A stretch of 64,000 nucleotides of DNA from Caldimonas brevitalea (GTDB taxonomy: Bacteria > Pseudomonadota > Gammaproteobacteria > Burkholderiales > Burkholderiaceae_C), in NCBI RefSeq assembly GCF_001017435.1, contig NZ_CP011371.1, positions 3,348,001-3,412,000 on the forward strand, read 5' to 3'. This document shows, in pieces, positions 1-64,000 of this stretch (positions are counted from its first letter, which is position 1; each line of letters begins with the position of its first letter). The notes beneath the pieces were generated by a model, which did no database searches, was not told the DNA's origin, and saw nothing but the letters and a program-made list of their open reading frames with translations. Position numbers and translations under genes: made by a program.

Positions 1-256
1 GGTCGCGGTCTTCGCCATAGTCGTAGACCGCGACGATGCCCGGGTGGTGCAAGCGGCCCGCCGCCTGCGCTTCGTTGCGAAAACGCGCGGCCACCGAGGC
101 GGCCTGCGGGCTGTCGTCGATCAGCTGCTTGCGGATGGTCTTGATCGCGACCTGCCGCTTGATGTCGGGGTCGAACGCCTTGTACACGACACCCATCGCG
201 CCCTCGCCGAGGACGCTGGTGACCGTGTATTTGCCGAGGCGCTCAGGGTGTTTCAT
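1..256 (-). CDS. Hanks-type Ser/Thr protein kinase, N-terminal part (runs off the window)
   Basis: Only the first 85 or so codons are present, read leftward from ATG at 256. The translation begins MKHPERLGKYTVTSVLGEGA and contains the glycine-rich ATP loop GEGAMGVVYKA (residues 17-27) followed by VAIK with the conserved lysine at residue 39. It then reads through an alpha-C-like segment ending HHPGIVAVYDYGED. This is the N-lobe of a eukaryotic-type Ser/Thr kinase; the catalytic loop lies outside the window. The start follows the stop of the haem/HAMP protein upstream by only 9 bases, so the two are probably one transcript and may be one signalling unit. The substrate cannot be inferred. Confidence 0.9.
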   Translation of the reverse strand, partial: MKHPERLGKYTVTSVLGEGAMGVVYKAFDPDIKRQVAIKTIRKQLIDDSPQAASVAARFRNEAQAAGRLHHPGIVAVYDYGEDRD

Positions 257-265
257 CGCGAGGCG

Positions 266-1138
266 TCAGTTGTCCAGCATCTTCATCGCCTGCACCAGGC
301 TCTTGCGCATGCGGCTGAAGGACTGGGCCAGCGTGCCGATTTCATCGCGGCTGGAGGCGTTGAATTCCGGTGCTTCCATCTCACCCAGGCTGACCCGATC
401 GGCAATTGCCGACAAACGGCTCACCGGCTGGATCACCAGCTTCCACAACATCACGTTCAGCGCCGCGCCGATCAGCACGAACACGGCCGTCAGCAGACCC
501 ATGAAGACCTTGAAGGCACTGTCGGCGCGCTGCAGCGGCACCGTCATCGGCACCGACACCACTTGTGCGCCGATCACCTCGTTGAAGTTCCAGCCGAAGC
601 CGTTGGCCGGGCCGTAACGGTCGACCATGGGCTTGGGCGCCGCGTCGACGGTGCTGTGGCAGCGCAAGCAGGCCGGGTCGGTGATCTTGATCGGCCGCGC
701 GACGTAGAGCGAGCGCCCAGTGGGGGTGTCACGCTGGCCGACGAATTCCTTGGTGTCGGGGGAGTTGCGGAACTGGTTGACGATGTCGACCTCCCACTCG
801 ACCGCCCGGTCGCGCGGGTTGGTCGGGTTCAGCGTCGCTTCCTTGTAGGAGTAATCGGGGTACTTCTTGTGCAGCGTCGCCAGCACCTCGGTGGCCGAGT
901 AGGCCGGCACCGACTGGGGCAAAAAGCTGTACTTCATCTGCGTTTCGAGCAGCGGGCCGATCTGGCCCGAAGTGTAGCTGCGCACCGCGAGCGCCTTTTC
1001 TATCAACAAGCGGGCGTGATCCAGCACCTCTTGCTGGGCATTACGTTGCAGCAGGTCGCGCGTGACATAGCCGGTGGCGCCGAGCCCCAGCACGAACACG
1101 AGCACGAAAACCAGATTGAACTTGAGCAGCAGTTTCAT
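266..1138 (-). CDS. membrane sensor with c-type haem motif (DUF3365/Tll0287-like) and HAMP domain
   Basis: 290 residues. A transmembrane helix at about 7-24 is followed by a periplasmic domain of about 180 residues, a second helix at about 210-235 and a HAMP domain to the C terminus (238-288). The periplasmic part has one CXXCH haem-attachment motif, CLRCH at 157-161, and matches the layout of Tll0287-like (DUF3365) c-haem sensor domains. There is no histidine kinase, cyclase or methyl-accepting domain, so the signal must pass to a partner. The Ser/Thr kinase starting 9 bases downstream is the obvious candidate, and a FecR-domain protein lies just upstream on the same strand. Redox or gas sensing is an inference; haem attachment needs the cytochrome c maturation system, not seen here. 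Confidence 0.82.
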   Translation of the reverse strand: MKLLLKFNLVFVLVFVLGLGATGYVTRDLLQRNAQQEVLDHARLLIEKALAVRSYTSGQIGPLLETQMKYSFLPQSVPAYSATEVLATLHKKYPDYSYKEATLNPTNPRDRAVEWEVDIVNQFRNSPDTKEFVGQRDTPTGRSLYVARPIKITDPACLRCHSTVDAAPKPMVDRYGPANGFGWNFNEVIGAQVVSVPMTVPLQRADSAFKVFMGLLTAVFVLIGAALNVMLWKLVIQPVSRLSAIADRVSLGEMEAPEFNASSRDEIGTLAQSFSRMRKSLVQAMKMLDN

Positions 1139-1183
1139 ACGAAGGTCTTGAACAGCGCCTCAACAGGGCGCCGGTAGTGATCA

Positions 1184-2074
1184 TCAGGGGCGCGCGGAAG
1201 AAGAAGACGCGCGGTGCGGCGGCGGCAGATATTTTTCGGGAAACAGCACGCGGTCCCATTCGGGATGGAGTCGCATGTTGGTGATCAGGCCCGTGCGGAA
1301 CTCCGGCTGCGACGCGAGGGGCTTCCAGCGCGGCACGAAGCTCTTGCGCAAGGACTTTTCTGACTGCAGCCATGATTGCACGTCCGCGTAGGCAACTGAG
1401 CCCAGCGTTTTAGGGGGGACGTCGCGGCCCTTGTAACGTTCGGCCAGCGGCGGCAAGGTGTCCCGGAAGGCGCGCGGCATGCGCTCGAGCATCGACGGCG
1501 CAGGCCGCGGTGAGACGCGGCTCTTGCCGTCGCCCTCCTGCTGGTAGGCCTCGCCGTTCTTCAGGCCCAGTGATGCGCCTGCCTTGCCATCGCGGCGCTC
1601 CACCACGCGGCCCTCGCCCGACTCCGAAAACGCGAAGCCGCCGTTGTCGCCGCGATGCGCCACCACCACGCCCTCGGCCGCCAGATCGAAGCTGGGTGAC
1701 GAGAAACCGAGCGGGCGGTTCTTGGCCGCTGCTCCGGCGGGCGTCGACAGCTTGAGCCAACCTTGTTGCAGATACACCCGGTTCGGCTGGCGGCCGCGCT
1801 CACCCGGCAGCGACGGTGCCAGCAGCACACGCGTGGCGGGGCCCAGGTCGGCGATTGCGCCGTCGGCGTACTCCACACGCAGCAAGCCGGTGCCCGAGGT
1901 GGTCTCGACGATGTCGTCGCGCTCCAGACGCACACCTTCGGACAGCGTGAGCTTGGAGGCGCCCCGGATCAACAGGGCCTCCCCCTCTTGGATGGTGACC
2001 ATGGCGAGCGGCTCCGCCCCGGCCCAGGCCGAGAAGCCGCACAAAACCATCCACACCACGATGCGCCCGATCAT
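1184..2074 (-). CDS. secreted FecR-domain protein
   Basis: 296 residues from the ATG at 2074. I preferred this start because GGGAGAG lies just before it and the protein then begins with a signal peptide (MIGRIVVWMVLCGFSAWAGA). An upstream in-frame start would add 20 non-signal residues. After the signal comes a FecR-like domain: an LIRG...L..GVRLERDDIVET stretch, then G.LRVEYADGAIADLGPATRVLL, and a WLKL..PAG segment. The C-terminal 130 residues are basic and proline-rich, without a domain I recognise. In Burkholderiales such periplasmic FecR-domain proteins often accompany kinases or cyclases; here it precedes the haem/HAMP protein and kinase on the same strand. It is not a classical FecR anti-sigma regulator, since no N-terminal cytoplasmic helix or sigma factor is present. 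Confidence 0.75.
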   Translation of the reverse strand: MIGRIVVWMVLCGFSAWAGAEPLAMVTIQEGEALLIRGASKLTLSEGVRLERDDIVETTSGTGLLRVEYADGAIADLGPATRVLLAPSLPGERGRQPNRVYLQQGWLKLSTPAGAAAKNRPLGFSSPSFDLAAEGVVVAHRGDNGGFAFSESGEGRVVERRDGKAGASLGLKNGEAYQQEGDGKSRVSPRPAPSMLERMPRAFRDTLPPLAERYKGRDVPPKTLGSVAYADVQSWLQSEKSLRKSFVPRWKPLASQPEFRTGLITNMRLHPEWDRVLFPEKYLPPPHRASSSSARP

Positions 2075-2280
2075 TTCTCTCCCTTTAGTCGGGAGCACAA
2101 CTCGGCTCCCTCTGCAGTATTGCGCTGCAGTCAACGACGAACGGGCCGCATTGTTTCACCGCGACAGCGGCAGAACGAGCAATAGCCCACTCGAGTGCTA
2201 CGGCGCATCAGAATTTTCCGCTCTCGGTGTCAACTATGTCACCGATCTGCCGACTTCGGCAGCGGAACGCGTGCGCATTG

Positions 2281-3207
2281 TCAACCGAGCAGTTCGATGC
2301 CGACCAATTGGCGCGCCGATTGTGCCCGCATGATGCCCAGCAAGTCAGCCAGGAAAGGCTTGCCGGCCAACGTGCGGGGAGCGGTGGCATGCAACTCGCT
2401 CCACAAGCCCTTGCGGCCGATGCGCTTGGCCACGACGTAGTCGTAATCGACATAGTTCTTCACGCCCCAGTTGGGCAGCGCGGCGAGCCCACGTCGGCTC
2501 GCGACGAGTTGCAGGATCGCGATCGTCAACTCGGCGGTGCGGCGCTGGAACGACACGCCGGCGGGCCGCAGCACCTCACGGATCACGTCGATGCGGTCTT
2601 CGGGGACGGGGTAGGTGATCAGCGTCTCGCCTTCGAAATCGGCGGCTTCCAGGCGCCGCCGGTGACGCAGCGCGTGCTCCACTGGCAACACCGCCAAGAT
2701 TTCGAAACGAAACAAGGGCCAACTTTCCAGGGCCTTGCGGCTGCTGCCACCGGCCCGCGGGGCCGAGCCCACCACCAGCTCGCACTTGCCGGCGCTGAGC
2801 AGGCCCATCGGGTCCGGGTGGAAGCCGGCGACGAGATCCACCTCGACCTCCGGCCAGCGGCGCCGGAACTCGTCCATCACCGGCATCAACCAGTCGAAAC
2901 AGGTGTGACATTCAAGTGCAATACGGAGCTCGCCACGGGTGTCGCTCTGCGCACGCGCCAAATCGCGCTCGGCCTCGGCCACCTGCGGCAATACGAGGCC
3001 CGCCAGGCTCAGCAGCCGTTCGCCGGCCGCTGTGAACCGCAAGCCGGCGCTGGTGCGTTGGAACAGCACCACGCCGTAGTGGGTCTCGAGCGCGCGGACC
3101 TGATGTGACAGTGCCGATTGCGTCAGGTGCACACGGTCGGCTGCGAGCGCGAGCTTGCCGGTTTCTGCAATGGCTTGCAGCGAGCGTAGATGGCGCAGTT
3201 CGATCAT
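2281..3207 (-). CDS. metR: MetR, LysR-family regulator of methionine biosynthesis
   Basis: 308 residues from ATG at 3207, starting MIELRHLRSLQAIAETGKLA. The N-terminal winged helix-turn-helix contains the typical LysR segment AADRVHLTQSALSHQVRALE. The remainder is a substrate-binding-type effector domain that in this family binds homocysteine. The in-frame extension upstream to 3336 is rejected because it runs into the metE control region and is not LysR-like. The gene is divergent from metE with 290 bases between the two starts. That region holds a perfect TGAA-N5-TTCA operator, which supports the MetR assignment over other LysR paralogues. MetR normally activates metE with homocysteine as co-inducer and represses its own gene. 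Confidence 0.93.
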   Translation of the reverse strand: MIELRHLRSLQAIAETGKLALAADRVHLTQSALSHQVRALETHYGVVLFQRTSAGLRFTAAGERLLSLAGLVLPQVAEAERDLARAQSDTRGELRIALECHTCFDWLMPVMDEFRRRWPEVEVDLVAGFHPDPMGLLSAGKCELVVGSAPRAGGSSRKALESWPLFRFEILAVLPVEHALRHRRRLEAADFEGETLITYPVPEDRIDVIREVLRPAGVSFQRRTAELTIAILQLVASRRGLAALPNWGVKNYVDYDYVVAKRIGRKGLWSELHATAPRTLAGKPFLADLLGIMRAQSARQLVGIELLG

Positions 3208-3398
3208 GGAAGCAAGGCGCGAGGGACGAATGACAGCGTGCGCATAGGAGGAGCGGAGATGACAGCGGGACCGCCGCGGACGAGATGGGTTGCTTGCCCA
3301 TTCGACGGGCCGCGGTGGTCCCATGGCCACGCGCACCTGCCACCCCTCGGAGCGGGCCCGGGGAACAGGCGCGTGGCCGCGAACGGGAGCCGCAAGGG

Positions 3399-3433
3399 TT
3401 GAATGAAATTCAAGTTCTGCTGAAAACGTTTCG
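3399..3433. promoter_or_regulatory. MetR operators: one perfect and one imperfect site
   Basis: TGAATGAAATTCA at 3400-3412 is an exact match to the MetR consensus TGAA-N5-TTCA, and the symmetry extends one base each way (3399-3413). Eight bases further on, TGAAAACGTTTCG at 3421-3433 matches the same consensus except for the last base. Two adjacent sites at this spacing, about 65-100 bases before the metE start codon, fit tandem binding of LysR dimers. The assignment rests on the consensus and on the flanking metR and metE genes. Confidence 0.85.
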
Positions 3434-3497
3434 CTTGTTGGAAGCAGTGTCGCAAAACAGACTGCGAGCCGTCAATCACACCCTGCACTGCACCACC

Positions 3498-5789
3498 ATG
3501 GCCCTCACCCACACCCTCGGTTTCCCCCGCGTCGGCGAACGGCGCGAACTGAAGTTTGCACTCGAGTCCTACTGGCAAGGCGCTACCGCCCTCGACACAT
3601 TGGAACGCGTCGTCGCCGATCTATGCGAGCAGCGCTGGCGTCGTCAGGCAGACGCAGGCTGCAGTTGGGTCACCAGCGGCGACTTCGCCTGCTATGACCT
3701 GATGCTCGACCATGCCGCGATGTTCGGCGCCCTGCCCCGCCGCTTCGGGCTCGACCCGTCGCGTTTCGGGCTTGCGGACAGCTTTGCGCTCGCACGCGGC
3801 ACGCCCGAACAGCCGGCGCTCGAGATGACCAAATGGTTCGACACCAACTACCACTACCTGGTGCCCGAACTCGAACCCGGCCAGACCTTCTCGCTGCACG
3901 CCTCGCGCTACCTTGCCCAGCTGAATGCCGCCCGCCGCGCCGGCCATCCGGTCAAGGCGGTGCTGATCGGGCCGGTGACCTTTCTTCGCCTGTCGAAGTG
4001 TGCAGTGCCGGACCAGAAGCTGTCGCTGCTGCCCGCCTTGCTCGAGGTCTACGCCCAACTGCTCGACAAGCTCCGGCACGAGGGCATCGAATGGGTTCAG
4101 ATCGACGAACCGGTGCTCGCCGGCGACCTCGAGCCCGAATGGCAGCAGGCGCTGCGCACGGCCTACCACCGCTTGCAGTCCGAACGCCCGCGGCTGCTGT
4201 TGGCCACCTATTTCGGCTCGGTGCTGCCCCACCTGGCCTTGTTGACGACCTTGCCCGTCGACGGGCTGCACATCGACGTGGTGCGGGCCCCGGAGCAGTT
4301 GCAGCCGATCGCGGCGGCGCTGCCGGCCACATCCGTGCTGTCGGTGGGTATCGTCGACGGGCGCAACGTGTGGCGCTGCGATCTGCGGCGCGCGCTGCAC
4401 ACACTGCGGCCGCTGCAGGTCGAACGTGGCGAGCGCCTGTGGCTGGCACCGTCGTGCTCGCTGCTGCACGTGCCGTACAGCCTCGACAGTGAGACACGGC
4501 TCGGCTCGCAGGTGCGGAGCTGGCTGGCCTTCGCGTACGAGAAGCTCGACGAACTCGAGGTGTTGCGCCGTGCGCTGGTCGAGGGCGAAGACAGCGTGAC
4601 GGACGCGCTGACGCAAAGCGACACCGCCGTTGTCTCTCGCCAGCAGTCACGCCTGGTGCACAACGACTACGTGGCGAAGCGCCAGCGGGCCATCGACCCC
4701 TCGATGTCCACCCGCCCGAGTCCCTTCGACGCACGCATCGCGCGCCAGCGGGCAGCGCTGTCACTGCCGCTGTTGCCCACCACCACGATCGGCTCCTTTC
4801 CGCAGACGCCCGGGATCCGCGCCGCCCGTGCAGCCTACAAGCGTCACGAACTCAACGCCTTCGACTACCTGCAGGCGATGCGCGCCGAGATTGCCCATGC
4901 CATCCGCGAGCAGGAACGCTTGGGCCTCGATGTGTTGGTGCATGGGGAACCCGAACGCAACGACATGGTGGAGTACTTCGCAGAACACCTGTTCGGCTTC
5001 GCGATCACCGAACAGGGCTGGGTGCAAAGCTATGGGTCCCGGTGTGTCAAGCCGCCCATCCTTTACGGGGACATCTGGCGGCCCGACCCGATCACGGTGG
5101 ACACGACCCGCTACGCCCAGTCGCTCACCGACAAGCCCGTCAAGGGCATGCTGACCGGGCCGGTGACGATGCTGCAATGGTCGTTCGTGCGCGACGACCA
5201 GCCGCGCGAGCAGACCGCCCGCCAACTGGCGCTGGCCATCCGCGACGAGGTGGGCGACCTCGAAAAGGCGGGCATCCGCCTCGTGCAGATCGACGAGCCG
5301 GCATTTCGCGAGGGTTTGCCGCTGCGCCGGGACGACTGGCCGCACTACCTGGCGTGGGCCGTCGACGCGTTCAAGCTGGCGTCTTGCGGCGTGCGCGACG
5401 AGACGCAGATCCACACCCACATGTGCTATTCGGAGTTCAACGACATCCTGCCGGCCATCGCGGCGCTCGACGCCGACGTCATCACCATCGAAACCTCGCG
5501 CTCGAACATGGAGTTGCTCGACGGTTTCGCGGCCTACGCCTACCCCAATGAGATCGGCCCCGGCGTCTATGACATCCATGCGCCGCGGGTGCCCAGCCTC
5601 GACGAAATGCAGCGCCTGCTCGAGCGGGCCTGCCAGGTGGTGCCACCGCAGCGCTTGTGGGTCAACCCCGACTGTGGCCTGAAGACAAGGCGCTGGCCCG
5701 AGACGGTAGCGGCCCTGGGCAGCATGGTGCAAGCGGCCCGCACCATGCGCGCGCGCCTGCAGGAGCAAGGAGTCGACCAGCCGGCGTGA
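3498..5789 (+). CDS. metE: MetE, cobalamin-independent methionine synthase
   Basis: 763 residues from ATG at 3498, beginning MALTHTLGFPRVGERRELKF, the usual MetE N terminus. It transfers a methyl group from 5-methyltetrahydropteroyl-tri-L-glutamate to homocysteine in the cytoplasm. The four zinc ligands sit at exactly the E. coli positions: His641 and Cys643 (THMCYSEF), Glu665 (ITIETSRSN) and Cys726 (NPDCGLK). The N-terminal half is the duplicated barrel that binds folate and the C-terminal half carries the metal site. The reading frame is open back to 3285, but that extension lies across the MetR operators and is not MetE-like. There is no strong Shine-Dalgarno before 3498. Expected to be activated by the divergent MetR. 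Confidence 0.97.
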   Translation: MALTHTLGFPRVGERRELKFALESYWQGATALDTLERVVADLCEQRWRRQADAGCSWVTSGDFACYDLMLDHAAMFGALPRRFGLDPSRFGLADSFALARGTPEQPALEMTKWFDTNYHYLVPELEPGQTFSLHASRYLAQLNAARRAGHPVKAVLIGPVTFLRLSKCAVPDQKLSLLPALLEVYAQLLDKLRHEGIEWVQIDEPVLAGDLEPEWQQALRTAYHRLQSERPRLLLATYFGSVLPHLALLTTLPVDGLHIDVVRAPEQLQPIAAALPATSVLSVGIVDGRNVWRCDLRRALHTLRPLQVERGERLWLAPSCSLLHVPYSLDSETRLGSQVRSWLAFAYEKLDELEVLRRALVEGEDSVTDALTQSDTAVVSRQQSRLVHNDYVAKRQRAIDPSMSTRPSPFDARIARQRAALSLPLLPTTTIGSFPQTPGIRAARAAYKRHELNAFDYLQAMRAEIAHAIREQERLGLDVLVHGEPERNDMVEYFAEHLFGFAITEQGWVQSYGSRCVKPPILYGDIWRPDPITVDTTRYAQSLTDKPVKGMLTGPVTMLQWSFVRDDQPREQTARQLALAIRDEVGDLEKAGIRLVQIDEPAFREGLPLRRDDWPHYLAWAVDAFKLASCGVRDETQIHTHMCYSEFNDILPAIAALDADVITIETSRSNMELLDGFAAYAYPNEIGPGVYDIHAPRVPSLDEMQRLLERACQVVPPQRLWVNPDCGLKTRRWPETVAALGSMVQAARTMRARLQEQGVDQPA

Positions 5790-5813
5790 GGCCGCGGCTA
5801 CAGTGGCAAAGGT

Positions 5814-6932
5814 GTGCCCGACATCCTTGCCACGATGCCCAGACGCGCGTCCGATACTCCCTCTTCGCCCGAGCCTCCGCAGATCGACCTGTTTGCCACC
5901 GAAGCCATGGTGTCTTCAGGGGGCGCGCCCGCGCCTTCGGTCGGCGGACGCCCCAAGCCGCCGCCGGCTGACGCAGCTGCGACGCTGGAAGCGGCTGCGG
6001 TCTCCGACGAAGTCCTCGCGCTGGCCGCGGCACTCCCGGCCGAGGTCCGCTTCGGCACCTCCTCCTGGCACTTCCCCGGCTGGGAGGGCCTGGTGTGGGG
6101 ACGCGGATATGCCGAAGGCACGCTGTCCAAGCGCGGGCTGACCGCCTACTCGCAGCACCCGTTGCTGCGCTGCGTCAGCCTCGACCGCAGCTTCTACCGG
6201 CCGCTGGACGCCGCCGCCTACGCCCAACTCGCGGCGCAGGTCGCCCCTGGCTTTCGGTTTGTCGTCAAGGCCCCGTCGAGCGTCACGGACGCGGTGGTGC
6301 GCAGCCACGCCGACGGCCGCGCGATGGAGCCCAATCCGCTGTTTCTCGATGCCGGCTCGGCAGTCGAGCTGCTGGTGAGGCCGGCGGTACAAGGCCTGGG
6401 CCCCACACTGGGCGTGCTGGTGTTCCAGGTGTCGCCGCTGCCGCTGGCCTGGCTGACGCAGCCCGCTGCCTGGCTGGAGCGGCTCGACACCTTGTTGGCC
6501 GCCGTGTCCGCGGCACTCGCCGACACCGGCCACCCGGCCCTGGTGGCCGTCGAAGTGCGCGACCCCGAGCTGCTGACGCCGGCCCTGGCCGCCTGTCTGA
6601 AACGCCACGGTGCGAGCTATTGCCTCGGCCTGCACGACCGCATGCCGACCATCGACGCGCAGCTGCCCCTGCTGCGCGCCCTGTGGCCCGGGCCGCTGGT
6701 GTGCCGCTGGAACCTGCAGCGCGGGTTCCGGTATGAACAGGCGCGCCGCCGCTTCGAGCCCTTCGATCGGCTGCTCGCGCCCGACCCCGACACGCGGCAC
6801 ATCCTGGCCAAGGTCATCGCGGCGACCGCAGGTGCCGGCCATGCCGTTTTTGTAACTATCAACAACAAAGCTGAAGGAAGCGCGCCATTGTCAGTGCTCG
6901 AGTTGGCAAAAGCCGTGCTCGGCCGGGGTTGA
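5814..6932 (+). CDS. DUF72 (YecE-like) family protein
   Basis: 372 residues from GTG at 5814, 24 bases after metE on the same strand. An alternative ATG at 5835 would remove seven residues; neither has a convincing ribosome-binding site. The first 75 residues are low-complexity and proline/alanine-rich. The DUF72 barrel follows, starting VRFGTSSWHFPGWEGLVW, with LDRSFYRPL, FRFVVKAPSSVTD, VAVEVRDPELL and a C-terminal GHAVFVTINNKAEGSAPLSV, the typical family ending. DUF72 proteins have a TIM-barrel fold; their biochemical role is not settled. The closeness to metE suggests possible read-through but no functional link is evident. Confidence 0.85.
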   Translation: MPDILATMPRRASDTPSSPEPPQIDLFATEAMVSSGGAPAPSVGGRPKPPPADAAATLEAAAVSDEVLALAAALPAEVRFGTSSWHFPGWEGLVWGRGYAEGTLSKRGLTAYSQHPLLRCVSLDRSFYRPLDAAAYAQLAAQVAPGFRFVVKAPSSVTDAVVRSHADGRAMEPNPLFLDAGSAVELLVRPAVQGLGPTLGVLVFQVSPLPLAWLTQPAAWLERLDTLLAAVSAALADTGHPALVAVEVRDPELLTPALAACLKRHGASYCLGLHDRMPTIDAQLPLLRALWPGPLVCRWNLQRGFRYEQARRRFEPFDRLLAPDPDTRHILAKVIAATAGAGHAVFVTINNKAEGSAPLSVLELAKAVLGRG

Positions 6933-6954
6933 ACGCTGGCCCTGCGCGACAAAG

Positions 6955-7707
6955 ATGAAGATACTGGAGCACTGGAGCCCATCGATGCCCGGTAGCCCCC
7001 TACACGCCCGAGACTCCCGCCGCAGCCGCGCCCACCCGGCGCTCGGCACGCCGCAGGCGCCTGCGTGGTCGGGCGGCCCACCGCTGCGTCCGCCGATGAA
7101 CTGGGCCGACCGGGTCGGCGAAATCGCCATCGGCCTGCTCGTCACGCTGATGTTCACCGGCGCTTTCGCGGTGCTCGGCAGCCCGCGCGGGGCCATCGGC
7201 CTGAGCGCACTGTCGGCCAGCACCGCCTGGAGCCTGATTTGCGGCGTCATGTACTGGCGCGGGCTGTGTTTGCGGCGCGGCTGGCAGCAGCGCTTCCAGC
7301 GCGACCTCCAGCAATCGGCCGACGACCGCGGTTTTGTCGACGGCCTGAGCGAGGAACTGCCGGCCAGCCTGGTCAAGAGCCTGAGCCCCGCCGAACTGGC
7401 GCGCCTGCGGGCCCAACTGCCGGACCTCGCGCCGCCGACGACCTCCGGACTCGACGTCGTCGGCGCGGTCCAGACCTTTGTCGTGGTGTTCTGCGGCACC
7501 TTCCCCGTCGCCCTGCCCTTGTGGTGGATTGCCGACGCCAGCCTGGCCTTGGGCGTCACCCACGCCGCCACCGTCGTGCTGCTGTTCGTGGCCGGCCTGT
7601 TCCTCGGGCGCAGGTCCAGCAGCGGGCGTGCTGCCGTGCTGGGCTGTGCGCTGGCCGGGCTGGGGGCCCTGCTGGCCGCGCTGTGTCGCCTGCTGCAGGG
7701 CTGGTGA
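6955..7707 (+). CDS. membrane protein, weakly VIT/CCC1-like
   Basis: 250 residues. The first 45 are basic and proline-rich, then come about five hydrophobic helices: roughly 55-75, 85-102, 168-185, 190-212 and 222-245. Between helices 2 and 3 lies a charged cytoplasmic-looking segment with LSEELPASLVKSLSPAELARLRAQL. The closing part, VVVFCGTFPVALPLWW followed by a helix pair, resembles the C-terminal half of VIT1/CCC1 iron or manganese transporters, but the characteristic N-terminal metal-binding residues are not clear to me. A start at the internal Met near residue 48 (MNWADRVGEI) is equally possible. The function is not assigned. It converges on the acylase gene with 30 bases between the stops. 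Confidence 0.65.
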   Translation: MKILEHWSPSMPGSPLHARDSRRSRAHPALGTPQAPAWSGGPPLRPPMNWADRVGEIAIGLLVTLMFTGAFAVLGSPRGAIGLSALSASTAWSLICGVMYWRGLCLRRGWQQRFQRDLQQSADDRGFVDGLSEELPASLVKSLSPAELARLRAQLPDLAPPTTSGLDVVGAVQTFVVVFCGTFPVALPLWWIADASLALGVTHAATVVLLFVAGLFLGRRSSSGRAAVLGCALAGLGALLAALCRLLQGW

Positions 7708-7737
7708 GCCCGACCGGCCGCAGCGCCGGCGGTGGGC

Positions 7738-10149
7738 TCAGGGTGCGGTCGGCTGCAACGTCAGGACCTGGTCGCCGCTGCCCCACACGGGGACGTAACG
7801 CACCTCGGCCCATGGCGTGACGAAGCTGCGGTACAGGCGCGAGAACGGCAGCCCCGACTGACCGCTGGAATGCATGAAGCGCGAGCGGCCGGGCTCGGCC
7901 AGGTCGTAGATCGCGCGCAGGCTAGGCCCGTGCTCGTTCAGGTAGCGGCGGCCGGTCAGTTCGTCCGGCTTCAGGCTGACGCGGCTCGCATTCACGGTGA
8001 AGTTGTCGCCCCCCACCGGGGTGTGCAGCTCGAACATCGCGGCGAGCTGCCGCACCTTGCTGAACGGCCGGTGCTCGGAGCGCGCCCGGTGCGCCTGCCC
8101 CCATTGCCATCGCGTCACGTCGCGCCCGTAGGTGGTCTGCAGTTCGTCGAGCGCGCGCTCGAAGGCGCGGTCGACCACCTGGGCGCAGGTTTCGACGGCT
8201 GCCGTCTGCTTGTTGTCGCACCACCACGCCCGCTGCCCGACGAGGATGCCTTCCACCCCTTCGTAGAACGACCGGTTGGCGTATTGCTGCCACAGCTGCG
8301 GCCCCAGTTCGTCGGCGATCAGCACCTCGGTCAGCTGGCGGGTCCAGGTCCACAGGATCAGCGGCGCCACCGCGTCGGCCGACATGCGGCCGTTGAAGCC
8401 GGCCAGCTGCTCCTGGGCGGCCGCGGCCAGCGGGTGGCTGGAGCGGGCGCGCTTGAGCAGCGGCAGCAGTTGCTTGGCCGCCAGCGACACCTCGTCGGCC
8501 TGCAGCGCCGCCATGCTCGCCTGGTCGTGCCGCGGCACGCCGTCGAGCAGCTGCTCGATGCGCTGCTGCCGGTACGGCAGGGTCCATTCGCTGGTCAGGA
8601 AGTGCGGATAGTCGGGAGGGTGGATGCGCTGGTTGGCGGTGGCGATCCAGCCGCGCGGCGGGTCGAACTCGCGCGGGGTCAGCTCGGTGTCCAGGGCCCC
8701 GGTCCAGTCGTATTTGGCGTCCCAGCCCGGTGCTGGCACCAGCCCCTTCAGGTCGTGCTCGGGCGCGCGCAAGGGCACCCTGCCGGCGGCCACCATGCCG
8801 ATGCGGCCCTGGTGGTCCGCCACGACCATGTTCTGCATCGGCGCGACATGGCTTGCGGCCGCGGCGACAAATTCGTCGACCGAGCGCGCACGTCCCATGG
8901 CCAGCCCCGCCTCCAGCGTGCCGTTGGGGATGTCGAGGGCGGTCCACCGCATGGCCAGGGCATATGAGGGCCGGCCCGCCGGTCCGGTCAACCCGTCGGC
9001 CGGGCCCGGCGCGTCGGAGATCACCGGGCCATGGCGGCTTTCGCGCACGACGATCTTGCGGTCGGCCTGGCCCTTGACCTTGACGATCTCTTCGTGTGTG
9101 TCGAACCGCTGCCATCCACTGGGCGTCAGGTAGCGGCCGGCGTCGAGCGGGTGCAGTTGTTCGAGATAGAGGTCCTGCACGTCGGGCGCGGTGTTGGTGT
9201 AGCCCCAAGCGATGTGCTGGTTCTGGCCCAGCACCACGGCGGGCAGGCCCGGCATGGTCGCGCCGGCCACCTTGTAGCCGGGCGCCTCGAGGCGCGCGAA
9301 GTACCACAGCGCGGGGGCCGACAGGCGCAGATGCGGGTCATTGGCGAGCAAGGGTTTGCCCGACACGGTGTGCGAGCCGGCGACGACCCAGTTGTTGGAG
9401 CCGATGCCGTCGAGCCCCGACTCGGGCGCATGCAGCCGGGCATGTTCCCCGAGCGAGGCGTCGATCTTGAGGCCGCGATACAACGCGGCATAGTCGGTGG
9501 TAGCGAGGGGCCGTTCCCCGGGGTAAGGCGGCAGCAGCTCCTGAATGCGCTCGACCGGCAGGCGCAGGGCGAGCCGCATGCGCAGCAGCTCGGCGTTCCA
9601 GTTGCCGCCCAGGTCCCAGGCCATCATGATGGCCCAGGCCAGGCTGTCGGCCGGCTCCCAGACGCCGGGCTGCAGCCCGAGCAGCACGAACTCGGGCGGG
9701 CGAGCGCCAAGGTGCTCTTGCACGTAGGCGTTGATGCCGGCGGCATAGGCGCTCAACACCTCGCGAGCCTCGCCGCCGGTCTGCTCCCACTGTCGACGTG
9801 CAGCCCGCCGCACACCAAGCGCCCGCAGGAAAAGGTCGGTGTCCACCGCGCCGGGGCCGAGAGCTTCGGCCAGCCGGCCGGCCCCGATGCGCCGATGCGT
9901 TTCGAGCTGCCACAGGCGGTCCTGCGCGTGCGCGAAGCCCAGCCCCCACATCAGGTCGGTGATCGACTCGGCCTTGATCGAGGGAATGCCATGCTCGTCG
10001 CGCGTGATGCTGACCGGCGCCTTCGGACCGCGCACCCGCACCACCCCTTCGGTCTTCGGCAGCGCCTGGTGGATGTAGGCCCATAACCCGCCGAGGGCGA
10101 CCAGCAGCAACAGCACGATGGCCGCCAGGGTTCGACGCAACCACTTCAT
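7738..10149 (-). CDS. penicillin acylase (S45) family N-terminal-nucleophile amidase
   Basis: 803 residues from ATG at 10149 (MKWLRRTLAAIVLLLLVALG), a start that gives a clean signal anchor; an upstream in-frame start would add 23 residues before it. Family S45 enzymes are made as one chain that cuts itself into alpha and beta chains at a Ser that becomes the nucleophile. Here the Ser is residue 251 in GIGSNNWVVAGSHTVSGKPL, with the downstream NDPHL and GQNQHIAWGYTN segments that family members share. Other recognisable stretches are ITRDEHGIPSIKA and GFAHAQDRLWQLE in the alpha chain. Members hydrolyse penicillins, acyl-homoserine lactones or other N-acyl amides; the substrate cannot be told from sequence. 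Periplasmic or membrane-anchored location is inferred. Confidence 0.9.
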   Translation of the reverse strand: MKWLRRTLAAIVLLLLVALGGLWAYIHQALPKTEGVVRVRGPKAPVSITRDEHGIPSIKAESITDLMWGLGFAHAQDRLWQLETHRRIGAGRLAEALGPGAVDTDLFLRALGVRRAARRQWEQTGGEAREVLSAYAAGINAYVQEHLGARPPEFVLLGLQPGVWEPADSLAWAIMMAWDLGGNWNAELLRMRLALRLPVERIQELLPPYPGERPLATTDYAALYRGLKIDASLGEHARLHAPESGLDGIGSNNWVVAGSHTVSGKPLLANDPHLRLSAPALWYFARLEAPGYKVAGATMPGLPAVVLGQNQHIAWGYTNTAPDVQDLYLEQLHPLDAGRYLTPSGWQRFDTHEEIVKVKGQADRKIVVRESRHGPVISDAPGPADGLTGPAGRPSYALAMRWTALDIPNGTLEAGLAMGRARSVDEFVAAAASHVAPMQNMVVADHQGRIGMVAAGRVPLRAPEHDLKGLVPAPGWDAKYDWTGALDTELTPREFDPPRGWIATANQRIHPPDYPHFLTSEWTLPYRQQRIEQLLDGVPRHDQASMAALQADEVSLAAKQLLPLLKRARSSHPLAAAAQEQLAGFNGRMSADAVAPLILWTWTRQLTEVLIADELGPQLWQQYANRSFYEGVEGILVGQRAWWCDNKQTAAVETCAQVVDRAFERALDELQTTYGRDVTRWQWGQAHRARSEHRPFSKVRQLAAMFELHTPVGGDNFTVNASRVSLKPDELTGRRYLNEHGPSLRAIYDLAEPGRSRFMHSSGQSGLPFSRLYRSFVTPWAEVRYVPVWGSGDQVLTLQPTAP

Positions 10150-10246
10150 ACCGAGGACTCCAAACAGCGTCGCTGACAGGGGACCGACCGGTCCCCGCGA
10201 TGCCGGCAGGCGCCGCACGGGCCCGCCGCGTGTGGCCGATGATGCC

Positions 10247-10756
10247 TCAGCGCCGGCCGAGGAAGTCGCCCTTGCCGAGGCTCACGCCGTTGTGGCGGAG
10301 GATGGCGTAGGCCGCGGTCAGATGGAAATAGAAGTTGGGCATGGCATGGTGCTTCAAGTAGGCCTCGCCCTCGAAGCTGAGCGGGTCGGCGCCGCGCACC
10401 GGCACGCTGATGGGCTTGGCTTCGCTGCCGTCCAGCTGTGCCGGGGGCACCGACTCGATGTATTCGATGGTCTTGCGGATGCGCTGCTGCAGCTCCGCGA
10501 CGGTGGCCTCCTGGTCCGGGAACGACGGCGCGTCCGCACCGGACAAGCGGGCCACCGCGAACTTCGCGGCATCACAGGCGATCTGCACCTGGCGGGTCAA
10601 CGCGAACATGTCGGGTGCGAGGCGCGCCGCCAGCAGCACGGCCACGTCGAACCCGCGTGAGGCGGCGTGCTGCTCGGCCTTGCCCAGCATCACGTCGAGG
10701 TTGTGCAGCATCTTCGCGAACACCGGCACGCTGGCCGAATACATCGAGATCGTCAT
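10247..10756 (-). CDS. DUF1993 family protein
   Basis: 169 residues from ATG at 10756, which has AGGAG six bases before it. The translation begins MTISMYSASVPVFAKMLHNL and includes FDVAVLLAARLAPDMFALTRQVQIACD and a C-terminal MPNFYFHLTAAYAILRHNGV, the conserved parts of DUF1993. The family is a four-helix-bundle type related to DinB-like proteins and has no established activity. The frame stays open far upstream through the tandem repeat array, but that extension is an artefact. The gene is divergent from the 2-hydroxyacid dehydrogenase, with 138 bases between the starts that contain a perfect 12-bp palindrome. Confidence 0.88.
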   Translation of the reverse strand: MTISMYSASVPVFAKMLHNLDVMLGKAEQHAASRGFDVAVLLAARLAPDMFALTRQVQIACDAAKFAVARLSGADAPSFPDQEATVAELQQRIRKTIEYIESVPPAQLDGSEAKPISVPVRGADPLSFEGEAYLKHHAMPNFYFHLTAAYAILRHNGVSLGKGDFLGRR

Positions 10757-10813
10757 GGAGTCTCCTGTTGTGGTCATGCGGGCAAGGCTTGCCGTGCGCC
10801 CCGGATCGTAACG

Positions 10814-10825
10814 TTCTCGCGAGAA
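10814..10825. promoter_or_regulatory. 12-bp perfect palindrome in a divergent intergenic region
   Basis: TTCTCGCGAGAA is its own reverse complement and lies about 60-80 bases from both start codons of the divergent DUF1993 and dehydrogenase genes. Position and symmetry suggest an operator for a dimeric regulator. No regulator gene lies next to it, so the binder is unknown. Confidence 0.4.
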
Positions 10826-10894
10826 AGATGCAGAATGTGGCCCACGTCGGCGGGCGGCCCACTCCGGGAGCTGACGCCAGATGCAAGAAGTGCC

Positions 10895-11905
10895 ATGAAC
10901 ATCATCATCCTGGACGACTATCAGGACGCGGTGCGCAAGCTGAAGTGCGCCGCGCAGCTCGAGGCGTACAACGCCAAAGTCTTCACCAACACCGTCAAGG
11001 GGATCGGCCAGCTGTCGGTGCGCTTGCGCGACGCCGACGTGCTGGTGCTGATCCGCGAACGCACCCATTTCCCGCGGCAGCTGCTCGAAAAGCTGCCCAA
11101 GCTCAAGCTGATCGCCCAGACCGGGCGCGTCGGCCCCCACATCGACGTCGACACCTGCACCCGCATGGGCATCGCCGTGGCTGACGGTGTCGGCTCGCCG
11201 GTGGCGCCGGCCGAGTTGACCTGGGCCCTGATCATGGCGGCCATGCGTCGCCTGCCCCAGTACATCGGCAACCTCAAGCACGGCGCATGGCAGCAGTCGG
11301 GCCTCAAGTCGGCCTCGATGCCACCCAACTTCGGGCTCGGCATGGTGTTGCGGGGCAAGACGCTGGGCATCTGGGGCTACGGCAAGATCGGCCAGCTGGT
11401 GGCCGGCTATGGCCGCGCCTTCGGCATGAAAGTGCTGGTGTGGGGCAGCGAAGCCTCGCGTGCCAAGGCCCAGGCCGACGGCTACGACGCCGCCGTCACG
11501 CGTGAAGACCTGTTCGAGGCCAGCGACGTGCTGTCGCTGCATTTGCGCCTGGTCGACAGCACCCGCGCCCTGGTGCGGCTCGACGACCTGCTGCGCATGA
11601 AACCCAACGCCCTGTTCGTCAACACCTCGCGGGCCGAGCTGGTCGAAGAGAACGCCTTGGTCAGTGCACTCAACCGCGGCCGGCCGGGCATGGCGGCGGT
11701 CGACGTGTTCGAGAGCGAACCGATCTTGCAGGGGCACCCGCTGCTGCGCCTCGAAAACGCCGTCTGCACGCCACACATCGGCTATGTCGAGCAAGACAGC
11801 TACGAGCTTTACTTCAGCGCCGCCTTCGAGAACGTCATCAACTTCATCAACGGCTCGCCCACCAACATCGTCAACCCGGACGCGCTGAAGGTGATCCGGG
11901 GATGA
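10895..11905 (+). CDS. D-2-hydroxyacid dehydrogenase family protein
   Basis: 336 residues from ATG at 10895. NAD-dependent dehydrogenases of this family oxidise or reduce 2-hydroxyacids or phosphoglycerate. The nucleotide-binding loop is GIWGYGKIGQLVAGYGRAFG. The catalytic triad motifs are visible as VNTSRAELV (Arg), DVFESEPI (Glu) and CTPHIGYVE (His). The N-terminal segment IAQTGRVGPHIDVDTCTRMGIAVADG is typical of the substrate domain. The last codons overlap the first ATG of the repeat open frame as ATGA at 11902-11905, so translation may continue into the repeat leader and the MFS gene. The exact substrate is not predictable; the MFS gene downstream could transport a related acid. Confidence 0.9.
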   Translation: MNIIILDDYQDAVRKLKCAAQLEAYNAKVFTNTVKGIGQLSVRLRDADVLVLIRERTHFPRQLLEKLPKLKLIAQTGRVGPHIDVDTCTRMGIAVADGVGSPVAPAELTWALIMAAMRRLPQYIGNLKHGAWQQSGLKSASMPPNFGLGMVLRGKTLGIWGYGKIGQLVAGYGRAFGMKVLVWGSEASRAKAQADGYDAAVTREDLFEASDVLSLHLRLVDSTRALVRLDDLLRMKPNALFVNTSRAELVEENALVSALNRGRPGMAAVDVFESEPILQGHPLLRLENAVCTPHIGYVEQDSYELYFSAAFENVINFINGSPTNIVNPDALKVIRG

Positions 11906-12216
11906 GCGCCACCCGGCCGCCCGAAGGGGCTCGCACCGTAGTGCGTAGCACGGAGGTTTACCGAATGAGCGCCGCTCGGCCGCCCGAAGGCGCTCGCACC
12001 GCAGTGCGTAGCACGGAGGTTTACCGAATGAGCGCCGCTCGGCCGCCCGAAGGCGCTCGCACCGCAGTGCGTAGCACGGAGGTTTACCGAATGAGCGCCG
12101 CTCGGCCGCCCGGAGGCGCTCGCACCGCAGTGCGTAGCACGGAGGTTTACCGAATGAGCGCCGCTCGGCCGCCCGAAGGCGCTCGCACCGCAGTGCGTAG
12201 CACGGAGGTTTACCGA
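11902..12216 (+). repeat. five tandem copies of a 63-bp repeat, each carrying a Shine-Dalgarno and ATG
   Basis: Copies start at 11902, 11965, 12028, 12091 and 12154; a sixth begins at 12217 but diverges after ATGACCGCC. The period is exactly 63 bp (21 codons), so the frame is kept whatever the copy number. Within each unit GAGCGCC near the start is complementary to GGCGCTC about 15 bases later, giving a stem-loop, followed by a small CGCAC-CGCA-GTGCG hairpin and then GCACGGAGGTTTACCGAATG, i.e. a strong GGAGG seven to eight bases before the ATG of the next unit. Copies 2, 3 and 5 look identical; copy 4 has one change and copy 1 a few. A diverged single copy occurs at 19117-19168 in the opposite orientation. 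Confidence 0.95.
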
Positions 12217-12258
12217 ATGACCGCCGTCGTGCACGCGCCGAAGACCTCCCTCGCATGA
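11902..12258 (+). CDS. repeat-encoded leader open frame, 118 codons (possible translated leader)
   Basis: The frame runs ATG 11902 to TGA 12258 and encodes five copies of a 21-residue repeat whose core is RPPEGARTAVRSTEVYR, then a 13-residue tail. Its first ATG overlaps the stop of the dehydrogenase (ATGA) and its stop overlaps the ATG of the MFS gene (ATGA at 12255-12258). Six in-frame ATGs, five of them preceded by GGAGG, all terminate at the same stop. The peptide is basic, repetitive and not like any protein family I know. I read it as a translated leader coupling the two flanking genes rather than as a functional protein; it may equally be a non-coding repeat that happens to be open. Confidence 0.45.
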   Translation: MSATRPPEGARTVVRSTEVYRMSAARPPEGARTAVRSTEVYRMSAARPPEGARTAVRSTEVYRMSAARPPGGARTAVRSTEVYRMSAARPPEGARTAVRSTEVYRMTAVVHAPKTSLA

Positions 12259-13430
12259 CCACCGCAACCGACTACGGCAGCGCGCTGCCGGCGACGCGGC
12301 GCGCACTGCTGTTCGGCAATTTCGTCATCGGCTGCGGCGTGATGGTCGTGAGCGGGACCTTGAACGACCTCGCCACTTCGTTGCGCGTGTCCGTCGCGCT
12401 GGCCGGACAGTTGATCACCATCGCCGCGACCCTGATGTGTTTCGGTGCGCCGCTGTTGGCGATGGTGGTGGCCGGCTGGGACCGCCGTCGCCTGCTGACG
12501 CTGGCGCTGCTGTGGTATGGCGTCGGCCATGCCTTGTGCGCCGTGATGCCCGACTACGCCTGGCTGTGGCCCGTGCGCGCCCTGACGGTGTTGGCGGCGG
12601 CTGTTTTCACGCCGCAGGCCGCCGCCGCGATCGGCCACATGGCCACCCCCGAGCAGCGTGGGCGCAGCATCACCTTCGTGTTCCTGGGCTGGTCGGTCGC
12701 GTCGGTGGCCGGCATGCCGATCTCGGCCTGGATCGGCGAGATGTTCGGCTGGCGCTGGGCGATGGGGCTGGTGGCCGTGCTGGCACTGGCCGCCGCAATG
12801 GGCGTGCACCGCAGCCTGCCGACCGGGGTGCGGCCTCCCGGCATGAGCTTGCGCGCCTGGCGCGGCGTGTTCCGCAACCCGGTGTTGATGGCCATCGTCG
12901 CCGTCACGGCGCTGCAAGGCGCCGGGCAGTTCACCGTGTTCGCCTACTACGCGCCCTATTTGCGCCAGATCGTCGGCGCGTCGCCGAACGAGATCAGCCT
13001 GCTGTTCGCCTGGTTCGGCGCCTGGGGCCTGCTGGGCAACACCATCTTGTCGCGGGTGGTCGACCGGGTCGGCGCCGCGAGGGCGGTGGCCACCGTGCTG
13101 GTCTTGATCTGCTTCAGCCTGCTGCTGTGGCCGCTGGCGACCACGCCGCCCTGGATCGCGGCCCTGATCGTCCCCTGGGCGCTCGGCTGTTTTTCCTGCA
13201 ATTCCGCACAGCAGGCGCGGCTCGGCCACGCAGCGCCGCTGCTGACGCCGGCCCTGATGGCGCTCAACACGTCCGCCATCTACCTGGGGCAGGCGGTCGG
13301 CGCCGGCGGCGGCGGTTGGTTGATCGAGCACATGGGCTGGGGGGTGTTGAGCTGGGTCGGCCTGGCCTGGGTCGCCGTGGCCCTGGCGCTCAGCCAGTGG
13401 GCCGCGCGACGCCCGGCCCTGCCCGAATGA
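12255..13430 (+). CDS. MFS transporter, DHA1/AraJ-like
   Basis: 391 residues with about twelve hydrophobic helices, the size of DHA1-type major facilitator proteins. Family features include the cytoplasmic loop after helix 2 (AGWDRRRLLTLALLW), HMATPEQRGRSITFVFLGWSVASVAGMPISAWIGE in helices 4-5, and FGWRWAMGLVAVLALAAA in helix 6. Such proteins are proton-driven exporters of drugs, sugars or arabinose-like compounds; the substrate is unknown. The start codon overlaps the stop of the repeat leader by ATGA and has only a weak Shine-Dalgarno of its own, so its translation is probably coupled to the leader. The chromate transporter pair follows after 17 bases on the same strand. Confidence 0.9.
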   Translation: MTTATDYGSALPATRRALLFGNFVIGCGVMVVSGTLNDLATSLRVSVALAGQLITIAATLMCFGAPLLAMVVAGWDRRRLLTLALLWYGVGHALCAVMPDYAWLWPVRALTVLAAAVFTPQAAAAIGHMATPEQRGRSITFVFLGWSVASVAGMPISAWIGEMFGWRWAMGLVAVLALAAAMGVHRSLPTGVRPPGMSLRAWRGVFRNPVLMAIVAVTALQGAGQFTVFAYYAPYLRQIVGASPNEISLLFAWFGAWGLLGNTILSRVVDRVGAARAVATVLVLICFSLLLWPLATTPPWIAALIVPWALGCFSCNSAQQARLGHAAPLLTPALMALNTSAIYLGQAVGAGGGGWLIEHMGWGVLSWVGLAWVAVALALSQWAARRPALPE

Positions 13431-13447
13431 CATGCTGACGACGCTCG

Positions 13448-14038
13448 ATGCCCATGCCGCCTGACGCTGAAGCCGCCCCCTCCCCTGCACCCCGTCCGAC
13501 GTCGTTGTGGCAGTTGTTTTGGGTCTTCACCCGGCTCGCCTTGCAAGGGTTTGGCGGTGTGCTGCCAGTGGCGCAGCGCGAATTGGTGGAGCGCGAGCGT
13601 TGGCTCAGCAAGCACGACTTCGTTGAACTGCTGTCGGTCGGCCAGGTGCTGCCGGGCCCCAATGTGATGAATCTGTCATTGATGGTGGGGGACCGGTTCT
13701 TCGGCTTGCGCGGCGCCTTCGTCGCCCTGGCCGGCATGGTGGGCGCGCCGCTCGTGATCGTGCTGGCCGCCGCCGCCCTCTATGCAGAGCTGGCCCACCA
13801 CACGATGGTCAGCGGCGCCCTGCGCGGCATGGGTGCCGTCTCGGCCGGGCTGATCTTTGCCACCGGCCTCAAGCTGCTCGGCTCGTTGAAGTCGACGCCG
13901 CTGGGCCGGCCGGTCGCCTGGGGTGTCGTCGGCGTGACCGTGCTGCTGATCGCCGGGCTGCGCTGGCCGCTGCTGTGGGTGCTGGCCGCCCTCGGCACGC
14001 TGTCGGTGACCTCGGCCTGGCGGAGGATCGCGCCATGA
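13448..14038 (+). CDS. chromate transporter subunit, N-terminal-half type (short-chain CHR)
   Basis: 196 residues. After a proline-rich leader of about 20 residues it shows the CHR domain pattern: LFWVFTRLALQGFGGVLPVAQRELVERERWLSKHDFVELLSVGQVLPGPNVMNLSLMVG, containing the GFGG and PGP motifs, then further helices. Short-chain CHR proteins have one CHR domain and work as a pair encoded by adjacent genes; the second gene overlaps this one by ATGA at 14035-14038. Together they would make a complete chromate (or sulfate-like oxyanion) exporter of the inner membrane. No chromate reductase or regulator chrB is visible nearby. Confidence 0.88.
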   Translation: MPMPPDAEAAPSPAPRPTSLWQLFWVFTRLALQGFGGVLPVAQRELVERERWLSKHDFVELLSVGQVLPGPNVMNLSLMVGDRFFGLRGAFVALAGMVGAPLVIVLAAAALYAELAHHTMVSGALRGMGAVSAGLIFATGLKLLGSLKSTPLGRPVAWGVVGVTVLLIAGLRWPLLWVLAALGTLSVTSAWRRIAP

Positions 14039-14574
14039 GCGACGGGTTGACGAACGCCGACCTGCTGTCGCTGTTCGGCCACTTCCTGATGTTGTCGCTG
14101 CTGGCGATCGGCGGCGCCATCTCCACTGCCCCCGATGTGCACCGTTACGTCGTCACTGAACGCGGCTGGTTGACCGATGCCGAGTTCACCACCTCGATCG
14201 CGCTGGCCCAGGCCGCGCCCGGCCCCAACCTGCTGTTCGTCGCGGTGGTGGGGTGGAACGTCGCGGGGCCGATGGGGGCTGCGGTGACGATGTTCGGCAT
14301 CATGTTGCCGTCGACCACCCTCGCGCTGTGGGCGACCCGCTGGCGCAACCAGCGGCGTGAGGCGCGCGGCGTGCGTGCCTTCAGCGCGGGCATGGCGCCG
14401 ATCACCGTGGGCCTGGTGCTGGCGACTGCGTGGCTGCTGGCGGAGCCGACCCGCGAGCAGCCGGTGGGATGGGCCTTGATGCTGTTGACCGTCGTGGTGA
14501 TGCTCAAGACCCGGCTGAGCCCGATCTGGATGATCGCGGTCGGGGCCGTCGTCGGGGCGATGGGTTGGATCTAG
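14035..14574 (+). CDS. chromate transporter subunit, C-terminal-half type (short-chain CHR)
   Basis: 179 residues from the ATG that overlaps the stop of the preceding gene. The CHR signature repeats here with variations: LLAIGGAISTAPDVHRYVVTERGWLTDAEF, then ALAQAAPGPNLLFVAVVGWNVAGPMGAAV with the conserved PGP. About six hydrophobic helices follow. The frame is open upstream to 13975, but that would be out of keeping with the family start and with the ATGA coupling. Works with the preceding protein as an antiparallel pair, by family knowledge. Confidence 0.88.
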   Translation: MSDGLTNADLLSLFGHFLMLSLLAIGGAISTAPDVHRYVVTERGWLTDAEFTTSIALAQAAPGPNLLFVAVVGWNVAGPMGAAVTMFGIMLPSTTLALWATRWRNQRREARGVRAFSAGMAPITVGLVLATAWLLAEPTREQPVGWALMLLTVVVMLKTRLSPIWMIAVGAVVGAMGWI

Positions 14575-14642
14575 GGCGAACCTGAGCCGGTGCCACCCAT
14601 CGGGCCTCGAAGCGAGATTCAGGCTCGAGCGACGAGGGCTGC

Positions 14643-15086
14643 TCAGGCGAGCGCCGTGTCGAGCATCGCACCGAGCGGCACCAGCCCCGCCAGCGCCTCG
14701 TCGGATGCGGGTGCCGGGTAGCGGCCGGGGTCGAGGAAGCGCACCTCGCTGCGGCCGTCCGCCAGCGGCACGATCACGAGGCTCAAGGGTGCGTCGATCG
14801 AAGCTCCCGATTCGCCGACCAGCACCGGTGTCACCCCTTCGCGCAGCCCCAGCACCAGCGCCGTGGACCCCGGGGCGCCAGCGCCCGGCGCGCTGACCCG
14901 GGCGAACACCGCATAACCGCTGCCCGTCGCCGCCGACTCGATCTTGCGCAGCGTTTCGTCCGCGTCGTACTTGCTGTGTTTCGCCGTCTGCGGCCGCTCG
15001 GACGGGCGCCTAGCGAAATCGGCGTTGACCGCCGCCATCACCACGGCAAGACATCCCGTCATCCAGAAGCGCGACTTCTTGCTCAT
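14643..15086 (-). CDS. secreted DUF302-like protein
   Basis: 147 residues from ATG at 15086, with GGAGAG before it and an N terminus that looks exported (MSKKSRFWMTGCLAVVMAAV). An in-frame start at 15224 is rejected for lack of these features. The mature part has the DUF302 pattern: DETLRKIESAATGSGYAVFARV, then LVLGLREGVTPVLVGESGASIDAPLSLVIVPLADG and a VRFLDPGRYPAP segment. DUF302 proteins are small and of unknown function. The call is by pattern only and is moderate. Confidence 0.6.
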   Translation of the reverse strand: MSKKSRFWMTGCLAVVMAAVNADFARRPSERPQTAKHSKYDADETLRKIESAATGSGYAVFARVSAPGAGAPGSTALVLGLREGVTPVLVGESGASIDAPLSLVIVPLADGRSEVRFLDPGRYPAPASDEALAGLVPLGAMLDTALA

Positions 15087-15232
15087 GGGCACTCTCCGAC
15101 GCTGAAGGCGTTGAAAACGAAGATGGACCGCGCGGGTGTCGGTTTCAAGCGCCTCCGTGTAAAGCTGTGTGTATTGGTTACCCAGGTTAACCCCAGTATC
15201 CAGAGCAGAGAACATCGGAGCCACGACCCAGC

Positions 15233-16453
15233 TCAGGGGCGCGACGCCACGAAGGCATCACGGGCCCGCACCGCGGTGTCGGGGAAGTCGCTGAACACCC
15301 CGTCCAGTCCCAGGCTGAAGAACTGCCGGTACTCCTGTCCGGGATCGTTGCCGTAACTGCCTGCCAAACGTTTGGCTTCATTGCGGAAGGTGTACGCGTG
15401 CACCACCAGCCCGCGCGCATGTGCGGCCTTCACGATGCTGTCGTCCGGCACGGCCTCGAAGTCCGCTTCGTTGACCACACCATCGCCGTTGACATCGATG
15501 CGCTGGCCGTTCTCGTCCAGCTTGGCGCGCACCTTGACGAGATAGCGCTTCCACGGGCCGATGCCGTCGGCATAGGTCTTGACTTCGTCCAGTCCGCGCT
15601 CCGTCAGCAGGTAGGCGTAGGTGTCGGCCGGACCCTTGCGGCCGGCCGCGGTCCAGTCATAGGGGCGGTCGTAGGGCGCGGTCAGGTCCATCTCGCCGGT
15701 GTCGGGGTTCTGGTCGTTCGCGTCCACCAGCTGCACCAGCTTGACCTGCGTCTTTTGCCGCAGCGCCTTCAGGTTGGCCTGCTCGAACGATTGGATGAAC
15801 ACCGGCGCGTCGGCGCGGTTCCAGCCGGCATCGGTCAAGGCCTTCAGCAGCTTGTCTTCGAGCGGCAGCCCGAGCGCCTGGTGATAAGTCGGGTGTTTGG
15901 TCTCGGGGTACACGCCGATCGTGCGGCCTGTCTCGCGGCCCTTGTCCTGGGCCAGCTTCAGCACCTCTTCGAAGGTGGGGATCTGGAACTGACCGTTGTA
16001 GCGCTGATCGCGATCGGCCATCGGCTGCTTCGCGCGCAGCGTGCGGATCTCGTCGAGCGTGAAGTCGGACGCGAAATAGCCTTCCTCTTCGACGCCGTCG
16101 ACGACACGCTTGCGCTTGCGATCGGCGAACTCAGGGCGGCTGGCGACGTCGGTGGTCGCAGTGATGTTGGGCTCGTGGCGGGCAATCAACCTGCCGTCGC
16201 GCGTCGACACGAGGTCGGGTTCGATGTAGTCCGCGCCCATCTCGATGGCACGCGCATACGCTTCGAGCGTGTGCTCCGGCAGGTAGCCGCTGGCACCCCG
16301 GTGGCCGATCACGAGCGGGCGCGAGGCGGCCGGCTGCTCCGGCAGGGGCTGGTTGCCGCCCTCGCCGGCGTTGTCGTCGTCACCGCCGCCGCAGGCGGCG
16401 AGTGCGACGGCGGCGACCAGCGAGACGATCTGCAGCTTCGACTTGAACACCAT
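15233..16453 (-). CDS. glpQ: secreted glycerophosphodiester phosphodiesterase (lipoprotein)
   Basis: 406 residues from ATG at 16453, with GAGG before it. The N terminus ends in LAAC followed by GGGDDDN, a lipobox with an acidic +2 region, so the protein is predicted to be a lipoprotein. The GDPD barrel starts [38 protein letters not shown]; the HRG and E-x-D residues are catalytic and metal-binding in this family, and HEPN follows. The length and the insertion after HEPN fit periplasmic GlpQ rather than cytoplasmic UgpQ. It hydrolyses glycerophosphodiesters to glycerol-3-phosphate and an alcohol. No glpT or phosphate-regulated neighbour is seen. Confidence 0.9.
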
Positions 16454-16532
16454 GGTTCCTCGTTCTGGTGAGAAACCGGCAGTGTGGCGCGCTGGCGTGA
16501 CAGCGGTTTGACGTGAGGCGCGTCGTGCCGTA

Positions 16533-16877
16533 TCAGCGCGGGCTTTCGTAGAACACGTAGTTGGTGGCGAAGTCGCCGATCTCGAAGTACACCCGCTTCT
16601 CGCCGTCGTCGACCTGCCCGTTGAGGTTTTCGTCCAGCACGCCGTAGCCGAACCGGTACGACCTCGGCACGTTGTCGGTGGTGCCCATCGCGGTGCTCAT
16701 CTTGTCGATCTTCAGGAAACGACGGACCAGTTTGTCACCGGCATAGACCTCGAGTACACCGTTGGTCCCGGTCCAGTTCTGAATGTCGCGGCGCCACTGG
16801 TTCTGCTGCTCCTGGGTGCAGCCGGCGAGCGCGATCAGCGTCACCAGGCTCGCCACGGTGGTACGGTGCTTCATCAT
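16533..16877 (-). CDS. small lipoprotein of unknown function
   Basis: 114 residues. The start at 16877 is chosen because AGGAGG lies six bases upstream; a second ATG follows immediately. The N terminus [20 protein letters not shown] is a lipoprotein signal with lipobox LAGC. The mature protein has [26 protein letters not shown] and [27 protein letters not shown]. The [13 protein letters not shown] segment resembles an EF-hand-like acidic loop but is too short to call. Lies 11 bases from upp on the same strand. Confidence 0.75.
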
Positions 16878-16888
16878 TGTTCGCCTCC

Positions 16889-17521
16889 TCACTCCTGCTT
16901 GGTGCCGAAGATCTTGTCGCCCGCATCGCCCAGCCCCGGGATGATGTAGCCGTTCTCGTTCAGATGATGATCCACCGCGGCGGTCCAGCAGCGCACCTCG
17001 GGGTGCGCCCGGTCGAGGGCCTGCACCCCCTCGGGCGCGGCCACCAGCACCAGCGCGCGGATGTCCTGGCAGCCCTTGCGTTTGAGCAGGTCGACCGTCG
17101 CAATCATCGAGCCCGCGGTGGCGAGCATCGGGTCGATGATGAGCGCGGTGCGCGCCGCGAGATCACCGACGAAGTTCTCGAAATAGTGCTCGGGCTGCAG
17201 CGTGTCGTGGTTACGCGACAACCCGACCACGCTGATCTTGGCGTTGGGGATCATGTCGAGCACGCCGTCGAGCATGCCCAGGCCGGCGCGCAGGATGGGG
17301 ACCACCGTGACCTTCTTGCCGCGGATCTGGTCGACCTCGGTCGGCCCGCTCCAGCACTCGATGGTGGTCTTCTCGAGCGGAAAGTCGGCGGTGGCCTCGT
17401 AGGCCAGCAGACGCGCCACCTCGGCCGTCAGCTCCCGGAACTTCTTGGTCGAGATGTCGACCTCGCGCATCAGACCGACTTTGTGTTTGACGAGGGGGTG
17501 CTTGACTTCGATGACGGGCAT
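16889..17521 (-). CDS. upp: uracil phosphoribosyltransferase
   Basis: 210 residues from ATG at 17521 ([20 protein letters not shown]), the usual UPRTase start; the extension to 17605 is not family-like. The cytoplasmic enzyme makes UMP from uracil and PRPP in pyrimidine salvage. The PRPP-binding loop is [14 protein letters not shown] and the uracil-binding C terminus is [18 protein letters not shown]. Length matches E. coli Upp (208). Neighbours do not form a pyrimidine operon. Confidence 0.97.
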
Positions 17522-17630
17522 GGTGGTGTGCTGCGCCGCCGCGGCAGCGCCAGCGTCGATGGGACAGACAGAGATGGCAGTGTAGCGGGCCGGCCCGACG
17601 GGCACCGAGCGCCCTCGCTGCCCGAGCGGC

Positions 17631-18389
17631 TCAGGTCAACAGCAGGGGCAAGCCGTGTGCGGCCGTGTCGCGCAGCACCAGATGGGCGGTGTCGTCCAGT
17701 TCGCTGGGCTGCGGGTTCAGCACCACCACCTTGGCGCCCGCCTGCCGGGCCAACAGCGGCAAGCCGGCCGCTGGGTAGACGGCGCCCGAGGTCCCGACCA
17801 CCAGCATCACGTCGCAGTCGTTCGCCGCATCTTCGGCCGCCTGCAACGCCTGCCCCGGCAGGGCCTCGCCGAACCAGACCACGCCGGGCCGCACCCGGTT
17901 GCCGCAGGTCTCGCAATGCGGCGGCCGCCCGGGCGTCGCGGTGCTCGTGTCGCAGGGCGGCTGGCCGCCTTTCCAGCGTGGGCAGGGGTCGAGCCAGCGG
18001 TCGACGAACAGGCCGCCATGGAGGCACACCACGTCATCGCTGCCGGCACGCTGGTGCAGATCATCGACGTTCTGCGTGATCAGCGTCATGCGCCCGGGAT
18101 GTCGCCGCTGCCACTCGGCCAGTGCCACATGCCCGCCATTCGGCTGTGCCTGGGCCACGCCTTCACGACGGGAGGCATACCAGTCCCAGACCAGTTGCGG
18201 GTCGGCGCGGTAGCCGGCTTCGGTGGCCAACTGCTGTGGATCGAACCGAGCCCACATCCCGCCCAGCGCGTCCCGGAAGGTGGGCACGCCGCTTTCCGCG
18301 GACATGCCGGCACCGGTCGACACGCACAAGCGCCGCGCCTGCGCGATCCACTCGCGGGCGGTGTCGAGGTCAGCGTTCGTGATCGTCAT
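17631..18389 (-). CDS. sirtuin, NAD-dependent protein deacylase (CobB/SIRT5-like)
   Basis: 252 residues from ATG at 18389. Sirtuin motifs in order: [17 protein letters not shown] (NAD loop), [14 protein letters not shown] (catalytic region with TQNVD), LHGG (catalytic His), a zinc pair-and-pair CPRW...CETCGN, then [12 protein letters not shown] and [24 protein letters not shown] stretch in the helical module contains the Y-x-x-R pair associated with desuccinylase activity in CobB and SIRT5, so succinyl or related acyl-lysines may be substrates. The region between the zinc Cys pairs is longer than usual ([14 protein letters not shown]). The start lies 4 bases after the rlmB stop, so the two are co-transcribed. 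Confidence 0.92.
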
Positions 18390-18393
18390 GGCC

Positions 18394-19125
18394 TCAGCCG
18401 CGCTGGCGCAGCGCTTCGTAGAGACAGATGCCACTGGCCACCGAGACGTTGAGGCTCTCGACGGCGCCACGCATCGGCAGCTGCACCAGCTCGTCGCAGG
18501 TCTTGCGCGTCAGCTGCCGCATGCCGGTGCCCTCGGCACCCAAAACCAACGCCAGCGGCCCCTTCAGCTCGACTTCATACAAAGTCTTGGGCGCATCGTC
18601 GGAGGTGCCGACCACCCAGATGTTGCGCTCCTTCAGCTCGTTGAGCGTGCGCGCGAGGTTGGTCACCATGAAGTACGGCATCGTCTCGGCTGCACCGCTG
18701 GCGACCTTGGCGACGGTCGCGTTGATGCCGGCCGCATGATCCTTCGGCGCAATCACAGCATGTGCGCCCGCGCCGTCGGCCACCCGCAGGCAGGCGCCGA
18801 GGTTGTGCGGGTCGGTCACGCCGTCGAGCACCAGCAACAAAGGCGGCTCGGTCACGGCGTCGAGCAAGTCGTCGAGCGACTTGATGTGCGGCACCGGCTC
18901 GACCTTGGCGACCACCCCCTGGTGGCGCTGGCTGCCGCACAGCTTGTGCAAACGCTCGTCGTCGCTCTCCACCAGCCGCACGCCCGCCTCCTCGGCCCGG
19001 GCGGCGAACTGGCGCATGCGCTGGTCGCGCCGCGAGGCATCGACGTAGACCTCGTGGATGGTCTGGGGCGCCGTCTTCAGGCGCACGGTCACGGCGTGAA
19101 AGCCGAACAAAATCTTGGCGGTCAT
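18394..19125 (-). CDS. rlmB: RlmB, 23S rRNA (Gm2251) 2'-O-methyltransferase
   Basis: 243 residues. N-terminal substrate-binding domain ([24 protein letters not shown]), then a SPOUT methyltransferase domain with the three TrmH motifs: [33 protein letters not shown] and [19 protein letters not shown]. It methylates the 2'-OH of G2251 of 23S rRNA using S-adenosylmethionine. The start codon and Shine-Dalgarno (GGAGCTTACTCAATG) are supplied by a diverged copy of the 63-bp repeat found at 11902. The ABC ATPase ends 43 bases upstream on the same strand and the sirtuin follows after 4 bases. Confidence 0.95.
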
Positions 19126-19168
19126 TGAGTAAGCTCCGGGCTGCGCACCGTGGTGCGAGCACCTTCGG
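19117..19168 (-). repeat. single diverged copy of the 63-bp repeat, forming the rlmB initiation region
   Basis: Read on the minus strand, this segment aligns by eye with the end of one 63-bp unit plus the first nine bases of the next (12178-12225), at about 44 of 53 positions with one gap. Both end in GGAG, a short spacer and ATGACCGCC. Here it fills the whole gap between the ABC ATPase stop and the rlmB start, and its ATG is the rlmB start codon. Confidence 0.75.
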
Positions 19169-19852
19169 TCATGCCGCGATGGTAGCCGCGACCCGGCCGG
19201 CCTCGATGCGGATCTGCCGGTCGCAGCGGCCGGCGATGCCGCGGTCGTGTGTCACCAGCACCAGGGTGGTGCCGCGCTCGCGGTTCAGGTCGAACATCAG
19301 CTCCATCACCTTTTCGCCGGTCGCGAAGTCGAGGCTGCCGGTGGGCTCGTCGGCCAGCAACACGGCCGGCTCGACCACAAACGCCCGGGCCAGCGCCACC
19401 CGTTGCTGCTCGCCGCCCGACAGCACCCGCGGGTAGTGACCCAGGCGCTCGCCCAGGCCGACCCGCCGCAACATCTCGGTGGCGGCCTTGCGCGCGTCGC
19501 TGCGGCCTTGCAGTTCGAGCGGCAGCATCACGTTTTCCAGCGCGGTGAGGTTGCCCATCAGCTGGAAGCTCTGGAACACGAAGCCCACCTTGGCGGCGCG
19601 CAGCGCGGCCCGGGCGTCTTCGTCGACGCTGAACAAGTCGCGTCCGGCCAGCCGCACGGTGCCTCGGGTGGGCGTGTCGAGGCCGGCGATGATGCCCAGC
19701 AGCGTGGACTTGCCCGAGCCGGAGGCGCCGACGATGGCGACCGACTCCCTCGGCGCCAGCGAGAAATCGATCTCGTGCAGAATCGTCAGCACGCCCGAGG
19801 AATCGTGCACCTGTTTGGTGACACGATCCACAACGATGATGGGTTCACTCAT
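19169..19852 (-). CDS. ybbA: ABC transporter ATP-binding protein, LolD/YbbA type
   Basis: 227 residues from ATG at 19852. Walker A is GASGSGKST, the Q-loop region [24 protein letters not shown] is typical of the LolD/MacB/YbbA group, the signature is [14 protein letters not shown] and Walker [13 protein letters not shown], with the switch His in LVTHD. The paired permease (YbbP) is not next to it in this window. Divergent arrangement with a TesA-like esterase is the same as in E. coli ybbA/tesA, which supports the name. Its start codon overlaps that of the esterase on the opposite strand within CATG at 19850-19853. Confidence 0.9.
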
Positions 19853-20510
19853 GGTGTTGGAAAGCAGAAGACGTCGCGACTGTATCGCGCTTGCCCTCGC
19901 CTGCGCGGCGCTGGGACATCTCCCGGCCCGCGCGGCCGGCAGCGCACCGGCCAAGATCCTCGTCGTGGGCGACAGCCTGTCGGCCGAGTACGGACTGAAG
20001 CGCGGCACCGGCTGGGTGGCCTTGCTGACGCAACGCCTGAGCGCGCAAAAAGTGCCGGCAACGGTGATCAACGCCAGTATCAGCGGCGACACCACCTCCG
20101 GCGGGCGCTCGCGTTTGCCGGCCTTGCTGAAGCAGCATCGGCCCTCGCATGTGGTGATCGAGCTGGGCGGCAACGACGCGCTGCGCGGCTTGCCGATCCA
20201 GATGTCCGAGGCCAACCTGCGCGCCATGACCGAGGCGGCGCAAGCCGCCGGCGCCAAGGTGCTGATCGTCGGCATCCAGCTGCCGCCCAACTACGGCAAG
20301 GCCTACGGTGCCAGCTTTGCCGCCATCTTCGAGAAAGTGGCCGAGGAGCGCCGCGCGGCCCTGGTGCCGTTTTTCCTGAAAGGCGTCGCCGACATCCCTG
20401 AACCACTGGCGATGTTCCAGGACGACCGCATCCACCCGAACGAAAAGGCGCAGGTTGTCATGCTGGACAACGTTTGGCCCGCCTTGAAGGCGTTGCTCGG
20501 CGGGCGTTGA
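19851..20510 (+). CDS. tesA: TesA-like GDSL esterase (arylesterase / lysophospholipase)
   Basis: 219 residues if started at ATG 19851; GTG 19854 or TTG 19857 are also possible. The N terminus [22 protein letters not shown] looks like a signal peptide with a basic n-region, placing the enzyme in the periplasm. SGNH motifs are all present: ILVVGDSLSAEYG (Ser), INASISGDTTSGG (Gly), IELGGNDALRG (Asn) and DDRIHPNEKAQ (Asp-x-x-His). Substrates in the family are acyl-CoAs, lysophospholipids and aryl esters. It is divergent from the ABC ATPase with overlapping start codons, and convergent with phaB. Confidence 0.92.
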   Translation: MVLESRRRRDCIALALACAALGHLPARAAGSAPAKILVVGDSLSAEYGLKRGTGWVALLTQRLSAQKVPATVINASISGDTTSGGRSRLPALLKQHRPSHVVIELGGNDALRGLPIQMSEANLRAMTEAAQAAGAKVLIVGIQLPPNYGKAYGASFAAIFEKVAEERRAALVPFFLKGVADIPEPLAMFQDDRIHPNEKAQVVMLDNVWPALKALLGGR

Positions 20511-20536
20511 GCCCCGCGACATCACCCGGGGGCGGC

Positions 20537-20556
20537 GGGCGGCAACGATGCCGCCC
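20537..20556. terminator. candidate bidirectional terminator hairpin between tesA and phaB
   Basis: GGGCGGCA-ACGA-TGCCGCCC is a perfect 8-bp stem with a 4-base loop, and flanking GGGGGC/CCCCC can extend or compete with it. It lies in the 61-base gap between the convergent tesA and phaB stops. There is no T-run on either side. Confidence 0.55.
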
Positions 20557-20571
20557 CCGCAGCGACCGGGC

Positions 20572-21309
20572 TCACCCCATGTGCAGCCCGCCGTTGATCG
20601 AGAAATCGGCCCCGGTCGCGAAACCGGCCTCTTCCGACGCCACCCACGACACGATGGAGGCAATCTCGTCGGGTGTACCCAGGCGCTTGACCGGGATGGT
20701 CGCGACGATCTTGTCGAGCACGTCGGGCTTGATCGCGCGCACCATGTCGGTCCCGATATAGCCCGGGCTGACGGTGTTCACCGTCACGCCCTTGCTCGCC
20801 AGTTCCTGCGCCAATGCCATCGTGAAGCCGTGCATGCCCGCCTTGGCCGCCGAGTAGTTGGTCTGGCCGGCCTGGCCCTTCTCGCCGTTCACCGACGAGA
20901 TCTGGATGATGCGGCCCCAGCCCTTTTCGACCATGTCGCCGACCACCTGCTTGGTGACGTTGAACATGCTGTTCAGGTTGGTGTCGATCACCGCGTCCCA
21001 GTCTTCGCGGCTCATCTTCAGGAACATGCGGTCACGCGTGATGCCGGCATTGTTGACCAGCACGTCGATGACCCCATGCTCGGTCTTCGCCTTGGTGAAG
21101 GCGGCGACGGTCGAGTCCCAGTCGGCGACATTGCCGACCGAGGCATAGAAGGTGTAGCCCAGTTCCTTCTGCTGATCCAGCCACTTCACATAGTCGCGGC
21201 TCGGCCCGCAGCCGGCGATCACCTTGAAGCCATCGCGCGCCAGGCGCTGGCAGATCGAGGTGCCGATACCGCCCATGCCGCCCGTGACGTACGCAATTTT
21301 CTGAGTCAT
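20572..21309 (-). CDS. phaB: acetoacetyl-CoA reductase
   Basis: 245 residues, an NADPH-dependent short-chain dehydrogenase making (R)-3-hydroxybutyryl-CoA for polyhydroxybutyrate. Motifs: AYVTGGMGGIGTSICQRLA (nucleotide loop), LVNNAGITRD, IIQISSVNGEKGQAGQTNYSAAKAG with the Ser and Tyr-x3-Lys catalytic residues, and VNTVSPGYIGTDM. NGEKGQAGQTNYSAAKAGMHG is highly characteristic of PhaB. Third gene of the phaC-phaA-phaB operon on the minus strand, 104 bases after phaA. Confidence 0.97.
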   Translation of the reverse strand: MTQKIAYVTGGMGGIGTSICQRLARDGFKVIAGCGPSRDYVKWLDQQKELGYTFYASVGNVADWDSTVAAFTKAKTEHGVIDVLVNNAGITRDRMFLKMSREDWDAVIDTNLNSMFNVTKQVVGDMVEKGWGRIIQISSVNGEKGQAGQTNYSAAKAGMHGFTMALAQELASKGVTVNTVSPGYIGTDMVRAIKPDVLDKIVATIPVKRLGTPDEIASIVSWVASEEAGFATGADFSINGGLHMG

Positions 21310-21413
21310 GTTCTGCTCCTACTTGAGTTCGTCGTGCCGCCATGGAGCGTCGTGGTAAACAGCGGCGGGGTCCAGCGGTGTTCACCCTCCCCTCCGGCGG
21401 CGGAGAAGGAAAC

Positions 21414-22592
21414 TCAGCGCTCGACCGTCAACGCAACACCCATGCCGCCGCCGATGCACAACGAAGCAATGCCTTTGCGGGCGTCGCGCTTCTGCATCTC
21501 GTGCAGCAGCGTCACCAGGATGCGACAGCCGGACGCGCCGATCGGGTGGCCAATCGCGATGGCGCCCCCGTTCACGTTGACCTTGCTGGTGTCCCAGCCC
21601 ATTTCCTTGTGCACCGCGCAGGCCTGCGCCGCAAAGGCTTCGTTGATCTCGAGCAGGTCGAGATCGGCGGGCTTCCAGCCCGCGCGCTCGAGCGCCTTGC
21701 GCGACGCCGGCACCGGGCCCATGCCCATGTAGGCCGGATCGAGCCCGGCGCTGGCATAGGAGGCAATCCGGGCCAGCGGCTTCAAGCCCAGTGATTGCGC
21801 CTTGGCCGCGCTCATCACCACCACCGCGGCCGCACCGTCGTTGATGCCGGACGCATTGCCGGCCGTCACCGTGCCTGCCTTGTCGAACGCCGCGCGCAAG
21901 CCGCCCAGCGCCTCGGCATTGGTCTTGCGATTGATGAACTCGTCGGCGGCGAACACCACCGGGTCGCCCTTTTTCTGCGGGATCGAGACCGGCACGATCT
22001 CGTCCTTGAAGCGGCCTGACTCCTGAGCCGCCGCCGCCTTCTGCTGCGACGCCAGGGCCAGCTCGTCTTGCGCCTGGCGTGTGATGTCGTATTGCTTGGC
22101 GACGTTCTCGGCGGTGATGCCCATGTGGTACTGGTTGTACACGTCCCACAGGCCGTCGGTGATCATCGAGTCCGTCATCTTCCAGTCGCCCATGCGCTGG
22201 CCGTCGCGCGAGCCGAGCAGGACGTGCGGCGCCAGGCTCATGTTTTCCTGGCCGCCGGCGACGACGATCTCGGCGTCGCCGTCGCGGATCGCCTGCACGG
22301 CGAGCATCACGGCCTTCAGGCCCGAACCACACACCTTGTTGATGGTCATCGCCGGCACGCTGTTCGGCAAGCCGGCCTTGATCACCGCTTGCCGGGCTGG
22401 GTTCTGGCCCACGCCGGCGGTCAGCACCTGGCCCATGATCACCTCGCTGACCTGATCGCCCTGCAGCCCGGCGCGCTTGAGCACCTCGGCGATGACGATG
22501 GCGCCCAGCTCTGCCGCCGGGGTCTTGGACAGCGTGCCTCCAAACTTGCCGACCGCGGTGCGCGCGGCGGACACGATGACGATGTCAGTCAT
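21414..22592 (-). CDS. phaA: acetyl-CoA C-acetyltransferase (beta-ketothiolase)
   Basis: 392 residues from ATG at 22592 ([19 protein letters not shown]). It condenses two acetyl-CoA to acetoacetyl-CoA, the first step of polyhydroxybutyrate synthesis. Thiolase motifs: the acyl-accepting Cys88 in [28 protein letters not shown] with the catalytic His, and [11 protein letters not shown] with the second Cys. Length matches PhaA of Cupriavidus (393). A much longer in-frame extension to 23201 is rejected because it runs into phaC. It lies 47 bases downstream of phaC. Confidence 0.97.
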
Positions 22593-22639
22593 GGTCGACT
22601 CCTTCTGTACGGGTTGTCTTGAAATGTGGATGGTAGAGA

Positions 22640-24520
22640 TCAGGCCTTCTGCTTCACGTAGCGTCCGGGCGCCGCTTCGATGGGCGGATGGCGGGCGCTG
22701 CCGGGGGCTTTCGGTGCGGGTACACGGCGGCCGGCCTGCGGCTCGAGCCAGGCGCTCCATTCGGGCCACCAGCTGCCGGGATGTTCGGTCGCGCCTGCAA
22801 GCCAGTCCGCCGCTTCGGCAGGCAAGGCCGCGTTGGTCCAGTAACTGCGCTTTTTCTTGCCCGGCGGGTTGATGACCCCGGCGATGTGGCCGGAGGCGCC
22901 CAGAACGAAGCGCTTGTCGCCGCTCAGGAGCGGCACCGAAGCATAGGCGCCGTCCCACGGCACGATGTGATCTTCGCGCGAACCGTAGATGAAGGCCGGC
23001 GCGTCGATACGCCCGAAGTCCAGCGGCGCGCCGCAGACCGTCAAGGCACCGGGCTCCTTGAGCTTGTTCTCGAGATAGGCGTTGCGCAAGTACCAGCAGT
23101 ACATCGGGCCCGGCAAATTGGTGCTGTCGGAGTTCCAGTACAACAGGTCGAACGGGGGTGGCGTCTGCCCTTTCAGGTAGTTGCCGACCACATAGTTCCA
23201 CACCAGGTCGTTGGGCCTGAGAAACGAGAAAGTGGCCGCCAGTTCCTGCCCGCGCAGCAAGCCGCCGCCCGCCGGGCTTTGCGCGCCGATGCTCATCTCG
23301 CGCAGGTGCACCGCCGCTTCGTCGACGAACACGTCGAGCACGCCGGTGTTGCGGAAATCGAGGAATGCGGTCAGCAAGGTGACGCTGCTGGCCGGCTTCT
23401 CACCGCGTGCCGCCAGGACCGACAGCGCCGAGGCGAGGAGCGTGCCACCGACGCAGAAGCCCAGCGTGTTGAGCTTGGGGCTGCCGCTGATCTCCTGCAC
23501 CAGCTGGATCGCGCGGATGCAGGCGTCTTCGACGTAGTCGTCCCAGTCCAGCCGGCCCATGCTGTCGTCGGCGTTGCGCCAGCTCACCATGAACACCCGC
23601 AGCCCCTGCTCGACGGCATAACGCGCCAGCGAGTTCTCTGGCTGCAGGTCGAGGATGTAGAACTTGTTGATGCAGGGCGGGACGATCAGCAGCGGATGCT
23701 CGTAGACCTCGGCCGTGAGGGGTTTGTATTCGATCAGCTGGAACAGATGGTTTTCGAACACCACGCTGCCCTCGGTCGTGGCGACGTTGCGCCCGACCTC
23801 GAACTGGCTCTCGTCGGTCTGCGACATGTGGCCCTGCTTCAAGTCCCGCAGCAGGTGTTGCAGCCCTTGCGCGATGCTCTCGCCGCCGGTCTCCAGGGCG
23901 CGCCGCTGCACCTCGGGGTTGAGCGCGAGGAAATTGCTCGGCGACGACGCGTCGATCCATTGCTGCACCGAAAAGCGGATGCGTTGGCGCGTCTTCTCGT
24001 CGGCCTCGAAGCTTTCGGCCATCTTCAGCAAGGTGCGCGCATTCAACAAATACATCGCCGCAAGAAAGCCGGCGCTGCGGTTGCCCGACCACTCCGGCGC
24101 GGCGAAGCGGCGGTCGGGCAGCGGCAGGGGCTGCGCCTTCGGATCGAGAATGCTGTTCCAGATCTGCGCGGCCTCTTTCAGGTACTCGGCCTGCAAGGCC
24201 GACCAGGCCTGCAGCGGCAGGTTCAACGGGCCGAACGACGCGGCGAGCGCAGCCGCTGCTTCGGGTGGGATAGGTGGTGGGGCCGGGGGTGATGCGCTCG
24301 CCGACGCGCCCGGGGTGGCGGACTGTGGCGCAGCATGGGGCCGCGCAGCGGCGGTGGTGTCCTCGGTCGCTACGGCGGCAGGAGCTGGCGAGGGAGCCGC
24401 CTTGACAGCGGCCGCCGGGGCCTTCGGCGCGCGAGCACGCGCGGGCGCGCGCGGCGCTGCAGCCGATTCGGCACCTGCCTTTTGCCGCTTAGAAGACCCT
24501 GTGCTTCCACCTTGCTTCAT
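22640..24520 (-). CDS. phaC: class I poly(3-hydroxyalkanoate) synthase
   Basis: 626 residues from ATG at 24520, preceded by GAGGTGA; an upstream in-frame ATG at 24583 is less likely. The enzyme polymerises hydroxyacyl-CoA on the surface of storage granules. The lipase-like box is LGFCVGGT with the nucleophile Cys356; the catalytic Asp and His lie in SREDHIVPW and [13 protein letters not shown]. The first 90 or so residues are lysine/alanine/proline-rich and low-complexity, longer than the N terminus of the Cupriavidus enzyme (589 residues). First gene of phaC-phaA-phaB. A consensus TTGACA element lies upstream. No phasin or phaR gene is in the window. Confidence 0.97.
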
Positions 24521-24613
24521 CGTCACCTCGAAACCCTGACCACCGGCAGCGCGGCCGCGCTGCCGATTTGCTTGTTTGTACACCGTGGCTGCCGGCGTAT
24601 GAACCGTGCGGCC

Positions 24614-24644
24614 ATAATCCTCTCGCCTCCTCGAGGCGTGTCAA
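24614..24644 (-). promoter_or_regulatory. candidate sigma-70 promoter of phaC with an inverted repeat in the spacer
   Basis: On the minus strand a perfect TTGACA (24639-24644) is followed 19 bases later by GATTAT (24614-24619), about 95 bases before the phaC start. Part of the spacer, 24624-24638, is the perfect inverted repeat CGCCTC-GAG-GAGGCG. The spacer is long for sigma-70, so an activator or repressor may act there. Confidence 0.5.
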
Positions 24645-24689
24645 CCGGGCATGTCAGCCCTTGCAGGTCCCTGAACTGATCCTGAACTG

Positions 24690-24983
24690 ATGTATCTCAT
24701 CGCGATCACCTGGCTGTACGTTGCCCTGATGATGGCCGTCGCCGAGGCGACCAACTCGCAGGGGACCGTCCTCGGCGCCATCTTCACCTTCCTGCTCTAC
24801 GGGCTCGGGCCGGTGGCGCTGGTGGTGTATCTGCTCGGCACGCCACGCCGCAAGGCGCTCCGCCGCGCGCGGGAGTCGCAGGGCAAAGCGGCGAATGCCG
24901 CATCAGCCGCCGTCACGAACACACCAGACGGCGGCCGCCATGCGACCGGTGACGCCGTCGCGCCGGAACGAAAAGAACCGTGA
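24690..24983 (+). CDS. small two-helix membrane protein, unknown function
   Basis: 97 residues. Two hydrophobic segments, about 2-19 and 26-49, are followed by a basic stretch GTPRRKALRRARESQGK and a disordered-looking C terminus. Divergent from phaC. The last 81 bases overlap the end of pgeF on the other strand, so part of the tail may be antisense-constrained. I do not recognise a family. A real gene is likely because of the strong membrane-protein pattern and sensible position. Confidence 0.6.
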   Translation: MYLIAITWLYVALMMAVAEATNSQGTVLGAIFTFLLYGLGPVALVVYLLGTPRRKALRRARESQGKAANAASAAVTNTPDGGRHATGDAVAPERKEP

Positions 24984-25679
24984 AGACTCTCGATAGGTGC
25001 ACCACTGCCCGCCCGTCACCCTCGCCAATCCCAGCCCGTGGAGACGGTCGAAGGCCAGGCCGGCCAGGTCCGCCCACCATTTGCCCGGCGCCACGCCCGG
25101 CGTGAACCGCGCCGCGGCCAGGTCGCCGCCGAAAGCCTGGCGCACGTCGTCGCCCACCTCGAAATGGGCCGGGCCGATGCAGGCCCCCAGCCAGGCCACC
25201 AGGTCGGACGGCCGGCACTCGGCCGCCTGGCACAAGGCCGCCACGGTGTTCTCGAGCACCCCGCCGGCCAACCCCCGCCACCCGGCATGGGCCGCTGCGA
25301 CGCCGCGCGCGCCGGATGCGGCAAACAACACCGGCAGGCAATCGGCCACCAGCACCGTGCAGGCGATACCGGGTTCGGTCGTGTAACAGGCGTCGGCCCG
25401 CATCGGTTCGACCCCGGACGGGGTGTCGCGGCCCAGCCGGACCACCTCGGTCCCGTGCACCTGGTTCAGGAACACCGGCCGAGCGCCGGTGGCCCGAGCA
25501 AAGCGCTCGCGGTTGCGCTCGACGGCTGAGGCGTCGTCGCCGACGTGCGAGCCGAGGTTGAAGCTCCCGTAGGGGCCGACACTGTAGCCGCCCGTGCGCA
25601 AGCTCATCACCGCGCCGACGCCTTGCGGCGCCGGCCACGCCGGCCGCAGCCAGTCGGCCTCCTCCACCGGGTGGGACAT
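24903..25679 (-). CDS. pgeF: PgeF/YfiH family (polyphenol oxidase-like, peptidoglycan editing factor)
   Basis: 258 residues from ATG at 25679 (MSHPVEEADWLRPAWPAPQG). Family motifs: LNQVHGTEVV, TVLVADCLPVLFA with the metal-binding Cys, AAAHAGWRGLAGGVLENTV with the conserved His, and GACIGPAHFEVGDDV. These are the zinc-site residues of the former laccase-domain (DUF152) family. In E. coli PgeF removes wrongly incorporated L-serine from peptidoglycan precursors; purine-nucleoside activity is reported for homologues. It lies 14 bases downstream of the maiA-like gene on the same strand. Its 3' end overlaps the small membrane protein gene convergently by 81 bases. Confidence 0.92.
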   Translation of the reverse strand: MSHPVEEADWLRPAWPAPQGVGAVMSLRTGGYSVGPYGSFNLGSHVGDDASAVERNRERFARATGARPVFLNQVHGTEVVRLGRDTPSGVEPMRADACYTTEPGIACTVLVADCLPVLFAASGARGVAAAHAGWRGLAGGVLENTVAALCQAAECRPSDLVAWLGACIGPAHFEVGDDVRQAFGGDLAAARFTPGVAPGKWWADLAGLAFDRLHGLGLARVTGGQWCTYRESSRFFSFRRDGVTGRMAAAVWCVRDGG

Positions 25680-25693
25680 GCTGGCGCCGAGGG

Positions 25694-26335
25694 TCACGCT
25701 TGGGCGTCCGGGCAATTCGAGGGCTGCGCCCGCATGAAGGCGGGATGTTGCATGCAGTGGTCGAACACCTTCATCACGGTCGGCACGTGGTCGAGCCGGC
25801 ACGCGAAGCGCTCCGCGTTGAAGATCTGGGGCACCAACACGCAGTCGGCAAGCCCTGGCAGGTCACCATGGCAGTACGGCCCGGTGGCCGGCGAAGACGC
25901 CAACTGCCGCTCGACCGCCTCGAGGCCGGTCTCGACCCAATGCCGGTACCAGTCGTTCTTGGCGTCGTCACTCAGGCCGAGTTCCCGGTTCAAATACTTC
26001 AGCACGCGCAGGTTGTTGAGCGGGTGGATCTCGCACGCGATGTCGAGCGCCAGCGCCCGAACCCGGGCCCGGTCTGCGGCGGCGCGCGGCAGCAGCGGCG
26101 GTTGCGGATGGGTTTCGTCGAGATATTCGATGATCGCGATCGACTGGGTCAGCGCGCGGCCGTCGTCTTCTAGTACCGGCACGAGGCGCTCGGGCGACAA
26201 GGCGGCAAAGGCGGGTTGCAGTTGTTCGCCTTTGACGAGGTGGACCGGCACGTAGTCATAACCCAGCCCCTTCAGCTCCAACGCGATGCGCACCCGAAAC
26301 GACGCGGAGGAGCGGAAATAGTTGTGCAACTTCAT
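25694..26335 (-). CDS. maiA: maleylacetoacetate (or maleylpyruvate) isomerase, zeta-class GST
   Basis: 213 residues from ATG at 26335 (MKLHNYFRSSASFRVRIALE). The SSASFRVRIAL segment is the glutathione-binding active-site motif of zeta-class enzymes (SSCS/SSASxRVRIAL), and YDYVPVHLVKGEQ, PERLVPVLEDDGRALTQSIAIIEYLDE and DIACEIHPLNNLRVLKYL are family-typical. The enzyme isomerises maleylacetoacetate in tyrosine catabolism or maleylpyruvate in gentisate catabolism. A fumarylacetoacetase-family gene lies about 680 bases away, beyond ubiC, and could act on the product. I cannot tell which pathway applies. Confidence 0.9.
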   Translation of the reverse strand: MKLHNYFRSSASFRVRIALELKGLGYDYVPVHLVKGEQLQPAFAALSPERLVPVLEDDGRALTQSIAIIEYLDETHPQPPLLPRAAADRARVRALALDIACEIHPLNNLRVLKYLNRELGLSDDAKNDWYRHWVETGLEAVERQLASSPATGPYCHGDLPGLADCVLVPQIFNAERFACRLDHVPTVMKVFDHCMQHPAFMRAQPSNCPDAQA

Positions 26336-26419
26336 GCGCGGCAGTGTAGCCAGACCGCGTGTCGGTTCGTCACGCGACCCCATCGCTATGATGGCGCCCG
26401 CTCTGATTTCAACCGCCTC

Positions 26420-27022
26420 ATGCCCCGTTGGTCATCACGCCCGCCATTCGACCCCGCTGCACGCCACTGGCTGACGGCACCGGGCTCGCTCACCGCACAT
26501 CTGCAAAGCACTTGCGAGGCCGGCGTTGCGGTGCAGCGTACGCGCCAGGGCACCAGCCCCCTGCTGTTCGACGAGCGGCTCGCATTGCCGGCACCTGCCG
26601 CGACGCGGGCCCATGCGCGCGAAGTCGTGTTGCGTTGCGATGGCACGCCCGTCGTCTATGCCCGCAGCGTGGTCCGCGCTGTGCAGGTCCGTGGTGCATG
26701 GCGCTCGCTGGTCGGGCTCGGCACGCGCCCGCTGGCTCAGCTGTTGTTTCAGCAACGGCACGTCGAGCGAGTGTCGCTCGGCTACGCCCGCCTGCCCCGC
26801 TGCGGCCCGCTGCGCCGTCACCTCGAGCGAGCCTGGCGCGAGGCGACCGGCGACCCGCCGCCCGCCGGCCCTTGGTGGGCGAGGCGCGCACGCTACACAC
26901 GGCAGCGTGCTCCATTGCTGCTGATGGAGGTGTTCTCGCCGCTCGTGCTGTCGCGGCGCAGCCGCCTCGCCATGGGGACCGGCGGCGGCCGGGCGGGCAG
27001 GCAGCAGCCGCTCAGGCGCTGA
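26420..27022 (+). CDS. ubiC: chorismate lyase (UbiC)
   Basis: 200 residues from ATG at 26420 (MPRWSSRPPFDPAARHWLTA). UbiC removes pyruvate from chorismate to give 4-hydroxybenzoate for ubiquinone. Matching parts are LTAPGSLTAHLQ, REVVLRCDGTPVVYARSVV with the Arg residues that hold the product, PLAQLLFQ, and a C-terminal RYTRQRAPLLLMEVFSPLVL. Sequence conservation in this family is low, so the call rests on motif order and length. Its 3' end overlaps the FAH-family gene convergently by 11 bases. No ubiA follows. Confidence 0.8.
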   Translation: MPRWSSRPPFDPAARHWLTAPGSLTAHLQSTCEAGVAVQRTRQGTSPLLFDERLALPAPAATRAHAREVVLRCDGTPVVYARSVVRAVQVRGAWRSLVGLGTRPLAQLLFQQRHVERVSLGYARLPRCGPLRRHLERAWREATGDPPPAGPWWARRARYTRQRAPLLLMEVFSPLVLSRRSRLAMGTGGGRAGRQQPLRR

Positions 27023-27710
27023 TCGCGACGTTCAGCGGACGCAAGCCTTCGATGCGGCCCTGCAGCAAATCGCCGCTGACCACCGCGCCGACGCCTTCCG
27101 GCGTGCCGGTGTAGATCAGGTCGCCGGGCGCCAGCGTCCACGCGGCCGACAGGTGCTCGATGACCTCGGAAACATTCCAGATCAGTTTGCTGGTGCGGCT
27201 GCTCTGACGGGTCTGCCCATTGACTGTCAGCACGATTTCAGCATCGTGGATGCCGGGCACCACCCCGGCCGGCGAGATCGGCCCGATCGGCGCCGAGGCT
27301 TCGAAGCCTTTGCCGATCGACCAGGGCCGGCCCTGCTGCTTCATTTCGTTCTGCAGGTCGCGGCGCGTCATGTCGAGACCAACTGCGTAGCCCCATACAT
27401 GCTCCAGCGCCTGGCCCGACGGAATGTTGCGCCCGCCCTTGCCGATCGCCACCACCAGTTCGAGTTCGTGGTGCAGGTTTTTCGTCAGCGTCGGATACGG
27501 CATCTGCCCCACGTCGCCTTCGCCAACCGGCAGCACGACGTCGGCCGGTTTCAGGAAGAAAAACGGTGCTTCCCGTCCGCTGTGGCCCATCTCGATGGCG
27601 TGCTCGACATAGTTGCGGCCCACGCAATAGATCCGGCGCACCGGAAACTGGCCGGCGCCGCCGGCGATCGGCACGCGGGGCACCTCGGGTGCGGGTATGA
27701 CGTCGTTCAA
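27012..27710 (-). CDS. fumarylacetoacetate hydrolase family protein (fumarylpyruvate hydrolase-like)
   Basis: 232 residues if started at TTG 27710. This start is chosen because CAGGAG lies six to seven bases before it; the only ATG upstream in frame (27764) adds 18 unlikely residues. Motifs: RIYCVGRNYVEHAIEMG, then APFFFLKPADVV, HHELELVVAIGKGGRNI with the metal-binding E-x-E, VWGYAVGLDMTRRDLQ with the Asp, and LIYTGTPEGVGAV. The size is that of small FAH proteins such as fumarylpyruvate hydrolase or YcgM rather than full-length fumarylacetoacetase. With the maiA-like isomerase nearby, a role in gentisate or homogentisate breakdown is plausible. Confidence 0.9.
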   Translation of the reverse strand: MNDVIPAPEVPRVPIAGGAGQFPVRRIYCVGRNYVEHAIEMGHSGREAPFFFLKPADVVLPVGEGDVGQMPYPTLTKNLHHELELVVAIGKGGRNIPSGQALEHVWGYAVGLDMTRRDLQNEMKQQGRPWSIGKGFEASAPIGPISPAGVVPGIHDAEIVLTVNGQTRQSSRTSKLIWNVSEVIEHLSAAWTLAPGDLIYTGTPEGVGAVVSGDLLQGRIEGLRPLNVAISA

Positions 27711-27799
27711 GGGTTTCTCCTGATCATCAGGTCTCCATGCTAGCGCGGAGATGCTTGCACCCACCTTGCCGCCTCACGCGGCACGCTACACTGCCCGCC

Positions 27800-28345
27800 A
27801 TGCTCCACGCCCGACAGATCAAGCATTGCCGAGCCTGCGGCGCCGCCGTGAACTACGTCGTCCCGGCGGACGACAACCGCGACCGCGCGGTGTGCGCATC
27901 CTGCGGCACGATCCACTACGAAAACCCGCTCAACGTGGTCGGCACCCTGCCCATCTGGCAAGACCAGGTGCTGCTGTGCCGCCGCAATATCGAGCCCCGC
28001 TACGGCTTCTGGACCCTGCCCGCCGGCTTCATGGAACTAGGTGAAACCACCGAGCAGGGGGCGCTGCGCGAAACCGAGGAAGAAGCCGGCGCGAGCGTCG
28101 AACTCCAAGGCCTCTACACCGTGATGAACGTGGTGCGCGTGGGCCAGGTGCATCTGTTCTACCGGGCGCGCCTGCTCAACACCCATTTCAATCCCGGGCC
28201 GGAAACCATCGAGGCGCGGCTGTTCCGCGAAGACGAAGTGCCGTGGGACGAATTGGCCTTTCGCACCGTGCGCGAAACGCTGAAGTGTTACTTTTCCGAC
28301 AGAATTCGGGGTCAATTCGGGCTGCACACGGCCGATATCGCTTAG
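27800..28345 (+). CDS. zinc-ribbon Nudix hydrolase
   Basis: 181 residues from ATG at 27800. Two CxxC pairs (Cys10/13 and Cys32/35) form a zinc ribbon, followed by a Nudix domain with box GFMELGETTEQGALRETEEEAGA, which matches G-x5-E-x7-REUxEExGU. The layout resembles the C-terminal part of NADH pyrophosphatase NudC without its N-terminal domain. Substrates of such proteins are nucleoside diphosphate derivatives such as ADP-ribose or NAD; the sequence does not decide. It precedes the type I secretion operon by 49 bases on the same strand, probably without functional link. Confidence 0.88.
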   Translation: MLHARQIKHCRACGAAVNYVVPADDNRDRAVCASCGTIHYENPLNVVGTLPIWQDQVLLCRRNIEPRYGFWTLPAGFMELGETTEQGALRETEEEAGASVELQGLYTVMNVVRVGQVHLFYRARLLNTHFNPGPETIEARLFREDEVPWDELAFRTVRETLKCYFSDRIRGQFGLHTADIA

Positions 28346-28394
28346 GAGCACCGTCCCCGCACGTCCTTCCCCCGCGCCCGCCCGGCGCCGCCCC

Positions 28395-30590
28395 ATGCAG
28401 TCGTCCTCTCCAGCGCAGTCCGTCGGCCCCAATCCTGCTTCCGCTACCGCGGGGCGCCAGCGCGAGGACCTGATCCACCCCGACCCCCTGCTCGACTGCC
28501 TGATGGAGGTGTGCCGGCTGCACGGCCACGCCGCATCACGGGCGTCGCTGTCGGCCGGGCTGCCCCTGGTCAAGGGCCGGCTGACACTGGGGCTCACCGA
28601 GCGGGCCGCAGCCCGCGCCGGCATGGTCAGCAAGCTGCAGCGTCGCGCGCTCGACAAGATCGACCTCGCGCTGCTGCCGGTGATCCTGGTGCTGCACGAA
28701 GACGAAGCCTGCGTGCTGCTGGGCTGGGACGAGACGAGCGGTGACGCCCGCGTGCTGATGCCGTCTTCGGGCCAAGGCGCCGTGACGCTGAGCCGCGACG
28801 AACTGCAGCGGCGTTATGCCGGCCTGGCGTTGTTCGTGCGTCCGCATTTCCGTTTCGATGCGCGCACGCCGCAAGTTCGGCGCGAGCGGGCCCGCCACTG
28901 GTTCTGGGGCGCTTTCGCCGACCAGCGTTTCGTCTACCGCGATGTCTTGTGGGCGGCCCTGCTGATCAATGTGTTCGCCCTCGCCTTCCCGCTGTTCTCG
29001 ATGAACGTCTACGACCGCGTGGTGCCGAACAACGCGGTCGAAACCTTGTGGTCGCTGGGCATCGGCGTGGTGCTGGTGGTTGGCGCCGACCTCGTGATGC
29101 GCTTGCTGCGCGGGCGTTTCGTCGACGAGGCCAGTGCCCGCATCGACGTGCAGATTTCCGCGACGCTGATGGAGCGCGTGCTCGGCATGCGCATGGAAAC
29201 CCGGCCGGAATCGGTCGGCTCGTTCGCCGCCAACCTGCGCGGGTTCGAGCAGGTGCGCGACTTCATCGCCTCGTCCACCGTGACGGCGTTGATCGACCTG
29301 CCGTTCGCGCTGCTGTTCGTGGTGGCCATCGCCTGGATCTCGCCGTGGCTCGCGATCCCGGTGGTGACGGTGTTCGTGCTGATCCTGATCGCCGGCTACA
29401 TCCTGCAGCACCGGCTGCACACGCTGTCCGAAACCACCTACCGCGCCAGCGCGATGCGCAACGCTACGCTGATCGAAAGCCTGAGCGCGCTGGAAACCAT
29501 CAAGTCGCAGGGCGCCGAGGGCGTGATCCAGAGCCGTTGGGAGCGCGCCAACAGCTTTTTGGCGAGCATCAATGTGCGCATGCGCGGGCTGACCGCGGCG
29601 GCCATGTACGGCACCGCGTCGGCGCAGCAGCTGGTGTCGGTGGTGTTGATCGTCTGCGGCGTCTATTTGATTGCGCAACGCGAGCTGACCATGGGGGGCT
29701 TGATCGCCTGCACCATGTTGTCGGGGCGCGCCTTGGCGCCGGCCGGGCAGATCATCGGCCTGCTGATGCAATACCAGGGCGCCCGCACCGCGATGGAGTC
29801 GCTCAACCGCATCATGGACCAGCCGGTCGAACGCCCGCTCGGCCAGAGCTTCGTGCAGCGCAAGGAACTGAGTGGCGAAATCGAGTTCCGCAACGTCAAG
29901 TTCGCCTACCCGAACCGGCAGGAAGCGGCCCTCGACGGCGTCAGCTTCAAGATCAACCCGGGTGACCGGGTGGCCCTGATCGGCCGGGTCGGCTCGGGCA
30001 AAACGACGATCGAAAAGCTGATGCTGGGGCTGTATGCGCCCACCGAAGGGTCGGTGTTGCTCGACGGCATCGACCTGCGCCAGCTCGACCCGGCCGACGT
30101 GCGCGCCAATGTGGGCTGTGTCTCGCAAGACGTGACGCTGTTCTATGGCACCTTGCGCGAGAACATCACCTTCGGGCTGCCGTACGCCGACGACGCGGCC
30201 ATCGTCGCGGCAGCCGAAGTGGCAGGGCTGACGGAATTCATCAACCGGCACCCACGCGGCTTCGACATGATGGTGGGCGAGCGCGGCGAGTCGCTCTCGG
30301 GCGGGCAGCGGCAAAGCGTGGGCATCGCCCGCGCCGTGTTGCACAACGCGCCGATCCTGCTGCTCGACGAACCGACCAGCGCGATGGATTTTTCGACCGA
30401 GGCGCACATCAACCAGCGCATCTCGCAGTACGCGGAAGGCAAGACGGTGGTGCTGGTGACGCACCGCACCTCGCTGCTGTCGCTGGTGAACCGGGTGATC
30501 GTCGTCGACGGCGGCAGGATCGTCGCGGACGGCCCGCGTGACCGCATCCTCGAAGCGCTGTCGACCGGCAAGATCGCGAGGGCGGCATGA
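28395..30590 (+). CDS. lapB: type I secretion ABC transporter (LapB/LssB family)
   Basis: 731 residues. N-terminal C39-peptidase-like domain (about 25-155) without a catalytic Cys in the expected place, as in HlyB-type docking domains. A transmembrane domain follows (about 180-450) with FPLFSMNVYDRVVPNNAVETLW, strongly conserved in the LssB group. The ATPase has Walker A GRVGSGKTT, signature ESLSGGQRQSVGIARA, Walker B ILLLDEPTSAMD and switch His in LVTHRTSLL. It should export the RTX adhesin encoded two genes downstream, together with the HlyD-type adaptor that overlaps its stop by ATGA and a TolC-family protein at 58244. Confidence 0.95.
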   Translation: MQSSSPAQSVGPNPASATAGRQREDLIHPDPLLDCLMEVCRLHGHAASRASLSAGLPLVKGRLTLGLTERAAARAGMVSKLQRRALDKIDLALLPVILVLHEDEACVLLGWDETSGDARVLMPSSGQGAVTLSRDELQRRYAGLALFVRPHFRFDARTPQVRRERARHWFWGAFADQRFVYRDVLWAALLINVFALAFPLFSMNVYDRVVPNNAVETLWSLGIGVVLVVGADLVMRLLRGRFVDEASARIDVQISATLMERVLGMRMETRPESVGSFAANLRGFEQVRDFIASSTVTALIDLPFALLFVVAIAWISPWLAIPVVTVFVLILIAGYILQHRLHTLSETTYRASAMRNATLIESLSALETIKSQGAEGVIQSRWERANSFLASINVRMRGLTAAAMYGTASAQQLVSVVLIVCGVYLIAQRELTMGGLIACTMLSGRALAPAGQIIGLLMQYQGARTAMESLNRIMDQPVERPLGQSFVQRKELSGEIEFRNVKFAYPNRQEAALDGVSFKINPGDRVALIGRVGSGKTTIEKLMLGLYAPTEGSVLLDGIDLRQLDPADVRANVGCVSQDVTLFYGTLRENITFGLPYADDAAIVAAAEVAGLTEFINRHPRGFDMMVGERGESLSGGQRQSVGIARAVLHNAPILLLDEPTSAMDFSTEAHINQRISQYAEGKTVVLVTHRTSLLSLVNRVIVVDGGRIVADGPRDRILEALSTGKIARAA

Positions 30591-31996
30591 GCGCCCGCCT
30601 GACCGCCCCGTTCCTGTGGCTCGGCGCTGCGCTGCGCGGTGCGGCCGACCGTGTGCTGGGCAAGGTGCAGCTCCAAGAAGAGGAAGAGCGCGCGGCCTAC
30701 CGCGGCTTCGAGTTCGAGGCCGACGAAGTGATGGCGCGGCGCGACACGCAGCGCGCCCAGCGTATCGTGCGCGCCGCGGTGATCGTGCTGGCGCTGTTCG
30801 TGGCCTGGGCTGCACTCGCCCATGTCGATGAGATGACGCGCGGTGAAGGCAAGGTCATCCCGTCGCGCCAGCTGCAGGTGTTGCAGGCGCTGGACGGCGG
30901 CGTGGTGGAGGAGATCCTGGTGCGCGAGGGCGAGGTGGTCGAGCCCAACCAGTTGCTGCTGCGCATCGACAAGACGCGTGCGGTTTCCGGCGTCAACGAG
31001 AGCCAGTCGCAGGTGTTCTCGCTGCAAGCGCGGGCGGCGCGGCTCAAGGCCCTGGCCGAGGGCAGCGCCTTCAACCCGCCGCGCCCCGGCGCCGACTCGC
31101 CGGACGAAGCGAGGACGGTCGAGGAAGAACGCCGCATGTACGAATCGCGCGTCTCGGAGCTGGGCACGCTGATGTCGATCAGCCGGCAGCAGCTGGCGCA
31201 ACGCCAGGAAGAATTGGCCGAAGCGCGCGCCAAACGCAGTTCGGCCGAGCGCAGCCTCGAACTGGCGCAGCAGGAACTCAACAAGACCCGGCCGTTGCTC
31301 GCCTCGGGCGCGGTGTCGGAAGTCGAAATCCTGCGGCTGGAGCGCGAAGTGATCCGCTTCCGGGGCGAGGTCGAACAATCGACGGCCCAGATCGCACGGG
31401 TCCAGGCGGCCATCGGCGAGGCGCAGCGCAAGATCCAGGAAACCGACATCACCTTCCGAAACGAGGCCCGCAAGGAGCTGTCGGAGGTGCTTGCGAAACT
31501 CAATGCGCTGACCCAAGGCGCGCCAGCGCTGGCCGACAAGGTCGAGAAGACGGCGGTGCGCTCGCCCGTGCGCGGGCGCGTGCAACGGCTGCTCGCCAAC
31601 ACCGTCGGCGGTGTGGTGCAGCCGGGCAAGGACATCGTCGAAATCGTGCCGCTGGACGACGCGCTGCTACTCGAAGCGCGCATCCTGCCCAAAGACATCG
31701 CCTTCATCCGGCCCGGTCAGCGCGCGCTCGTCAAGCTCACGGCCTACGACTTCTCCATCTACGGCGGACTGCCGGCGACGGTTGAAAACATCAGCCCCGA
31801 CACCGTGGTCGACGAGCGCGGCAACGCGTTTTATGTCGTCCGCGTGCGCACCGACCAGCCCAACTTCAGTGAAAAGCTGCCCATCATTCCCGGCATGACG
31901 GCAGAGGTCGATATTCTCACCGGGAATAAGACGGTGCTCTCCTACCTGCTCAAGCCGATCTTGCGCGCCAAGTCGGTGGCCCTGAGCGAACGCTGA
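30587..31996 (+). CDS. lapC: type I secretion periplasmic adaptor (HlyD/LapC family)
   Basis: 469 residues starting inside the stop of the ABC gene (ATGA at 30587-30590). A cytoplasmic N terminus of about 58 residues, one membrane helix (about 61-80), a lipoyl half-motif LQALDGGVVEEILVREGEVV, a long coiled-coil hairpin (about 135-320) rich in Glu, Ala, Arg and Gln, the second lipoyl half (RSPVRGRVQRLLANTVGGVV) and a beta-barrel ending in LPIIPGMTAEVDILTGNKTVLSYLLKPI, the hallmark of HlyD-type adaptors. It bridges the ABC protein and the outer-membrane channel. The adhesin gene follows after 290 bases. Confidence 0.95.
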   Translation: MSARLTAPFLWLGAALRGAADRVLGKVQLQEEEERAAYRGFEFEADEVMARRDTQRAQRIVRAAVIVLALFVAWAALAHVDEMTRGEGKVIPSRQLQVLQALDGGVVEEILVREGEVVEPNQLLLRIDKTRAVSGVNESQSQVFSLQARAARLKALAEGSAFNPPRPGADSPDEARTVEEERRMYESRVSELGTLMSISRQQLAQRQEELAEARAKRSSAERSLELAQQELNKTRPLLASGAVSEVEILRLEREVIRFRGEVEQSTAQIARVQAAIGEAQRKIQETDITFRNEARKELSEVLAKLNALTQGAPALADKVEKTAVRSPVRGRVQRLLANTVGGVVQPGKDIVEIVPLDDALLLEARILPKDIAFIRPGQRALVKLTAYDFSIYGGLPATVENISPDTVVDERGNAFYVVRVRTDQPNFSEKLPIIPGMTAEVDILTGNKTVLSYLLKPILRAKSVALSER

Positions 31997-32020
31997 ACCG
32001 GACCGGTCAGCCGTGTACCG

Positions 32021-32041
32021 CAGGGCCCGCCACGGGCCCTG
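32021..32041 (+). terminator. GC hairpin between the adaptor gene and the adhesin gene
   Basis: CAGGGCCCG-CCA-CGGGCCCTG is a perfect 9-bp stem with a 3-base loop, 25 bases after the adaptor stop. It is followed by TTCCGCT, not by a real T-run. It could terminate most transcripts from the secretion genes, act as an attenuator, or stabilise the 3' end. Confidence 0.5.
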
Positions 32042-32163
32042 TTCCGCTAAAGATTCCACAAAAACTGCCGTATTTCCCCCCGAAAGCGTCACTCGGGGCG
32101 GAACGCTGGGCGCGGTGCGCTCTCCATCGCAGGGCAGTCCTTCAATTTGTGGGAAATCGTGCC

Positions 32164-32190
32164 GGTTTTCGTGCAGGCGATCACGAAACC
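32164..32190. promoter_or_regulatory. imperfect inverted repeat upstream of the adhesin gene
   Basis: GGTTTTCGTG and CACGAAACC are complementary apart from one extra T and are separated by eight bases. The site lies about 100 bases before the adhesin start. Possible operator or mRNA hairpin; no regulator is assigned. Confidence 0.3.
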
Positions 32191-32286
32191 CGCTGACCCT
32201 GCCGTCCCCCCGGAACACGCTGCCTCGGTATTCTGTAGCTAACTGTATCTGGCTGTCACCAGCCGCTCGCGCTCAAGGAACAACGC

Positions 32287-35200
32287 ATGGCCACCGCCCC
32301 CTCCACACTCACCGGCAAGGTTTCCGCTGTCGTCGGGAAGGCGTATCTGAAATTGGCCGACGGCTCGATGCGCGAACTGAAGGTGGGCGACGTGATCCGC
32401 GAAGGTGACGTCGTGGTGGTGGCCGACAACGGTCGGGTCGAAATCACCGACGAGTCCGGCGCGGTGTACGTGCCACGCAGCGGCGAACCGCTGAGTCTGG
32501 CGGATCTCGACACCAGCGCTCCGTCCGGGCGCCGCGCGGCGGCAAATGCGGCGGTGGGTGACGACGACCTCGACCGGGCGATCGCGGCGGTGGACGCCGG
32601 GACCGATCCCAATGAAGCCCCTGCCGCTGGCCTGACCGGTGACGCGGGCGGCGGTGACGGCTTCGGCCCCGGGTTGCGCGTGGACCGTGTGAGTGAGGCG
32701 GTAACGCCCGCTGGGTTGGAGACCGGGACGGTGAACGCCGGCGCCGCGCCGCCGGTGCAGCAGACGACCGGCAGTGCGTTGGCGGCAGAGACCTCGTCCG
32801 CCCCGGCCCCGGCCCCGGCCCCGGCCCCGGCCCCGACCCCGACCCCCGCGCCCGCCCCGGCCCCGGCGGTCGTGTCGACTGGCGCCGGTGCGGTGAGCGA
32901 GGACGTCGCACTGTCCACCGGCGGCACCTTGGCCGCCTCCGACGCCGACAACCCCGGGCTCGCCTTCGTGCCGCAGACGGTCACCACCGCCTTTGGTCTG
33001 TTCTCGATCGACGCCGCAGGGGCTTGGACCTATCGGCTCGACAACACCACAGCGCAGAGCCTGGCCGACGGCGAAGTGCGCAGCGAAGCGGTCACGGTGG
33101 TGCTGACCGACGGCACCACCACACAGGTGCGCATCGACATCACCGGCCAGGACGACGCGGCCGTGGTGGGCGCTTCGCGCGCCGAGACGTCTGAAGACGG
33201 AACGTCGTCGCTTTCCGGCAGCCTGAGCGCGGCCGACATCGACAACCCGGGCCTGGCCTTCGTGCCGCAGGTGGCCGCCGGCGGCCTTGGCAGCTTCGCG
33301 GTGGACGCGGCGGGCAACTGGACTTACACGCTCGACCGCGGCCCCGCACAGGGTTTGGCTGCCGGCGCGGTACGGACCGAGAGTTTCGTCGTCGCGCTGA
33401 ACGATGGCTCGTCGACCACCGTGACCGTGTTGGTCTCCGGGGTGAACGACGCGCCGGCCGTGGTCAGCGCGCTGAACGGCGTGAGCAGCGTCGACGGCGC
33501 GGCCGTCTCGGTGAGCACCGCCGCCGCGTTCGCAGACGCCGATGCTGGCGACACCCTGCGCTTCTCGGCGACCGGCCTCCCCCCCGGCCTCAGCATCGAT
33601 CCCGCCACCGGCGTCATCTCCGGTGCCCTGCAGGCGGATGCCAGTGTGGCCGGGCCTTATCTGGTCAATGTCACGGCGACCGACGCGAGCGGTGCCACAG
33701 TCTCCCAAGGGTTCACGCTGGCAGTGCGCAACGCAGCGCCGGTGGGCACCGACCTGGCGGTTTCGGCTGCGGAAGACGGCACGCTGTCGGGCAGCGTGAC
33801 GGCGAACGACGCGGACGGCGACAGCTTGTTTTTCTCGAAGGCTTCGGACCCGGCGCATGGCACGGTGGTTGTGAACGCCAACGGCAGCTACACCTACACG
33901 CCCAACGCCGACTACAACGGCCCGGATTTGTTCACGGTCACCGTGACGGACGGCCAGGGTGGTGCCGACACGATGACGGTCAACGTCACGGTCACGGCTG
34001 GCAACGATGCGCCGGTGATCGTGGGCGCCCTGGCGAACCAGACTGGCACCGACGCCACCGCGGTCAGTATCCCGACCGCTGCCGGCTTCGCCGACATCGA
34101 CGCTGGCGACACGCTGACTTTCTCTGCCACCGGCTTGCCCGCTGGCTTGACCATCGACCCGGCCACGGGCGTCATCTCCGGCACCTTGGCGTCGAACGCC
34201 AGTGTCTCGGGCCCGTACTCTGTCAATGTCACGGCCACCGACACGGCGGGCGCCGCCGTCTCGCAGAGCTTCTCACTGACAGTCGGCAACCCCGCACCGG
34301 TCGCTGCTGATCAAACGCTCTCGACCACCGAAGACACCGCACGCACCGGCACCGTCACGGCAACTGATGCCGATGGCGACGCGCTCACGTTCACGAAGGC
34401 AACCGATCCGGCTCACGGCACAGTCGTCGTGAACGCCAACGGCAGCTACACCTACACGCCCAACGCCGACTACAACGGCCCCGATTCGTTCACCGTCACG
34501 GTGAACGACGGCCAAGACGGTGCCGACACGATGACGGTCAACGTCACGGTCACGGGTGGCAACGATGCCCCGGTGATCATCGGCGCTCTGTCCAACCAGG
34601 TTGGCACCGACGCCACCGCGGTGAGCATCCCCACCGCTGCCGGCTTCGCGGACATCGACGCTGGCGACACGCTGACTTTCTCGGCCACCGGCCTGCCCGC
34701 TGGCTTGACCATTGACCCGACCACCGGTGTTATCTCCGGCACCCTGGCCTCGAACGCCAGCGTCTCTGGCCCCTACACCGTCAACGTCACGGCCACCGAC
34801 GCGGCTGGCGCCGCCGTCTCGCAGAGTTTCTCGCTCACCGCCGGCAACCCGGCTCCGGTCGGTGCGGATCAAACGGTGTCGACCACCGAAGACACCGCCC
34901 GCACCGGCACCGTCACGGCCACCGATGCCGACGGCGATAGCTTGTCCTTCTCGAAGGCCTCGGACCCGGCTCACGGCACAGTCGTCGTGAACGCCAACGG
35001 CAGCTACACCTACACGCCCAACGCCGACTACAACGGCCCCGATTCGTTCACTGTTTCGGTGACCGACGACCAAGGCGGTGCCGACACGATGACGGTCAAC
35101 GTCACGGTCACGGCTGGCAACGACGCCCCTGTCATCGTGGGCGCGCTGGCCAACCAAATCGGTACCGACGCAACGGCAGTCAGCATCCCGACCGCTACCG

Positions 35201-38200
35201 GCTTCGCTGATATTGATGCCGGCGACAAGCTGACTTTCTCCGCCACCGGCCTACCCGCTGGCTTGACCATTGACCCGACCACCGGTGTCATCTCGGGCAC
35301 CTTGGCGTCGAACGCCAGTGTCTCCGGCCCGTACTCCGTCAACGTGACGGCGACCGACGCCGCCGGCGCTGCCGTCTCGCAGAGCTTCTCGCTCACGGTC
35401 GGCAACCCCGCACCGGTTGCTGCTGACCAAACGGTTTCGACCACTGAAGACACTGCCCGAACCGGCACCGTCACGGCAACGGATGCCGATGGCGACGCAC
35501 TGACGTTCTCGAAGGCCTCGGACCCGGCTCACGGCACAGTCGTCGTGAACGCCAACGGCAGCTACACCTACACGCCCAACGCCGACTACAACGGCGCCGA
35601 TTCGTTCACCGTCACCGTGACGGATGGCCAAGGCGGTGCCGACACGATGACGGTCAACGTCACGGTCACGGCTGGCAACGATGCCCCGGTGATCGTCGGC
35701 GCCCTGCCCAACCGGACCGGCACCGACGCCACTGCAGTCAGCATCTCCACCGCTGCCGGCTTCGCGGACATCGATGCTGGTGACACGCTGACTTTCTCCG
35801 CCACCGGCCTACCCGCTGGCTTGACCATCGACCCGGCCACCGGTGTCATCTCCGGCTCCTTGGCGTCGAACGCCAGTGTCTCGGGTCCCTACACCGTCAA
35901 CGTCACGACCACCGACGCCGCTGGCGCTGCCGTCTCGCAGAGCTTCTCGCTCACGGTCGGCAACCCCGCACCGGTTGCTGCTGATCAAACGGTTTCGACC
36001 ACTGAAGACACTGCCCGAACCGGCTCCGTCACGGCAACTGATGCCGATGGCGACGCGCTCATGTTCACGAAGGCAACCGATCCGAGTCACGGCACCGTGG
36101 TGGTCGCCGCCAACGGCAGCTACACCTACACGCCCAACGCCGACTACAACGGCGCCGATTCGTTCACCGTCACGGTGACCGATGGTCAAGGCGGTGCCGA
36201 CACGATGACGGTCAACGTCACCGTCACCGCCGGCAACGACGCCCCTGTCATCGTGGGTGCGCTGACCAACCAGAGCGGCACCGATGCCACTGCGGTCAGC
36301 ATTCCGACTGCTGCAGGCTTCGCCGACATCGATGTCGGCGACACGCTGACCTACTCCGCCACTGGCCTGCCCGCTGGCTTGACCATCGACCCGGCTACCG
36401 GTGTCATCTCCGGCACATTGGCCTCGAACGCCAGCGTCTCAGGCCCATACTCCGTCAATGTCACGGCCACCGACGCGGCTGGCGCCGCCGTCTCGCAGAA
36501 CTTCTCGCTCACGGTCGGCAACCCGGCTCCGGTCGCTAACGACCAGACGCTCTCAACCAACGAAGACACCGCTCGCAACGGCACCGTCACGGCCACTGAT
36601 GTCGATGGCGACGCACTGACGTTCTCGAAGGCCTCCGATCCGGCTCACGGCACAGTCGTCGTGAACGCCAACGGCAGCTACACCTACACGCCCAACGCCA
36701 ACTACAACGGCGCCGACTCGTTCACGGTCACCGTGAGCGACGGCCAAGGCGGGGCCGACACGATGACAGTCAGTGTCACGGTCACCGCAGGCAACGACGC
36801 CCCTGTCATCGTGGGCGCGCTGACCAACCAGACCGGCACCGATGCCACTGCGGTCAGCATTCCGACTGCTGCAGGCTTCGTAGACATCGATGCCGGCGAC
36901 ACGCTGACCTACTCCGCCACGGGCCTGCCCGCTGGCTTGACGATCGATCCGACTACCGGTGTCATCTCTGGCACCTTGGCGTCGAACGCCAGCGTCACGG
37001 GTCCCTACACCGTTAACGTCACGGCCACCGACGTGGCTGGCGCTGCTGTCTCGCAGAGCTTCTCACTGACGGTCGGCAACCCTGCACCGGTCGCTGCTGA
37101 CCAAACAGTGTCGACGACCGAAGACACGGCTCGCACCGGCACCGTCACGGCAACTGATGCCGATGGCGACGGGCTCACGTTCACGAAGGCCTCCGATCCG
37201 GCTCACGGCACAGTCGTCGTTAACGCCAACGGTAGCTACACCTATACGCCCAACGCCGACTACAACGGCGCCGATTCGTTCACTGTGACGGTGACCGACG
37301 GCCAAGGCGGCGCTGACACGATGACGGTCAACGTCACGGTCACGGCTGCCAACGACGCCCCGGTGATCGTCGGCGCTCTGGCCAACCAAACCGGTACCGA
37401 CGCCATCGCGGTCAGCATCCCGACCGCTGCCGGCTTCGCGGACATCGATGCTGGTGACACGCTGAGTTTCTCCGCCAACGGCCTGCCCGCTGGCTTGACG
37501 ATCGATCCGGCCACCGGTGTCATCTCTGGCACCTTGGCGTCGAACGCCAGTGTCTCCGGTCCGTACTCTGTCAATGTCACCGCCACCGACGCCGCTGGCG
37601 CCGCCGTCTCGCAGAGCTTCTCGCTCACGGTCGGCAACCCCGCACCGGTTGCTAGCGACCAGACGCTGTCCACCGGCGAAGACACGGCCCGTACCGGTAC
37701 CGTCACGGCCACTGATGCCGACGGCGACACCTTGTCCTTCTCGAAGGCCTCCGACCCGGCGCATGGCACCGTGGTTGTGAACGCCAACGGTAGCTACACC
37801 TACACGCCTAACGCCAACTACAACGGCGCCGACTCGTTCACGGTTTCGGTGACCGACGGCCAAGGCGGTGCCGACACGATGACGGTCAACGTCACGGTCA
37901 CCGCTGGCAACGATGCCCCGGTGATCGTCGGCGCTCTGGCCAACCAAACCGGTACCGACGCAACCGCGGTCAGCATCCCGACCGCTGCCGGTTTCGCTGA
38001 TATTGATGCCGGCGACACGCTGACTTTCTCGGCCACCGGCCTGCCTTCCGGGTTGACCATCGACCCCGCCACCGGTGTCATCTCTGGCACCTTGGCCTCG
38101 AACGCCAGTGTCTCCGGCCCGTACTCCGTCAACGTCACCGCCACCGACGCGGCTGGCGCCGCCGTTTCGCAGAGCTTCTCGCTGACGGTCGGCAACCCCG

Positions 38201-41200
38201 CACCGGTCGCTGCTGATCAAACGCTCTCTACCAGCGAAGACACTGCTCGCACCGGCACCGTCACGGCAACTGATGCCGATGGCGATACCTTGTCCTTCTC
38301 GAAGGCCTCGGACCCGGCTCACGGTACCGTGGTGGTGAACGCCAACGGCAGCTACACCTACACGCCCAACGCCAACTACAACGGCGCCGACTCGTTCACG
38401 GTCACCGTGACCGACAGCCAGGGTGGTGCCGACACGATGACGGTCAACGTCACGGTCACGGCTGGCAACGATGCCCCGGTGATCGTGGGCGCGCTGGTCA
38501 ATCAGACCGGCACTGACGCCACTGCGGTCAGCATCCCGACCGCTGCAGGCTTCGCGGACATCGACGCCGGCGACACGCTGACTTTCTCTGCCACTGGCCT
38601 GCCCGCTGGCTTGACGATCGATCCGGCCACCGGTGTCATCTCTGGCACCTTGGCGTCGAACGCCAGTGTCTCGGGCCCGTACTCCGTCAATGTCACGGCC
38701 ACCGACGCCGCTGGCGCTGCTGTCTCGCAGAGCTTCTCGCTCACGGTCGGCAACCCCGCACCGGTCGGAGCTGATCAAACGGTTTCGACCAACGAAGACA
38801 CCGCGCGCACCGGCACCGTCACGGCCACTGATGCGGACGGCGACACCTTGTCCTTCTCGAAGGCCTCCGACCCGGCGCATGGCACCGTGGTTGTGAACGC
38901 CAACGGCAGCTACACCTATACGCCCAACGCCGACTACAACGGCCCGGATTCGTTCAACGTCACGGTGACCGATGGCCAAGGCGGCACCGACACGATGACG
39001 GTCAACGTCACGGTCACGGCAGGCAACGACGCTCCTGTCATCGTCGGTGCCCTGGCGAACCAGGTTGGCACCGACGCCACCGCGGTGAGCATCCCCACTG
39101 CGGCTGGCTTCGCGGACATCGATGCCGGCGACACGCTGACTTTCTCCGCCACCGGCCTGCCCGCTGGCTTGACGATCGATCCGGCCACCGGTGTCATCTC
39201 CGGCACCTTGGCGTTGAACGCCAGTGTCTCCGGCCCGTACTCCGTCAATGTCACGGCCACCGACGCCGCTGGCGCTGCCGTCTCGCAGAACTTCTCGCTC
39301 ACCGTCGGCAACCCGGCTCCGGTCGCTAACGACCAGACGGTCTCGACCAACGAAGACACCGCTCGCAGCGGCACCGTCACGGCCACTGATGCCGACGGCG
39401 ACGCACTGACGTTCTCGAAGGCAACCGATCCGGCTCACGGCACAGTCGTTGTGAACGCCAACGGCAGCTACACCTACACGCCCAACGCCAACTACAACGG
39501 CGCCGACTCGTTCACGGTCACCGTGAGCGACGGCCAAGGCGGGGCCGACACGATGACAGTCAGTGTCACGGTCACGGCCGGCAACGACGCCCCTGTCATC
39601 GTGGGCGCGCTGACCAACCAGAGCGGCACCGATGCCACTGCGGTCAGCATCCCGACTGCAGCTGGCTTCGCAGACATCGATGCCGGCGACACGCTGACCT
39701 ACTCCGCCACGGGCTTGCCCGCTGGCTTGACCATCGACCCGGCCACCGGTGTCATCTCCGGCACTTTGGCGTCGAACGCCAGTGTCTCTGGTCCGTACAC
39801 GGTAAACGTGACGGCCACCGACGCCGCTGGCGCCGCCGTCTCGCAGAACTTCTCGCTGACCGTCGGCAATCCCGCGCCAGTAGCGGCAGACGCGTCGTTC
39901 TCAACAGACGAAGATACGCTCCTGACTGGCGCCCTCTCCGCCACCGACGCTGATCACGATGCCCTGACTTTCACCAAGACCAGTGAGCCGGCTCACGGCA
40001 CGGTCACGGTCAACACCGACGGCTCCTACACCTACACGCCCGACGCCAACTTCCGTGGCAATGACAGCTTCACGGTCCAGGTATCGGACGGCCAGGGCGG
40101 CGTCGACACGTTCACCGTTTCGGTGAACGTCGACTCCAGTAATGACGCGCCCGTCATCGTCGGCGTGCTGCCCAACCAGGCCGGCACCGACGCCACCGCG
40201 GTCAGCATTCCCACTGCGGCCGGCTTCGCCGACATCGACGCCGGCGACACGCTGACCTACTCCGCTACCGGCCTGCCCGCCGGCTTGACCATCGATCCGG
40301 CCACCGGTGTTATCTCCGGCACCCTGGGCTCTGACGCCAGCGTCTCGGGGTCATACTCCGTCAATGTCACGGCGACCGACGCCGCCGGCGCTGCCGTCTC
40401 GCAAAGCTTCTCGCTCACCGTCGGCAATCCGGCTCCGGTCGCTGCTGACCAAACGGTGTCGACCACCGAAGACACTGCTCGCACCGGCACCGTCACCGCG
40501 GCTGATGCCGATGGCGACACCTTGTCCTTCTCGAAGGCCTCCGATCCGGCTCACGGCACCGTGGTTGTGAACGCCAACGGCAGCTACACCTACACGCCCA
40601 ACGCCAACTACAACGGCGCCGATTCGTTCACCGTCACCGTGAGCGACGGCCAAGGCGGTGCCGACACGATGACCGTCAACGTCACCGTCACGGCCAGCAA
40701 CGACGCCCCTGTCATCGTGGGCGCGCTGACCAACCAGAACGGCACCGATGCCACTGCGGTCAGCATTCCGACTGCTGCAGGCTTCGCCGACATCGATGCC
40801 GGCGACACGCTGACCTACTCCGCCACCGGCCTGCCCGCTGGCTTGACCATCGACCCCGCCACCGGTGTCATCTCCGGCACCTTGGCGTCGAACGCCAGTG
40901 TCTCTGGTCCGTACACGGTGAACGTGACGGCCACCGACGCCGCTGGCGCTGCCGTCTCGCAAAGCTTCTCGCTCACGGTCGGCAACCCGGCTCCGGTCGC
41001 TAACGACCAGACGGTCTCGACCAACGAAGACACCGCACGCACCGGCACCGTCACGGCAACTGATGCCGATGGCGACGCGCTCACGTTCACGAAGGCAACC
41101 GATCCGGCTCACGGCACAGTCGTCGTGAACGCCAGCGGCAGCTACACCTACACGCCCAACGCCAACTACAGCGGCGCCGATTCGTTCACTGTTTCGGTGA

Positions 41201-44200
41201 GCGACGGCCAAGGCGGTACCGACACGATGACGGTCAATGTCACCGTCACGGCGGGCAACGATGCCCCTGTCATCGTGGGCGCGCTGGCGAACCAGGTTGG
41301 CACCGATGCCACCGCCGTCAGCATCCCGACCGCAGTTGGCTTCGCGGACATCGATGCCGGCGACACGCTGACTTTCTCCGCCACCGGCCTGCCCGCTGGC
41401 TTGACCATCGATCCGGCTACCGGTGTCATCTCCGGCACCTTGGCGTTGAACGCCAGTGTCTCCGGCCCGTACTCCGTCAATGTCACGGCCACCGACGCTG
41501 CCGGCGCTGCTGTTTCGCAGAGCTTCTCGCTGACCGTCGGAAATCCCGCACCCGTTGCTAACGACCAGACGCTGTCGACTAGCGAAGACACCGCCGGCAC
41601 CGGCACCGTCACGGCAGCTGATGCCGATAGCGACGCATTGACGTTCTCGAAGGCCTCCGACCCGGCTCACGGCACAGTCGTCGTGAACGCCAACGGTAGC
41701 TACACCTATACGCCCAACGCCGACTACAACGGCACCGACTCGTTCACCGTCACGGTGGCGGACGGCCAAGGCGGTGCCGACACGATGACGGTCAACGTCA
41801 CGGTCACGGCAGGCAACGACGCCCCGGTGATCGTCGGCGCGTTGGTCAATCAGACCGGCACCGACGCCACCCCGGTCAGCATTCCGACTGCTGCCGGCTT
41901 CGCAGACATCGATGCCAGCGACACGCTCACTTTCTCCGCGACCGGCCTGCCCGCAGGCTTGACCATCGATCCGGCCACCGGTGTCATCTCCGGCATCTTG
42001 GCGTCGAACGCCAGTGTCTCCGGCCCGTACTCCGTCAATGTCACGGCCACCGACGCGGCCGGCGCTGCTGTCTCGCAGAGCTTCTCGCTCACGATCGGCA
42101 ACCCCGCACCGGTCGGAGCTGATCAAACGGTTTCGACCACCGAAGACACCGCGCGCACCGGCACCGTCACGGCCACTGATGCGGACGGCGACACCTTGTC
42201 CTTCTCGAAGGCCTCCGACCCGGCGCATGGCACCGTGGTTGTGAACGCCAACGGCAGCTACACCTATACGCCCAACGCCGACTACAACGGCCCGGATTCG
42301 TTCAACGTCACAGTGACCGATGGCCAAGGCGGTGCCGACACGATGACGGTCAACGTCACGGTCACGGCTGGCAACGATGCCCCGGTAATCGTCGGCGCTC
42401 TGCCCAACCGGACCGGCACCGACGCCACTGCAGTCAGCATCCCCACCGCTGCCGGCTTCGCGGACATCGATGCTGGTGACACGCTGACCTTCTCGGCCAC
42501 CGGCCTGCCCGCTGGCTTGACCATCGATCCGGCCACCGGTGTCATCTCGGGCACCTTGGCGTCGAACGCCAGCGTCACGGGCCCGTACTCCGTCAATGTC
42601 ACCGCCACCGACGCCGCTGGGGCTGCCGTCTCGCAGAGCTTCTCGCTGACGGTCGGCAACCCTGCACCGGTCGCTGCTGACCAAACGGTTTCGACCACTG
42701 AAGACACTGCTCGCACCGACACCGTCACCGCGACGGATGCCGATGGCGACGCGCTCACGTTCATGAAGGCAACCGATCCGGCTCACGGCACAGTCGTCGT
42801 GAACGCCAACGGCAGCTACACCTACACGCCCAACGCCGACTACAACGGCCCGGATTCGTTCACCGTCACCGTGACCGACAGCCAAGGCGGTGCTGACACG
42901 ATGACGGTCAACGTCACCGTCACCGCGGGCAACGACGCCCCTGTCATCGTGGGCGCGCTGACCAACCAGAGCGGCACCGATGCCACTGCGGTCAGCATTC
43001 CGACTGCTGCAGGCTTCGCCGACATCGATGCCGGCGACACGCTGACCTACTCCGCCACCGGCCTGCCCGCTGGCTTGACCATCGACCCCGCCACCGGTGT
43101 CATCTCCGGCACGCTCGCGTCGAACGCCAGCGTCTCCGGCCCGTACTCCGTCAACGTCACGGCCACCGACGCCGCCGGCGCTGCCGTCTCGCAGAGCTTC
43201 TCGCTCACCGTCGGCAATCCGGCTCCGGTCGGAGCTGACCAAACGGTGTCGACCACCGAAGACACTGCTCGCACCGGCACCGTCACGGCAACTGATGCCG
43301 ATGGCGACGTGCTCACGTTCACGAAAGCGACCGACCCGAGTCACGGCACCGTGGTGGTCGCCGCCAACGGTAGCTACACCTACACGCCCAACGCCAACTA
43401 CAACGGCCCGGATTCGTTCACCGTCACCGTGACCGACGGCCAAGGCGGCGCTGACACGATGACGGTCAACGTGACCGTCACCGCGGGCAACGATGCCCCG
43501 GTGATCGTTGGTGTCTTGGCCAATCAGACCGGCGCCGATGCAACCGCGGTGAGCATCCCCACCGCTGCCGGTTTCGCTGATATAGATGCGGGCGACACGC
43601 TGACTTTCTCTGCCACCGGCCTGCCCGCTGGCTTGACCGTCGATCCGGCTACCGGTGTCATCTCCGGCACCTTGGCGTCGAACGCCAGTGTCTTGGGTCC
43701 CTACACCGTCAACGTCACGGCCACCGACGCCGCGGGCGCTGCCGTCTCGCAGAGCTTCTCGCTCACGGTTGGCAACCCGGCTCCGGTCGCTGCTGACCAA
43801 ACGCTCTCTACCAGCGAAGACACCGCCGGCACCGGCACCGTCACTGCGACGGATGCCGACGGCGATAGCTTGTCCTTCTCGAAGGCCTCCGACCCGGCTC
43901 ACGGCACCGTGGTTGTGAACGCCAATGGCAGCTACACCTATACGCCAAACGCTGACTACAACGGCCCCGATTCGTTCACTGTTTCGGTGACCGACGACCA
44001 AGGCGGTGCCGACACGATGACGGTCAACGTCACGGTCACGGCTGGCAACGACGCCCCTGTCATCGTGGGCGCCCTGCTAAATCAGACTGGCACCGACGCT
44101 ACGGCCGTCAGCATCCCCACTGCGGCTGGCTTCGCCGACATCGATGCCGCCGACACGCTGACCTTCTCCGCCACCGGCCTGCCCGCTGGCTTGACCATCG

Positions 44201-47200
44201 ATCCGGCCACCGGTGTCATCTCGGGCACCTTGGCGTCGAACGCCAGTGTCTCCGGCCCGTACTCCGTCAATGTCACCGCCACTGACGCGGCCAGCGCTGC
44301 TGTCTCGCAGAGCTTCTCGCTCACGGTCGGCAACCCCGCACCGGTCGGGGCTGAGCAAGCGGTGTCGACCACTGAAGACACTGCCCGAACCGGCACCGTC
44401 ACGGCAACTGATGTCGATGGCGACGCACTGACGTTCTCGAAGGCAACCGATCCGGCTCACGGCACAGTCGTGGTGAACGCCAACGGCAGCTACACCTACA
44501 CGCCCAACGCCGATTACAACGGGCCGGATTCGTTCACGGTCACCGTGACCGACAGCCAAGGCGGTGCTGACACGATGACGGTCAACGTCACGGTCACTGC
44601 TGGCAACGACGTCCCTGTCATCGTGGGCGCGCTGGCCAACCAGACTGGCACCGATGCCACTGCAGTCAGCATCCCCACCGCTGCAGGCTTCGCGGACATC
44701 GATGCCGGCGACACGCTGACTTTCTCCGCCACCGGCCTGCCCGCTGGCTTGACCATCGACCCAGCCACCGGTGTCATCTCCGGCACGCTCGCGTCGAACG
44801 CCAGCGTCTCCGGCCCGTACTCCGTCAATGTCACGGCCACCGACGCCGCCGGCGCCGCTGTCTCGCAGAGCTTCTCGCTCACCGTCGGCAATCCGGCGCC
44901 GGTCGGAGCTGACCAAACGGTCTCCACCACCGAAGACACCGCCCGCACCGGCACCGTCACCGCCACTGACGCCGATGGCGACAACTTGTCCTTCTCGAAG
45001 GCAACCGATCCGGCTCATGGCACAGTCGTCGTGAACGCCAACGGTAGCTACACCTACACGCCCAACGCCAACTACAACGGCCCGGATTCGTTCACCGTCA
45101 TGGTGACCGATGGCCAAGGCGGTGCTGACACGATGACGGTCGACGTCACGGTCACGGCTGCCAACGACGCTCCTGTCATCGTGGGCGCGCTGGTCAATCA
45201 GACTGGCACCGACGCCACAGCCGTCAGCATCCCGACTGCTGCTGGCTTCGCGGACATCGATGCCGGCGACACTCTGACTTTCTCGGCCACGGGTTTGCCC
45301 GCTGGCTTGACCATCGACCCCGCCACCGGTGTCATCTCCGGCACCTTGGCGTCAAACGCCAGTGTCACTGGTCCGTACACGGTGAACGTGACGGCCACTG
45401 ACGCCGCTGGCGCTGCCGTCTCGCAGAGCTTCTCGCTCACCGTCGGCAACCCCGCGCCGGTTGCTAGCGACCAGACGCTGTCCACTAGCGAAGACACGGC
45501 CCGCACCGGTACCTTCACCGCGACTGATGCCGACGGCGACACCTTGTCCTTCTCGAAGGCCTCCGACCCGGCTCACGGCACGGTCGTCGTCAACGCCAAC
45601 GGTAGCTACACCTACACGCCCAACGCCGACTACAACGGCCCCGATTCGTTCACTGTCACGGTGACCGACGGCCAAGGCGGTACCGACACGATGACGGTCA
45701 ACGTCACGGTCACGGCAGGCAACGACGCCCCTGTCATCGTGGGCGCCCTGGCGAACCAGGTTGGCACCGACGCCACCGCGGTGAGCATCCCCACTGCTGC
45801 CGGCTTCGCAGACATCGATGCCAGCGACACGCTGACTTTCTCTGCCACTGGCCTGCCCGCTGGCTTGACGATCGATCCGGCCACCGGTGTCATCTCCGGC
45901 ACCTTGGCGTCGAACTCCAGTGTCACGGGCCCCTACACGGTTAACGTCACGGCCACCGACGCTGCCGGCGCTGCCGTCTCGCAGAGCTTCTCGCTGACGG
46001 TCGGCAACCCGGCACCGGTCGGGGCTGACCAAGCGGTGTCAACGACCGAAGACACGGCTCGCAGCGGCACCGTCACCGCGACGGATGCCGATGGCGACAC
46101 ACTGACGTTCACGAAGGCCTCCGACCCGGCTCACGGCACAGTCGTCGTGAATGCCAACGGCAGCTACACCTACACGCCCAACGCCAACTACAACGGCCCC
46201 GATTCGTTCACGGTCACCGTGACCGACAGCCAAGGCGGTGCTGACACGATGACGGTCAACGTCACCGTCACCGCCGGCAACGACGCCCCTGTCATCGTGG
46301 GCGCGCTGACCAACCAGAGCGGCACCGATGCCACTGCGGTCAGCATCCCGACCGCTGCAGGCTTCGCGGACATCGACGCCGGCGACACGCTGACTTTCTC
46401 TGCCACTGGCCTGCCCGCTGGCTTGACGATCGATCCGGCCACCGGTGTCATCTCTGGCACCTTGGCGTCGAACGCCAGTGTCTCCGGCCCGTACTCCGTC
46501 AATGTCACGGCCACCGACGCCGCTGGCGCTGCTGTCTCGCAGAGCTTCTCGCTCACGGTCGGCAACCCCGCACCGGTCGGAGCTGATCAAACGGTTTCGA
46601 CCAACGAAGACACCGCGCGCACCGGCACCGTCACGGCCGCTGATGCGGACGGCGACACCTTGTCCTTCTCGAAGGCCTCCGACCCGGCGCATGGCACCGT
46701 GGTTGTGAACGCCAACGGCAGCTACACCTATACGCCCAACGCCGACTACAACGGCCCGGATTCGTTCAACGTCACGGTGACCGATGGCCAAGGCGGCACC
46801 GACACGATGACGGTCAACGTCACGGTCACGGCTGGCAACGATGCCCCGGTGATCGTCGGCGCTCTGCCCAACCGGACCGGCACCGACGCCACTGCAGTCA
46901 GCATCCCCACCGCTGCCGGCTTCGCGGACATCGATGCTGGTGACACGCTGACCTTCTCGGCCACCGGCCTGCCCGCTGGCTTGACTATCGACCCGGCCAC
47001 CGGTGTCATCTCTGGCACCTTGGCGTCGAACGCCAGTGTCACTGGTCCCTACACCGTTAGCGTCACGGCCACCGACGCCGCTGGCGCCGCCGTCTCGCAG
47101 AGCTTCTCGCTGACGGTCGGCAACCCTGCACCGGTCGCTGCTGACCAAACGGTTTCGACCACTGAAGACACTGCCCGAACCGGCTCCGTCACGGCGACGG

Positions 47201-50200
47201 ATACCGATGGCGACGCGCTCACGTTCACGAAGGCAACCGATCCGAGACACGGCACCGTGGTGGTCGCCGCCAACGGCAGCTACACCTACACGCCCAACGC
47301 CGACTACAACGGCCCCGATTCGTTCACCGTCACGGTGACCGATGGTCAAGGCGGTGCCGACACGATGACGGTCAACGTCACCGTCACCGCCGGCAACGAC
47401 GCCCCGGTGATCGTGGGTGCGCTGACCAACCAGAGCGGCACCGATGCCACTGCGGTCAGCATTCCGACTGCTGCCGGCTTCGCAGACATCGATGCCAGCG
47501 ACACGCTGACTTTCTCTGCCACTGGCTTGCCCGCTGGCTTGACCATCGATCCGGCCACCGGTGTCATCTCCGGCACCTTGGCGTCGAACTCCAGTGTCAC
47601 GGGCCCCTACACGGTTAACGTCACCGCCACCGACGCCGCTGGCGCTGCTGTCTCGCAGAGCTTCTCGCTGACGGTCGGTAACCCGGCACCGTTCGGGGCT
47701 GACCAAGCGGTGTCGACGACCGAAGACACGGCTCGCACCGGCACCGTCACCGCGACGGATGCCGATGGCGACACACTGACGTTCTCGAAGGCAACCGACC
47801 CGGCTCACGGCACAGTCGTCGTGAACGCCAACGGTAGCTACACCTATACGCCCAACGCCAACTACAACGGCACCGACTCGTTCACCGTCACGGTGACGGA
47901 CGGCCAAGGCGGCACCGACATGATGACGGTGAACGTCACGGTCACGGCAGGCAACGACGCCCCTGTCATCGTGGGCGCGCTGGTCAATCAGACTGGCACC
48001 GACGCCACGGCCGTCAGCATCCCGACTGCTGCTGGCTTCGCGGACATCGATGCTGGTGACACGCTGACTTTCTCCGCCACGGGTTTGCCCGCTGGCTTGA
48101 CCATTGATCCGGCCACTGGTGTCATCTCCGGCACTTTGGCGTCGAACGCCAGTGTCTCGGGCCCGTACTCCGTCAATGTCACGGCCACCGACGCCGCTGG
48201 CGCTGCTGTCTCGCAGAGCTTCTCGCTGACGGTCGGTAACCCGGCACCGGTCGCTGCTGACCAAACAGTGTCGACGAACGAAGACACTGCTCGCACCGGC
48301 ACCGTCACCGCGACGGATGCCGATGGCGATACCTTGTCCTTCTCGAAGGCCTCGGACCCCAGCCACGGCACGGTGGTGGTGAACGCCAACGGCAGCTACA
48401 CCTACACCCCCAACGCCAACTACAACGGCTCGGATTCGTTCACGGTCAGGGTGACGGACGGCCAAGGCGGTGCCGACACGATGACGGTCAACGTCACGGT
48501 CGCGGCCCGAAACGATGCACCGGTGATCGTCGGCGCTCTGACCCACCAGAACGGCACCGACGCCACCGCGGTCAGCATTCCGACTGCTGCAGGCTTCGCC
48601 GACATCGATGCCGGCGACACGCTGACCTACTCCGCCACCGGCCTGCCCGCTGGCTTGACGATCAACCCGACCACCGGCGTCATCTCCGGCACCCTGACCT
48701 CGAGCGCCAGTGTGTCGGGTCCCTACACCCTCAACGTTACGGCGACCGACGCCGCGGGCGCCGCCGTCTCGCAGAGCTTCTCGCTCACGGTCGGCAACCC
48801 CGCACCGGTGGGTGCGGATCAGACCGTGTCGACCAACGAAGACACGCCTTTCACCGGATCGGTGACAGCGACCGACAGCGATCGCGACACGCTGACCTAC
48901 ACCAAGGCCAGCGACGCCGCCCATGGCAGCGTCACGGTGAGCAGCGACGGCCGCTACACCTACACGCCGGACGCGAACTTCACGGGCAACGACAGCTTCA
49001 CGGTGCAGGTGTCGGACGGCCAGGGCGGCGTGGACACCATCACCGTGTCGGTCAACGTCACGAGCGTCAACGACGCCCCGACCACCGGCAATGTCGCGAC
49101 GACCGGCAACGAAGACGCCGTCTCGATCAGCATCACGCTGACCGGTGCCGACGTCGACGGCACCGTCGCCAGCTTCAGCCTCGCCGGCCTGCCGGCCAAT
49201 GGCCAGCTGTACCGCGATGCGGCGATGACCCAGCTGGTCATGCCCAACACCGACCTGCCCGCGACGGCCAACTCGCTGACGCTGTACTTCAAGCCGGCAG
49301 CAGACTGGAACGGCAGCACGTCCTTCCAGTACACCGCCAAGGACAACCTCGGCCTGGTCGACGCCACGCCCAACACCGCGACGATCAGCGTGGCGGCTGT
49401 CAACGACGCGCCGACCGCCACGCCGACGACTGTCTCGGGCACTGAAGACCAAGCCGTCACGCTCACCTGGGCCCAGTTCGGCATCACCGACGTCGACAGC
49501 GCAACCAGCACGCTCGGCATCCGCGTCAGCGCCCTGCCGGCAGACGGCGCGTTGCAGATCAACACCAATGGTTCGTGGACGGCGGTGAGCGCCGGCACGT
49601 TGATCACCAAGGCGACGATCGACGCGGGCGGTCTGCGCTTCGTGCCGGACGCGAACGAATCGGGCCACGACGCGATGGGCGGCACGGGCACCGGCAACCG
49701 CCAGGCCGACTACGCGAAGTTCGACTTCGTGCCGACCGACGGCACCAGCAATGGCGCGACCCAATCGGTGCGCATCGACATCACGCCGACGGTGGATGCC
49801 GTCACGATCACCCATGCCGGCGGCAGCGATGCCGGCTCGGTACTGGGCCTCGTGAACTCGGTCGGACTGATGCGCGACTACTACGACGCCATCCCGACAC
49901 TGACCTCCGGCGCCAACAGCACCAACCCGGGCACCGCAGAAACCGGCATCGAAAACGCCGTGCCGACCTCGAGCACCATGGTCACGAACGTCGGTGTCGC
50001 CGGCGGCGGCACCGGACTCACCGTGACCGAGGACGACGCCTACAAGGTGCAGGGCCTGGTGTACCTCGAGGCCGGTCGCAGCTACACCTTCTCGGGCTAC
50101 GCCGATGACACGGTCCGCCTCGAGGTCGGGGGCAACACCTTGGTGTCGGGCCAATGGGGTGTCTCGGGCCAGGCGAGTGCCGGCTACTTCACGGCCTCGA

Positions 50201-51756
50201 CCTACACGCCGACCGCCACCGGCTATTACAGCTTCGAGTTCTTCGTCTACAACACGAGTGGCCCGGGCAGCTACGACCTCAACGTCAGCATCGACGGTGC
50301 GGCCGCGGTCGACGTGTCCAGCGCCAACCTGCGGCTTTATGGCAGCGTCGGCCAGATCGACAACCTGGGCGGCCAGCACGGCGCCTTCGTGCCCAACAGC
50401 ACGACCGGCGAAGGTGGCTACTACCCGGTGAGCTACAACGTCGGCATGCAGGACAGCGTGGTGCGCCTCGCACCGGTCATCGCCACGCTGGGCGACACGG
50501 ACGGTTCCGAGGTGCTGACCGCGACCATCGCCGGCGTACCAGTGGGTGCCCTGCTGAGCGACGGTGTCAACACCTTCAGCGCGTCCGCGGGCAACACCAC
50601 GGCCAACGTGAGCGGCTGGAACCTGAGCCAGCTGCGCATCGCGCCGCCGGCGGGCTACAGCGGCAGCTTCACGCTGCAGGCCGAGGTCACCGCCACCGAG
50701 TCGTCCACCGGCGCCAGTTCCAGCGCGTCCACCACGGTGCCGGTCACGGTGCTGGCGCCAACCATCGACGTGGCCGCCACCTTCAATGCCGATGCTGTGT
50801 TCGGCAAGGACGGCGCGGACGTCTTCACCGTGTTGCAAACCGGCAGCGGGTTGAACGTGGCGATCAGGCACGGCAGCACCGGCAGCTACAACACGATGAG
50901 TGGCACCGAGACGACCGTGACGACGTCGCAGGTCTTCGACACCGAGGGCGGCAACGACCTGGTCGACGCGGGCCTCGGCAACGACGTGATCTATCTCGGC
51001 GACTCGACCGCGGCGACGCAGTCCGACACCGCTGCGCGCCAGTTCATGACGATCGCCGACACGTCCATGCTGGATGCCGACGGCACCTTGTCCAGCAGCG
51101 CGATGTTCTACCGCAACAACGCCAGCCTCCAGGGCCTGATCGACATCGGGAATGGCGCGGGCGGTGACGACCGCATCTACGGCGGCGCAGGCTCCGACCT
51201 GATCTACGGCGGTGCCGGCAACGACGTGCTGGACGGCGGCAGCCAGAACGACGGCCTGCGCGGCGGTGCCGGCGACGACACGCTGCAAGGCGGCGCCGGC
51301 AGCGACGTGCTGCGCGGCGACGCCGGCGCGGACGTCTTCCGCTGGGAATTCGCGGACCGCGGCACCGTCGGCAACGCAAGCGGCACAGCATCGGACATCA
51401 TCACCGACTTCGATGCTCGCCCCGTCAACGCCGGCGGCGACATCCTCGACCTGCGCGACCTGCTGAGCGGTGAAGCCAGGGGCAGCGCCAGCACGGGCAC
51501 GCCGAACGGCACCGTGGGCGATCTGGCAGGCCACCTCGATTTCAGCGTGAGCGGCAGTGGCAGCAGCTTGCAGACCCAAATCCTGATCAGCTCGACCGGC
51601 CAGTTCGGCAGCGGCACCACGTCGTCGAACGTGGCCGACCAACGTATCGTGCTGCAGAACGTCGACCTGCGCGCCGAGCTGGGCCTGACCAGCAACGCCA
51701 CCGACACGCAGATCATCCAGGAGCTGTTGAACCGCGGCAAGCTGATCACCGATTGA
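32287..51756 (+). CDS. giant LapA/BapA-like RTX adhesin, 6,489 residues
   Basis: One uninterrupted frame with AAGGA before the ATG. Residues 1-120 are a retention module ([32 protein letters not shown]) ending in a di-alanine site PAAG at 112-115, the expected LapG cut. A Pro-Ala linker (about 170-197) and two VCBS-like domains (about 198-386) follow. Residues 387-5594 are exactly 28 copies of a 186-residue unit, each a putative-Ig half ([19 protein letters not shown]) plus a cadherin/VCBS half ([34 protein letters not shown]). The C-terminal 895 residues hold more cadherin-like domains, a PA14-like domain (about 5853-6030, [20 protein letters not shown]), RTX glycine/aspartate nonapeptides (about 6218-6240 and 6282-6358) and a T1SS signal region. 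It should be secreted by the preceding ABC/adaptor pair and anchor cells to surfaces or each other. Confidence 0.96.
33445..49068 (+). repeat. 28 tandem copies of a 558-bp coding repeat
   Basis: Taking the Asn codon of the NDAP motif as boundary, copies begin at 33445, 34003, 34561, 35119 and so on to 48511, with the next domain at 49069; 15,624 bases is exactly 28 x 558. I checked the phase at several points (36235, 40141) and found no drift. Units are about 90-98% identical by eye. Copy 12 (39583-40140) and copy 28 (48511-49068) have strongly diverged second halves that resemble each other ([27 protein letters not shown]). A block around 42,110-42,590 recurs nearly unchanged eight units later. 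Confidence 0.95.
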
Positions 51757-51786
51757 TGCGAGGGCACAAGCCCCGACGTTCCGGCA

Positions 51787-51810
51787 CGGTGGGCGCTTGC
51801 AGGCCCACCG
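51787..51810. terminator. candidate terminator hairpin after the adhesin gene
   Basis: CGGTGGGC-GCTTGCAG-GCCCACCG is a perfect 8-bp stem with an 8-base loop, 30 bases after the adhesin stop and before the convergent SDR gene. No T-run follows on the plus strand; it may serve both directions. Confidence 0.55.
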
Positions 51811-51904
51811 CACCGGCGCTTTGGCACTCCCTCCCCGCCCGACGGGCGGTCCGGCCGTGGTGCCAGGCGACCGCCGGTGACATGGCCGTGGTGGCGCTGT
51901 TCGG

Positions 51905-52816
51905 TCAGGTCTGGTCCAGCTCGAACGCCGGCACCTGCCGGCCGTCCACGTCCGTGAAGCCGTACTCGCGCGCCAGGTCGGCGACCCGGTGCACCCGCCC
52001 GGTCTTCTGCAACACGTTCGGGTCCGCGGCAAGCGCGGCCACCGCCCGCCCCAGGTAGCGTGGCGACTCGGTGCGCGCCAGCGCCGGCCGCTCCTGCCAA
52101 TGCGCCTCGTCGGTCTTGTGGCCGGCCAACACGAACTCGGTGCGCATCCAGCCGGGCGACAGCGCGAGCGAGGTCACGCCATGCGGGCGCAACTCCTGCG
52201 CCATCGCAAAGGCGAGCCGGTTCATCGCCGCCTTGGCGAGGTCGTAGTAGAGATTGCCGCGCAGGTAACGATCGCGGTCCCAGAAGGTGGTGGTGACGAC
52301 CAGGCCCCGCCGCTGCCGCACCAACATCGGCGCCGCATGGCGACTGGCGAGCAAATGATTGCGGACGCCGCGGTCGAACATCGTGTCCCAATGCTCGATC
52401 GGGTGCTCCCAGAAAGGTGCATCGAACACGCCGTTGAAGCTCTCGTGGCCGCCCCAGGCGTTGTTCACCAGCAGGTCGAGCCGGCCGGCCTCGCGCTGCA
52501 CGCGGTCGAACAACTGCGCCACGTCTTCGTCGCGCGTGTGGTCGCAGCGCACCGCGATACCCTGGCCGCCCTCACGCGTGACCGCTTCCGCGGTCTCGTC
52601 GATGGTGCCGGGCAGTGTCGACAGGCCCGACAAGGCCAGCAGTTCATCGTAGTTCGGCGCAGGCTCGGTTCGGGTGCTGCGCCCGGTGACATAGACCGTC
52701 GCGCCGGCCGCGCCCAGTTCGACCGCAATGCCCCGTCCTGCGCCCCGACTGGCGCCGGTGACCACTGCGATACAACCCTGCAGCGGCGGTGTGGTGCTTC
52801 CCGCTGTGCTTCCCAT
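51905..52816 (-). CDS. short-chain dehydrogenase/reductase (SDR) family oxidoreductase
   Basis: 303 residues from ATG at 52816, with AAAGGAG upstream. Nucleotide loop VVTGASRGAGRGIAVELG, NNAWGG in place of the usual NNAG, and the catalytic Tyr-x3-Lys as YYDLAKAAMNRLA. Insertions such as GHESFNGVFDAPFWEHPIEHWDTMFD and a tail with VADLAREYGFTDVDGRQVP resemble the DHRS1-like classical SDR group. Substrate unknown. It is probably transcribed after the RidA gene on the same strand, separated by about 134 bases. Confidence 0.9.
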   Translation of the reverse strand: MGSTAGSTTPPLQGCIAVVTGASRGAGRGIAVELGAAGATVYVTGRSTRTEPAPNYDELLALSGLSTLPGTIDETAEAVTREGGQGIAVRCDHTRDEDVAQLFDRVQREAGRLDLLVNNAWGGHESFNGVFDAPFWEHPIEHWDTMFDRGVRNHLLASRHAAPMLVRQRRGLVVTTTFWDRDRYLRGNLYYDLAKAAMNRLAFAMAQELRPHGVTSLALSPGWMRTEFVLAGHKTDEAHWQERPALARTESPRYLGRAVAALAADPNVLQKTGRVHRVADLAREYGFTDVDGRQVPAFELDQT

Positions 52817-52950
52817 GCGCGCTCCTTTCGTTTGACTCGGTCACGGACGTCATGACGATAGCGTCGCCTGGACGGGGGGTCTGTGAAACTTGCAAACGAA
52901 GCGAGGTCACCACGCCGCGCGGCGCGACAGGTCAGCGCCTGCCGAGCCGG

Positions 52951-53355
52951 TCAGCCGACGCTGGCGTCAGGCAGCTTGGCGATGACCTTGATCTCGAACT
53001 GAAAGCCATAGAGCCAGGTGACACCGACGCCGGTGAGCGTCGGGTACGGCGCATCGCCCCAGTGCTCGGCGACCACCTTCCAGATGCGTTCCAGGTGCGC
53101 AGCCGGATCGACAACGAAGACCGTCACGTCGACCACGTCCTGGAAGGTGCAGCCGGCGGCCGACAGGATCGCGTTCAGGTTGTCGAACGCGAGCCCGACC
53201 TGCGCCTCCAGATCGGGCTCCGGTGACCCGTCGGGTCGGCTGCCGACCTGGCCCGAAACGAACAGAAGGCCGTTGGAACGGATGGCCGGCGAGTAGCGGT
53301 TCCTTTCGTACAACGCCTGGCGTCCGGCAGGGAACACAACATCACGTACAGACAT
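52951..53355 (-). CDS. RidA-family protein (enamine/imine deaminase type)
   Basis: 134 residues from ATG at 53355, preceded by AAGGAGAT. Conserved parts of the RidA/YjgF fold: YSPAIRSNGLLFVSGQVG, LEAQVGLAFDNLNAILSAAGCTFQDVVDVTVFVVD, and YPTLTGVGVTWLYGFQFEIKVIAKLP. RidA enzymes hydrolyse reactive enamines. The catalytic Arg in the standard C-terminal position (RxxVEI) is not present in GVTWLYGFQFEIKVIA, so this is probably one of the Rid subfamilies with another role. It is divergent from a LysR regulator that may control it. Confidence 0.88.
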   Translation of the reverse strand: MSVRDVVFPAGRQALYERNRYSPAIRSNGLLFVSGQVGSRPDGSPEPDLEAQVGLAFDNLNAILSAAGCTFQDVVDVTVFVVDPAAHLERIWKVVAEHWGDAPYPTLTGVGVTWLYGFQFEIKVIAKLPDASVG

Positions 53356-53461
53356 GAAGGATCTCCTTGTATGGATAAGTTCGGGGGGCGATGGCAGCCC
53401 GCGCTGAAAGAACTCTAAAGGCGTGCTCGCGGCGGATCGACAAGCAAGCCGCACAATCACT

Positions 53462-53478
53462 GTTTGCACAATCCAAAC
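53462..53478. promoter_or_regulatory. candidate LysR operator between ridA-like and lysR genes
   Basis: GTTTG-CACAATC-CAAAC is a perfect 5-bp inverted repeat with 7-base spacing, containing a T-N11-A core, about 25 bases before the LysR start and 107 from the RidA start. Position and shape fit autoregulation plus control of the divergent gene. Confidence 0.5.
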
Positions 53479-53503
53479 AATCTTCGAAGGGTCAGGAGCA
53501 GAG

Positions 53504-54433
53504 ATGGACCGTTTCGATGCGCTGCGGGCTTTTGTCCGTGTGGTGGAAGCGGGCAGCTTCACCAAGGCGGCGCAGACGCTGCACATGAACAAGACCAGCG
53601 TGACGCAGCTGGTGCAGCAACTGGAAGCGCGGCTGCGCGTCAAGCTGCTGAACCGAACCACACGGCGGGTCGCGGTGACGGCCGACGGCGCGGCGTATTA
53701 CGAGCGTGTGGCACGCCTGCTGGCCGATCTGGAAGACGCCGACACCAGCTTGTCGGGCGCATCGGCCACACCCAAGGGTCGATTGCGCGTGGATGTGCCC
53801 AGTCCGTTGGCCCGCATGATCCTGGTGCCGGCATTGCCGGCGTTTCATGCCCGCTACCCCGAGATCCAGCTCGACATGGGCGTCAGCGATCGGATGGTGG
53901 ACCTGATCGGGGACAACGTGGATGGTGTGCTGCGCGGCGGCGAGCTGACGGACACGTCCTTGATGGCCCGCCGTGTGGGCGATCTGCAACTCGGCGTGTA
54001 CGCGGCCCCCAGCTACCTCGAACGTGCCGGCACGCCGTCGCATCCGAGTGAACTGGAAGACTCGCATCAGCGTATCGTGGGCTTTCTGCGGGCGCGCAGC
54101 GGCAAGGTGGCTGGCGTCACGATGCGGCGCGATGGCGAGCACATCGACGTGCAGGGCCGCTATGTCGTCGCGGTCGACGATGGCAATGCCTACCTCGCGG
54201 CCGGCCTGGCCGGCATGGGCATTCTTTGGCTGCCGCACTACATGGCCAAGGCTCACGTGGCGTCGGGCGAGCTGGTGCCGTTGTTCGACGACTGGCACAT
54301 GGACCCGATGCCGCTGTACGTGGCGTACCTCCCGAACCGGCATGTCAGCGCGAAGCTGCGGGTGTTGATCGACTGGGTGGCCGAACTGATGGGGGAGCAC
54401 GCGCCGCCCGTGACGGCCCGCCGTGAGCCCTGA
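53504..54433 (+). CDS. LysR-family transcriptional regulator
   Basis: 309 residues from ATG at 53504, with AGGAG five bases before it. N-terminal helix-turn-helix: FVRVVEAGSFTKAAQTLHMNKTSVTQLVQQLEARL, followed by LLNRTTRRVAVTADG, the typical CrgA/AphB-like LysR subgroup pattern. The effector domain contains GRLRVDVPSPLARMILVPALPAFHARYPEIQLDMGVSD. Divergent from the RidA gene with 148 bases between. Likely regulates RidA and perhaps the SDR gene; effector unknown. Confidence 0.93.
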   Translation: MDRFDALRAFVRVVEAGSFTKAAQTLHMNKTSVTQLVQQLEARLRVKLLNRTTRRVAVTADGAAYYERVARLLADLEDADTSLSGASATPKGRLRVDVPSPLARMILVPALPAFHARYPEIQLDMGVSDRMVDLIGDNVDGVLRGGELTDTSLMARRVGDLQLGVYAAPSYLERAGTPSHPSELEDSHQRIVGFLRARSGKVAGVTMRRDGEHIDVQGRYVVAVDDGNAYLAAGLAGMGILWLPHYMAKAHVASGELVPLFDDWHMDPMPLYVAYLPNRHVSAKLRVLIDWVAELMGEHAPPVTARREP

Positions 54434-54610
54434 CGCTGCGCCTTGGTGCGGCCGACTCGGAGGCTGTCGCGGCTTCGCATGCCCGTCGCGTGCTTCGCAT
54501 GCGGTGGCGTGCGACGGCACAGCCTTGCCGATGATGAAGCGGTTCAGGCCCCCCGCCTACGGCAGGCATTCAGGCGGCACCCTGAGTTCCTTCCCCGTCA
54601 GGAGCGCACG
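54434..54610. other. intergenic stretch with short imperfect repeats
   Basis: CTTCGCATGC occurs twice within 27 bases (about 54471-54500) and related CGCGTGC and GCGTGCG words follow, which can pair in several hairpins. Possibly the lysR terminator region. The ribosome-binding site of the next gene is AGGAG near 54600. Confidence 0.35.
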
Positions 54611-55222
54611 ATGATCCCACCCCTTCGGCCCCGGCCCGCCATGGCGGCCGGCACCCCGGCCTCGACGCCCCCGCCCCCGCCCGCAGCGGGGATGGGTTCC
54701 TCCAACAGCGTGGCAACGCCTTTGTCACCGCCCGGGTTGGCCGCGCGTCCGCCGGCGCTGCGTTCCGGCGCCAGCGCGAGGGTGCCGCCGCCGCCGTCCT
54801 GGCTCACCGCCTTGCCCTGGACCGCCCCGGTGAAGCTGGAAGACCTGCGGCACCACCGGGGGACAGCACCGAAAACCGCCGGAATCTATGTCTTCACCAG
54901 CCACGACGGACCGTTGCACCCGGGCCCCGGCATGCTCTACATCGGCAAGGCCAGCTCCTTGAGAACACGGCTCGGCAGCTATCTGGCCGATCCCGAGAAG
55001 GTCCTCGTGCTGTCACGCCGCGCCGGGCCGCCGCAGGTGTCCAGCACCCTGCGGCATCCGGGCAAGTCGCTGCTCCTGATGGCCGTGCAGCAAAGAACCC
55101 GCGCGCTGCCGCACGGCGAATCAGGCGTCTGGATTCGGTGGACACCGGCGTCCGACCTGAACGCCTTGGAGTCACGTCTGGTCAAGCACCTGCAACCGGG
55201 CTACAACACGCTGCTGCGCTAG
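54611..55222 (+). CDS. GIY-YIG nuclease-superfamily protein
   Basis: 203 residues from ATG at 54611, with CAGGAG upstream. Residues 1-75 are proline/alanine-rich and look disordered. The GIY-YIG-like domain follows: AGIYVFTSHDGP, then MLYIGKASSLRTRLGSYL with the conserved Gly-Lys-Ala and Arg, and at the end LNALESRLVKHLQPGYNTLLR with the Glu expected for metal binding. The N-terminal motif is GIY-x-LYIG rather than a longer spacing with a YIG tyrosine, so activity is plausible. It is not UvrC, a homing endonuclease in an intron, or UPF0213-like by length. Function unknown; it sits alone between the LysR gene and lapD, with its 3' end 20 bases from lapD's. Confidence 0.8.
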   Translation: MIPPLRPRPAMAAGTPASTPPPPPAAGMGSSNSVATPLSPPGLAARPPALRSGASARVPPPPSWLTALPWTAPVKLEDLRHHRGTAPKTAGIYVFTSHDGPLHPGPGMLYIGKASSLRTRLGSYLADPEKVLVLSRRAGPPQVSSTLRHPGKSLLLMAVQQRTRALPHGESGVWIRWTPASDLNALESRLVKHLQPGYNTLLR

Positions 55223-55242
55223 GGCCTGTTAACACTCAGGCC

Positions 55243-57174
55243 CTAGCCGCGCACCGCGCCCGCCGCCCAGGGGCCGGTGATGCCGTCGACGCCGCAGGTC
55301 CACAAGGCCTCGGCATCCGCCGCCGCCGTCACGCCTTCGGCGTACACCTGGATGCCGAGCCCGTGCGCCATCGCGGTCGCACTTTGCACGAAGTTGCGCA
55401 CCGCCTGCTCTTCTGCGGCCCCGCGCACGAAGCGGGCATCGAGCTTCAGGTAGTCCAGCCCGATCTCATAAAGCCGCTCGATCTTGGGCAGGTGTTCCCC
55501 GGCGTGTTCGAGGCCGAAGCGCGCGCCGGCGTGACGCACCTGCTGGCACAGCTCGCGCACCAGCCCATGGTGCCGCAGCGCGGCCACCTCCGGCACTTCC
55601 AGCCACAGCTGGCGCGCCGCCGGCAAGCCTTCGAGGCGCATGCGCAGGGCGGCGGCAAAACCGGGGTCGACGACCGACGCGACCGACAGGTTGACGCCGA
55701 CCGGACGTGCATTGGCCGCGATCTCCCGCAACGCCAGGTCGACCACCGCCAGATCGACCGCCGCGACCGTGTGCGTGCGCACGGCCAGCGGCAGCCATTG
55801 CGCGGCCGACAGGAAGGGGCCGCCGGGCTCGAGTTGCAGCCGCAGCGGACTCTCGTCGTGCACCAGCTGACCGCGGGGGTCGACCAGCGGATAGCGGGCC
55901 AGTTGCAAACGTCCCTCGGACAGCGCCGCCTCGATGCGACGTTTCCAGCCCTCCTCGCCGGTGGCCACCGTGCCGGCGGCACTGTCCGTTTGCACCACGC
56001 AGGCAAACAGCCCTTGCGATTCGGCACGCGCCAGCGCCTCGTCGGCGCGCGACAGCAGCTGCGACAGCGCCGTGCCGGCGGTGTAATGGACGGCCCCGAG
56101 CATCACCCCCTGGGCGGCCCCGAAAGGCTCGCAGGCGGCTCGAAGCGCGGCCATCAAACGCGCCGCATCGGCTTCGATCGCAGGCCGCTCGGCGTCGTGC
56201 GCCGGCAGGCACAGCGCGAAGTCCGAGCCGTTGAGCCGCCCGACCCAGCCGCCGTGGCCCTGCGCTGCATGCGTCTGCAGCACCTCGGCCACTTGCTGGA
56301 TCAGCCGGTCGGTATCGCGCCGCCCCAGTTCGGCGTTCACCCGCGCCAGTTCGGCGATGCGCACCATGATCAGCGCGCCCTCGAGCGCCGCGTCCTCGCG
56401 CTCCAGCTCCGACTCCAGCCGGGTCAGGAAGTGACGGCGGTGCGAGACACCGGTGGCCGGGTCGCGCGTGGCCTGCTGCCGCAGCGTGTCGACCTGGCCG
56501 GCCTGCTCCTCGAAGGCGGTCTTGACCCGCACCACCATGCCGTTCATCGCGCGGGTCAAACGCTGCAGCTCGGGCACGCGCGGCTCCTCGACCGTCACGA
56601 ACTGCCCGTCGGTCAGGGCCTGCGCCTGCCGCACGGTTCGGTGCAGCGGCCGGCGTATGCCTTGCACGATGACGTTGCCCAGCACGCCGGCCACCAAGGC
56701 CACCAGCGCCAGCCAGGCGCCCGCACGCAAACAACCGCGCCAAAGATCACGATAGGCATACGACACCTGGCTCACCACCTCGACCGAGCCGAGCGCCCGC
56801 CAGCCATCGCTCACCTGCCCCACCCCGGGCTCGGACGCGATCGGCACCAGGGCGACGAACCAGGCCGGCGCATCGGCGCGCGCGCGCGAGGGGTCGGCGA
56901 CCCGCTCGATGACACGCCCGTCGGTGCCGCGGAAGCGGATGCGCTGATAGAAACCGGTGTCGAATTGCGCCGCCACCAGCAACTCCATCAGCTCGGCGTC
57001 ACCCTTCTGCTGCGACAGCGACAAGGCCAGAGCCGCCGCGTTGTCGCTGTTCTTGACGCGCAGCTGGGTCTGCAGGTATTGCCGCGCCGACGCGACGGTG
57101 ACGCCGAAGCTTCCAGCGAAGGCGATCACGGCGGTCGCCACGATCACCAGCCACATTTGTCGGATCAAAGACAT
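55243..57174 (-). CDS. lapD: LapD, c-di-GMP receptor controlling adhesin release
   Basis: 643 residues from ATG at 57174, with GAGGAG upstream. Helix 1 (about 7-28), periplasmic LapD/MoxY-type domain (about 30-148) including DTGFYQRIRFRGTDGRVIERV, helix 2 (about 150-172), HAMP (about 173-225), a degenerate GGDEF domain with NGSDF at 315-319 in place of GGDEF, and a degenerate EAL domain where the EAL position reads DESPLRL. Both enzymatic sites are therefore lost, as in LapD, where the EAL domain only binds c-di-GMP. When c-di-GMP is bound, LapD holds the protease LapG in the periplasm. The lapG stop lies 19 bases upstream, so lapG and lapD form an operon. Confidence 0.93.
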   Translation of the reverse strand: MSLIRQMWLVIVATAVIAFAGSFGVTVASARQYLQTQLRVKNSDNAAALALSLSQQKGDAELMELLVAAQFDTGFYQRIRFRGTDGRVIERVADPSRARADAPAWFVALVPIASEPGVGQVSDGWRALGSVEVVSQVSYAYRDLWRGCLRAGAWLALVALVAGVLGNVIVQGIRRPLHRTVRQAQALTDGQFVTVEEPRVPELQRLTRAMNGMVVRVKTAFEEQAGQVDTLRQQATRDPATGVSHRRHFLTRLESELEREDAALEGALIMVRIAELARVNAELGRRDTDRLIQQVAEVLQTHAAQGHGGWVGRLNGSDFALCLPAHDAERPAIEADAARLMAALRAACEPFGAAQGVMLGAVHYTAGTALSQLLSRADEALARAESQGLFACVVQTDSAAGTVATGEEGWKRRIEAALSEGRLQLARYPLVDPRGQLVHDESPLRLQLEPGGPFLSAAQWLPLAVRTHTVAAVDLAVVDLALREIAANARPVGVNLSVASVVDPGFAAALRMRLEGLPAARQLWLEVPEVAALRHHGLVRELCQQVRHAGARFGLEHAGEHLPKIERLYEIGLDYLKLDARFVRGAAEEQAVRNFVQSATAMAHGLGIQVYAEGVTAAADAEALWTCGVDGITGPWAAGAVRG

Positions 57175-57193
57175 CCGGTTGTCTCCTCGGCCA

Positions 57194-57919
57194 TCACGGC
57201 AAGAATCCCTGGTCGCGGGCCTTGGCCAGCACCTCGCGCCAGCGCGACAAGCGCGTGGTCGGGTCGCCGGCCGACAAGGGACCGACCCCCTGCCACAGAC
57301 CTTCGGCATTGAAACTGAACACCGGCGTCAGGTCCGGGCGGCGGGAGGCCGGTCGGATGTCGCCGATGAGGTTGTCGAGAATGAGCGGCTCGGCCTGCGG
57401 CGTGGGGTAGTAGGCCAGCACCATGTGCGCCTGGCTTGCGCCGCCGGGTCCGCCGATGGCCGCACGGACATAGACCAGCCGCATGCGCTCGGGCGGCATG
57501 CCCACGGCCAGCAGACTGAAGTACTTGGCCATCGCGAAGTCTTCGCAATCGCCCTGGCCCTGCTGCAGGGTTTCGAGCGGGCTGGCCCAGTAGTCGAGTT
57601 GGCCCCACACCAGCTGGTCGTCGCGGAAGGCGAGCCGCCGGTTGAAAAACTGGTTGACGCCGGCGAGCTTCTGCCGGTCTTCGGCGCTCTGCAGCTCGGC
57701 CAGGTCTTGCTGCAGCGCGCGGGCGCCACTGACGGCGTTGGGGCCGAGTTGCTGGGCGGCCTTCTCCATGCGCTGCGCATCGAGCGCCGCCACGCTCCAG
57801 GTGACGCCCAGCCACAGCAGCGCGCACGGCAGCAGCCGCGGGCGCAGCCCCGCGCGGGCGTGCTGCCGCCCGCGCCGGGTCGCGCCTCGCTTGGTCGCGG
57901 CGGCGGGAAACCAGAACAT
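57194..57919 (-). CDS. lapG: LapG, periplasmic cysteine protease of the adhesin
   Basis: 241 residues. After a long basic N terminus and a signal-like helix (about 28-46), the transglutaminase-like (BTLCP) domain has the catalytic triad Cys125 in QGQGDCEDFAMAKYF, His165 in SQAHMVLAY and Asp182 in LILDNL. YFSLLAVGMPPERMRLVYV is also conserved. LapG cuts LapA-type adhesins at a di-alanine in the N-terminal retention module; the PAAG at residues 112-115 of the adhesin at 32287 is the expected substrate. LapG in other species needs Ca2+. First gene of lapG-lapD, divergent from the TolC-family gene. Confidence 0.95.
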   Translation of the reverse strand: MFWFPAAATKRGATRRGRQHARAGLRPRLLPCALLWLGVTWSVAALDAQRMEKAAQQLGPNAVSGARALQQDLAELQSAEDRQKLAGVNQFFNRRLAFRDDQLVWGQLDYWASPLETLQQGQGDCEDFAMAKYFSLLAVGMPPERMRLVYVRAAIGGPGGASQAHMVLAYYPTPQAEPLILDNLIGDIRPASRRPDLTPVFSFNAEGLWQGVGPLSAGDPTTRLSRWREVLAKARDQGFLP

Positions 57920-57967
57920 GAGGCCGCCAGACTACCGAAGGACCGCACCCTGCAGGCGAGGAATAAG

Positions 57968-57981
57968 GCCGCAAATGCGGC
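57968..57981. promoter_or_regulatory. 14-bp inverted repeat between divergent lapG and the TolC gene
   Basis: GCCGCA-AA-TGCGGC is a perfect 6-bp inverted repeat with a 2-base centre, about 50 bases from the lapG start, followed by AGTTTTC. The 324-base gap 57920-58243 holds no gene that I can support; this is the only clear symmetric site in it. It could be an operator for lapGD. Confidence 0.35.
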
Positions 57982-58243
57982 AGTTTTCGCTACTTGTCAG
58001 CGGCTCGCCGTGGGTAAGCTGCACATCGTCCTGCGGTGCCGCGAGTGCGCGCTACCTCGCGCCGCGCAGCGGCCACACCGGACCTGTCCATACTCAGGGA
58101 CCGGCAAGGGGAATTACAGATAGATACACTGCGCAGCCTCCGGCGGCGTGTGGTGGACGCGCGCACCTGGCCGGCCGCCGATCTCGGCGGATGTGTGGCC
58201 GACCCGCTGCGGCATGCAGCGGCGCAGCTTGGAAAGAGTTTCG

Positions 58244-59848
58244 ATGACCCTCAGAACCCGTGTTACCGCCCTTGCCCTGTTGCTGGCATCGCTGCCCGCA
58301 GCGGGCCAGTCGTCGCCCGCACTGCAAACGGCGGCACGGCAGGCGCTCGACAGCAACCCGGAACTGGGCGCGCGGCTGCATGCCTGGACGGCGGCCCGGC
58401 ATGAAGTGGGCGTCGCACGCGGCGGCTATCTGCCGCGCCTCGACCTGACGGCGAGCGGCGGGCGGGATCGAGACAAGGTGGAGTCACGCACGCCCGAGAA
58501 ATCGAGCCTGAGCCGCACCGGGGCCTCGCTGAGCGTCACGCAGATGTTGTGGGATGGGGGCGACACGCGCAGCGAAGTGCAGCGCCTGGGTCATGCCGGC
58601 CTGAGCCGCTATTTCGAATTCACCGATGCGGCGCAGCAGACAGCGCTGGAGGCGGTGCGGGCCTATTACGATGTGGCGCGCTTTCGGCGGCTGGTGGAGC
58701 TGGCGGAAGACAACTACGTCCAGCACAAGGCCTCGCACGATCAGATCCAGGCCCGCTTTCGGGCCGGCGTCAGCCGCGGCGTCGACCTCGAGCAAGCCGC
58801 CGCGCGGCTCGCGCTGGCCGAATCCAACCTGAGCACCGAGATCGCCAACCTGCACGATGTCTCGGCCCGCTATCAGCGCATCGTCGGCCAACTGCCGCCG
58901 GCCTCGGTCGAGCTGCCACAGCCGCTCCAGCAAGGCCTGCCGGTGAGCGCGGCGTCGGCGCTCGAGACCGCCGTCGCACGCAGCGGCGCGGTTAGCGCGG
59001 CGATCGAAAACCTGCGGGCGGTGCGCTGGCAGTTGCGCAGCGGCGAAGCGACCTATCAGCCGCGGCTCGAGGCGCGCTTGCGCTCCGGGTTCGGGCACAA
59101 CTATGAGAGCGTGCCCGACCAGCGACGCGACACCAGCGCCGAGCTGCTGCTGACCTGGAACCTCTACAACGGCGGCTCCGACCATGCCCGGGTCCGCCAA
59201 CTTGCCGACCTGGCCGAGCAGGCCGCCGCCCTGCGTGACAAGGCCTGCCGCGACACCCGCCAGACCACGACGATCGCCTACAACGACACCCAAAAGCTGG
59301 TCGACCAGCTGCGTTTCCTGGACGCCAACCAGCTGGCCATCGAGAAGGCGCGCGACGCCTACCGCAAGCAGTTCGACATCGGTCAGCGCAGCCTGCTGGA
59401 CTTGCTGAACTCGGAAAACGAGCTCTACACCGCGCGCCGCGCCTACGCCAACGCCGAGTACGACCTCGGCATCGCCTACGCCCGCGTGCACGCGGCAGCC
59501 GGCACGCTGCTGTCGACACTGGGCATCACGGCGCAAGCCGAGCCCCCGCCCGAGGCGCAAGGCTGGGCCGCTGGCGAAGACCAGGCCGCCCGCTGCCCCG
59601 CGGCCGGCCCCGAGGTGCTGATCACCTCGAAGAGTCAGCTGGACGCGCGCGCGCATCGGCTCTCCAACGCAGCGCCGGCGTTGCCCCCGGGCGTGCTGCC
59701 GGGCACCGCCCCGCAGACCGCGCCGACGGCGCCGGCCGGCCCGGGAAGCCGCGATGGCGCCCCGGTCACCACCACGCCGTCTCGACCGGCCCCGTTGCCG
59801 GCGCCCGCCCGGCCCGGGGCTGTGCCGCCGGCTGGCGCGCCCCGCTGA
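58244..59848 (+). CDS. lapE: TolC-family outer-membrane channel of the type I secretion system (LapE-like)
   Basis: 534 residues from ATG at 58244, with GGAAAGAG upstream; an ATG at 58214 is an alternative. A signal peptide (LALLLASLPAAGQ) precedes the duplicated TolC pattern: NPELGARLHAWTAARHEVGVARGGYLPRLDL and, in the second half, LRAVRWQLRSGEATYQPRLEARLRSGFG, with LTWNLYNGGSDHARVRQL and FDIGQRSLLDLLNSENELYTARRAYANAEYDL. The last 90 residues are proline/alanine-rich and not part of the channel. In the AggA/LapE group it partners the ABC and HlyD proteins encoded at 28395-31996, although it lies 26 kb away, next to lapG and lapD. Confidence 0.93.
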   Translation: MTLRTRVTALALLLASLPAAGQSSPALQTAARQALDSNPELGARLHAWTAARHEVGVARGGYLPRLDLTASGGRDRDKVESRTPEKSSLSRTGASLSVTQMLWDGGDTRSEVQRLGHAGLSRYFEFTDAAQQTALEAVRAYYDVARFRRLVELAEDNYVQHKASHDQIQARFRAGVSRGVDLEQAAARLALAESNLSTEIANLHDVSARYQRIVGQLPPASVELPQPLQQGLPVSAASALETAVARSGAVSAAIENLRAVRWQLRSGEATYQPRLEARLRSGFGHNYESVPDQRRDTSAELLLTWNLYNGGSDHARVRQLADLAEQAAALRDKACRDTRQTTTIAYNDTQKLVDQLRFLDANQLAIEKARDAYRKQFDIGQRSLLDLLNSENELYTARRAYANAEYDLGIAYARVHAAAGTLLSTLGITAQAEPPPEAQGWAAGEDQAARCPAAGPEVLITSKSQLDARAHRLSNAAPALPPGVLPGTAPQTAPTAPAGPGSRDGAPVTTTPSRPAPLPAPARPGAVPPAGAPR

Positions 59849-59856
59849 AACACGGA

Positions 59857-59882
59857 GGGGGCGGCTAGCAAGCACGGCCCCC
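59857..59882 (+). terminator. weak GC hairpin after the TolC-family gene
   Basis: GGGGGC and GCCCCC pair around a 14-base loop just after the stop codon. No T-run follows. Low confidence. Confidence 0.35.
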
Positions 59883-60309
59883 GGGCGCTGCTGCCGACTC
59901 GGTAAGACTTTCTTTCAGCCCGAAATACCGCGAGGGCCGCGTCTTGCCGCGGCCAGTGGTGCCGCCGAGCCGCCACGGGGCCGCCCATCCCTGCCTCGCC
60001 GACGCCCCCGCACGGCCGCACCGGCGCTGGGACCATCCCCCCTTTCCACAGTCGCCTGGGAGGCCTTGCAGCGGCTGCAGGCATTCCCGTTGCTATGTCT
60101 TGATTCGCCCTACACGGGTCTGCGACGTGCTTCGGACGACTCATCTGGTAACGACGCGACCCGGTATTAACCCGGGGTTCTTGTTAGCCTGCACGCTAGC
60201 GCTGAGCGCATCCGCGGCTGGAAGGCGGGGCCCGGGGTTCGAGATCCACGTCGGCCTGCGTCCAACGATCACTTCCGCCGGCCGCCACGTTGTCACTCAG
60301 GGAGAACGG
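59883..60309. other. 427-base stretch without a supported gene
   Basis: The plus-strand frame of the next gene is open back through part of this stretch, but the codons are not protein-like and a good Shine-Dalgarno (AGGGAG) sits at the chosen start at 60310. The base composition dips around 60090-60200, where promoter elements are likely, but I could not find a convincing -35/-10 pair. Confidence 0.4.
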
Positions 60310-61530
60310 ATGAGCCGTGTAGACGCGGGCTCGGCGACCCAAGGTCGCCTCTATTGGTTGGACGGCGCACGCGCCGCGTTGATGCTGCTGGGTATCCCTT
60401 TCCATGCTGCGATGGTCTATTCCATCCAGGGCTGGGAACTGAGCTCGCCCGACAAATCGCCGCTGTTGACGGCCTTGGCCCAGGCGTCGGGCAGTTTCCG
60501 CATGCCCGCCTTTTTTCTGGTGGCGGGCTTTTTTGCCGCGATGCTGCTCGGCAAGCGCCCGCGGCTCGAGTTCGTGCGCGCCCGGCTGTTCCGGCTGGGC
60601 GTGCCGCTGATCACCTGTTTGCTGGTGCTGTCGCCGCTGCAGGTGGGGCTGCTTGAAATCGCCAGCACGGCCTCGGGTGGCACGTGGGCGCACAGCTTTT
60701 TCAACGCAGAGGGACGCGTGCGCGCGGACGCCGGCCGGGTCTGGGTGGCCCAGCTGTGGTTTCTGATCGACCTGATGCTCTACACGCTGGTGCTGGCCGC
60801 CGTCGCCACCCCCCGGGTCATGGCCGGGCTGGCGGCGCTGGCCCGGCGCGGCCTCCGGCTGACGTGGCTGGGCCTCGCCGCCCTGCTGGGGCTCCACGGC
60901 GCCTATTCGTTCGCGCTCGGTGCGTTCGACAACCTGACCGGGCTGCACCTGCCCGGCCCGCTGTGGGCGGCCATCTCGACGCAGAAACTGCTGTTCAACC
61001 TGCCCTTTTTTCTGGCCGGCGCCTTGTGTTGCCTTGAACGCGGCCTGCTCGCGAGCCTGGTCACGTGGCGCCGCGGTACGGTCGCGCTGGCGGCGCTGGT
61101 GCTGCTGGCGTGTGCCCTGTGGCCGCCGCACGGCGCCGCGTGGCAAAAGGCGCTGCGCCTGTTGCTGCTGCCGGCCGGGGCCTGGGCCGGCGCTCACCTG
61201 GTGCTGGGTGCCTGCGCCCGCTGGCTGGACCGTCCCTCCGCGCTGGTGCGTCAGCTGGTCGACAGTTCCTATTCGATCTATCTGTTTCACATCATCCCCA
61301 TCTTCGGCGCCGGCCTCGCCTTCTGCTGGGTGGGGCTGCCTGCGTGGGTCGAGTTCATTGCCATCGTGACGATCTCGCTCACGGTGGCATGGTCGGTGCA
61401 CGGGCTGCTGAAGCGGTACGCGCTGTACCGGCTGCTGTTCAACGGCGACGCGAGCGCGGTCCTCAAGGCGCCGACACCGGCATCGGAGCCGAGCCGGGGC
61501 GGCAGCCCGGCGTCGAGTTCGCTGCGCTGA
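60310..61530 (+). CDS. acyltransferase-3 family membrane protein (OpgC-like)
   Basis: 406 residues from ATG at 60310 with AGGGAG upstream. About ten hydrophobic helices. The start of the domain is RLYWLDGARAALMLLGIPFHAAMVYS, with the conserved Arg and the His of the acyltransferase-3 active site, and later FRMPAFFLVAGFFAAMLL, LWFLIDLMLY and VDSSYSIYLFHIIPI. These match the family that includes OpgC/MdoC, which moves succinyl or acetyl groups to glucans or other surface polysaccharides. The acceptor cannot be predicted. It may modify an envelope glycan, but no link to the adhesin genes is shown. Confidence 0.9.
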   Translation: MSRVDAGSATQGRLYWLDGARAALMLLGIPFHAAMVYSIQGWELSSPDKSPLLTALAQASGSFRMPAFFLVAGFFAAMLLGKRPRLEFVRARLFRLGVPLITCLLVLSPLQVGLLEIASTASGGTWAHSFFNAEGRVRADAGRVWVAQLWFLIDLMLYTLVLAAVATPRVMAGLAALARRGLRLTWLGLAALLGLHGAYSFALGAFDNLTGLHLPGPLWAAISTQKLLFNLPFFLAGALCCLERGLLASLVTWRRGTVALAALVLLACALWPPHGAAWQKALRLLLLPAGAWAGAHLVLGACARWLDRPSALVRQLVDSSYSIYLFHIIPIFGAGLAFCWVGLPAWVEFIAIVTISLTVAWSVHGLLKRYALYRLLFNGDASAVLKAPTPASEPSRGGSPASSSLR

Positions 61531-61665
61531 GCCAAGCACGCCGGCTCGTCGCCTTCGGCAGCTCGTCGGCGGACCGGCCTCCGCACGGGCACGTCCCTTG
61601 CCGAAACGCTGGCACCCAGCCGGCGCATGGTGCGGCGGCGTCCACCTTCTGCTGCCATTGCCCTC

Positions 61666-62547
61666 ATGACGCTCAAGCAAGCCTGGTCTTTGATTCGACA
61701 AGCGGTGTCCGCCTGGGTGGACGACAAGGCTTCCAGCATGGGTGCGGCACTGGCCTACTACACCGTGTTCTCGATGGCGCCGCTGCTCGTCATCGTGATC
61801 TCGGTGGCCGGGCTGGTGTTCGGCGAGGAAGCGGCACGCGGCGAGATCCTCGCCGAGCTGCGCGGCTTGATGGGCGACGATGGCGCGCAGGCGATCCAGG
61901 CCTTGCTGGAAAGCGCCAACAAACCGGTGCGCAGCACCTTGGCCGCGGTCGGCAGCATCGTCGCACTGCTGATCGGCGCCACCACGGTGTTCGCCGAACT
62001 GCAGGCCTCGCTGGACCGCATCTGGCGTGCGCCGGAGGCCGACGCAACGGCGGGCCTCTGGGGTTTTTTGCGCTCGCGTGTGCTGTCGTTCGGCGTGATC
62101 CTGGGCATCGGCTTCCTGCTGCTGGTCTCGCTCATCATCAGCGCCGCGCTGGCCGCGCTCGGGAACTGGTGGGGCCCGATGATGGGGGCCTGGGAGGTGG
62201 TGGCCACGGCGCTGAACTTCGCCTTCAGCTTTGCCATCATCACGACCGGCTTCGCGATGATCTACAAGCTGATGCCGCGGGTGCACATCCGCTGGCATGA
62301 CGTCTGGATCGGCGCCGCGGTGACCGCGCTGCTGTTCACCGTCGGCAAGACGCTGATCGGGCTCTACATCGGCAAGAGCGGCGTCGCTTCGGGTTTCGGC
62401 GCGGCCGCCTCGCTGGTGGTGCTGCTGGTGTGGGTGTACTACTCGGCGCAGATCTTTTTGCTGGGCGCCGAGTTCACCTCGGCCTACGCCCACACCTACG
62501 GCTCGCTCAAGAACGTGCCGCGGCGCGCACCAGGCGCAACTGCGTGA
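61666..62547 (+). CDS. YihY/virulence-factor BrkB-family membrane protein
   Basis: 293 residues from ATG at 61666 (MTLKQAWSLIRQAVSAWVDD), which fits the family start better than the upstream ATG at 61627. About six helices, with SSMGAALAYYTVFSMAPLLVIVISVAGLVFGEEAARGEI, TTVFAELQASLDRIWRAP and a C-terminal YIGKSGVASGFGAAASLVVLLVWVYYSAQIFLLGAEF. Family members were once called ribonuclease BN by mistake. The function is not established; flippase or transport roles have been proposed. The last 41 bases overlap the metallophosphoesterase gene convergently. Confidence 0.92.
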   Translation: MTLKQAWSLIRQAVSAWVDDKASSMGAALAYYTVFSMAPLLVIVISVAGLVFGEEAARGEILAELRGLMGDDGAQAIQALLESANKPVRSTLAAVGSIVALLIGATTVFAELQASLDRIWRAPEADATAGLWGFLRSRVLSFGVILGIGFLLLVSLIISAALAALGNWWGPMMGAWEVVATALNFAFSFAIITTGFAMIYKLMPRVHIRWHDVWIGAAVTALLFTVGKTLIGLYIGKSGVASGFGAAASLVVLLVWVYYSAQIFLLGAEFTSAYAHTYGSLKNVPRRAPGATA

Positions 62548-63655
62548 TCTCCGACGGCGCGCCCAGTCGCTTGGGCGGGCCCCAATAGCCGGTGCCGCGG
62601 CTGATGTAGACCCACAGCCCGTCATGGCGCTTCAGGCCCTCGGTGTAGGGCTGCTGCAGCGGCACGAACCACTTCCACGGCAAGAACTGCCCGCCATGGG
62701 TGTGGCCGGACAGCTGCAGGTGAAAGCCAGCGCGTGCCGCGGCAGGGGCGCTGCGTGGCTGGTGTGCCAGCAACAGCTTCACGTCGACATCGTCGGGCGC
62801 ACCGCGCAGGGCCAGCGCAGGGTCGCTGCGATGCGAGCGGTCGAATTGGTGCGCGGTGTAGTCGGGCACGCCCGCCAGCAGCAGACGCGCCTTGCCACGC
62901 GCGATCACGACGTGCTCGTTCATCAGCACCCGCAGTCCCAGCCGGTTCAGCTCGGCAATCCAGGCGTGCCCGCCGGAGTAGTACTCATGGTTGCCGGTCA
63001 CCGCGTAGACGCCGCAGCGCGCTTGCAACTGCGCGAGCGGCGCGATGTGCTCGGCCAGTTCGGCCACGCTGCCGTCGACACTGTCGCCGGTCACCGCCAC
63101 CACATCGGCCTGCAAGCGGTTGACGGCCTGCACGACACGCGTGACGAACGGCCGGCGGATGGTGGGGCCGACGTGCAGGTCACTGATCTGCACCACGGTG
63201 AAGCCGTGCAACTCGTCGGGCAGGCCTGCGATCGGCACGTCGACCTGGCGCACCGGCGGCACCCGCCGCGCGATGAACAAGCCCAGCCCGCTGGCCGCCA
63301 GCGCCAGCACGGGCACGGCGACGGCCGACGCAAGGCGCAGCCGATCGTCCAGCGCCCTGCCCAGGCCCAGCACCTCGCCCAGCCACGCCACACCCAGCCC
63401 CAGGTCGCGCAGCAGCGTCAGCACCAGCAGGCTCGAAAAATAGCCGATCGCCGACAGCCCGATCCAGGCCCACCAGCCCTGCGTCGGACGGGGCCCGAAC
63501 ACATGGCTGAGACCGGAATACACCAGCGCGAAGACCAGCAACACGAAGGCCACCGCCGGCGCCCATCCGGCTGGGGGCAAGGCCGCCACGAGGCGGGCGC
63601 CGATGTAGCCGTGCAACAGCACGAGCAGCCCGAGGGCCAGGGGAGGATAGGTCAT
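62507..63655 (-). CDS. membrane-bound metallophosphoesterase
   Basis: 382 residues from ATG at 63655, with GGAGG upstream. Four or five helices in the first 140 residues, then a calcineurin-type domain: VVQISDLHVG (D-x-H), AVTGDSVDG (G-D), AVTGNHEYYSGG (G-N-H-E), LLLAHQPR and LSGHTHGGQF (G-H-x-H). All metal-binding motifs are intact. It resembles YkuE/YaeI-type phosphodiesterases that act on UDP-sugar or lipid pyrophosphates; the substrate is unknown. The extension to 63742 is not favoured. Confidence 0.93.
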   Translation of the reverse strand: MTYPPLALGLLVLLHGYIGARLVAALPPAGWAPAVAFVLLVFALVYSGLSHVFGPRPTQGWWAWIGLSAIGYFSSLLVLTLLRDLGLGVAWLGEVLGLGRALDDRLRLASAVAVPVLALAASGLGLFIARRVPPVRQVDVPIAGLPDELHGFTVVQISDLHVGPTIRRPFVTRVVQAVNRLQADVVAVTGDSVDGSVAELAEHIAPLAQLQARCGVYAVTGNHEYYSGGHAWIAELNRLGLRVLMNEHVVIARGKARLLLAGVPDYTAHQFDRSHRSDPALALRGAPDDVDVKLLLAHQPRSAPAAARAGFHLQLSGHTHGGQFLPWKWFVPLQQPYTEGLKRHDGLWVYISRGTGYWGPPKRLGAPSEITQLRLVRAAARS

Positions 63656-63731
63656 GCCCGATTGTCGCGGCTGCTGCCGGGCACGTGCAGGCCGGGCGGG
63701 CGGCGCTGTCGCTGGGACGCGAGGCGGCGCC

Positions 63732-64000
63732 TCAAGGGCCAACGCCGTCGAGCAGCTGGCACAGGGCGTCCGGCTGGTCCACCGCCGGCAAGCACTGCGT
63801 GCCGCGGCACAGCCAAGCGTGCGGCCGTGCGCCGACGGGCTTGTGCAGTGATGACGGCAGGCCCTGTGTGTCCTCGGGCAGTTGCACCACGATCAGGTCG
63901 GGACGGTAGCGGGCGTCGAGCGCGCGGGTCCAGTCGGCGAGCGATGCAGCAGGCCCGCTGAGCACCACCACGCTGGGCGGGTGCGCATGCTCGTCGAGCG
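63732..64000 (-). CDS. C-terminal end of a DUF255/YyaL-like thioredoxin-domain protein (runs off the window)
   Basis: The last 89 codons are present; the frame is open to the window edge. The sequence reads PPSVVVLSGPAASLADWTRALD, then RYRPDLIVVQLPED and ends HAWLCRGTQCLPAVDQPDALCQLL. The AWLCRG.QCLP.V pattern is the typical C terminus of YyaL/SPATA20-type proteins, which have an N-terminal thioredoxin-like domain and a glycosidase-like barrel. The main domains lie outside the window. Function in bacteria is not well known. Confidence 0.75.
   Translation of the reverse strand, partial: LDEHAHPPSVVVLSGPAASLADWTRALDARYRPDLIVVQLPEDTQGLPSSLHKPVGARPHAWLCRGTQCLPAVDQPDALCQLLDGVGP

Follow-up and report, generated by a model that had tools for sequence, protein, structure and literature searches.

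A tandem array that forms an open frame of its own, and whose ends overlap the genes on either side, raises the question of whether it is a device of a single operon or one site of something more widespread. Such an array lies in the window, the 64,000-nucleotide stretch analysed here, which covers positions 3348001-3412000 of the single 6,476,147-base contig of the Caldimonas brevitalea genome (G000). A previous interpretation made from the letters alone (the sequence-only reading) suggested that the array could act as a translation booster for the transporter gene that follows it.

The array and its neighbouring genes

The array has five 63-bp units (11902-12216), located between a D-2-hydroxyacid dehydrogenase gene (10895-11905; 336 aa from the ATG at 10895, with a Pfam 2-Hacid_dh_C match of 2.2e-48 on the containing ORF) and the gene for an MFS transporter (12255-13430; 391 aa, Pfam MFS_1, 4e-38), all on the plus strand. 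TRF analysis of the window reports a period of 63, with 5.4 copies and 96% match, at 11902-12243, and the array forms an ORF of 118 codons that is open from its first ATG (11902-12258). The ATGA at 11902-11905 joins the ATG of unit 1 (11902-11904) and the TGA of the dehydrogenase gene (11903-11905), as found in the sequence and in chain analysis of this array (L023), whereas at the other end the TGA of the array ORF (12256-12258) overlaps the MFS ATG (12255-12257), a start that the chain analysis also reaches. Sequence, ORF and TRF data thus agree with the earlier description of five 63-bp units that share a frame and have an ATGA overlap at either end, and this is indeed a layout of translational coupling, as had been proposed.

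From sequence and TRF, the units span 11902-11964, 11965-12027, 12028-12090, 12091-12153 and 12154-12216, and each contains a GGAGGT (11952-11957, 12015-12020, 12078-12083, 12141-12146 and 12204-12209, respectively); GGAGG lies 8 nt from the next ATG, which confirms the proper spacing previously noted for every unit. Unit 1 is the most diverged of the five, with an identity to unit 2 of 0.93 over 55 nt in ungapped comparison, a kind of value that is unreliable if hits are out of register. In unit 2, the predicted fold places the arms of hairpin I, whose stem covaries across the family, at 11967-11973 and 11989-11995. The extent formerly assigned to the repeats holds up to 12216; the remainder (12217-12254) is a 38-nt tail that starts with ATGA and contains no full unit, with a weak TRF extension to 12243, and it may be host flank or a degenerate partial unit.

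According to the sequence-only reading, more units would bring more initiation on the MFS gene, and their gain or loss would switch its expression. The near-identical in-frame units, each with a Shine-Dalgarno (SD) and an ATG, favour this proposal, as does the absence of GGAGG, on inspection of the sequence, from the 38 nt preceding the MFS ATG. A search of 11700-12500 for promoters and terminators found none in the array, and 26 of the 29 relatives fetched also have the dehydrogenase gene before that of the MFS transporter. Just 5' of the MFS start, an ACCTCC (12244-12249) is complementary to the GGAGGT of unit 5, with which it could pair. On the minus strand, a 671-codon ORF (10247-12262) runs antisense to the array and the dehydrogenase gene, and is probably a high-GC artefact. 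Elsewhere in the window, TRF also reports 11 copies of the hexamer GCCCCG (32800-32867), as well as 27-bp and 54-bp tandem repeats (51167-51328) whose reading looks like a glycine/aspartate-rich nonapeptide, presumably of the RTX type.

The repeat is dispersed in C. brevitalea and its relatives

The 19-base core of the unit, GCACNGCAGTGCGNAGCAC, occurs with up to 2 mismatches in 82 places of G000, against 4 for the reversed control, and the family of the array is therefore not due to chance. We built a covariance model from an alignment (A2) of 44 of 59 distinct units; the 15 omitted were near-duplicates within an array and the diverged L002, L004, L038, L039 and L043, and the set of distinct units had itself been drawn up without 18 loci, taken to be half units or chance hits, and without 2 single hits, all flagged manually. 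The model retrieved 119 matches in G000 at E≤1 and 112 at E≤0.01. At the latter threshold, there were 56 and 6 matches in two genomes of the same genus (G002 and G004, respectively); six other members of the genus had 1-19 matches each (19 in G008), none better than E 4e-5, which may be due to chance. In a sample of 200 genomes from the taxonomic family of the host, 77 contained matches (E≤1e-6), corresponding to 63 of 141 genera, and both figures are floors because scoring was limited to 27 candidates in each genome. Scanning named genomes for an exact pattern gave at least 120 matching stretches, and among the matches listed were Variovorax, Acidovorax, Xenophilus, Hydrogenophaga, Pelomonas, Polaromonas, Aquabacterium sp. 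A7-Y and others; since the pattern demanded RATGA, these matches are uninformative on position.

Using nhmmer on 115 fetched stretches (75 from G000, 28 from G002, 2 from G004 and 10 from G035), we obtained 183 hits, 177 after removal of overlaps, which were grouped into 109 arrays: 69, 28, 2 and 10, respectively. Unfetched were 10 weak G000 matches (E 1e-3 to 0.76) out of the 119 and the contig-end matches of G002 on C37 and C71, and the 10 stretches of G035 were fetched for 19 places. The array is therefore not special to the MFS transporter, for which a device had been suggested, because the same family stands at 69 sites of G000 in varied operons, including those of the ftsW-murG and prfA-prmC types. 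Moreover, 48 of these 69 detected sites have a single unit and 21 have at least two, which argues against the idea of a booster that works by unit number.

Some loci depart from the common form. L005, L008, L012, L031, L034 and L036 are half units, consisting of the 3' part alone (core and SD-like end) and lacking stem I; a start codon follows all of them except L008, and that of L005 opens just 10 codons. The G035 loci (L106-L115) form a subfamily with GAAGGTACTCCAGTGA-like ends and, in 9 of its 10 arrays, the downstream start is GTG. At the ends of L014 and L017, the last units are apparently internally deleted, and the ORF still ends on the TAATG or ATGA of the gene. Among the open-licence papers listed in our literature searches, none treats this repeat by its title or abstract opening, and the term 'MIRU-like' is absent from the 20 papers listed, out of 33, in one of these searches; likewise, the accessible parts of PMC3098052 and PMC2864759 hold nothing on this repeat.

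Units occupy stop-start junctions

Where the 5' end of an array is intact, the TGA of the first unit closes an upstream ORF of at least 90 aa in 40 of 55 cases in G000, 16 of 25 in G002 and 7 of 9 in G035, as compared with a background of about 0.002 per position in the same stretches. At the 3' end, a start codon is found 5-7 nt after the last GGAGGT in 50/69 (G000), 24/28 (G002) and 9/10 (G035), with chance values of 0.12, 0.11 and 0.16, respectively. The sequence-only reading had suggested looking for such an excess of units before start codons, and it is seen in all three genomes. These starts open at least 90 codons in 40, 14 and 8 arrays of the three genomes. Two figures from G000 were counted against the reading in which the unit relays ribosomes to the next gene, namely that only 40 of its 50 arrays with a start at 5-7 nt open at least 90 codons and that 15 of 69 have no start codon 2-15 nt past the last unit.

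A Pfam scan of 20 downstream and 10 upstream proteins, from which we inferred gene names, identified neighbours with FTSW_RODA_SPOVE/Glyco_transf_28 (ftsW-murG type), PCRF/RF-1 plus PrmC_N (prfA-prmC type), DBI_PRT plus CobS, and NIF3 plus PdxA, together with ABC transporter subunits and two GGDEF proteins. These scanned neighbours show no evident common pathway.

Many arrays are flanked on both sides by NTGA, which stands only once at the empty site. The flanking NTGA could be a 4-bp target-site duplication or, alternatively, start/stop codons maintained by selection.

The same junctions in related bacteria

We looked up the gene pairs of 4 of the 69 G000 junctions in related genomes, counting the relatives whose pair was found. 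An NTGA overlap was present at ftsW-murG in 20 of 29 relatives, at prfA-prmC in 11 of 27 (plus one TGATG), at NIF3-pdxA in 10 of 19 and at dehydrogenase-MFS in 9 of 26 (plus three TGATG). Taken over all four junctions and all relatives, 50 of 101 gene pairs have such an overlap, a proportion that we also counted against the relay of ribosomes. Within the genus, plain NTGA overlaps amount to 14 of 22 (5/8 at ftsW-murG, 5/8 at prfA-prmC and 4/6 at NIF3-pdxA). The remaining relatives have spacers, other inserts or, in the case of prfA-prmC in G002, a unit of this family. The sharpest case is ftsW-murG, where G001, G004, G005 and G008 read ...GC-ATGA and G000 reads ...GC-ATGAGC-unit-unit-ATGA. As judged from these sequence comparisons, the state of the junctions in relatives, known for 4 of 69, supports probable insertion at NTGA overlaps, more weakly outside the genus.

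Relatives also carry other inserts at the ftsW-murG ATGA (L147, L149, L154, L155, L160, L163, L171 and L173). Some are in tandem, such as L149, with two copies of 86-87 bp, and L160 and L171 are repeated too; those in L149, L154, L155 and L163 end in a copy of the sequence that precedes the first ATGA, SD included. In L162 (G012, at the murG start), a sequence similar to the 5' half of the unit is followed by unrelated sequence, apparently in frame. We considered whether CTCATGCNNGGAGGNNNNNNATGA, common to some of these inserts, could define a second dispersed family, and found it in 26 places of 20 out of 60 genomes. However, 17 of these places, from 14 genomes, are no more than about 450 nt away from the murG place, so CTCATGCNNGGAGGNNNNNNATGA corresponds for the most part to the 3' end of ftsW, and a second copy, if present, arose by duplication along with the insert. 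Seven of the other nine places are in G022, G028, G031 and G033, one is in G055 and one, in G040, is elsewhere; in this distance count the murG place was located for G040, and not for the other five genomes. Likewise, the 87-nt unit of G003 (L149), tried as a dispersed repeat, gave 4 matches in G003 (two in the array, one in the flank and one weak), 2 weak matches in G001 and none in 5 other genomes searched. From their distributions, both sequences look like local duplications and not like a second family.

Unit anatomy and RNA structure

From 5' to 3', the unit is composed of NTGAGC, stem I, an inner CGG/CCG hairpin, GCACCGCAGTGCGNAGCAC, GGAGGT, about 6 nt and the start codon. Stem I, GAGCNCC/GGNGCTC, has dyad symmetry with compensatory changes: its first two-sided pair is C-G in 22 units, G-C in 14, A-U in 1 and unpaired in 7, and the second is C-G in 35, U-A in 3, U-G in 2, G-C in 1 and unpaired in 3. 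Two-sided changes in hairpin I add up to 19 cells versus 7.6 in shuffles that ignore relatedness, and none of 500 shuffles reaches 19, while the number of pairs with two-sided changes (2) is not above that of shuffles (279/500). A competing 3' structure, with ACC paired with GGU, fits about equally well (95.3% versus 94.8% of cells).

These features could suggest a regulatory RNA switch, in which the SD would be opened or closed, depending on upstream translation, by hairpin I together with two small stems that exclude each other (GCAC-GTGC, or GTGC-GCAC plus ACC-GGU). The compensatory changes in hairpin I point in this direction, as do the folds computed for individual stretches and the occurrence, in 2 of 44 units, of G-C in place of the A-U pair of ACC-GGU. 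Nevertheless, fold energies are unexceptional against shuffles both for five individual stretches (z between -0.04 and -1.18) and for the whole array (z -1.04), the window has no Rfam match at the gathering threshold, the 30 neighbouring genes examined do not evidently share a pathway, and the hairpin could equally serve DNA processing. We thus consider such a switch unlikely, and it could in any case coexist with an element that occupies gene junctions.

A dispersed hairpin without terminal inverted repeats, such as those expected of a MITE of a DDE transposon and not seen by eye on the A2 consensus, also brings to mind REP/RAYT or IS200/IS605-type elements, which are moved by a Y1 (tyrosine) transposase. 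However, PF01797 has no match at E≤1e-5 in G000, the richest in repeat matches of nine genomes of the genus, and its two matches come from G002 and from G006, a genome with a single weak repeat match. This makes a Y1 element very unlikely, although an enzyme might have acted in trans from a plasmid since lost.

Unit length, reading frames and turnover

Intervals between units in G000, from hit coordinates (n=40), are of 63 (21), 62 (11), 61 (3), 65 (2), 66 (2) and 60 bp (1), while in G002 they are of 62 bp in 19 out of 23. Since 16/40 and 20/23 intervals, respectively, are not multiples of three, the family does not conform to the earlier notion that unit length preserves the frame. In arrays with 62-bp units (e.g. 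L020 and L027), the mini-ORF stops after 21 codons on the ATGA of the next unit, whereas in 63-bp arrays the mini-ORFs fuse in frame; in L010, L013 and L051 the last unit is of 62 bp, and the fused ORF therefore stops on the ATGA of the gene. The array in the window could be read as a true gene for a 118-aa repeat protein, because it is open over 118 codons, but a period of 62 breaks the frame at other sites, where the peptide ends after 21 codons, and one-base stem variants among units shift the frame of the peptide, which renders this possibility extremely improbable.

The first interior start of the 21 multi-unit arrays of G000 is ATG in 11, GTG in 2, ATC in 6 and CTG in 2. The ATG described for each unit is present throughout the window array, but in the family it is replaced by ATC or CTG in 8 of 21 arrays, indicating that a start in each unit is not required. 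Together with the variety of host operons, the missing interior starts and the many arrays with 62-bp units argue against boosting as the general role of the repeat. We therefore see a copy-number-tunable booster of the MFS gene as quite unlikely; such an effect is possible in single operons, though not supported as a general function.

The frame path from the first NTGA could be followed in 49 of the 109 arrays, after omission of 18 whose 5' end is truncated, 31 that lack a complete pair of flanking ORFs and 11 with distant or weak starts. This path overlaps the gene start in 35 arrays, fuses in frame with the gene in 10 and has another outcome in 4, while paths begun in either of the two shifted frames deliver to the gene start in 17 and 9 arrays and fuse in 8 and 20. 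Excluding pure 62-bp cases, delivery occurs in 21/33 arrays, versus 14/33 and 6/33 in the shifted frames. These sequence-based counts lend modest support to a coupling frame; the excess is partly explained by an inherited length of 62 bp, so we do not claim selection on the peptide.

Orthologous junctions were identified by blastp of the flanking ORFs, with gene starts picked by ORF length and codon composition instead of by a gene finder. Arrays occur at four orthologous gene pairs between G000 (69 arrays) and G002 (28), and at one between G000 and G035 (10), which are floors because a few arrays have no usable flank. Unit numbers at the four junctions shared by G000 and G002 are 4 v 2, 1 v 3, 4 v 3 and 3 v 1 (in the last, the third unit is truncated). 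Each species is represented by one genome, so these are differences between species; they bear out the suggested variability of unit number, which counts in favour of a booster. Unit identity is higher within than between arrays, both in G000 (0.957 versus 0.872) and in G002 (0.980 versus 0.952). Local duplication explains this likeness as well as the differing unit numbers.

A junction element that would restore coupling

We consider it probable that the array in the window is one site of a dispersed, most likely mobile, element of about 62 bp that occupies NTGA stop-start overlaps within operons, resembles MIRUs, restores coupling and expands locally. The unit would start on the NTGA of the host, such that the upstream stop still overlaps a start codon, would fold into a hairpin in which the G of this ATG takes part, followed by its own GGAGGT, and would end at a new start codon that either is the start of the downstream gene or leads to it. 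A ribosome finishing the upstream gene could begin again on the unit and read about 21 codons if units are of 62 bp, or the fused repeat ORF if they are of 63 bp, before stopping in overlap with the next start. As the unit brings its own start, SD and stop overlap, its insertion can preserve both coupling and the ribosome-binding site in tight operons. Once in place, units would rise or fall in number as tandem copies are duplicated or deleted locally. We infer the mobility of the element, re-initiation on each unit and a near-neutral effect on expression.

A more speculative scenario, which we find rather doubtful, is that this junction element spreads without a transposase. As both ends of the unit carry the same SD-spacer-NTGA signal, slippage during replication or repair from a coupled junction into an array located elsewhere, and back, might copy whole units with exactly the correct placement, orientation and spacing. 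In that case, stop-start overlaps would offer a niche for recombination, filled independently by MIRUs in mycobacteria and by this family in Burkholderiales, and the hairpin would make the restart depend on upstream translation.

If units do occupy junctions in this way, those such as ftsW-murG and prfA-prmC offer dozens of natural cases, with 0 to 5 units, for the study of re-initiation and coupling. The family may also lie behind some of the N-terminal extensions and wrongly assigned starts annotated in such genomes.

Comparison with known repeats

Contingency VNTRs are tandem units of changeable number that are used in phase variation. The present repeat shares with them the changeable number of units, but its 62-bp unit ends on the next ATGA and does not switch the frame of a gene. 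REP elements are short, dispersed, hairpin-bearing repeats associated with RAYT transposases; this family is likewise short, dispersed and hairpin-bearing, although it stands on stop-start overlaps in the sense direction and G000 lacks a Y1 transposase (PF01797, E≤1e-5). BOX, RUP and SPRITE are also dispersed short repeats, and pneumococcal BOX elements can combine with the sequence beside them into ORFs, but in the available part of the source these ORFs are described as lacking a good SD (PMC3049150). In that same part, SPRITE is enriched where insertion is said to be better tolerated than between cotranscribed genes (PMC3049150).

The sequence-only reading knew of no named element with this design. 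MIRUs are found in tandem at many loci. As far as the accessible portions of the two sources go, they are defined as small ORFs whose ends overlap the contiguous ORFs, dispersed, intergenic, oriented as the flanking genes and lacking dyad symmetry (PMC4473831), and, according to Brown and Wade, their insertion seems to take place at start codons, with -4 coupling and a likely minimal impact on expression (PMC12548453), so that a named element of this kind had in fact been described from mycobacteria. The family studied here is also dispersed, intergenic and in sense to its neighbours, the unit coincides with the end of an upstream sense-strand ORF at 40 of 55 sites, and 35 of the 49 usable arrays (out of 109), as well as the array in the window, run from the upstream stop to an overlap with the gene start; the -4 nt (NTGA) coupling is common to both. 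On the other hand, this family has dyad symmetry with a covarying stem, a unit of about 62 bp and a conserved GGAGGT, the comparison with MIRUs being by description and not by sequence, and its matches listed are from Burkholderiales or from bins labelled more broadly, whereas MIRUs are mycobacterial. Owing to the dyad symmetry and the different phylum, we do not file the family as a MIRU. MIRU-type coupling repeats have been described from mycobacteria, and their layout, if shared by a family in many Burkholderiales, would point to stop-start overlaps as a niche in which small elements generally land.
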